Part shown: positions 1-36,583 of the stretch, in pieces | Numbering within the stretch: position 1 is the stretch's first letter | How the letters are laid out: every line of letters begins with the position of its first letter | NCBI GenBank assembly: GCA_002457605.1 | Contig: NTJT01000012.1 | Location: 1-36,583, forward strand | DNA from: Marine Group II euryarchaeote MED-G34 | GTDB lineage: Archaea; Thermoplasmatota; Poseidoniia; Poseidoniales; Thalassarchaeaceae | Direction: 5' to 3' | DNA length: 36,583 nt | Translations under genes and position numbers: made by a program | Notes under the pieces: generated by a model | Database searches by the model: none | What the model saw: the letters and a program-made list of their open reading frames with translations, nothing else | What the model was told of the DNA's origin: nothing

Positions 1-333
1 AAGAGCTTTGGAATCTATGGTGACTCTTCCCCTAGTCCTACAGAGATGGTGATTCATGCACACGCTGCTTGCTCTTTGATCGACGTAATTGATGGTCTGA
101 AACATAGAGCAGCAAATGTGGAATATGCGACAGTAGAAATTGAGGTCGAGATGGCGGAAAAGGCTCCCAAGGTTTTCACATCTGTTAACATGAATTACAT
201 CATCAAAGGTGATGTTCCCGAAGCTCTTGTCCAACGACTCATTGAGAGTAGTCACGAGAAATATTGTAGAATCGGGATAATGATTACTCGTTCGGGGGCA
301 TCGTTGGATTGGTCACTTGATATGAGATCTTGA
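1..333 (+). CDS. OsmC/Ohr-family peroxiredoxin-like protein (5' truncated by window edge)
   Basis: Frame 1 is open from base 1 (KSFGIYGDSSPSPTEMVIHAHAACSLIDV...SSHEKYCRIGIMI). It has the SPTEM...AAC and HEKYC cysteine contexts typical of OsmC. The listed 46..333 ORF is an internal start. Confidence 0.75.
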   Translation, partial: KSFGIYGDSSPSPTEMVIHAHAACSLIDVIDGLKHRAANVEYATVEIEVEMAEKAPKVFTSVNMNYIIKGDVPEALVQRLIESSHEKYCRIGIMITRSGASLDWSLDMRS

Positions 334-453
334 TAGAATCAATAATCTAACAATTGGTGTTCTATGGAAGCAGGGAATAATTCCTTGATTCGCCTCTGTG
401 GTGACTGAAGATTTCCTCAATCATTAAACACCCTCCATTCGGAAGAGTGAATC

Positions 454-470
454 CCTTGCGCCGCGCAAGG
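454..470 (+). promoter_or_regulatory. Perfect 7-bp hairpin (CCTTGCG-CCG-CGCAAGG) in the nrdJ 5' leader
   Basis: Direct inverted repeat 454-460/464-470, 38 nt upstream of the nrdJ ATG, followed by a purine-rich SD-like tract (gaggaaggagggagaggg). Confidence 0.5.
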
Positions 471-507
471 ACAAATCGGGTCGGAAGCGAGGAAGGAGGG
501 AGAGGGT

Positions 508-3500
508 ATGCAGACTAGAGTCAAAGCAGATACCGATGCCGGGATTGCAGAATCTGGGATGGTTATAGAGCGCCGATTCACCACCGTCGGTGATGACCCA
601 TTCGACGCCTTCGACTGGATAGAAATGGATGTTGAAATTAGGAATCCAGACGGTTCCATGGCAGATGCTGTCGAGGGGGTGAAACTTCCCTCGGGCTTCA
701 CTGGCGTACCTGGAAAGGTGTTAGGACAGAAGTACCTGCGAAAGGCCGGCGTTCCGAAGTACCTGCGAAAGGTGCCGGAAGATAATGTTCCCATCTGGTT
801 GCAGCGGAGTGTACCAGATCACGAGAGGCTTCAGACTGTAGAGGCCGAAGAGAGAATGGGTGGGGAGGCTGACGGGAGGAATCTCTTCCGTCGACTCGCA
901 GGGACCTGGACCTACTGGGGCTGGAAGTACGGCTACTTCGCCAGCGAGGCTGATGCTCGCGCCTACTTCGATGAAATGTGTTACTTGATCGCAAGCCAGC
1001 GCTCGGCACCTAACAGCCCCCAGTGGTTCAACACCGGACTACATTGGGCCTATGGCATCGAGGGGCCAGCTCAGGGCCACTCGTTCATCGACCCTGCCAG
1101 TGGCGAACTGGAGTACTCCACTAACGCTTACGAGCACCCCCAACCCCATGCCTGCTTCATCCAATCAGTATCCGACTCTCTGGTCGGTGGCTCGGAGTCA
1201 ATTATGGGCCTGTGGAACCGAGAGGCGTTGCTATTCAAGTACGGCTCAGGAACCGGCTCGAACTTCTCCAGAATTCGAGGAGCGGGTGAGCCTCTCTCGG
1301 GAGGCGGCAGCTCGAGTGGATTGCTGTCCTTCCTCAAGATAGGTGATAGGGCCGCCGGGGCGATAAAGTCCGGCGGCACCACCAGAAGAGCAGCCAAGAT
1401 GGTCACTCTAGATCTTGACCATCCTGATATTGAGGAATACATAGACTGGAAGTCGAGTGAGGAGGAAAAGGTCTCAGCACTAGTGATAGGGAGTAATATT
1501 CTGCAGAAGCACGCTAATATCCTAATGGACGCGATTTGGGAGTATGCTGACGACGAGGGCCGATTCGATCAGAACACCAACCTTGGTCTGCGTAGAGCCA
1601 TGGTGCGAGCCATCGGAGAACATGTTCCACAACCCCATATCCAGAGGATACTAGACCTTGCAAAGCAGGGATGGAAAGGTGTCGATTTCGAGGTTCTGGA
1701 TACTAACTGGCAGGGTGAGGCTTACCTTACTGTATCTGGTCAGAACAGCAACAACTCAGTCCGCGTCCCGAATCGGTTCATGGAATCGGTCAAGGAGGGT
1801 GGTGATTGGAATCTTTACTGGAGGACCGAACTGGATAGTTCGGAGGCAGAAGGGAGGGATCCTGAACCATGCAAGACTCTTGATGCAGGAGAATTGTGGG
1901 ACAAGGTGGCGTACACTGCTTGGGCTTGTGCTGACCCAGGTGTCCAATATGACACCACAATCAACGAGTGGCACACCTGCCCTGAGGGAGGGAGAATCAA
2001 CGGCTCCAACCCTTGCTCCGAGTACATGTTCCTCGATGACACTGCCTGCAATTTAGCCAGTATCAACCTACTACACTACTACGACCTCGATACTCAGACT
2101 TTCCAGATAGACGACTTCAGACATAGTGTCAGGCTTTGGACTACGACCCTTGAGATTAGCGTTCTAATGGCGCAGTTTCCCTCTGAGGAGATAGCGCGCA
2201 AGTCATACGAATATCGTACTCTAGGTCTGGGCTACTGCAACATAGGCTCTCTGTTGATGCATATGGGTATCCCCTATGATGATGAGCGGGCCTATGCAAT
2301 CTGTGGCGCAATCACCTCTATCATGTGCGGAGAGACCTACTCGACTAGTGCGGAGATGGCTTCGATACTCGGGGCCTTTTCTGACTACGAGAGAAACTCC
2401 GAGCACATGCTGAGAGTGATGAGAAATCATAGGAGGGCTGCATACGATTCGCCAGTGGACGAATATGAGGGACTCACTGTTCCACCTATGGGAATTAACT
2501 CGAAGAAATGCCCGAAGGACCTACTAGAGGCGGCGAGGGAATCCTGGGACCGTGCGGTCAGAGATGGAGAGGAGCATGGATACAGGAACGCGCAGACCAC
2601 AGTCATCGCACCCACTGGTACCATCGGTCTGGTGATGGGCGCGGACACCACCGGTGTCGAACCTCAGTTCTCACTTGTGCAGTTCAAGACGCTAGCCGGA
2701 GGTGGTTCGCTGAGGATTGTCAACAAGGGTGTACCGAGTGCTCTTCGTCGACTTGGCTACTCCGATAGCAAATGCAAGACGATTGAGGAGTATATCATAG
2801 GCACTGGACGGCTCAGCGGATGCCCCACACTACCAATGAATCGTATGAAGGAAGTTGGCTTCAGTACTGAGGATCTCGCTGCTGTAGAGAATAAAATGGG
2901 TGATGTGTTCGATTTGCGCTCGGCCTTCGCACCGACTCTACTTGGAAAGGAGCTGTGCACCGGAGCCCTCGGAATGTCAGAGGAGCAATATGAGGATTCA
3001 TTCTTCGATACCCTAGACTTCCTCGGCTTCACCTCTGAAGAGATTGAAGCTGCCCAATCTCATATCTTCGGGAATCTGACCATCGAAGGAGCACCTGGAC
3101 TCAAGGAAGAACATCTGGCCGTGTTCGACTGTGCCACTCCATGTGGGGCGAAAGGAACGAGGTCAATCGCATGGCCTGCTCATGTGAAGATGATGGCTTC
3201 TGCACAGCCATTCATCTCAGGAGCGATTTCCAAGACCATTAACATGCCATCTAATTCAACAGTAGATGATGTCAGAGAAGCTTACAACCTCAGTCACACT
3301 ACTATGAACAAGGCATGTGCGGTTTACCGCGATTGTTCAAAATTATCGCAACCCCTGATGAACCAGCTCGTCGAGGACACCGAATTGGCCGAAGAGGTTA
3401 CTGAAGAGGAAGAGTTGGTCAAGAAAATGGTCAAGGAGACTGTCAAGGCGCTGCCCCTCCCAGAACCCGTGGCTCAACCAGTGGCCGAGTCATTCGTGAA

Positions 3501-4152
3501 GTTCATCGCAACCAGACGCTCACTACCAGACAGGAAGAGGGCGACCTCAACCAAGGCCAGGATAGGTGGGCACAGCGTGCGTCTAATCACAGGGGAGTAT
3601 CCTGATGGGAAACTAGGAGAGATTATTCTGGTTACCTCCAAGGAGGGTGCCGCTTGGAGAGCCATGCTCAATCAGTTCGCAATAGCGGTCTCCATCGCTC
3701 TCCAGCATGGTGTGCCACTGGAGGCTTTCATCAAGGTGTTCACCTTCCAGAAGTTCGAGCCTAGTGGACCGGTTGAAGGCGGTAGTGGGCGAGTCAAGAT
3801 GGCTTCAAGTCTGGTTGACTGGATCTTCAGGGAGTTGGCCATTGATTACGCTGGCCGGGATGACCTCGCGCATGTTGCTGCCGAGGACTTCGATCAGTTC
3901 TCAATTAGTAAGCCTGAGATTACCGAACAGGGAGTGATGCGAACTGAAGGCGAGAAGAGGGAGGTTCAGATGACCCTTGATGCTGCGGTCGCTCCACTGC
4001 AAGAGAAGGATGCTGAGGCCCGTGCGCGGCAGGCGGCACGAGAGAGAGGTTTTACCGGAGACATTTGCGATGACTGTGGAAGTAGCCAGATGGTGCGTAA
4101 CGGGACCTGTTTGAAATGCAACGCCTGCGGCTCTACAACCGGTTGCTCGTGA
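508..4152 (+). CDS. nrdJ: Adenosylcobalamin-dependent (class II) ribonucleoside-diphosphate reductase, long NrdJ form with C-terminal zinc-ribbon-like CxxC motifs
   Basis: 1214 aa with NSPQWFNTGLHWAYG, GSGTGSNFSRIRGAGE, NPCSEYMFLDDTACNLASINL, APTGTIGLVMGADTTGVEP and a C-terminal CDDCGSSQMVRNGTCLKCNACGSTTGCS. Strong SD upstream. Confidence 0.95.
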   Translation: MQTRVKADTDAGIAESGMVIERRFTTVGDDPFDAFDWIEMDVEIRNPDGSMADAVEGVKLPSGFTGVPGKVLGQKYLRKAGVPKYLRKVPEDNVPIWLQRSVPDHERLQTVEAEERMGGEADGRNLFRRLAGTWTYWGWKYGYFASEADARAYFDEMCYLIASQRSAPNSPQWFNTGLHWAYGIEGPAQGHSFIDPASGELEYSTNAYEHPQPHACFIQSVSDSLVGGSESIMGLWNREALLFKYGSGTGSNFSRIRGAGEPLSGGGSSSGLLSFLKIGDRAAGAIKSGGTTRRAAKMVTLDLDHPDIEEYIDWKSSEEEKVSALVIGSNILQKHANILMDAIWEYADDEGRFDQNTNLGLRRAMVRAIGEHVPQPHIQRILDLAKQGWKGVDFEVLDTNWQGEAYLTVSGQNSNNSVRVPNRFMESVKEGGDWNLYWRTELDSSEAEGRDPEPCKTLDAGELWDKVAYTAWACADPGVQYDTTINEWHTCPEGGRINGSNPCSEYMFLDDTACNLASINLLHYYDLDTQTFQIDDFRHSVRLWTTTLEISVLMAQFPSEEIARKSYEYRTLGLGYCNIGSLLMHMGIPYDDERAYAICGAITSIMCGETYSTSAEMASILGAFSDYERNSEHMLRVMRNHRRAAYDSPVDEYEGLTVPPMGINSKKCPKDLLEAARESWDRAVRDGEEHGYRNAQTTVIAPTGTIGLVMGADTTGVEPQFSLVQFKTLAGGGSLRIVNKGVPSALRRLGYSDSKCKTIEEYIIGTGRLSGCPTLPMNRMKEVGFSTEDLAAVENKMGDVFDLRSAFAPTLLGKELCTGALGMSEEQYEDSFFDTLDFLGFTSEEIEAAQSHIFGNLTIEGAPGLKEEHLAVFDCATPCGAKGTRSIAWPAHVKMMASAQPFISGAISKTINMPSNSTVDDVREAYNLSHTTMNKACAVYRDCSKLSQPLMNQLVEDTELAEEVTEEEELVKKMVKETVKALPLPEPVAQPVAESFVKFIATRRSLPDRKRATSTKARIGGHSVRLITGEYPDGKLGEIILVTSKEGAAWRAMLNQFAIAVSIALQHGVPLEAFIKVFTFQKFEPSGPVEGGSGRVKMASSLVDWIFRELAIDYAGRDDLAHVAAEDFDQFSISKPEITEQGVMRTEGEKREVQMTLDAAVAPLQEKDAEARARQAARERGFTGDICDDCGSSQMVRNGTCLKCNACGSTTGCS

Positions 4153-4159
4153 GCATTAC

Positions 4160-5092
4160 TCAAATCTCAAGTTCGATGTTGAGATTCTGTATCAGTTCCT
4201 TGTAGCGGTTCCTGATTGTAACCTCAGTCACACCAGCTACCTCAGCAACCTCACGCTGGGTTCTGCGCTTACCACACAGAACGCTAGCAATGTAGATGAT
4301 TGAGGCTGCTATTCCAGTTGGACCTCGTCCACTCGTGAGTTCCTTTTCCTGAGCAGCGGCGATTAGTTCGTACGCCTTTGACTGGACTTCAGCATCCAAG
4401 TGCAGGCCAGAACAGAATCTCGGTATGTAGTCCTCCGGCTTGGTAGGTGGTATCTTCATCTTGAGTTCGCGAACCATGAAGCGGTAGGTCCGACCAATCT
4501 CCTTGCGACCAGTTCGGCTGGCCTCCCCAATTTCGTCAAGGGTTCGAGGATTGTTGCATTGCCTGCACGCGGCGTAGAGGCTGGCTGCAGCGACTCCTTC
4601 GATAGAACGTCCGCGGATGAGCCTAGCCTCAACGGCTTTCTTGTAGTTCACAGCAGCCGACTCACGAATCGACTTTGGTAGATCGAGGCGGCTGGCCATA
4701 CGGTCGAGTTCAGCCAGAGCCATGGCGAGGTTTCGCTCGGTGGCGTTGCTTACGCGAGAGCGTTTTTGCCACTTCCTCATGCGATAGAACTGGCTTCGGT
4801 AGCGACTTGAGATTGCCTTTCCAGAGTAGTCTTTGTTCTGCCAGTCAATATCTGTAGACAGACCCTTGTCGTGCAGCATCACCGTCATAGGTGCTCCCGT
4901 ACGCGCGCGCTGGTCGCCCTGCTCTGGACTGAACACACGCCACTCAGCGCCTTGGTCGATTACGTTGTCTTCTAAGACCAAACCGCAGTCTTCACACACG
5001 ACTTCTCCTCTGGTTTCGTCTCTATTCAGGTTCCTGCTACCGCACTCGCTGCACTTCACAGTGTCTTCCACTAGGTATCCTTCGTCTGCCAT
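4160..5092 (-). CDS. tfb: Transcription initiation factor IIB (TFB)
   Basis: [54 protein letters not shown] plus two cyclin-like repeats. Start chosen at 5092 (SD-like GGTGGAGTGAGGG before ATG); the ORF track start at 5140 is too early. Confidence 0.95.
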
Positions 5093-5137
5093 TCCCTCAC
5101 TCCACCTTTGCTTGAAAGGTAGTAAATCCCGACAGAC

Positions 5138-5151
5138 CATCTTATTTAAGA
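5138..5151 (-). promoter_or_regulatory. Candidate TATA box of the TFIIB gene (CTCTTAAATAAG on the minus strand)
   Basis: A/T-rich CTTAAATAAG about 45-55 nt upstream of the chosen TFIIB start, consistent with an archaeal TATA box and a short leader. Confidence 0.45.
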
Positions 5152-5271
5152 GTGATAGTAGAGGAAAAAAGTAACAATCGCCTTACTGGGCGGCTGTGTA
5201 AGGTAATACGACCATTGAGAATGATGAAATAGAGCGCGACGTTGACGTTAATCGAAAGAGGAGGTGTAACC

Positions 5272-7269
5272 TTGTCCAAACAGTGGCCCCCGGCACAGAT
5301 AGCGCTGACCCCTGGTAAGAGAGTGCTCTTCCTCACCAAGGATCTCGAACTGATACGCAGGCAGCTCTACGAGGGCCTCGATTTACGCATGGTGGATCTC
5401 AAGGTCGGTGATTTGCTCGATGATATCAACACCGACGTCATGACTCCGGCTTGGGTCTGTTTCGACCACGATCCGGCAGTCATAGCCGAGAATGCCTACG
5501 CCGGCCTAGTTCACGAGGGGAGGCGCGTGTTCGAACCTCGTGCATTGTTAGACGGTGGCTTTGAAGCCATAGTATCTGGACATCGTAAGGGTACTGGGTC
5601 AAGTCGCGAGACTGCTGCTCAGTGTGAGCGTTGGTCGGGAATTAGGATTGTTATCGCGGCGTCCTTCGCACCGATTCACGAGCGGAACAACATCAACCTT
5701 GGGCAATTGATGGGTGACTACGGGATGTTGGAGAGGCTGCAATCTGGTGAAAGTATCTCATTGAATGAGTTCACCGCTGATTACGACCCGGTGACCAGAT
5801 TGATTATTGAAAATGGTGGTATTCTGCCGTTCGCGAAGATTCTCAAAGAAGGGGATATCAGTCTCCCTGAGTTGAAGACCGAACCGCGACCGATGACTAT
5901 GGTCGAGAAGATGATTGCGAACAAGCTGCTGGGTCAGAATGGCACGGCGCGCTATGTCAAGCCTGGTGATGCTGTGCTCTCACAGGTCGATGGTGGCTAC
6001 TCGCATGAGTTCACAACAGCACAGGTCCACGAATTCCTCAAGCAGGAATATGGCAACGATTACTCGCTTCCCAACCCATCAAAGTACGCAGTCTTCGAGG
6101 ACCATTTGCTGTACGCCACCGGGGTGCCGAGATTTGGTCGCTTCACAGAGAAGATTCAGACTCTGAGAGACATGCAGAACGTGTTCCAGCAGCACACCGG
6201 AGTGCGTGACTATTCTGCTGAGGATGGTGTCAGCCCTGGTATCTGCCATCAAGTCGCAAGAGAGGAATTCATCGATGTTGGAGATTTCATTCAAGCGACG
6301 GATTCACACACCTGTATGGGAGGTGCCACGAACGCACTGGCCTACGGTGTCGGCTCTACCGAGTACGCCAACCTCGTGCACAATCAATTTGCCTTCGTCC
6401 AAGTCCCAGAAAGCATACGATTCGAGTTGGTAGGTAACCTAGACCCTGGGTGCACAGCCAAGGATGTCATACTCCATATCCTTTGGAAGTATGCCGCTGA
6501 GTCCGAGACACTTGACCGTAGCATGGAATTCGGTGGTCCCGGACTTGCCGGTTTGTCGATGGACGAGAGGGCTACTCTATGCAACATGGCTACTGAATGT
6601 AGTGCTAAGACTGGGATATGTGAACCAGACAGTATCACTGTAGATTGGTTGATGAATCGTAGATTAGGACTGAGTGAGGCAGAGGTGCGCAGCGCCTTCG
6701 TACTACCGGATGAGGGGGCGGAGTATCACGGAGGAGTACATACCATCGACTTGACACAGATTCGTCCGATGGTCGCACATCCTGGCAAGCCCGACGAGGG
6801 AATTCCCTCCGATCCTACAAATGGTGCTTACATAGACGAAATTGGCGAGGTGAGGATAGATATCGCCTATGCGGGTTCGTGCACTGCTGGCAAGGATGAT
6901 GATTTCGCCTACTACGCGCAAGTCACCGAAGCGGCTCTTGAAGCAGGTCTGGCAATTCCCGAAGATGTCGACTGTTACATCCAGTTCGGCTCAAAGACGG
7001 TGAAGAGTTTGTCCGAGAAGAACGGCTGGAGCGAGATGTTCGAACGCGCTGGTGTCAAGCTAATTGACCCCGGATGTGGTGCCTGTATAGGAGCAGGTCC
7101 TGGTATTAGCGATGATGCGGAGCAGGTTACAATCTCTGCGATTAATCGTAATTATCAGGGTCGCTCCGGACCAGGTAAGTTGTATCTAGCAAGCCCCCTG
7201 ACTGTGATGGCCAGCGCCTTTGTCGGGAAGATTACGGCGTGGCATCCAGATATCTTTGCACAGGGTTAA
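5272..7269 (+). CDS. Aconitase/3-isopropylmalate dehydratase-family hydro-lyase, with the small swivel (LeuD-like) domain N-terminal to the Fe-S catalytic (LeuC-like) domain
   Basis: N-terminal SGHRKGTGSSRETAAQCERWSGIRIVIAASFAPIHERNNINLGQL (swivel); C-terminal TDSHTCMGGATNALAYGVGSTE and DPGCGACIGAGPG (Fe-S cysteines). Likely TTG start at 5272, preceded by SD gaggaggtg; the ORF track gives TTG at 5242. Confidence 0.85.
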   Translation: MSKQWPPAQIALTPGKRVLFLTKDLELIRRQLYEGLDLRMVDLKVGDLLDDINTDVMTPAWVCFDHDPAVIAENAYAGLVHEGRRVFEPRALLDGGFEAIVSGHRKGTGSSRETAAQCERWSGIRIVIAASFAPIHERNNINLGQLMGDYGMLERLQSGESISLNEFTADYDPVTRLIIENGGILPFAKILKEGDISLPELKTEPRPMTMVEKMIANKLLGQNGTARYVKPGDAVLSQVDGGYSHEFTTAQVHEFLKQEYGNDYSLPNPSKYAVFEDHLLYATGVPRFGRFTEKIQTLRDMQNVFQQHTGVRDYSAEDGVSPGICHQVAREEFIDVGDFIQATDSHTCMGGATNALAYGVGSTEYANLVHNQFAFVQVPESIRFELVGNLDPGCTAKDVILHILWKYAAESETLDRSMEFGGPGLAGLSMDERATLCNMATECSAKTGICEPDSITVDWLMNRRLGLSEAEVRSAFVLPDEGAEYHGGVHTIDLTQIRPMVAHPGKPDEGIPSDPTNGAYIDEIGEVRIDIAYAGSCTAGKDDDFAYYAQVTEAALEAGLAIPEDVDCYIQFGSKTVKSLSEKNGWSEMFERAGVKLIDPGCGACIGAGPGISDDAEQVTISAINRNYQGRSGPGKLYLASPLTVMASAFVGKITAWHPDIFAQG

Positions 7270-7351
7270 GAGCGTTCCTCGGTCGGAGACTTCTATCCAA
7301 AAGAGGCCCCGTGCCATTCGGGCATCGGGAGGACCTGCCGGAGGTTTGCGA

Positions 7352-9424
7352 ATGAGCGAAGAAAAACCACTAGCCGGGAAACAAAAGCAGATTGCGATAA
7401 GCGAATTCTTCGAGAAGAACAAGCATTTCCTAGGCTTCGACTCCCTACAGAGATCTATCATCACGGCTGTCAAGGAGGCCGTCGACAATTCTCTCGACGC
7501 CTGTGAGGAGGAACGGATACTCCCTGATATTAGAGTTGAAATTAACCGACTTGAGGGTGACCGAATAGAGTTGATATCACAAGACAACGGGCCGGGCATA
7601 CCAAGAGGAGCTATCGAGCACGTCTTCGGAAAGTTCCTCCTCGGATCTAGGTTTCACGCAATCAGACAGACCCGTGGTCAGCAGGGAATTGGAATTACTG
7701 GAGTAGTGATGTACGGCCAACTCACCACAGGCTCGAAGACCACTGTTATTTCAAAGGTCAAAGAGGATTCTTCAGCGGTCCGGGTTGATCTCGGTATTGA
7801 TACAAGGAAGAACAAAGCGATCAAGAGTGGCGAGAGTAGGGATATTTGGATTGACGATATCACGGGTGAAGAAATCAAGCACGGCTTGAAGATACGGACC
7901 GAGATGAAGGCCAAGTACCAACGAGGTAGGCAATCGGTCTACCAGTACCTCAGGATGACTTCGATTGTCAATCCACACGCGACCATCAGCCTAGCCGTAA
8001 AGGACCGCGATGGAGAATTAATCGAAGAAGGTCACTGGCCTCGTACCACCGGCCGGCTCCCTAGGGTGGTAGAGGAAATTAAGCCCCATCCACACGGCAT
8101 CCACCTCGGTACATTGCAGAGAATGCTGCGTGAAGCCGAGGAGAGGAAGATGACTTCTTTCCTGAGGCACAACTTCTCCGGAGTCAGCATGAGAGCGGCC
8201 CGGGAGATTCTCGGAAAGGCGGGGCTTGAGGAGAGTAGGCAACCCCGCAGAATCAGGGCCGAGGAGGCTCAGGCTGTGCTCGATTCATTCCAGAAGGTCA
8301 AACTCCTGAATCCACCTACTGACTGTCTTTCCCCCATCGAGGACCTGTTAATCAAGAAGGGTCTATCGAAGGCGATTGATTCTCGCTTCGCCTCGACTGT
8401 TACTAGGGATACACGAGTCACTCAAGGCAACCCCTTCCAAATCGAAGTCGGCCTGGTTTTCGGTGGCGACCTAGCCTCGGACAGTCCAATTGAGATTCTT
8501 CGATTCGCTAATAGGGTGCCTCTGATGTACCAGCAGGGTGGATGTCTGCTCACGAAGGCAGTTGAGTCTGTCGACTGGAAGCGCTACGGCCTAGATCAAC
8601 CGGGCGGTAGAGGGATACCAAAGGGACCAGCGGCCGTTCTCATTCACCTCGCCTCTACTAACGTCCAGTTCACCAGTGAGGCGAAGGAAGCCGTTGCTGG
8701 TAATGAGGAGGTATTAGGGGAAATCAGGAGGGCTTTGATGGAAGTAGGTAAGGGCCTGAAAAACCATCTCAAGAAAAGTTCGCAGAGGAAAAAGGCTCGA
8801 GAGAAGTTTGAGCTGATAAACGTCATTCTCCCTGAGATATCCCAGAAAACCTCGCAATTATTGGGCAGGGAAGAGCCTGATTTAGCGCCGATAATAACCC
8901 AGATTATGAATGCGGTTTTCTGCGAAGAGGCTCTTGGATGGGACACAACGAGGAAACTGACGACCTGTGATATCACTGTGTTCAACTACACAGCTCGAGC
9001 ACGTGCGTACACAATCTTGGCCAAATGGCCCGAGAGCGAAACTGTCGCCATGGTGGACAACCCTCTCGGGGGCCGTAAGGAGACTCACGGTCTGTGGGCT
9101 TGGCGATTGGACACGCTGGATCCTGGCTCCTCGGCGGTAATCTCGTTCACCGTTTCCGGCCTCAGCAAGGGTGATTGGACGGACATGGAGATCTTTTTCA
9201 GGGGCAATGGTGACATCATCGGAGCCACCAAAATAGACGAGAAGCTACTCGATGAGATGAGGAACAAGGAGGCTCTTGATGCCGCTGTGGAAGAGGTACG
9301 CATCAAGAAAGATCCTATGATTGAGAATCTTGCTGAGAGAGCCGAAGAGTCGGTTCAAGTCCCAAATGACGAGGGCGTAATCGACATGGGGTCATTGACT
9401 CCAGATCAGGGGGTAGATGAATGA
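7352..9424 (+). CDS. top6B: DNA topoisomerase VI subunit B (GHKL ATPase)
   Basis: MSEEKPLAGKQKQIAISEFFEKNKHFLGFDS...AVKEAVDNSLDACEE...QDNGPGIPR...FGKFLLGSRFHAIRQTRGQQGIGI; GHKL motifs. Start at 7352 rather than 7220. Confidence 0.95.
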   Translation: MSEEKPLAGKQKQIAISEFFEKNKHFLGFDSLQRSIITAVKEAVDNSLDACEEERILPDIRVEINRLEGDRIELISQDNGPGIPRGAIEHVFGKFLLGSRFHAIRQTRGQQGIGITGVVMYGQLTTGSKTTVISKVKEDSSAVRVDLGIDTRKNKAIKSGESRDIWIDDITGEEIKHGLKIRTEMKAKYQRGRQSVYQYLRMTSIVNPHATISLAVKDRDGELIEEGHWPRTTGRLPRVVEEIKPHPHGIHLGTLQRMLREAEERKMTSFLRHNFSGVSMRAAREILGKAGLEESRQPRRIRAEEAQAVLDSFQKVKLLNPPTDCLSPIEDLLIKKGLSKAIDSRFASTVTRDTRVTQGNPFQIEVGLVFGGDLASDSPIEILRFANRVPLMYQQGGCLLTKAVESVDWKRYGLDQPGGRGIPKGPAAVLIHLASTNVQFTSEAKEAVAGNEEVLGEIRRALMEVGKGLKNHLKKSSQRKKAREKFELINVILPEISQKTSQLLGREEPDLAPIITQIMNAVFCEEALGWDTTRKLTTCDITVFNYTARARAYTILAKWPESETVAMVDNPLGGRKETHGLWAWRLDTLDPGSSAVISFTVSGLSKGDWTDMEIFFRGNGDIIGATKIDEKLLDEMRNKEALDAAVEEVRIKKDPMIENLAERAEESVQVPNDEGVIDMGSLTPDQGVDE

Positions 9425-10533
9425 GCATAAGCAGAGAGAAATCCAAGGACGAGGTGATTCAAGCCCTCCATAATGTGGCTTCAGAGATGCATGACAAGAT
9501 GTCCAAGGGCAATCCCCCGACGATGACACTGCCTGTCCGCTCTAAGAGCAACATCGGCTTCGACCAGCGGTTGGGAGTCTACAAATATGGCAAGAAAAGG
9601 ACAGTTCGCGACGCGACCAACCTAGGTTCCGCTAAACAGTTGCTGCGCTCACTACACGTCACCGAATTCATCGAGGAGATGATCAACAACGGTAAGTCCT
9701 CAACCCTGAGAGAGATGTACTACATCTCCGAAGCCTGGGGCAACGGCAAGTTTCACTCGCAGAACGAAAGCAATAACCTAGCTGAGGACCTTGAGATTGT
9801 CACCAAGTGTCTACGAGAGGATTTCCGTCTGAGGCCAGAGGAGGATGGAGCGAGAATAATCGGGAATGTGACTTTTGAAGAGCGTAATCGACGTGGTGAC
9901 TGGATGAGGATAAACTGTCGCGACGACGTCGGCGACTCTGGATACGGAGTCCCTTACAACGTCGAGTCAGAGAAACTCAGACTCATTGATGAAGACATAG
10001 ATTTCATCATGGCAATAGAGACTGGCGGGATGTTTGATCGATTGATTGAGAATGGTTTCGATGAGGAGGCGCGGTGCGCGCTGATCCATCTCAAGGGGCA
10101 ACCTGCACGCTCCACTCGTCGAATTATGCGACGAATGAGTGACGAGTGGAAAAAGCCAATCGTGGTATTCGCTGACTGTGACCCATGGTCGTTCAGAATC
10201 TTTGCTAGTATCGCATATGGGGCCATCAAGACTGCTCACATCTCAGAGTACTTAGCGAGCAAGGGTGCGATATATCTCGGGATTACTGCAGACGATATCC
10301 TCGCTTATGACCTACCTAGTGATGACCTCTCAAAACAAGACTTGGGCGCTCTGCAGGCCGAATTGTCCGACCCTAGATTCTCTACAGGGTGGTGGCAGCA
10401 GCAGATTGAGCTGATGCAAGAGCTCGGGAAGAAAGCTGAGCAGCAGTCCCTAGCCAAGTACGGGCTGGATTTCGTGACAGATACTTATCTCCCTGAGAAG
10501 TTGGCCCACCCGGATGTCGGTCTCGCCTATTGA
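9421..10533 (+). CDS. top6A: DNA topoisomerase VI subunit A (Spo11-like)
   Basis: [12 protein letters not shown] catalytic Tyr context and Toprim motif [15 protein letters not shown] overlap with top6B. Confidence 0.95.
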
Positions 10534-11306
10534 TTGAGAAGTCTGATAGCACGGAACCATCACCTCGGGCCGTGGCAGATGTTACGCTCTGGGCCAAGAG
10601 GCTCTCAGGAGCCTCACTACTACTGGTGCTGATTGGGTTAGTATCCTATGCATATGCCATGCCAGCAATGTTCGATGAGTTGGACCCATCCCAGCGACAT
10701 CTTCTCGAATTGGAACCAGGAGAGAGTGGGGAAATCAATTTAGAACAATTTCATGAATATGCTGCTCTTCGAGTCTCGGTGGATGATTCGCAAGCTGCTG
10801 AACTCAGGCTTATTGATGCAATGGGGTCTGAGGAAAGTGGTTCGGGGCCCACGGTTCTAGATCTTGAGAGACCTGGTGAGGACGGGACTTTGTATGTCCC
10901 TGTGAGGGTCTTCAGATCAGCTCAGGCCGGAGAATACACCCTACACAATGATGGAAACACTACCCTCTGGTTCGTGGATGATATATCTGCACAGAAAGCA
11001 CTGTTCGGGAATGGTTGGTTCGTAATGATGTTCTTCGGGTGTTGCCTCGGATTGCCATTGGGCGTCGTCGCACTCATACTGTTCCTCGCGGGACGAGGGC
11101 AACGTAAGAAATCTGGAGGACCCGTGGTCATGTCCAAAGATGGTAGATTGCCGACAACCGATGAGTTGTATAGACAGTACCGCGGCCTCCCGGAAGTAGA
11201 GGAAGAGGATCTGATAGCGGATCCATTCCCTGGTCAGACAGAGGTTGGTGAGGAATCCCGGCAGACCGAAGACGAACGGGATTGGCGGGGCTGGGACGAA
11301 GGTTGA
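10530..11306 (+). CDS. Hypothetical membrane protein (two predicted TM segments flanking an extracytoplasmic domain)
   Basis: TTG start overlaps the top6A stop by 4 nt. Hydrophobic LSGASLLLVLIGLVSYAYAM and GNGWFVMMFFGCCLGLPLGVVALILFLAG; acidic C-terminal tail. Confidence 0.75.
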   Translation: MIEKSDSTEPSPRAVADVTLWAKRLSGASLLLVLIGLVSYAYAMPAMFDELDPSQRHLLELEPGESGEINLEQFHEYAALRVSVDDSQAAELRLIDAMGSEESGSGPTVLDLERPGEDGTLYVPVRVFRSAQAGEYTLHNDGNTTLWFVDDISAQKALFGNGWFVMMFFGCCLGLPLGVVALILFLAGRGQRKKSGGPVVMSKDGRLPTTDELYRQYRGLPEVEEEDLIADPFPGQTEVGEESRQTEDERDWRGWDEG

Positions 11307-11600
11307 TTACTGTCTTTTTCCGGTTGCTACCATGATTACTGATACCACAAGAATTGCAGCACCTAGGTAGCCAATTACCTGACCAATTGAATCGACTCTA
11401 TCTCTCATATCACGACCGTCTTGACACTGGCCCTCATCAGCACCTATGATTTCTCCAATTGTACCTGTCTCGTCTTCGCATTCATCGGTAATCCTCTGAT
11501 CAATGGTATCTACTACTATTGAAGCAACAAACGACAAAGCCAGCATCAGCAATCCAGCGATGGCTAGTATTGTGACTAGTACGGTCTTCCCGGTTCCCAT
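11307..11600 (-). CDS. Small two-TM membrane protein, hypothetical
   Basis: 97 aa: TM - acidic loop with two Cys (DECEDETGTIGEIIGADEGQCQDGRD) - TM. Its stop codon abuts the stop of the convergent upstream gene. Confidence 0.6.
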   Translation of the reverse strand: MGTGKTVLVTILAIAGLLMLALSFVASIVVDTIDQRITDECEDETGTIGEIIGADEGQCQDGRDMRDRVDSIGQVIGYLGAAILVVSVIMVATGKRQ

Positions 11601-11640
11601 AGCTGTTTCACTAGTTCGATAGATATTATTCTATGCTCAA

Positions 11641-11682
11641 GTTGGGTTTTTAGAAGGCCTCCACTACCCAACCTCAGGTTGG
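11641..11682 (+). promoter_or_regulatory. Candidate operator cluster: GTTGGGT (11641-11647), ACCCAAC (11666-11672) and perfect palindrome CCAACCT-C-AGGTTGG (11668-11682)
   Basis: Three TTGG/CCAA half-sites flank a TATA-like TTTTTAGAA (11647-11655) and end 7 nt before the regulator ATG at 11690. Confidence 0.55.
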
Positions 11683-11689
11683 TAAGTAA

Positions 11690-12427
11690 ATGGTGGGTTT
11701 CGATGAGGCGCTCTCGATACTCGAAAACCCCACTAGGCGTCAGATTCTCAGGAAACTGGTCAAGGAACCTCACTACCCTCTGCAACTCTCTGAGTTACTG
11801 AATGTAAGTCAGCAAGCGGTGGTCAAACACCTCAAGGTGCTAGAAGAATCGGGGTTCGTAGATTCCGAACGTGTGCCATCTGAGAAAGGAGGGCCGCCGA
11901 AGAAGATGTACAAGGTCAACCAATCCTTCTCCCTGCGTCTCGACCTTGGGCCCGATTTGTTCCGCGCAGAACACAGGAAGATACCGGCTGGGGGGCCGAT
12001 GCGCCTCTCCAACAGATTGCCGCCTGAACTGAATGGAGTAGTCGATCGGCTAGGGACTCGTCGGAAGCTCCCAATGGTAGAGGCCATGGGAGTGCTCTCG
12101 GAGTTGGATTCTGCTCTTGAGCGGATAGATGAGCATCGTGACGCTGTGATAGCCCTCCATCAGCAGGTGATGAGGAAGGTCTCACCAAGTATCTCTGAGC
12201 AATCTGAATCCTATGAGGAGAGGCAGTTGGCCCACGCTATCATGAACCAACCCCGCAGACCACTTGATTTGGATGCCTTCTCGCAAGGACTGAGGATTCA
12301 GTCAATGGATGCTGAAGAGATGATGGATGCTCTGCGCGAGCGTCTGATGCGCGATTTTGCAGCTAGTCGTGGTCGCCTCGTCGCGGCGCGTGAAGGTACA
12401 CCATTGCCATGGTGGCTAGCACGCTAA
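11690..12427 (+). CDS. ArsR-like winged-HTH transcriptional regulator with C-terminal helical extension
   Basis: ILENPTRRQILRKLVKEPHYPLQLSELLNVSQQAVVKHLKVLEESGFVDSERVPSEKGGPPKKMYKVN, a classic winged-HTH pattern. Confidence 0.85.
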   Translation: MVGFDEALSILENPTRRQILRKLVKEPHYPLQLSELLNVSQQAVVKHLKVLEESGFVDSERVPSEKGGPPKKMYKVNQSFSLRLDLGPDLFRAEHRKIPAGGPMRLSNRLPPELNGVVDRLGTRRKLPMVEAMGVLSELDSALERIDEHRDAVIALHQQVMRKVSPSISEQSESYEERQLAHAIMNQPRRPLDLDAFSQGLRIQSMDAEEMMDALRERLMRDFAASRGRLVAAREGTPLPWWLAR

Positions 12428-15400
12428 TCAGAAGACCATGTCCTCATCATCAAGGTTAGAAATCATGCTGGACTTCTCGGCGTAGCGGATTTTTGCCTCC
12501 TCCCTGCGTCCCCACATAACCACTGCGACCACTCCTACTAGAGCGAATGTCGCACCGAGGATTATTGTCGGCACTGTGTATTGGGCAATGACTTCGATTC
12601 CGACATCGAGAATACCTAAGTTCGAACCCATCTTCTGTGAGACCGCTCGGATATTGTTGTTCTCATCGGTCTCGACAATTATATTGTCTGGATCTAAGAC
12701 GACAACGACGTTGTGGCTTCCAGCCTCAACCATATACAGTAAAGCGATTGTGGGTGGATCCTCGCCGGAACATGAGCTAGAAGGGTCGTCACAGGGCATT
12801 ATCGCCTCGACTATTTGCCGGTAAACAATGTTCTCCTCGTCGCACCCATTCTTCTTAATGTCAGATTCAGTCTGGTCTACGCACAGGATGATGTTAACGT
12901 CGGTGGCATGGGAGTTGCCCTTGTTGAGGACTTGTACATTGACAGAGAGCATTTCCCCGACATCTCCTGTGTAGACCGCAGAGAAGACATCGAGGATGAA
13001 GAGGTCTGGTGCTCTGAGTCTTAGTTCGACGACTTGTTCGTTGGTGTCGCAGTTGGGTCGGTAGTTATCTGGTAAACCGTCTCCATTCGCGTCGAGAGTG
13101 CAAGAATCATCCCACACCGGAGTCTCATCGTGGTCGCCGCCCGCTTCCGAGGAGCCGAATTCCGATACGACCTTGATTCCAATCTCTCGGTCGTTTAGTG
13201 AAGCGGCTGGGTCAATCTGGATGATTACGACAATCTGCAGAGTCGAGTAGGCCTCCATCACTGGCATGGTGATTGCATTGGTTTGGGCGGATAGGTAACA
13301 GCCCTCAGCAGGTGGGTCTTCACCCAGAGTTTGTCCCACACATGGTCTCTCAATCGGATATTCGGTGTCGAAGTCCTCGAGCAATGCATAGCTAATCTCC
13401 CAATTACCCAGCAGGGGCCCCAACGTAGGGGACGTCTGCCATGAATACCGGTCATCGCTGTCATAGAGGGTGTGGTTGTGGATTGTCGGCTGATCGTTCA
13501 CATTGCCGTGGTTGGTGATGTTCATGATGAATCGGACAATCCTACCAGGGGCTGTGGATTTGATTCGGCTCTCAACCATCGGGTCGACCTCTATGCGCAT
13601 ATCATGGAACTCAACAATCTCAATCTGTAGCTCAATGACATCCCTCAGTCTGGTTCCCTCGTAGGACTCCTCGCTTAGCACGTGTAGGATTACGGTGTAT
13701 TGGCCGGCGTGGGTTCTCTCGGGCACGTTGAGAAGGATAGGTACGGTCTGCGACTCGTCACGATCTAACTCAGAAAATAGGATTCGAGGAATTTCGATGT
13801 CCCAGACGTGCGATGCACCGAATGTGTCCTCAATCGAGTTCACTGTTATGTCGTATCTATCAGCACCGTTTCCTTTGTTGGAGACTGTGGTATCCAACTG
13901 GAACAACTGTCCTGGATGCATTGATAGAATAGTTTCAGGTACGCTACCTTCCAAGTCATATTCTTGAATGACGTTTGTCAGAAGGACCACGGAATCTCTG
14001 ACACGCTGTGCTCCCTCCAGATGTGCCTTGACGGTGACAGAGTCACCTAGTCCGGCAGTAGCGTTGTATGGTGCACACATGATGGCAGTGACGGTGTAGG
14101 GGGTGTCAATAATCGACCAGTAACGCGGAGCGTTATCTGAGATTCCATTCCCTCCAGGGGCTTCAGAGAAATCCAAATCCACCGTCCAGTGATCGAACCT
14201 CCATGTCTGCTCAGAAATCTCAGGAGGTCTCTGCTCGGGACCGCCTGGAGTCGTAAATATCAGGTGACCGGGTGTGAAGTGCTTGGTGACCTCAATATCG
14301 AACTCAGAGCATTCGCCGGGCAGGACGTACTGTGTCGTGTCTCCAAGATTGAAGACAATGTTACCCGTGCTCTTGATTGAGACGTTAATCCAGAGTTCAA
14401 GAACATCGAAGGTACCTTGATCGATGGAGAGCACTGGCTCACCGGTGGACCAACCCTTCAGGTAGATCACAAAGGTCCCGGGGTCCTGTGATGTTGGGAC
14501 GCTGACCTGTAGATTCCTAGTCACTGACTGCCCAGGGTCTAATGATAGCGCCGTTGGGAATGTTAGACCCCAGCCGAACGGCAGGGCCCATTCGACCTGT
14601 CCCTCTAAGGTGGATGGATCGTAAAACGCGAACGTATCGTATACGTTGCCCGTATTAGTAACCGTTATCGAGAAGAATGCCGACTCACCCTGTTCAACGT
14701 CTACCTGGAAGTGACTGGTGTCCAAGTTAATCCCGTGGACAACATCCATCAACGTCAAAGTAATTCTGTCGTCCCTGATAGCCGGGTCTTTGTAGGATAC
14801 TGCAGTCACGGTAATCGAGGCCAATTCGTCTGCATGGGCTTGGTATATCGAAGGGGCGCGGACGCGCATGTACATCGAAACCACATCGCCACCACGCAGG
14901 AATACCGGGGTCGAGTCGAATATTGGTGTGTGATTAGTGGTGAAGAACAGTGTGGCTGTCCAGTTGTTTGGGACGCCTTCCATAGTCACGGTGAAGGTGT
15001 CGGCCACGAGTTCAGCGGGCCCAGGTGTGGGATTCGAGATTGTCATGTTGTAGGTGGTCTGCTCGCCAGGCTCAATGGTGTGGTAGTAGGTCTCAGTCTC
15101 TGTGAGTGCGACCTCGACTAGTCCAGTCAGGACGTGGACGTAGCACAGTGTGTAGGAACCGCCATTGCTGACATCGCTGCACTTGTTAGTGTCGGACCAA
15201 GCGATATGGGCACCACTCCCGAGATCATTTGCAAATGCTGGTGGTTGGCCCAAATCGGGGACCGCAGGTGAGTTCGGACCGAGTTTGTCGGACTGCCACT
15301 CAGTAATTGGGATTACTTCCCACGGGTCGAGAATCCCTGCGGCGAGCGAATTGAGAGGGAAGCCCTCGGGATAGTCGTCGTTGGTGTGATTCAGTCTAGT

Positions 15401-17539
15401 GTAAACCACGGTCTCTCCTTGGGTTCCGTTGTAGTTGTCCACCCATGACAGGTGCACGTTATCGAAAGAATCGGTGAGGATGGCTGGCATGTGTGAATTA
15501 GCGCCGAAGGGCCGATCGGTAGGAATTCCTTCGATGCCTTCGACTTCTGAGACAGCTGAGTCGACAATCTGCTTGATTCCGTAAGTAGGTAACCCGTCAG
15601 GAGCTCCGTCCCACTCGCCCGCTCCTCTGAGTCGGAGTCTGGTGTAGTAAATCTCGTAGTTGACATCGATGTCGAATCCATAAGCGCGACCATCCATCCA
15701 AGCTAGATGGGTGTTACCAGAGGTGTCTACAGAGATTGCAGGATGTAGGCTGTATGCATCGTTGAGTGTGATTCTGGTGTCGTTGACCACTACGAGATTA
15801 CCGTATCCTAGGCCGTCAATAGAGGGTCCGAGATCCTCGATGTACCTGTCGGCCGTGGTGTCGATAAAAGTCCCTGAATCTCCCTTCTGCCAGGTTGGAG
15901 GAGGATTCTCCAACAGCGAAAGAGGGTCAAGTATGGACATGTAGATTTCACGTGAATTGTTTGTGGATAGGTAGACCATGGCCTCAACCATTAGTTGTAA
16001 TTCAGCCGAGTTCGCGGAAGTAGTCGGGAAACTGTACATCTGACCCTCCGCATCGGTCAGGCGGGTGTTTGTACCCGGGCAGGTTCTTGTGTTCAGACTG
16101 ACGAATCCGTTGGGGCACTGGGCGAGGTCCATCATGTGAGATCCGACGCTGCTGGAGCCGGAGCCGAACCCAGCTGCAAGCAAGGGGACCGGGATGATTC
16201 CTGCAATAACACAGGCGTCGTGGGCCTCATTGATACTCTGAGTATCATCAGACTGTTGAGCGGGGTCCCCCCCATAGGGGCCCTCGTCTGAAATTGGGAT
16301 GATAATCTTGGTCGCGTTGGGGTTCCAGTGGTGGTCCAACTGAGTTGGTGGATTACCGGGGACGTTGCCGGCAGCATCTCGCCAAGACAGGCAAGCCCAA
16401 GTGGAGCCGGGGCCCCAAAATTCACTGTAGTATCCTCCGTCTTGCGGCAAGTTGACTGCGCCGTTGTTGTAAACAACCTCGGTGAGTTCTCTGATGCCAC
16501 CTGAGTCATCTCCTGGATTTATGCCTAGAGGGGTGGCTCGAGGACCTTGGCTTCCTGAGCCACCGGTCTGGTATGCAGCGGCGCAATTGCCGCTGGTAGC
16601 CGCGCTCGGCCAGTTGCCGCTGAGAGCATATAGGGTCTCGTAGACCGTCATGTTGGCTCGCAAGAGCATTGGCTTTAGTCCCTCGAAGTAGCCGCCGCTG
16701 GCGAAATAGCCGCCATAGAAGACCACACACATGTCAGCCCACTCGGTGTTCATCGAGCCGGAGGTGTCTATCGGGGCAACCATCTCAACTTTGCCGCCAC
16801 GGGTGTCATCCCATACAATCTGAACGAAGTCATCGGCATCGACAGCGACATCGGGGTGCCCTTTGTGACCGATGATTGGAGTGAGGAGGGTCTCGCCCAC
16901 TGCGACTATAGCCTCACGGGACTGTAGGTCGGGTTCAATCATGGAGTAGTAAATCTGGGGTTGTTGGTAGAACTTGTCAAGCGGCTCAAACGAGTCTTCC
17001 CAGACAATGTGGGCGTTGTTCTCAGAATCGGTATCAATGGCTGGCCAGTCGCGGTTCTGTGTGTGAACCGAAACCTCGAAGTCATCGATGATCGAAATCA
17101 CGTTGTCGATAGCTGAGTCGCCACTCTGATCATCCTGAGATGGATCAAGCATGGTGTAAAAGATAGTCCACTGAGCGGCTTTATCGGTCCAGGTGATATG
17201 CACGTTGTCATCACTATCAACACTAACATCAGGGTGCCAAGCCCGATGTGCACCGGGGTTAGATATCTGGGTCTCGGAAATCAGCACATCGCCTCTTGGG
17301 TTGTGCATTTGATACCACAAGTGCTGGGTGTTGCGACTCCAGACGAAGTGTACGTTGCCCATCGAGTCGGCATCGGTAGCCACCATCTTATCGTTAGCTG
17401 AGCCCCCGTTGACAATCTGAATCGCATCAGTCAGGACGACTTCACTAGCTTCAGCCTGCGGTATTTCGATTGCCGCGAAAGTGCTCATAACCATCAGAAG
17501 AACCATTGTTATGCTGTTTCTCATTTTTGCAGTTTCCAT
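12428..17539 (-). CDS. Giant secreted/surface-anchored protein: WxD propeller-like repeats, inserted vWA-like domain, NEW3/CARDB-like beta-sandwich repeats, C-terminal TM anchor
   Basis: 1703 aa. N-terminal signal peptide (RNSITMVLLMVMSTFAAIEIPQAEA); repeats NVHFVWSRN, NVHITWTDK, NAHIVWEDS, FVQIVWDDT, NTHLAWMDG, NVHLSWVDN, GAHIAWSDT; MIDAS-like DTSGS; C-terminal VPTIILGATFALVGVVAVVMWGRREE. Confidence 0.85.
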   Translation of the reverse strand: METAKMRNSITMVLLMVMSTFAAIEIPQAEASEVVLTDAIQIVNGGSANDKMVATDADSMGNVHFVWSRNTQHLWYQMHNPRGDVLISETQISNPGAHRAWHPDVSVDSDDNVHITWTDKAAQWTIFYTMLDPSQDDQSGDSAIDNVISIIDDFEVSVHTQNRDWPAIDTDSENNAHIVWEDSFEPLDKFYQQPQIYYSMIEPDLQSREAIVAVGETLLTPIIGHKGHPDVAVDADDFVQIVWDDTRGGKVEMVAPIDTSGSMNTEWADMCVVFYGGYFASGGYFEGLKPMLLRANMTVYETLYALSGNWPSAATSGNCAAAYQTGGSGSQGPRATPLGINPGDDSGGIRELTEVVYNNGAVNLPQDGGYYSEFWGPGSTWACLSWRDAAGNVPGNPPTQLDHHWNPNATKIIIPISDEGPYGGDPAQQSDDTQSINEAHDACVIAGIIPVPLLAAGFGSGSSSVGSHMMDLAQCPNGFVSLNTRTCPGTNTRLTDAEGQMYSFPTTSANSAELQLMVEAMVYLSTNNSREIYMSILDPLSLLENPPPTWQKGDSGTFIDTTADRYIEDLGPSIDGLGYGNLVVVNDTRITLNDAYSLHPAISVDTSGNTHLAWMDGRAYGFDIDVNYEIYYTRLRLRGAGEWDGAPDGLPTYGIKQIVDSAVSEVEGIEGIPTDRPFGANSHMPAILTDSFDNVHLSWVDNYNGTQGETVVYTRLNHTNDDYPEGFPLNSLAAGILDPWEVIPITEWQSDKLGPNSPAVPDLGQPPAFANDLGSGAHIAWSDTNKCSDVSNGGSYTLCYVHVLTGLVEVALTETETYYHTIEPGEQTTYNMTISNPTPGPAELVADTFTVTMEGVPNNWTATLFFTTNHTPIFDSTPVFLRGGDVVSMYMRVRAPSIYQAHADELASITVTAVSYKDPAIRDDRITLTLMDVVHGINLDTSHFQVDVEQGESAFFSITVTNTGNVYDTFAFYDPSTLEGQVEWALPFGWGLTFPTALSLDPGQSVTRNLQVSVPTSQDPGTFVIYLKGWSTGEPVLSIDQGTFDVLELWINVSIKSTGNIVFNLGDTTQYVLPGECSEFDIEVTKHFTPGHLIFTTPGGPEQRPPEISEQTWRFDHWTVDLDFSEAPGGNGISDNAPRYWSIIDTPYTVTAIMCAPYNATAGLGDSVTVKAHLEGAQRVRDSVVLLTNVIQEYDLEGSVPETILSMHPGQLFQLDTTVSNKGNGADRYDITVNSIEDTFGASHVWDIEIPRILFSELDRDESQTVPILLNVPERTHAGQYTVILHVLSEESYEGTRLRDVIELQIEIVEFHDMRIEVDPMVESRIKSTAPGRIVRFIMNITNHGNVNDQPTIHNHTLYDSDDRYSWQTSPTLGPLLGNWEISYALLEDFDTEYPIERPCVGQTLGEDPPAEGCYLSAQTNAITMPVMEAYSTLQIVVIIQIDPAASLNDREIGIKVVSEFGSSEAGGDHDETPVWDDSCTLDANGDGLPDNYRPNCDTNEQVVELRLRAPDLFILDVFSAVYTGDVGEMLSVNVQVLNKGNSHATDVNIILCVDQTESDIKKNGCDEENIVYRQIVEAIMPCDDPSSSCSGEDPPTIALLYMVEAGSHNVVVVLDPDNIIVETDENNNIRAVSQKMGSNLGILDVGIEVIAQYTVPTIILGATFALVGVVAVVMWGRREEAKIRYAEKSSMISNLDDEDMVF

Positions 17540-17653
17540 TTCTAAACCTCCAGCAGAGCTGTGTATCGTCCTAGTTTGTCTTCCAGCGATACTTAACCTC
17601 GACCCTTTGCCGTCACCTGCGCGCGTGAGGGTGCGCGAGTGTAGAGATAGGTT

Positions 17654-18286
17654 TCAGACCCATTCTGAGGGATCGAAGTCGCGACCAAAGCCACCTGTCT
17701 CATCGGTGTCTATCTCGCTCACTTCTGAATGCACTTCGGGTTGGTTGCCTCTACTCTGGGCCTTCTTGGCAATCCAGTCATCAACCGGCCCGGGCTTACC
17801 CACGCCGGGCCCGTATGCGAACTTTATCTTATGAATCAGAGCGAGTTTTGTGAGCCAAAGATGGCGCATCGTGTGCATGAATTCGTTCTGTGTCAGACCA
17901 TCAAACCAAATAGGTCGGGAGAGATTGAATGCCTGCAGAGGGCCAGGCACATCGTTCTTCTTCTTGCCTACGTGAAGCACCCAATCGAGATCTGCCTGAG
18001 TAAGGTGAATCCTAGTATCGTGGAGCCATTTCTCCCAATCCCCGGTCTCATTCTCTGAGTGCTCCGTCATTTCGCTCTGCTGACCGTCGTCGACCCGAGT
18101 GACTGAGTATATCAGAACCAGATTGCGGTTCTTCGGGATGACGACGTTGAACACATGACCCTGCTTTGTGGGGGGGTAACGGACATGCAGGTGGAGCATG
18201 GCCTGCTGATCGGCTACGTCTCGGGCTTCGAGGCGTTCGCTCTGCAGCCATTCGCGCACCCTGTCGCCGGCCTCGCGGGAGTTCAT
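17654..18286 (-). CDS. Conserved hypothetical cytoplasmic protein
   Basis: 210-aa ORF with coherent composition (MNSREAGDRVREWLQSERLEARDVADQQAMLHLHVRYPPTKQGHVFNVVIPKNRNLVLIYSVTRV...) and no confident family from inspection. Confidence 0.7.
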   Translation of the reverse strand: MNSREAGDRVREWLQSERLEARDVADQQAMLHLHVRYPPTKQGHVFNVVIPKNRNLVLIYSVTRVDDGQQSEMTEHSENETGDWEKWLHDTRIHLTQADLDWVLHVGKKKNDVPGPLQAFNLSRPIWFDGLTQNEFMHTMRHLWLTKLALIHKIKFAYGPGVGKPGPVDDWIAKKAQSRGNQPEVHSEVSEIDTDETGGFGRDFDPSEWV

Positions 18287-18307
18287 GAGGGGATTGGGGT
18301 GCCCGTC

Positions 18308-19789
18308 CTATTTGAGAACGCCGAGTCGGGGAATCAGTTGGCCTACAAGTTCCTCCAAGCGACCACCGGTTGCCGAGGAAGCTAGTCTCCTTCTTGTTCG
18401 AGAGTCGTTGAAATCATTCAACATATCATAACCCCAAAGAAAAACTAGGTTCGACATATGGATGATGGGGAGGGATACTGCGAGATAAATTGGGAGTAGG
18501 AGGGTAGCGCCGAAGAAAGAGTAGAGGAACGTGAGGGAGATTAGTGGCCAAAAGAACAGAGGAGAGAAGAGTGCCCCAATCATATGGTGTGTAGTCCTAG
18601 AGTCAATTCCCTCGTCCGTGTGGTCACCCGCATACCATCCGACGAATGCCTGCAGGCCGGTCGTCGGGATGGTGATGGGGGCGGAGAGAAGCATGGCCAG
18701 AACCCCCAATGCCCCTCTTTCCAGTCTTGATTCGGTCTTGATTCGTCCCCTCACATCCAACGTACGGGCGTCTAGGCCCACAGAGTGTAGTATGTCTGCG
18801 GCCTCCTTGGCATCTTCGACAAGAGTATCGTTATTCTCGTTCAGAATGAGTTGTTCTCTGATATCACGGGCTGCTAATACCTCCTGCTTCAGTGAGCTAA
18901 GAGGAGAGGCGGATGAATTCGCCCTCAGGTGGCCCAGTAGGTGCCACGCCCTGTATGTCTCCCAATCTGGTGCATTAGGGGTGATGTAGGTCAGACTTTC
19001 GTACAATTCGTCACGGAGAGGAAGGACTTGTTCTGCGGGCGGCTCAAGCCACTCACCCCCAGCGAGGCTTGAGTGGTGTTGGGGGTCTTCGATCAGTGGT
19101 ATGGTGATTGGTTCACCAAACTCTACGAAGACGTCGGTGCGGAACCAGAAGTGGCATCTAAAATGTAGACCTACTGGTTGAATCACAGGTTGAGGTAATT
19201 CTCTCGCATGCGCGATGCTGGCAGCACTGAGGGCGAACCGGAGAGCACCGGTCCTGATAGCATGCATCTTGGTGTCTTGGTGTGATTTACCTTCGGGCAT
19301 CACAATCGCCGCGTGTCCTGAGGCGATGCAGTTAGCCATAGTTAGCATACTCCTCTTGTTGATCTTCTTTCCGAACTCAGGGTCACTAACTCCTCTCTCC
19401 AGTTCGGCTCTCCTGATTACTGGCTGCGAGCCGATTCGGCGCGTAATCCATCCTATCACAGGCATGGTCATGAGGTCGTGCCTACCGATGGCGATGATAC
19501 GCCTATCCTGGGATTGCATGATTGCCAGAGGGTCGATGAGGCCGTTGATGTGTGTGGAAGCATACACAGAGCCGCCCTCGACCGCAGGCGGGCTGTCCAT
19601 CTCCGAGTTTCTGATGATGTAAGACCAGGCTATGTCAACGGCCCGACGGATGACCTTCCAGAAAGTTCGGTTTCCGGGGTGTTTGCCGGTGTGATCCCAA
19701 GGCAGATTCTCAAGTTTCCTGACATTGATCCTAGTAGCGCTGCTTGACAGGCTAGGGAGCTCGTCGGGTGCATTCTCGGAATCAGCCAT
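18308..19789 (-). CDS. PlsC-type (LPLAT) glycerol-3-phosphate/1-acylglycerol-3-phosphate acyltransferase-like membrane protein
   Basis: YASTHINGLIDPLAI (acyltransferase block I, GPAT-like), IGSQPVIRRAE, AAIVMPEGKSHQDTKMHAIRTGALRFAL (PEG block III), QPVGLHF; C-terminal hydrophobic segments. Confidence 0.8.
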   Translation of the reverse strand: MADSENAPDELPSLSSSATRINVRKLENLPWDHTGKHPGNRTFWKVIRRAVDIAWSYIIRNSEMDSPPAVEGGSVYASTHINGLIDPLAIMQSQDRRIIAIGRHDLMTMPVIGWITRRIGSQPVIRRAELERGVSDPEFGKKINKRSMLTMANCIASGHAAIVMPEGKSHQDTKMHAIRTGALRFALSAASIAHARELPQPVIQPVGLHFRCHFWFRTDVFVEFGEPITIPLIEDPQHHSSLAGGEWLEPPAEQVLPLRDELYESLTYITPNAPDWETYRAWHLLGHLRANSSASPLSSLKQEVLAARDIREQLILNENNDTLVEDAKEAADILHSVGLDARTLDVRGRIKTESRLERGALGVLAMLLSAPITIPTTGLQAFVGWYAGDHTDEGIDSRTTHHMIGALFSPLFFWPLISLTFLYSFFGATLLLPIYLAVSLPIIHMSNLVFLWGYDMLNDFNDSRTRRRLASSATGGRLEELVGQLIPRLGVLK

Positions 19790-19827
19790 AGTATACCCAC
19801 GGGGTTAGTGGTTGAGAACGCACCGGG

Positions 19828-20253
19828 TCAGTTCAGATGGCTACGAATGCGCTTGGCTAGCATTGCACCCTCATCGGGATCGAGTTGTGTGGTAGCGAAT
19901 GGCCAGGTCAAGCCGCTGCCATCATCGTGTTTGGGGATGATGTGAAAATGAACGTGGAAGACTGATTGAAATGCGGCCTCGCCATTATTCTGTAGGACAT
20001 TGAAATCGGTAGCCCCCGAAGCCGCAAGGACGGCTCTGGAAATCTTTGGAAGAACTCTTCCGACAGCAGCAGAGGCCTCTTCCGATAGTCCGTCCAGTGT
20101 AGTGCTCTGCTCCTTCGGGACAACTAGGGTGTGCCCTATGCTGGCTGGATTAATGTCAAGGAAAGCGAATACGTCCTCATCCTCGTACACCTTATGACAG
20201 GGAATATCTCCTTGAATAATGAGAGTGAAAATGCTCGGATCGGAATCGCTCAT
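19828..20253 (-). CDS. HIT-family (histidine triad) nucleotide hydrolase
   Basis: IIQGDIPCHKVYEDEDVFAFLDINPASIGHTLVVPKE ... HVHFHIIPKHDD: HxHxH triad. Confidence 0.9.
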   Translation of the reverse strand: MSDSDPSIFTLIIQGDIPCHKVYEDEDVFAFLDINPASIGHTLVVPKEQSTTLDGLSEEASAAVGRVLPKISRAVLAASGATDFNVLQNNGEAAFQSVFHVHFHIIPKHDDGSGLTWPFATTQLDPDEGAMLAKRIRSHLN

Positions 20254-20254
20254 G

Positions 20255-21691
20255 CTATTCCTCTGAGCTGATTATTGCCTCAGCCAAAGCAATCATGCCC
20301 TCGAGATAAATTGCGGTGACCAATTCGGTGTTCATCACCATGGAATGGTCTGTGACTCTGATTCCAGTATCTCGCAATCCAGCGAGGCTGGTTGCGGCTG
20401 CTTCGAGAGTTTTTTCGTCGCGACTACCGTTGAGATTTTCCATGATTGATGACATGGTGGTTGAGACTCGTCCCACTGACTCGCCGGTGGTTCCCATCAG
20501 GGATGTGACTCTATCTCGTTCGGACTGAATCGCCTCTTCCACCAGAGAGGAGGCGGCGAATGGTGTATCCGAGACCCAGTCTCCAGCGTGTTCTCCAGCA
20601 CTGTTTCCACTCACTAGGTCCTCGAGCAACTGGTTCCCCGGCAGCATGCCAGATCCATGCATTCCAGTGTTGGCTGATCGCCCGGCCGCGTAAAGACCTG
20701 TGAACCACATATTACCATCTTCGAAGGTTACTCTGCCACTCTCATCCACAGGAGCGCCTCCTGTAGTTGCGGCGACGCTTGACATCAGAGGAATGACTTC
20801 AGTGGTAACGTCCAAGCCTGCCCTCTCTCTCACCCTTCTTGTGGTCTGAGCGAACCAGGGAGATGCTGTAGCATCGAGTGAGCGTAGGTCGAGGACGCAG
20901 CTTTCTCCGTTGAGGATTGTCTCGGGTTCGACGTCCTCTCCACTCTCCTTTCGCAGTCTACCTCCAGCACCCAGCAAATCAAGGGGAAGGTGCATGTCAG
21001 TGCCGCGGATTGTGAGTGGGTGCCGAGGAGAATTAGCCATACCGGACAGGCCTACGCCTGCAGAAATAGCAAGAGCGGATCCGATACCCGCGCCATTCGA
21101 AGGAGAGGACCATATTCCTTGGTGCCCTTCTGTGGCCAGAATGACAGCTTTGGATTGTATCGAAGATATCCCTCCAGTCAATAGATCCAGCACTACAACG
21201 CCACGAACCTGTTGATTGTCCATCACCAGAGAAAGTGGGACTAGGTCCGAGCGGCGAGGGATATTCCTCTTGATGGTCTGCTCCTCAAGAATACGAGTCA
21301 CCTCTCTGGCCGTGCTGTCCCCGCAACCTGTCAGACGGGCCTTGCTGTGGCCTGGTGCCTCAGAGGTGTGGGGCAGCCCTCCTTCTCTGCGGCGCAGAAC
21401 CAATCCCCACCTCTCAAGTTCAGCAATAACTGAGGTTGCCTCACCACAGAATCGGGCTGCTGCGACTTTGTTGGTCGACTCGCCGCCAGCTGTAACCGTA
21501 TCGTTGCGATGTTCGGTGGAGTCAAGCTCATCTATCGAGGCAGCCAAGCCTGACAGAGGAGCTGTGCCAGATGCTGAACCGACACCTGAGGAGTCGATTA
21601 CCAAGGGGATTGTGCCTGCGTCGGCAGAAGCGATGGCTGCTCGCAGAGCCGCTGGGCCGCTGCCGATGACGACTATGTCCCACGACTCCAT
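20255..21691 (-). CDS. FAD-dependent oxidoreductase of the succinate dehydrogenase/fumarate reductase flavoprotein superfamily (divergent)
   Basis: DIVVIGSGPAALRAAIASADAG dinucleotide-binding motif; LYAAGRSANTGMHGSGMLPGNQLLEDLVSG resembles the SdhA/FrdA C-terminal FAD-binding block. Start taken at MESWDIVV. Confidence 0.75.
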   Translation of the reverse strand: MESWDIVVIGSGPAALRAAIASADAGTIPLVIDSSGVGSASGTAPLSGLAASIDELDSTEHRNDTVTAGGESTNKVAAARFCGEATSVIAELERWGLVLRRREGGLPHTSEAPGHSKARLTGCGDSTAREVTRILEEQTIKRNIPRRSDLVPLSLVMDNQQVRGVVVLDLLTGGISSIQSKAVILATEGHQGIWSSPSNGAGIGSALAISAGVGLSGMANSPRHPLTIRGTDMHLPLDLLGAGGRLRKESGEDVEPETILNGESCVLDLRSLDATASPWFAQTTRRVRERAGLDVTTEVIPLMSSVAATTGGAPVDESGRVTFEDGNMWFTGLYAAGRSANTGMHGSGMLPGNQLLEDLVSGNSAGEHAGDWVSDTPFAASSLVEEAIQSERDRVTSLMGTTGESVGRVSTTMSSIMENLNGSRDEKTLEAAATSLAGLRDTGIRVTDHSMVMNTELVTAIYLEGMIALAEAIISSEE

Positions 21692-21761
21692 GTTCTCTCC
21701 GTTGGTCGCAATCACAATAGCGTCATGAACGTGACGCTCGGGACTCCGTCCCGCGAGGACC

Positions 21762-23213
21762 TCAATCGGCTATGGATAGGGCCAATCTTCGAACCGCCGA
21801 TGCTGCATCAGACATTCGCTGGCCTACGCTCTCCTGCTGCGCCTTTGACGACAGTGTGGTCTGCACCACAACTGAGGAGAGTGTTTCTCCGTACTCTCCT
21901 CTCAAGGTGACCTGAACTGGGTGCGAGCCTAGTTTGGAGTCCGGCCACGCAAGACCGATCCAGAGCACGGTGGCGTCATCCAACAGACGCCCCAGTGAAT
22001 CGACCTGATCCGTGGCTCTTGCTCTGTCTATGGGACGAGAAGCCCTAGCCTCGACTCTGATTGTCTGTAGAGCCGGTTCCCCCTCGGCCACCACAACATC
22101 GAGTTTGACATTGGTATTGGCTCCGGTGTTGTTGTGTAACATAACGAATAGATCAGCCTGACCTTGAGAACATCGGGGGGGCAGGTCGAGATCTAGTCTC
22201 CAAGACACCTCATTCATCGAGTGGTCGCCTCTGATAGCTGAGTCCTGTAGTCTGTCAATCAACCTGAAGAGTCCTGGTTCCCATGCTTTGGTGTGCGCCA
22301 ACAAGGTCCGCAGTGATTTAAGGTCGAACTTGTTCGATTTGTCAATCAAACTGTCGATTGCTGTCACTTTGAAAACACGCTTCGCCTCGGTCATCAGTCT
22401 AGCGTCGTTGAGCATTCCCCGCTCATTGAGATGTACAGCACGCAGAAGGTGCTCTATGGCCGAATCGGGGGTCTGATTACTCCTCACACTATCCATTAGG
22501 GAGATTTTCCAATCATCCCACGCTGCCGCAGTCTCCGGATCTAAATGAGCGACCATGAGATCTGACAACGGCCTGTTCAAAGTGCTGTCATGTAGAGTCG
22601 GGGCATGCAAGGACAGCAGGGGAAATGAATTGGAGCGCATGGGAATCGAGTCATCTAACATCAGTGAGTTGAGGAAGCACAGTGCCCCCAGAGCCACCGA
22701 AGCGCCCAGGAGCATTGACCCGAGAGTATTGCCTGTCTCGAGGTCCCTCACTACAATCAGCGCCAGCGCACCAAGTACTGCTGAGAGGAGGCGAATTCGT
22801 TCCCTCAGGGACCTTTCGCGCAAGGTATTGAGAATTCGCTCCACGCCTGGATAGGCATCCATCGACCTCTGGCTCCCATCCCTCAACTTGAGGCGGTCGC
22901 GTGCGGACATCCTCGCGAAGGTTGCTGCTAGATTGGTGGGTATAAGCAACACAGCAAGGAGAGTATATGCTGCGATGGCCGCATCGTAGGAAGCGAAATC
23001 CCACTTTACCAGTAGCAAACCAGCGCATATAGGAGCCACTAATGAGAGAGCCTGGCGAATCAAAGGGGTCTGGGCGGATCCAGAAATGCGGGTCCAGAAA
23101 CGCCTCCCGGTATCTCTAGCTGCCACTCTGCGTGAAAGAGCTCGTTGGTTTGAGTCACCGAACTTGCTTGAATCCGAATATGGTGTCGGCAGCTTCGGAA
23201 TAGGGGCCTCCAT
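21762..23213 (-). CDS. Hypothetical membrane protein
   Basis: 483 aa with hydrophobic LVAPICAGLLLVKWDF, AIAAYTLLAVLLIPTNLA, LSAVLGALALIVV, LGSMLLGASVALGALCFLNSLML, followed by a soluble C-terminal beta-rich domain. Confidence 0.7.
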   Translation of the reverse strand: MEAPIPKLPTPYSDSSKFGDSNQRALSRRVAARDTGRRFWTRISGSAQTPLIRQALSLVAPICAGLLLVKWDFASYDAAIAAYTLLAVLLIPTNLAATFARMSARDRLKLRDGSQRSMDAYPGVERILNTLRERSLRERIRLLSAVLGALALIVVRDLETGNTLGSMLLGASVALGALCFLNSLMLDDSIPMRSNSFPLLSLHAPTLHDSTLNRPLSDLMVAHLDPETAAAWDDWKISLMDSVRSNQTPDSAIEHLLRAVHLNERGMLNDARLMTEAKRVFKVTAIDSLIDKSNKFDLKSLRTLLAHTKAWEPGLFRLIDRLQDSAIRGDHSMNEVSWRLDLDLPPRCSQGQADLFVMLHNNTGANTNVKLDVVVAEGEPALQTIRVEARASRPIDRARATDQVDSLGRLLDDATVLWIGLAWPDSKLGSHPVQVTLRGEYGETLSSVVVQTTLSSKAQQESVGQRMSDAASAVRRLALSIAD

Positions 23214-23320
23214 GGAACTTCGGAGGACGCAGGATGCTTGATGGCATCGGCGCTATTGCTGTCGATGGAGTGGGATTTTGCGAACGTTACCTTTCTTGGG
23301 GAGTGTGCTGTCGCAGAACC

Positions 23321-23397
23321 GGGCGATTAGTGTAGTCTGGATATCACCTTGGCCTCCTAAGCCGAGAACACGGGTTCAAATCCTGTATCGCCCGCCA
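23321..23397 (+). tRNA. tRNA-Arg (anticodon CCT), CCA encoded
   Basis: Acceptor GGGCGAT/ATCGCCC; anticodon arm TTGGC-CTCCTAA-GCCGA; T arm ACGGG-TTCAAAT-CCTGT; discriminator G; CCA. Confidence 0.93.
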
Positions 23398-23402
23398 CTT
23401 CA

Positions 23403-24542
23403 TCAACCGAAAGCGAGGCCGTGCTCCTTGCCTGCTCTGGATACTTTGTGGAGGAAGTTCTCGAATGGGATTCTGGCGTGCATCGAGCGGTTGAGCTGGG
23501 TGTCACAGTTGGCCAAAGCCCCGAGCAACTGCTCACGGAGGGGGTCGGGGAGAGAGAGTCTGCGACCGACTAGAACGTCGTGGAGTTGGTGGACCACGTC
23601 GTCGGAGTCCATTCCGTGGTCATTCATCATGCTATCAATTTCGGCCAATGCCCCCGCTAGCACCTTCTTCTTACGACCGCCCCGATTTTCCCACTTCCAC
23701 TCAACCACTCTCCCTCTCAAAGCCAGTTCCAACAGGTGTCTGCCTGACTGCAGGGTGGTTGACTGAACTAGGGTGTGAACCGCCGATCGATCTTGTGCGA
23801 GGCCCCTCAGGTGTAGCATCTCCAAGGTGAACAGGGCTTTTCTGAGGTTGCCTCTTGAGATGTACGCAATGTCCTCAAGTACGCCCTCTACAGTCTCCAC
23901 GCCCTCTGATTTGGTGATGGAGTGCATGGCAGAAAGCATCGTCTCACGCTCAGTCGATGGGATTCGAATCATCTGAGTTCGAGAGCGTAACGCATCGATA
24001 ATTCTCGAGGGGGCTCTAGCCACAAGGATGAATCTAGAGGCATTTCCAACAGTCTCCATCATCCTGCGCAGGTAAGCCTGTCTGATTGAGCCGAGATGGT
24101 CGGCGTCCTCGAGAACGATGAGTCGGCTCACAGGTAGTACACCGGGGGTGATTTCGATTTCTTTACCAGCAGGAGCAATGTCGTTCGGAGAGCCAGTTGA
24201 AATCCCTCTATCAAAGGCATCTAGACTGAGTCTGCCGGCTAGAGTGTCACTCGAACCAGTACCGCCGGGTCTGAGAAAGTTCTCGAATGTGCTCATGGCG
24301 CCGCGTTGCCTAACGAGGTCGCGGGCCTGTAGAATATGTGTCGTGGAGCGCCACCCTCTTCCGAGAATCTGGCGAGCAACCAATCGCCATGCTGCCGTCT
24401 TGCCCACGCCCTCTGGGCCGGTTATCAGCAAGTGTGGCGGGTCGGTGGAGAGACTGGCTGAGATAAGTGCTTGACGTGCCTTGTTGGGTATGGCCAGCTG
24501 CTCGAATGTTCGAGGCGCGTGGGTATTCAGCCAGCCCGTCAT
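23403..24542 (-). CDS. Replication factor C small-subunit-like clamp-loader AAA+ ATPase (divergent)
   Basis: WLNTHAPRTFEQLAIPNKARQAL, Walker A GPEGVGKTAA, Walker B LIVLEDADHL, RSRTQMIRIP in place of the SRC motif, ISRGNLRKALFTLEM. Confidence 0.8.
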   Translation of the reverse strand: MTGWLNTHAPRTFEQLAIPNKARQALISASLSTDPPHLLITGPEGVGKTAAWRLVARQILGRGWRSTTHILQARDLVRQRGAMSTFENFLRPGGTGSSDTLAGRLSLDAFDRGISTGSPNDIAPAGKEIEITPGVLPVSRLIVLEDADHLGSIRQAYLRRMMETVGNASRFILVARAPSRIIDALRSRTQMIRIPSTERETMLSAMHSITKSEGVETVEGVLEDIAYISRGNLRKALFTLEMLHLRGLAQDRSAVHTLVQSTTLQSGRHLLELALRGRVVEWKWENRGGRKKKVLAGALAEIDSMMNDHGMDSDDVVHQLHDVLVGRRLSLPDPLREQLLGALANCDTQLNRSMHARIPFENFLHKVSRAGKEHGLAFG

Positions 24543-24582
24543 GAGAGGTCGTCGGATTGGCGGGACTTGAAGACCGCGCTGC

Positions 24583-24882
24583 TCACTCGGCCTTCAGAGT
24601 CTTGTGGCGTCCTTCCTTACGGGGCTTGACAAAGATCCGGTATCCACACTTATGGCAGGACTTTCCAGAGGTACCTGCCTCGGTCCACGTTAAGTGGCCG
24701 CAGCGCAGGCATTTGTAGCGGATCTCGAGTGGATCCATGGTCGATTCGCAGTGAGTACATTTGGGCAGTTCGGCAGGGCTCCAGCCCCGACGATCGGTAC
24801 GGTTGCAGTTCCTGCACTTGTGGAGCACGAGACGTTCTGCTTCGGTAGACATCGAGCCGGCGACCTGCCGGGCCTTCTTCAA
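24583..24882 (-). CDS. RpoP (RNA polymerase subunit P/Rpb12)-like zinc-ribbon protein with an extra N-terminal zinc ribbon
   Basis: C-terminal IRYKCLRCGHLTWTEAGTSGKSCHKCGYRIFVKPRKE matches the RpoP pattern (YKCxxCG...CxxCGYRIxxKxR). N-terminal CRNCNRTDRRGWSPAELPKCTHC is an extra CxxC pair of pairs. Confidence 0.6.
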   Translation of the reverse strand: MKKARQVAGSMSTEAERLVLHKCRNCNRTDRRGWSPAELPKCTHCESTMDPLEIRYKCLRCGHLTWTEAGTSGKSCHKCGYRIFVKPRKEGRHKTLKAE

Positions 24883-24895
24883 TCTGTCCTCTGCC

Positions 24896-25489
24896 TCACC
24901 GGGCCCTGCGGGCCCGTTCGCACACCCCTACGAAGTTCTCAAAAATCCTCGCGCCGTACTCTGAGTCGTTTACTTCTGGGTGGAATTGAAGTCCGAATCT
25001 ATCTCCAGATTCGTTCTCCATACCCTGCACCGCACAGGACTCGCTGTGTGCGGTAATCACGAAGCCGGGGGGTGCCTCTGTGACCTCGTCATTATGGCTC
25101 TCCCAGACCGCCTGCTCATCTGGGGTCCCCTCGAAAAGCGCGCCACCACCATCGACGAGAGAAATAGTAGCAGCGCCAAACTCAGGTTTTGGCGCCTCGG
25201 CGGCACTGCCACCGTAGAAACCCGCCATGAACTGGTGACCTGCGCAGATTCCGAGTATGGGGATATCCATGCCAAGAAAAGCACCGCAATTGCCTAACTC
25301 GCCAGTCAGGCCAACACGTGCCGCACCGCCAGACAGGATGAGGCCGTCCACAGGGCGGAGCTCCTCGACAGGTGTATCGTTTGGAAGGATCTGGGTGTCG
25401 ACACCTAGGTAGCGCAGCATTCGCCACTCGCGGTGGGTCCACTGGCCCCCGTTGTCAATCACATCGATGACCAAGGGAATGTCGTCCAT
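24896..25489 (-). CDS. guaAA: GMP synthase glutamine amidotransferase subunit (GuaA N-type)
   Basis: DNGGQWTHREWRMLRYLGVD, LSGG, nucleophile GICAGHQ, SHNDEV, LQFHPEVNDSEYG. Confidence 0.9.
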   Translation of the reverse strand: MDDIPLVIDVIDNGGQWTHREWRMLRYLGVDTQILPNDTPVEELRPVDGLILSGGAARVGLTGELGNCGAFLGMDIPILGICAGHQFMAGFYGGSAAEAPKPEFGAATISLVDGGGALFEGTPDEQAVWESHNDEVTEAPPGFVITAHSESCAVQGMENESGDRFGLQFHPEVNDSEYGARIFENFVGVCERARRAR

Positions 25490-25567
25490 GCCAAACCGCA
25501 GTGCGGCCGGATGATGAACAATACCCTGTCAAAGATTGAAAAAGAGGTGCCTTGTCGAAGAGGCCCT

Positions 25568-25643
25568 GCCCTGATGGTGTAGTGGCCTATCATGCAGCCC
25601 TGTCGAGGCTGCGACCCGGGTTCAAATCCCGGTCGGGGCGCCA
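25568..25643 (+). tRNA. tRNA-Asp (anticodon GTC), CCA encoded
   Basis: Acceptor GCCCTGA/TCGGGGC (one G-U pair); anticodon arm CAGCC-CTGTCGA-GGCTG; T arm CCGGG-TTCAAAT-CCCGG; discriminator G; CCA. Confidence 0.93.
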
Positions 25644-25644
25644 C

Positions 25645-26661
25645 TCATTTGGATCCCTGTGATTGGTGCACGTAGCAGTACTCACTGCTTCGATAGGTGA
25701 CCCTGCGGCACTTCTTGCTTGTCCTATTGTCGATGTGGAGGCAGTTTGTGTTCTGCGCCCTTCCTGCGGGCCGGGCGCGGCGGGCTTGGGTTCGGGCCTG
25801 TCTAGATAGTTCGCGCTCGGACACGTCTCTCTCCCTCTCCACCAGCATCTCCAAGGATGCTGAATCCGCCTCGGTGACTTTGGCGGCGCTCTCGACTGCG
25901 GACATCTCGAAGTAGTCGAACCAAAAGGAGCCGCAATCGGTACAACCGTTGAGTTTGATCGTCTGAGTTCGGTTATCCTTGCTCTCGTAGCTCTGGTGAG
26001 ATAGATAATCAAAGACGACAATACCCAGCACGATGGCGTCAATCACAGGGTGGCTTGGGCCAGGTATGGATCCGGGCAGGCCGTATGATTCCTTCTTCCT
26101 GATATGAAGCAGGGTGGTCTCAACCATCTCCGATGAGCATATGGGGCAGTCCAAACCGCACGGAGAGCCCTGCTCGAGGATTTCATTAGGAGTGATAGGG
26201 TGATTTTCGAAGGCATACGCGGCCTGCTTTGCGTTGATGAGTTCTCCATTGCACCGGCCACAGCGATATGTGCCAAGGCGGCGTATCCTGTTTTCCCAGT
26301 AGTTGATAACCCCGGAGTCTGATGGATAGTAGGTGAGCTTGTGGTTTGACTTTCCACTCTTATTTGTGCAATGAGGACATTCCGCGCGGTCCGGGCCCCA
26401 GGCGCTCGAATATTTCGCACTCGACATCCTATTTTCGTAATAGATCCGCCCAAGAAATCTACAGAAGAGGAACGATATGAATGTACAGAATAAAACAAAC
26501 AGAAAGATGACCGGGACGATAAAAATATCGTAGCAACCCATGGTGCCACAGTAGCGATCAGGGTCATCAAGTGCGGATAAATAAGGCCAGAACGGGCTTC
26601 CTAACCAATAGAAAACTATCCCGGCCCCAATGACCCCCTGAATCGTGCCGTCCTTTTCCAT
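25645..26661 (-). CDS. Membrane-associated multi-zinc-ribbon protein with C-terminal Cys/His module
   Basis: Hydrophobic IFIVPVIFLFVLFCTFISFLFCRFL; zinc-binding pairs CPHC, CGRC, CPIC, CTDC; C-terminal CLHIDNRTSKKCRRVTYRSSEYCYVHQ. Start at 26661 (SD GGAGTGAT) sits 4 nt after the upstream stop. Confidence 0.75.
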   Translation of the reverse strand: MEKDGTIQGVIGAGIVFYWLGSPFWPYLSALDDPDRYCGTMGCYDIFIVPVIFLFVLFCTFISFLFCRFLGRIYYENRMSSAKYSSAWGPDRAECPHCTNKSGKSNHKLTYYPSDSGVINYWENRIRRLGTYRCGRCNGELINAKQAAYAFENHPITPNEILEQGSPCGLDCPICSSEMVETTLLHIRKKESYGLPGSIPGPSHPVIDAIVLGIVVFDYLSHQSYESKDNRTQTIKLNGCTDCGSFWFDYFEMSAVESAAKVTEADSASLEMLVERERDVSERELSRQARTQARRARPAGRAQNTNCLHIDNRTSKKCRRVTYRSSEYCYVHQSQGSK

Positions 26662-26665
26662 AACA

Positions 26666-26995
26666 TCACTCCGTTTCTTCTTCCCACCAGTTGGCATCTG
26701 CTTCGGGCTCTGGCTCCGGTTCCGGAAGGGTTTCGGACTGATGTTTCCAACAGTAGTCAGTGGATCTGAATGACAGGGCGTAGCAGCCGCCGAACGAACA
26801 ATTGCGAAGTGTGTTCCGGCCCTCAGTAAGTCGCTTACTCTTGTTGTTTGACGGCAGTGGTGGGGGTAGCGGTGATGCTGAAGTGCTCAATTTGGTGGGG
26901 GGTTTTTGAGCAGTATCCACAGCAGACGATCCGCCGGCAAAGATTCCCCACGTCAATACGTGACAGAGCAGTTCCGCAATCAGATGGGCTATCAC
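26666..26995 (-). CDS. Small protein with N-terminal hydrophobic segment and C-terminal Cys/His module
   Basis: 109 aa, CSFGGCYALSFRSTDYCWKHQ resembling the C-terminus of the neighbouring gene; acidic tail EPEPEPEADANWWEEETE; start codon not certain. Confidence 0.6.
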   Translation of the reverse strand: MIAHLIAELLCHVLTWGIFAGGSSAVDTAQKPPTKLSTSASPLPPPLPSNNKSKRLTEGRNTLRNCSFGGCYALSFRSTDYCWKHQSETLPEPEPEPEADANWWEEETE

Positions 26996-27046
26996 GGTGG
27001 TTCATTGAAGAGAGCGCAATAAGTCTGTCTACGGCGTAGGGGTCAT

Positions 27047-28873
27047 TCATGCCTCAAAGGAGCATTGTGGGTATGGAGGGTGCATGGGCGGAAGGAAGAG
27101 ATTCGTGCAGTCACGGTTGACTGTAGACAAGCCCAAGAGGCTTGAAGAATCGAGACTTAGGGTTACAGGCATCATGGAAACTGGACTGGGAACATAATCC
27201 TCACCAGTTTGAGTGATAATCAGATTGATGGCGTCACCGGAGGGAATGATTACATCCATTCCAAAGAATTCCATTTTGGCGATAACCGTCTCTCCGGGGG
27301 TCAATATCTCTCCATCGCCTCCTCCTTCGTGGAACCTCAGGTCCATCACAGCATGCCCTAAATGCATGCCACTACTTGCTTGGACCATTTCCACGAAGAG
27401 ATGTCCGCTGCTTGCAAAGAGGGATATTGTGGCCTCGACGTGGAAAGTTGGGGTCCCAACAATGCGAGTTTCGGTATCGAACTCAGGGCACTCAACAATC
27501 AAACTGGAAGTCGATGTTATTGTGTTGCTTCCTCCTATCGAACATGAGTCCATATCGAAGTAAATCCACTCTTGATCTGGAGGAGGGTAGTTGGGTTCAA
27601 CTCTCCATCCTCCCATGTTGTCTTGAACCTCAGCAATCAGTCTAGGTTGGGGTCCCTTGTCCTTGAGGTAGAAATTGAACCATTCTAGCATATCATCTGC
27701 CCAATCCCAACGCAGTGTATACGGAAATGCCTCAGCTCCCCGGCCGCTGTTCAGACCCTCATGACCGCTTTTGCGGTCAGGGTAATCGTGACCCCATTGC
27801 CCGTAGAGGCCCTTGACATCAAAGCCGGCCTCAAGCATAATATTGTGTACTGGGAAAGCCATGTGAGGGTCGACGTTCCAATCCTGCAGACCGTGGATGA
27901 TGTACACAGAGCCGTTGTAATTCTGCAGAGCCCTGGTCAGGAAGTGGCGCTCTTCCCAGTAGTCACTGCCCGTCCACGCGAGATTGTCGCCGGTCAGATA
28001 CGCCCCCACTCCTGCGTAATACCCCTCGAAATATCCCTCACAAGCATTCTGGGCGTCCTCCAAATCGCCATCCAAACCAAAGCTACCGTAGACGCCGTTG
28101 TGCATGATGGCTCCGCGCGCCTCCATGCTGCCATTACGCCACATCAAGTCGTGGACGCCAATTAGTCCGGACATTGGCACTATGGTCTTCAGGTGGTCCG
28201 AACCCATCGCCGCTGCTTCCCATGGTGTAGAGCCGTCATACGATTTGCCAATCACCCCGACATTACCGTTCGAGAAGGGCGCGTCTCCGAGATACTCCAC
28301 AGCAGCATGTATTCCCTCTTGCTCATCCAGACCCATGAGATCCATGCAGTGATTTGACTCTCCGGTGCCAAATACTGACACCTGTGCGACTCCAAAACCA
28401 TGTGGTACAAAGTTCTCTATTAGGAAACGACCGAGTCTGTCTGCTGGAGTCAAGGCATCAACGTCACCATCATCATAATACGGCCCAATCTCGGCAATTA
28501 CAGGAACCCTGCACTCCTCAGGTAACTCTGCGGCGTCCATGTCACACCCTTCGATAATAGGAAGCCACAGACCCATGTGGACTTCTGCGCCACCAGTGAC
28601 TCCAGCACCACCATCACTCGCAGTAATTGCTGGTACTGGGACGAAGATGGAGCGAACTGTGTCAATACCAAATGAGCCGTTCCATGAGACTCGGCTAAAC
28701 ACGTCGTCATCCCGATAGTACTTGTTGGATCGATCCTCGACGTCCGGAAGCCAGTGCTCGTACTCTGGCTCTTCTTGTAATTCGTCATCGAAGCCAAAAC
28801 AGCCCGTAAGAGTTGAAGAAAGTAAGATGAGGGTTAGGAAGGTGCATCCAAAACGAGTTGTCACACTATTCAC
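27047..28873 (-). CDS. Secreted lipoprotein X-Pro dipeptidyl-peptidase (S15)/CocE-family hydrolase
   Basis: Lipobox LSSTLTGCFGFDDE; nucleophile elbow GKSYDGSTPWEAA; VPMSGLIG; IHGLQDWNVDPHMAFP; GQWGHDYP; C-terminal galactose-binding-like domain. Confidence 0.88.
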   Translation of the reverse strand: MNSVTTRFGCTFLTLILLSSTLTGCFGFDDELQEEPEYEHWLPDVEDRSNKYYRDDDVFSRVSWNGSFGIDTVRSIFVPVPAITASDGGAGVTGGAEVHMGLWLPIIEGCDMDAAELPEECRVPVIAEIGPYYDDGDVDALTPADRLGRFLIENFVPHGFGVAQVSVFGTGESNHCMDLMGLDEQEGIHAAVEYLGDAPFSNGNVGVIGKSYDGSTPWEAAAMGSDHLKTIVPMSGLIGVHDLMWRNGSMEARGAIMHNGVYGSFGLDGDLEDAQNACEGYFEGYYAGVGAYLTGDNLAWTGSDYWEERHFLTRALQNYNGSVYIIHGLQDWNVDPHMAFPVHNIMLEAGFDVKGLYGQWGHDYPDRKSGHEGLNSGRGAEAFPYTLRWDWADDMLEWFNFYLKDKGPQPRLIAEVQDNMGGWRVEPNYPPPDQEWIYFDMDSCSIGGSNTITSTSSLIVECPEFDTETRIVGTPTFHVEATISLFASSGHLFVEMVQASSGMHLGHAVMDLRFHEGGGDGEILTPGETVIAKMEFFGMDVIIPSGDAINLIITQTGEDYVPSPVSMMPVTLSLDSSSLLGLSTVNRDCTNLFLPPMHPPYPQCSFEA

Positions 28874-30059
28874 CCTCAGAAGTTGTGGCTATCCATGCCT
28901 CGAAAGAGCAAAGTCGCAATGTAGAGCTGTAGTCACGCTTGATTCTCAACTCAGGCTCAGGCGTGCCCTCTAGACGATTCGGGAGGGATGATTGGATAGC
29001 GGTATTAGCGGCGTCAATCTCTGATTCTGCAACTATCACCCTACCTCTAACTAAACTCGGAGATTGAGTATCCAATAGAGGGATGAGTGTTGGGAGGAGT
29101 TCGATAGTTCGGTGTGGTAAGTTGACCAATAGTAAGTCCCAGTTACCAGATGTCAGGGGGTGAGATGGTAGGGTGGTGGCATCGGCCACTCCAACGAGCC
29201 TGTCGGGGTGAATTCGGGAGAGGGGGAGGGGGGCGTTGGGGTAGTCCCTGTGGTCCCAGCGACGCAGGTTGTCGAGTAGCATCTCCACGGCATCGGGATT
29301 GAGGTCCGATGCGAGTGCTTCACCCACCAGATTAGGCTCTCCGAGAAGTGTCGCAAGGGCTGGACCGACCCCGCAGAACGGGTCACATACGCGCAGTGGT
29401 CGACCGAGTAAGGAGCGAAGCTCCTTGGCGAGATTCAATGTCTCAAGTCGCTCTGATTGCAGCTTGGTAGAGAAGTATGCACGAGTGGGGTCGCATAGAA
29501 TGCTCCTTCCAGACTCCCTGACCATTACTTGGGTGCTAGTGATGTCCTCAGGAATATTCTCCAAGATTATCTCGTTTTCGCGCCGCGCGCCTATGGGTGT
29601 CAAATCCCGAATCCTAAGCTCGCCTAGCACTCCTCTATCGGACAGCACCAGCCTGATGTGAGGGTGCGATTGGAGTTTGGCAGAGGCAATCTGCTGGGAG
29701 TAGCCGGCGACCTCTTCGTCCAACCTTACAATCATCATGTCGCCAAAGAACTCGTGCGAGGATGGCCATGCCTCGCCGTGGCGCTCGACTGTTTCCTCGC
29801 CAAGCAGACCACTCAGATGTGTCCACCAGTCGCTGTCAACCCTCTCATCTGGCTTACCCTCGTGTTCCACGATATCGAAGTCAGCTAGGCCATCAGGCAG
29901 TGACAGTGGAGCACCGAAGTCCAGAGGAATAAGCCTAGATTTGCCGTCTTCAGTGGGGAACACGTGCATGCTGGGGGCGAGCAAGTCGTGCTCGCGAATC
30001 AGGCCCAAGGCCTGCTCCACCTGAGGATTGGGTACTGAGATATGGCGCATCACGTTCAT
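28866..30059 (-). CDS. tRNA (guanine-N1-)-methyltransferase of Trm5 type (SAM-dependent)
   Basis: ILCDPTRAYFSTKLQSERL...VCDPFCGVGPALATL, SDLNPDAVEMLLDNLRRW, LLLVNLPHRTIELL: Trm5 motifs. Start set at MNVMRH, since the 5' extension in the ORF track antisense-overlaps dphB. Confidence 0.82.
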   Translation of the reverse strand: MNVMRHISVPNPQVEQALGLIREHDLLAPSMHVFPTEDGKSRLIPLDFGAPLSLPDGLADFDIVEHEGKPDERVDSDWWTHLSGLLGEETVERHGEAWPSSHEFFGDMMIVRLDEEVAGYSQQIASAKLQSHPHIRLVLSDRGVLGELRIRDLTPIGARRENEIILENIPEDITSTQVMVRESGRSILCDPTRAYFSTKLQSERLETLNLAKELRSLLGRPLRVCDPFCGVGPALATLLGEPNLVGEALASDLNPDAVEMLLDNLRRWDHRDYPNAPLPLSRIHPDRLVGVADATTLPSHPLTSGNWDLLLVNLPHRTIELLPTLIPLLDTQSPSLVRGRVIVAESEIDAANTAIQSSLPNRLEGTPEPELRIKRDYSSTLRLCSFEAWIATTSEGE

Positions 30060-30087
30060 GGTGGGCAGCGGGGCAGCCCGCTTCACC

Positions 30088-30903
30088 ATGACGGATGAAG
30101 AGGTGGGGCCCGGACTTTGGTTGATTGGCATCGGACCGGGAGACTTGGACCACATTACTGAGCGTGCTGGGAGTGTTGCTAGGGGATGCTCCAAGAGATT
30201 CCTTGAGGGTTACACTGCGGTCCTGCCACCTAGTGAAGAGGAGCGTTTAGAATCGATAGTGGGCAAATGGGAGAAGTTGATGAGAAATGATGTTGAGAAG
30301 CCCGACGAACTACTGGAACTCGCTAGTAATCAGTCGGTGGCACTTCTGATTGTTGGTGACCCCATGCAGGCAACTACACACATAGATCTGGAGGATCGAT
30401 GTGCCGATGAGGGGATTGATTTCCATGTCATACCCGGTCTGACTGCCACTGCACTTGCAGTCTCACTTTCTGGATTGCAGTCGTATCGTTTCGGCCGACA
30501 GGTCACTATCCCCTTCTCAGCTGGTGATTATCTACCAACATCCCCGTTGGAAATGATATGCAAAAATAAGGAGTCTGGGCTCCATACTCTGGTGTTGCTC
30601 GATCTCGATCCAACAGGAATGGGTTTGGAAACACCACGTCCGATGATGCCTGGTGAGGCCGTGTCTCTACTCGAGAGGATGGGTGAGCGAATCGAAAGTG
30701 ACTCAATGGCGCTCAAACAACCCATCAGAAACTGGGTTGGGATGTTACTAAGCGACCTTGGAACCGAGGAAGAACGAGTTGTGTCGGGTACTCTTGAGGA
30801 GCTTTCGGAGATTAGTATGGGATATGTGCATGCGTTCATACTCCCAGCCGAGTTCAGCGGCATGGAGGAATCTGCCTTCGAGCGCCGTGGGCTCACCAAT
30901 TAG
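30088..30903 (+). CDS. dphB: Diphthine synthase (EF-2 diphthamide biosynthesis methyltransferase)
   Basis: LWLIGIGPGDLDHITERA, LLIVGDPMQATTHIDL, VIPGLTATALAVSLSGLQSYRFGRQVTIPF: tetrapyrrole methylase-like fold, DphB signature. Start at 30088. Confidence 0.9.
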   Translation: MTDEEVGPGLWLIGIGPGDLDHITERAGSVARGCSKRFLEGYTAVLPPSEEERLESIVGKWEKLMRNDVEKPDELLELASNQSVALLIVGDPMQATTHIDLEDRCADEGIDFHVIPGLTATALAVSLSGLQSYRFGRQVTIPFSAGDYLPTSPLEMICKNKESGLHTLVLLDLDPTGMGLETPRPMMPGEAVSLLERMGERIESDSMALKQPIRNWVGMLLSDLGTEEERVVSGTLEELSEISMGYVHAFILPAEFSGMEESAFERRGLTN

Positions 30904-30947
30904 ACGACGGACTCAAACAGTGGCTTTGGTTGGAAGGGGTGAGAGAG

Positions 30948-32648
30948 ATGGTGAAGCCCCCTGCAGAAGTCAGCTTTCCTGGCGACAAGAATCGACGTAA
31001 GAAGATTCGAATGAGAGGGATAAAACAGGCTTCGAAGGAGATTCAGCACCGGCTCGACAGAAATCTCGAGGAACTCATGGACGACCCTGAGGTATTCGTG
31101 CCAGAAATAAGAGGAGAAGTGGATGGGTCCTTTTTCTCGAAGGATAAAATGGCGAAGACGCTCAAGGAACTCTCTACAGTGGCATCGAAACGTAACGACC
31201 CTAGGTGGCTGCGCAAGCGGATGACGAAGAAGGGGGGTGATCCCGTATGCTGTGCGTTGGCAGGTAGTCTGCTTGCCGCAACGGAGGAAGACCGATCTAC
31301 CGTCGCGGTGTTCAAGAATCCCCTGTTTGGGGTTGCCAGTTACATCCGCAGAGGTAGTGGCAAGCAAAGCCATCTCGCAGGAATCCAGAATCACACTCAT
31401 CCAAAGTTGCGTTTACTAGTCTGGGACGAACACGCCAAGGCGGGTCAGTGGTTCTTCTCATGGGACGGTGGTTTCGTATTCACTGGGAATACCCCTTCTC
31501 CTCCAGCTGAATGGGTGGATTGGAGTCTTGATAACGCCTCAATTGAGTTGAGTGGAGATCAGGTCAAATGGAGTAGAGGTCTTGATGAACAAACGGTCGC
31601 AGATGGTGAGATGACAGAAGCCGGCTGGCTGCGTATGGAATTCAATGGTGGTGCCGTAGTAGGTCTTTCTCAGGCGGCTCTGGCGAAGTCCGAGGTGCAG
31701 TTCGCCCAAAGCGTGGCGATGGGGATGATGCCACCCCGCCTTAGGGACGTTTCCAGTGCCGAGTGGATGTGGAGGCCAGAGGGTTGGCCCAAGGACAGAG
31801 GTTTGCCCGAGGAGGGGGTCGAGCGCCTAGAGGAAGTCCTCGAGTCTTGGCTTGGGTTGGCACTCGATGATTCCCTTCTAGCGAGATCTTGCAGAACTAG
31901 TATACTGAACTCCATCAGCGATGGTTATGTGGTTGGGACCCACTGGTTCTCGGAGGAAGCACGGGGGGATTTCCTAGAGCACATGACGGGAACTGCAGAG
32001 GAGAGGTCTGCGTTGGCCTGCATCCTAGACTCGCTGGAGACAGGGATTCACGTCAGGACCGATGGATTGGTTCTTGAAATCGAGGATGATGTTGTCCGTT
32101 TCGAAGACTCCGCCTGCCATCCCAATCTTGTCGCACTCTGGCCAGAGCACGGTCTCACCATACTCGAGGGAATCTATGGAGTGACAGGAGATGATGCCGA
32201 GGCCATTCTAAGTAAACAAGAGAAGCGTAAGCAGGGCTTTGGGGCTTTCTTCCGCGAACTCGGTGAAAGTAGGTCCACGGCTATGCGATTGGAGAGGTTG
32301 CCGTGGGAATCTGGATCTTTACCTAGTCCTCTGGACTTCGTTGACAATCTGATTAGGCAAGCCGTCGACAGTGGGGTTGCTTCCACAGTATCCAAGGCCC
32401 GGAAAGGGAAGGGGTTGGAGATGGCAATGGGTTGGGCTTGGCTCAATGTGCACGATAGAACCGAGTCGGACGCCTGGCGCTTCGATGAGGCCAGTCGGGA
32501 CAAAGGAGGTGACTGGGTCCCAGCTCTACGGGCATTGTGGGATGCCGCCGAGGATCTGTTACTCAACGACAATAAGGATGCAGTACAAGACTACGAAGCG
32601 GCGATGAAGTGGCTTTCTGAGGCTAGTGGTTCGGGCAAGTTGCCCTGA
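30948..32648 (+). CDS. Hypothetical protein
   Basis: Long ORF with SD GGGGTGAG before ATG 30948 (the ORF track gives TTG 30930). N-terminus rich in basic residues (DKNRRKKIRMRGIKQASKEIQHRLDRN). No family recognised. Confidence 0.75.
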   Translation: MVKPPAEVSFPGDKNRRKKIRMRGIKQASKEIQHRLDRNLEELMDDPEVFVPEIRGEVDGSFFSKDKMAKTLKELSTVASKRNDPRWLRKRMTKKGGDPVCCALAGSLLAATEEDRSTVAVFKNPLFGVASYIRRGSGKQSHLAGIQNHTHPKLRLLVWDEHAKAGQWFFSWDGGFVFTGNTPSPPAEWVDWSLDNASIELSGDQVKWSRGLDEQTVADGEMTEAGWLRMEFNGGAVVGLSQAALAKSEVQFAQSVAMGMMPPRLRDVSSAEWMWRPEGWPKDRGLPEEGVERLEEVLESWLGLALDDSLLARSCRTSILNSISDGYVVGTHWFSEEARGDFLEHMTGTAEERSALACILDSLETGIHVRTDGLVLEIEDDVVRFEDSACHPNLVALWPEHGLTILEGIYGVTGDDAEAILSKQEKRKQGFGAFFRELGESRSTAMRLERLPWESGSLPSPLDFVDNLIRQAVDSGVASTVSKARKGKGLEMAMGWAWLNVHDRTESDAWRFDEASRDKGGDWVPALRALWDAAEDLLLNDNKDAVQDYEAAMKWLSEASGSGKLP

Positions 32649-33248
32649 TCAATGTGAGATGGTTATCCAAACTGCAACAGCGAACAGCGATGCCCCCATC
32701 ACCCGATTGAGATTTTTCGCAGATTCGGGACTACTGAAGGTCCTCTTCAGAAGAGTACCGAAGGCGGCCCAGGACACCACTGCAGGCAAGCCGCAGAGAA
32801 GATTCAGTAAAACAAGTAAGGCCTTGGCCTCAAAACCGGTTCCAAATAGAGAGCCGAAGGCTGTCATAAGCACGAGAAAGTGAATCCAGGCTTTCCCATT
32901 GACAACTTGCAGTACAATACCTGTAATGGCACCAAGACGTTCGCTCTCCTGGACATCTTCTGATATTGGGGAAGCCGTAGCCACCTGGAATGCAAGATAG
33001 GCAATGTAGGCCGCACCTAGATATCTCAATAGGTCGAAGTATGACTTGTTCTCTTCGATAAACACAGTAGCACCACCGACGAATAAACCGAGTGATGACC
33101 AACCAATTGCCATACCAGCAATGAGAGGGAGTGTTGCCCGCAGACCGTGTTGGGATCCATGAGCAGCGCATAGTACATTATTCGGTCCCGGAGAAAAACA
33201 CATCGGGATGATGAAAACAAGCGTGGCAATCAGTAAATCAATGTCCAT
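32649..33248 (-). CDS. LysE/RhtB-family amino acid exporter
   Basis: IPMCFSPGPNNVLCAAHGSQHGLRATLPLIAGMAIG signature plus repeated hydrophobic segments and NGKAWIHFLVLM. Confidence 0.9.
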   Translation of the reverse strand: MDIDLLIATLVFIIPMCFSPGPNNVLCAAHGSQHGLRATLPLIAGMAIGWSSLGLFVGGATVFIEENKSYFDLLRYLGAAYIAYLAFQVATASPISEDVQESERLGAITGIVLQVVNGKAWIHFLVLMTAFGSLFGTGFEAKALLVLLNLLCGLPAVVSWAAFGTLLKRTFSSPESAKNLNRVMGASLFAVAVWITISH

Positions 33249-33257
33249 GCGGACACC

Positions 33258-34460
33258 TCAAGCTCTAGTTTCTAGGAAGGCGTTTGCAACCGCCAGTGCT
33301 TGCTGCATATCGGCCCACAGGTCCTCGACATCCTCTATCCCAACGCTCATCCTAACGAACCCTGGAACTACTCCTGACTCTCTACGCACCTCTTCGGGCA
33401 CGAACATGTGGCTGGAGTTGAACGGGCACTCGACGAGACTCTCTATGCCCCCGAGGCTGGTGGCCTCGAAAATCAGTTCAAGCGCTCTCATGTATTGCAG
33501 AGCCGCCTCGTCGCCTCCCTTGATGACGTAAGACAGCATGCCGCTTCCTCTAGGCATAATCCTCTGAGCGACTTCATGGTCGGTGTAACTCGGAAGGGAA
33601 GTATGATTGACACTCTCTATCATCGGATGTTCCTCCAATCTGCTCGCTAGTTCAGCAGAGTTTGCAGCGTGGATTGGCATGCGAGCATGGAGAGTTCTCA
33701 TCCCCCTCTCAAGTAGGTAACACATATGTGGATCGGCGGCACCTCCTAGATGCACTTTCTTAGGGAATATTTCTGCCACTAGGTCCTTACTTCCAACTAC
33801 GATTCCAGCTATCAAGTCCGAGTGGCCCCCGAGATATTTTGTCCCTGAGTGAATAACTAGATCGAAGCCCATTGATATGGGATTGCATGCCCAGGGGGTT
33901 GCGAATGTGTTGTCAACGATGGAGATGAGGCCATGTTTCTTGGCAACCGCAGCCATAGCCTCTAGGTCGCACACCTTGAGTACGGGGTTGGTCATGGTCT
34001 CTACGTAGAGTATCTTAGAGTTCTCTTGAATAGCTGCCTCATAGGACGAGGGGTCCCTGATATCAGCCATTGAAACTTCGATGCCAAATCTTGGTAAATC
34101 CTCGGTTAAGAATCCATATGTCCCTCCATAGCAATCAGGGCTCGCCACTATGTGATCGCCCTTTGAGAGCAGAGCGAGAAGTGTTGTTGTGACTGCCGAC
34201 ATTCCACTCGCGAATGTCTCTCCATCCTCTGCGCCCTCGAGAGCGGCAACCTTCTGAGCCACCCCCTCGGAGTTGATGCTTGAGAGGCGGCTATACAGCG
34301 CTGTGTGCTGAGCTCCATTAGCCCAGCCCTGATAGCGCTCGTCGGTGAGTTGGTAGGTCGAGGTCAGGAAGACTGGGGTGGTGGCGGCGCCCTCGATGTT
34401 CTGGGTGCCTGACCATATCGCGCGCGTTGCGAATCTCTTGTCGGAGTACTTGTCGCTCAT
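33258..34460 (-). CDS. Cys/Met metabolism PLP-dependent enzyme (cystathionine gamma-synthase/gamma-lyase type)
   Basis: FASGMSAVTTTLLALLSKGDHIVASPDCYGGTYGF, ILYVETMTNPVLKVCD, IVDNTFATPW, DLVIHSGTKYLGGHSDLIAG (PLP Lys). Confidence 0.92.
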   Translation of the reverse strand: MSDKYSDKRFATRAIWSGTQNIEGAATTPVFLTSTYQLTDERYQGWANGAQHTALYSRLSSINSEGVAQKVAALEGAEDGETFASGMSAVTTTLLALLSKGDHIVASPDCYGGTYGFLTEDLPRFGIEVSMADIRDPSSYEAAIQENSKILYVETMTNPVLKVCDLEAMAAVAKKHGLISIVDNTFATPWACNPISMGFDLVIHSGTKYLGGHSDLIAGIVVGSKDLVAEIFPKKVHLGGAADPHMCYLLERGMRTLHARMPIHAANSAELASRLEEHPMIESVNHTSLPSYTDHEVAQRIMPRGSGMLSYVIKGGDEAALQYMRALELIFEATSLGGIESLVECPFNSSHMFVPEEVRRESGVVPGFVRMSVGIEDVEDLWADMQQALAVANAFLETRA

Positions 34461-34507
34461 GAAACTCCGAGGTAGGGTAGTGTCATCAACTATACGCCGG
34501 TAATATT

Positions 34508-34561
34508 CAGATAATGTCGAATAATAATCATAATAATACAGATAATCCGACGAAATGTCGG
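34508..34561. promoter_or_regulatory. Candidate Lrp-type regulatory region: direct repeats CAGATAAT (34508-34515, 34539-34546; 31-bp period) and palindrome CCGAC-GAAAT-GTCGG (34547-34561)
   Basis: Repeats read directly from sequence in the divergent spacer between the PLP enzyme and the Lrp-family gene. Confidence 0.55.
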
Positions 34562-34595
34562 AATAATTTATTTCTTACCGTCACTTCCCAAACCC

Positions 34596-35066
34596 ATGCC
34601 TACCTCAGAATTGGACGCTAAGGATGCAAGCATAGTTAGTATGTTGAAGGAAGATTCGCGAGCCAGTACACAGGCTATAGCCGACACTTTAGGAATGCCC
34701 AGAGTCACCGTTCACGATAGGATAAGGAGATTGCAAGAGAGGGGGGTTGTGCGGCGCTTCACAGTGGATCTTGGAAAGGAGGAGCTTGGGTGGAGTCTGC
34801 ATGCCTTCATCCTCGCCAACTGGGCCGGGGAAAGAGGGGAGACCGATAGGAGGGATGTAGCTCAGGAAATCTGTGGTATGCCATTCGTCGTCGGATGCCA
34901 CATAGTCACCGGGCAGTGGGACTTCATAATCGAGGTTCTAGCGAAGAATATGGAGGACCTTGGCGACTCGATCCTAGATGGTCTCTCAGCAGTACAGGGA
35001 GTGGGGCACACCCAGACTCTGGTATCCTTCTACAACTTTGATGGAGAGGCAAAGACCCTTAGCTAA
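34596..35066 (+). CDS. Lrp/AsnC-family transcriptional regulator
   Basis: [54 protein letters not shown] plus RAM domain [23 protein letters not shown]. Confidence 0.93.
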
Positions 35067-36124
35067 TCCAGTCCGATAGCTACTAGCACCGAATTCAGAT
35101 TGGCATCTACTACGGTCGATTCAGCGAGAGAGTTCTCAACTGCTACTCCAGGGTCCTTCAAGCCGTGACCAGTCACGGTGACAACTACTGTACTCCCTTT
35201 AGGGATGTTATCCGCTGTGTGGCACTTCAGTAAACCAGCGATGCCGGCAGCGGAGGCAGGCTCGACAAATATTCCTGCAGAGCGAGCCAGTAGTCTTTGG
35301 GCATCCAGTATCTCCTCATCGCTCACCATGTCAATTGCACCCGAAGATTCCGTTGCTGCCTTGACTGCGTGTTCCCAACTTGCTGGATTGCCGATGCGTA
35401 TCGCGGTAGCAACGGTCTCAGGGTTCTCTACAGGGGCTCCGCGAACAATCGGAGCGGCGCCCTCTGCCTGCCACCCCATCATTCGAGGCAGACTTCTACT
35501 TCTCCCTGCTTCGAGATACTCGTTGTATCCTAACCAATAGGCGGTGATGTTGCCGGCGTTGCCCACTGGGAGAAAGTGTAAGTCAGGAGCGTCTCCAAGA
35601 GTGTCACAGATCTCAAACGCCGCCGTCTTCTGCCCTTGTATGCGGAATGGGTTGATGCTATTCACCACCTCAATCTCGTCTCTCTCACCTAACCTCCTAA
35701 CGATTTCGAGGGCATCGTCGAAGTTCCCCCTAATCTCAAGGGTCCGGGCTCCATGAATTAGGGCCTGGGCCATCTTTCCATAGGCTATCTTGCCTTCAGG
35801 TATCAAGACCAAGCAGGTCATTCCAGCGGCGGCGGCGTAGGCCGCGGCAGATGCGCTGGTGTTGCCAGTACTGGCACACACTACGATGCTGGCCCCACGC
35901 TCTGCGGCCTTGGTGACGGCTAGTGTCATTCCCCTATCCTTGAACGAAGCCGTAGGGTTGAGTCCCTCATATTTGACAAAGAGTCGGAAGTCTCCTCCGA
36001 TATCACTGACGATGCCTGGGGCTTCGATGAGAGGGGTGCCTCCTTCGTTCAGTGTGACTACGCGGACCTCTTCAGACACCGGTAGAAACTCGCGATATCG
36101 TTGAATCACGCCGTGGCCCGTCAT
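35063..36124 (-). CDS. thrC: Threonine synthase
   Basis: [37 protein letters not shown] (PLP Lys), [32 protein letters not shown]. Confidence 0.93.
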
Positions 36125-36142
36125 GGTCAGACCAGATGGGTT

Positions 36143-36583
36143 TCAGCCATGAACCTCACCCGGATTACCAAAGCGTCCTGCAAGGTTGAGGCAGACAGCA
36201 ACAACAGGTCCTATCAGTACGGCGAAAAGGATTGTGCCCTCCCTAAATGTCCCTCCTAGCAACACTCCGATTACTAGAACGGAAACTTCGATACTACCTC
36301 GGACCCTTGCTATAGGAACCCCTGAAGCCTTCTGCAACCCGGTCATCCAGCCATCCCGCGGACCTGGGCCCAAATTGGCTGTGAGATAGATGCCGCTGCC
36401 AATTCCAATCAGGAGTACCCCCACTAGAACCTCTGCAACAGCCATTGCCTGTGAATCGGGGACTGGGAGAAGAGGCACCATCACCTCAATCGCCACAGCG
36501 ATGAAGATTGCATTGAGGATCGTGCCTATACCAGGTTTCTCCTTGAGAGGAATCCAGAGGAGAAGTACGAGGAAACTGACAAG
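36143..36583 (-). CDS. YczE/YitT-like integral membrane protein (N-terminus truncated by window edge)
   Basis: Frame stays open to 36583 (LVSFLVLLLWIPLKEKPGIGTILNAIFIAVAIEVMV...GIGSGIYLTANLGPGPRDGWMTGLQKASGVPIARVRGSIEVSVLVIGVLLGG). Confidence 0.8.
   Translation of the reverse strand, partial: LVSFLVLLLWIPLKEKPGIGTILNAIFIAVAIEVMVPLLPVPDSQAMAVAEVLVGVLLIGIGSGIYLTANLGPGPRDGWMTGLQKASGVPIARVRGSIEVSVLVIGVLLGGTFREGTILFAVLIGPVVAVCLNLAGRFGNPGEVHG

Follow-up and report, generated by a model that had tools for sequence, protein, structure and literature searches.

An order-wide HX5D acyltransferase of the Poseidoniales as a candidate glycerol-phosphate acyltransferase of Marine Group II archaea

The window analysed here, a 36,583-nucleotide contig (NTJT01000012.1) of the Marine Group II (MGII) euryarchaeote MED-G34, contains a gene for a 493-aa LPLAT protein, long-A (18308-19789, minus strand, ATG start codon), in which an HX5D acyltransferase domain is followed by a helical linker and a C-terminal membrane domain. 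We propose, with a probability of roughly 0.45, that long-A is a membrane-bound glycerol-phosphate acyltransferase (GPAT) that would provide the first acyl chain of a glycerolipid, with an acceptor and a donor that we infer. Judging from sequence comparisons, what appears to be new is that a known superfamily has an HX5D subgroup that is archaeal and order-wide. In the open-access literature, a scope outside which Villanueva et al. 2017 itself falls, we found no description of the HX5D family, of its operon or of a PfaA-like synthase in archaea.

Long-A belongs to the LPLAT superfamily by its Pfam match, its catalytic His/Asp pair and PEG motif, and its fold. The PF01553 (Acyltransferase, LPLAT) match spans residues 71-207 (E 2.6e-11, 43.9 bits against a cut-off of 23) and is the only one in the protein's own genome, which is 66% complete. 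It confirms the LPLAT blocks that a first-pass annotation had read in this gene, and these blocks are invariant or nearly so in 53 aligned orthologues. In motif I, the site of catalysis (HINGLID, residues 80-86, 19532-19552, this and all following positions in the gene being on the minus strand; HINGLIDP when residue 87 is included), H80 and D86 are invariant across the family, the pattern H[IL]NGL[IV]D is present in 55 of 56 sequences, the remaining one having an unread residue, and the H-x5-D spacing is fixed. Q122, P123 and R126 are invariant in motif II (QPVIR, residues 122-126, 19412-19426), while motif III (PEGKSHQD, residues 165-172, 19274-19297) and motif IV (VIQPVGLH, residues 202-209, 19163-19186, with IQPVGLH at 203-209) form conserved blocks; the distances I-II, II-III and III-IV are 35, 37 and 31. 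Among the 53 orthologues the invariant or near-invariant positions are H80, G83, L84, D86, P87, R126, P165-E166-G167, S169-H170-Q171-D172, Q204 and G207-L208-H209, and four long-A members read FPEGTSH. The catalytic domain ends in a family-specific block, DWETYRAW (residues 275-282, 18944-18967), which is invariant save for its last W, different in one member. The C-terminal membrane domain (18380-18724), also predicted in the first-pass annotation, comprises helices 356-389, 395-426 and 432-470, and the family-averaged hydrophobic peaks (356-374, 403-421 and 433-451) coincide with these three long modelled helices.

The AlphaFold2 model, built from 28 orthologues (pLDDT 86, pTM 0.84), places the LPLAT domain up to about residue 272, ahead of the helical linker and the three helices; the motif III loop is poorly modelled (residues 170-175, pLDDT <50). 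With the full-length model as query, Foldseek ranked squash GPAT first (probability 1.00, E 6.5e-3). A model of the catalytic domain only (pLDDT 83.8) gave exactly five PDB matches with E<0.001, namely squash GPAT (1k30 and 1iuq), algal GPAT (8ia1) and two chains of Thermotoga maritima PlsC (5kym), all at probability 1.00 with E-values of 2e-5 to 7e-5, and the best TM-score was 0.53, to PlsC 5kym. PatA (E 0.05) and LpxM (E 0.0065) stood far behind these GPAT and PlsC entries, and the viral structure library matched only giant-virus acyltransferases, which is uninformative. A PDB sequence search with the protein and a 28-row profile returned no LPLAT and chance matches only, so the structural argument rests on Foldseek. 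The modelled fold fixes the class as that of the glycerol-phosphate acyltransferases, within which the Foldseek matches do not separate first from second acylation. By E-value the plastid/soluble GPATs (1iuq, 1k30 and 8ia1) are the best structural matches, although plastid GPATs are soluble.

In a maximum-likelihood tree of catalytic domains, long-A, a second long Poseidoniales clade (long-B) and a Gemmatimonadota protein (L108) fall on one side of a 99/96 branch, with all HX4D enzymes on the other (short Poseidoniales PlsC, MGIII proteins, bacterial PlsC, E. coli PlsC and PlsB). This HX5D/HX4D split persists after dropping the four longest branches, and a tree forcing long-A together with the short Poseidoniales clade (S) is rejected (p-AU 0.012). 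Structure prediction and LPLAT phylogeny, which the first-pass annotation had put forward as checks, thereby yield a GPAT/PlsC fold and an HX5D branch, and its suspicion of a non-standard subgroup is borne out by that clade. Its label 'PlsC-type' is sound in so far as long-A belongs with the LPLATs of the glycerol-phosphate acyltransferase class, but is otherwise misleading, since canonical PlsC is a separate protein in these genomes and the tree sets long-A apart. With PlsC (E. coli, T. maritima 5kym and short S) long-A shares the LPLAT fold, PF01553, the catalytic His/Asp and the PEG and motif IV blocks; unlike long-A, PlsC has HX4D and FPEGTRS, is ~245-280 aa long and lacks the C-terminal membrane domain. 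We therefore reject canonical PlsC as an identification, the TIGR00530 score of 30.1 bits being well below the cut-off of 102.95 and HX5D with PEGKSH replacing HX4D with FPEGTR. E. coli PlsB also differs, with HX4D, 807 aa and a distant row in the tree, and a PlsY-type GPAT is rejected as the window protein has no PF02660 match.

The HX5D side of the tree reaches beyond archaea, its bacterial relatives being drawn from plasmid records only, with one full-length protein among them. This protein, from Gemmatirosa kalamazoonensis (Gemmatimonadota, L108:1926-3302, 459 aa), resembles long-A in its HPNSLLDP, IPVYR, FPEGISH and IVPVG motifs, its helical linker and its three C-terminal hydrophobic segments, but is only 26% identical, and with the catalytic domain removed its C-terminal homology is not significant. 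Profile comparison of long-A with long-B aligns columns 27-454 (E 1.5e-24); among long-A, long-B and Gemmatirosa the C-terminal part alone gives no significant homology, which is supported only within the whole-length comparison of long-A with long-B. A Bacteroidota LPLAT frame on a Persicobacter plasmid (L111, ~1342-1737) reads HPLMYMD (H-x5-D) and ends early, possibly through a frameshift, hinting at a wider spread of HX5D enzymes among bacteria.

The first-pass annotation had also called the H-x5-D spacing GPAT-like. The spacing is real and fixed, but the resemblance is specifically to the fungal GPAT motif set, other GPATs being HX4D: in a comparison of opisthokont enzymes only fungal GPATs have the motif I His and Asp spaced by five residues, all other GPAT/DHAPAT classes examined having HX4D (PMC4207751). 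The Gemmatimonadota protein indicates that HX5D is not limited to fungi. Fungal microsomal GPATs (fGPAT-A, which includes yeast Sct1/Gat2 and Gpt2/Gat1, and fGPAT-B) share with long-A the HX5D motif HxNx..D, xPVxR, PEGxSH and (phi)xPVG (PMC4207751, PMC7613133) as well as several membrane segments, and the yeast HX5D GPATs acylate G3P and also DHAP (PMC7613133). The consensus given for fGPAT-B is HxNx(phi)(phi)D, (phi)P(phi)xR, FPEG[T/G/I]S[H/Y] and (phi)(phi)P[V/C/T](pi), with distances of 36-40, 21-104 and 29-35 (PMC4207751). Motif I of long-A has this fungal HxNx(phi)(phi)D form in 55 of 56 sequences, and of its motif distances the first, 35, misses the fGPAT-B range by one residue while the other two fall inside theirs. 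The fit of motifs II-IV to fGPAT-B is partial, as motif II of long-A has Q for (phi) and most members replace F by M and T/G/I by K in motif III; the fungal enzymes are also larger (~84-86 kDa), and in fGPAT-A 97-132 residues separate motifs II and III as against 37 in long-A. The likeness is drawn from published motif rows, not from aligned sequences, and need not imply common descent with Sct1/Gpt2. For fGPAT-B enzymes themselves no biochemical work is known to us.

Long-A is one of three LPLAT clades in Poseidoniales. All but two of the 146 Poseidoniia genomes searched carry PF01553 (144 in all), usually in two copies in family f1 and three in f2 (f1, f2 and f3 are tool labels that probably correspond to Thalassarchaeaceae, Poseidoniaceae and MGIII). 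The short S proteins have NHxSHxDP and FPEGTRS, the canonical HX4D form of PlsC, and long-A has H[IL]NGL[IV]DP and PEGKSHQD; long-B proteins (L068-L072, L136:5811-7412), of ~533 aa with WHPSGLIDPM and FPEGTTH, occur in f2 and in some large-genome f1 genera. Within the window's genus, short S is present in 7 of 13 genomes and was not detected in G055 (97% complete) or G028 (91%), both of which have long-A, so that long-A may be the sole LPLAT in part of this genus. The MGIII-like f3 genomes (L056-L067, L082-L085) are without long-A; each has two or three PlsC-type proteins, short and HX4D, at least one type of which groups near E. coli PlsC and others near the short Poseidoniales clade.

The pathway around such an enzyme was surveyed in 40 Poseidoniales genomes per gene, 25 of them at least 90% complete, and covers the G1PDH, gpsA, plsY and fatty acid synthesis genes that the first-pass annotation had proposed searching for. 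PlsY (PF02660) is found in 0 of 40 genomes, which leaves the survey without a first-step enzyme of the PlsY type; G1PDH likewise scores above cut-off in 0 of 40, in agreement with Rinke et al., and GpsA is found in 38 of 40. GGGPS is present in 28 of 40 (18 of the 25 more complete genomes), the gaps reflecting either incomplete bins or a genuine patchy loss of the first ether-lipid step. A CarS-like CDP-archaeol synthase is present in 38 of 40 genomes, including all 25 of the more complete ones, and nearly all PF01148 matches are these same CarS proteins. Only one genus of the 15 sampled, g5, has besides CarS a strong bacterial-type CdsA-like protein (PF01148 E ~1e-50; L139 and L140, on G042:C226 and G024:C117, and G066:C50). 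With CarS universal in the more complete genomes and CdsA confined to one genus in 15, there is no obvious dedicated next enzyme for diacyl phosphatidic acid; a search for ester lipids would best start in g5, which combines the CdsA-like protein with a megasynthase and a pair of HX5D enzymes. Lipidomics of MGII-dominated water finds such lipids absent at high abundance and reports no mixed lipids (PMC6962369). In work on E. coli and B. subtilis, either enantiomer of glycerol phosphate served as substrate for PlsY and PlsC, but G3P alone for PlsB (PMC13400652), so the stereochemistry is not guessable from family alone.

Acyl chains for long-A could be supplied in many relatives by a PfaA-like synthase with its FabI-like reductase and phosphopantetheinyl transferase (PPTase). 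Matches to KS and ACP profiles lie in one giant protein, present in every f2 genome sampled as well as in f1 genera g2, g5, g6 and g8; the profiles do not find it in the window's own genus within the 40-genome sample, where acyl chains would consequently need an outside source. In G002 (L132:5070-13895, G002:C1, minus strand) this 2,941-aa protein combines KS, acyltransferase and second KS-like domains with three ACPs, a KR and a dehydratase, its best NCBIfam model is PfaA (840 bits, below the cut-off of 1,010), and it is flanked by a FabI-type enoyl-reductase and the PPTase. The locus would give Poseidoniales an operon for fatty-acid (or PUFA-like) synthesis that is complete in itself. Further synthase loci (L133:5438-13564 on G008:C39, plus strand; G004:C28, G039:C5, G043:C27 and others) encode proteins of 2,700-3,000 aa with up to four tandem ACPs. 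Of the 40 genomes, 21 have both long-B and the synthase, 5 have the synthase without long-B, none has long-B without the synthase and 14 have neither (Fisher p 5e-7 with kinship ignored).

It is the fungal GPAT motif set, the HX5D clade, the GPAT structure matches, the undetected PlsY and the presence of GpsA that lead us to a first-chain enzyme. Long-A would use acyl-CoA or acyl-ACP as the donor of a fatty acyl group and a free hydroxyl of G3P (possibly also of DHAP or G1P) as its acceptor, and the product would be the first acyl chain of a Poseidoniales glycerolipid. His80 would deprotonate the acceptor hydroxyl with support from Asp86, Arg126 of motif II and the PEGKSH of motif III would make the contacts with phosphate and backbone, and the C-terminal helices would keep the enzyme at the membrane, the site of acyl donor and product; the short PlsC, where present, would add the second chain. 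We infer the acceptor (G3P, G1P, DHAP or a lyso- or ether-lipid), the donor, the position and any use of the product in the membrane. The universal CarS, the rare CdsA and the negative lipidomics argue against a bulk diacyl pathway, and for this reason our confidence in a first-chain GPAT stays below one half.

A serious if less probable alternative is that long-A acylates a lysolipid or a mono-ether lipid such as geranylgeranyl-glycerol-phosphate, yielding a chimeric ether/ester lipid (as proposed by Villanueva 2017 according to the account in PMC6962369) or remodelling lysophospholipids, and is therefore LPAAT-like and not GPAT-like. The catalytic-domain model is equally near to PlsC (5kym) and to GPAT, the retention of GGGPS and CarS implies that ether-lipid intermediates should exist, and in G055 and G028 long-A may have to work without a second acyltransferase. 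However, most relatives already have a canonical LPAAT-type PlsC, the fungal motif set is indicative of first-step enzymes, and mixed lipids are among those unreported from MGII-rich water.

The surroundings of long-A, all on the minus strand, consist of a class-I glutamine amidotransferase (GATase, 24896-25489), an RFC small-subunit-like clamp loader (23403-24542), a 483-aa protein without a Pfam or NCBIfam match (21762-23213) that lies between RFC and the FAD protein order-wide, an SdhA/NadB-like FAD protein (20255-21715), a HIT-family protein directly upstream (19828-20253), DUF2299 (PF10061, 17654-18286) directly downstream and a 1703-aa CARDB-repeat protein (12428-17539) with N-terminal signal-like and C-terminal TM-like segments. 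The first-pass annotation put archaeal informational genes within one or two genes' reach, which is slightly off: the adjoining genes are DUF2299 and HIT, the closest informational gene, that for the RFC small subunit, is four genes upstream, and TFB and Topo VI are 8-15 kb distant. A glycerol-3-phosphate dehydrogenase (GlpA/GlpB) is rejected for the FAD protein, which matches SdhA/NadB models, under every curated NCBIfam cut-off, and thus provides no lipid link. Elsewhere in the window (5242-7269, plus strand) an aconitase-family protein of 675 aa has its swivel (Aconitase_C) match N-terminal to the catalytic core, an AcnB-like order in a shorter protein.

Long-A is an old, vertically inherited single gene of the Poseidoniales, neither chimeric nor a recent import. 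GTDB contigs contain 54 relatives that share 43-94% identity with long-A, almost all of them full-length. Their sources are independent MAGs and single-cell assemblies whose titles name Euryarchaeota, Poseidoniales, Thalassarchaeum or Marine Group II. The order GATase, RFC, 483-aa protein, FAD protein, HIT, LPLAT, DUF2299, CARDB is kept in 54 of 54 Poseidoniales loci as far as the contigs extend, and from RFC to DUF2299 also in a single-contig 2.06 Mb Poseidoniaceae genome (L135). A long-A profile finds the protein across both Poseidoniales families, kept order-wide despite genomes of 1.0-2.2 Mb, and none in sister-order (MGIII-like) or other Thermoplasmatota genomes bar one weak match (E 2.7e-5). 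The shared gene order and the confinement of profile matches to Poseidoniales indicate that long-A was present in the ancestor of the order and was inherited with its neighbours.

These fixed neighbours, of which DUF2299, HIT, the FAD protein and the CARDB protein are not lipid genes, favour a reading to which we give a rather lower, minority probability, acylation of something other than a glycerolipid. Candidate acceptors would be sugars or glycolipids (PatA-like), amino-acid lipids, alcohols, and surface proteins or glycans, with the CARDB-repeat protein as one conceivable client. CarS being kept and CdsA rare speaks against a bulk phosphatidic acid pathway and so in favour of such a substrate, and PatA and LpxM do share the LPLAT fold. 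Both rank lower in the structure lists, however, with E-values well behind those of GPAT and PlsC, long-A has the glycerol-phosphate motifs II and III in near-fungal form, and a neighbourhood that includes RFC and GATase is a poor guide to function. It is highly improbable that long-A is a catalytically dead or regulatory LPLAT-like membrane protein, as its extended motif I spacing and poorly modelled motif III loop might suggest, since the catalytic His and Asp, the motif II Arg and PEG are invariant order-wide and active fungal GPATs share the HX5D spacing (PMC7613133, PMC4207751). Even though PlsC-type enzymes are of bacterial origin (PMC6431249) and the window is a MAG contig, an assembly error or a bacterial gene contaminating an archaeal bin, the chimera raised in the first-pass annotation, is rejected by the synteny across independent assemblies and by the Poseidoniales-confined profile matches.

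Marine Group II are the most abundant archaea of the surface ocean, and fat-based (acyl) membrane lipids are not expected of archaea. The MGII lipid question is contested, with no G1PDH, no cultures and contradictory lipidomics. MGII 'PlsC homologues' (Villanueva et al. 2017, as cited by later papers), fatty-acid genes and the lack of G1PDH have already been published (PMC6962369, PMC6461757, PMC7852524), and as far as these accounts go the homologues share with long-A the same organisms and the same debate (no G1PDH, a G3P route, possible ester or mixed lipids). Earlier arguments leaned on those homologues, which were considered patchily distributed and of little likely importance; to Coleman et al., archaeal PlsC and PlsY were transfers that are unlikely to serve membrane lipid synthesis (PMC6431249). 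The key candidate is now a universal single gene with a first-step motif set, in genomes without detected PlsY. The making of acyl glycerolipids, a possibility that the first-pass annotation raised for this organism, would have to be reconciled with negative lipidomics in MGII-rich water (PMC6962369) and with the retained CDP-archaeol synthase. Our broader proposal, which we consider a tentative and rather unlikely one, is that Poseidoniales make acyl-ester glycerolipids on G3P, pure or mixed with isoprenoid ethers, by a complete route of their own through GpsA, a fungal-type HX5D GPAT replacing PlsB/PlsY, the short PlsC and, in many genera, the PfaA-like megasynthase. Long-A makes this question testable through one enzyme and, if the proposal were true, abundant archaea would have membranes that cross the lipid divide.
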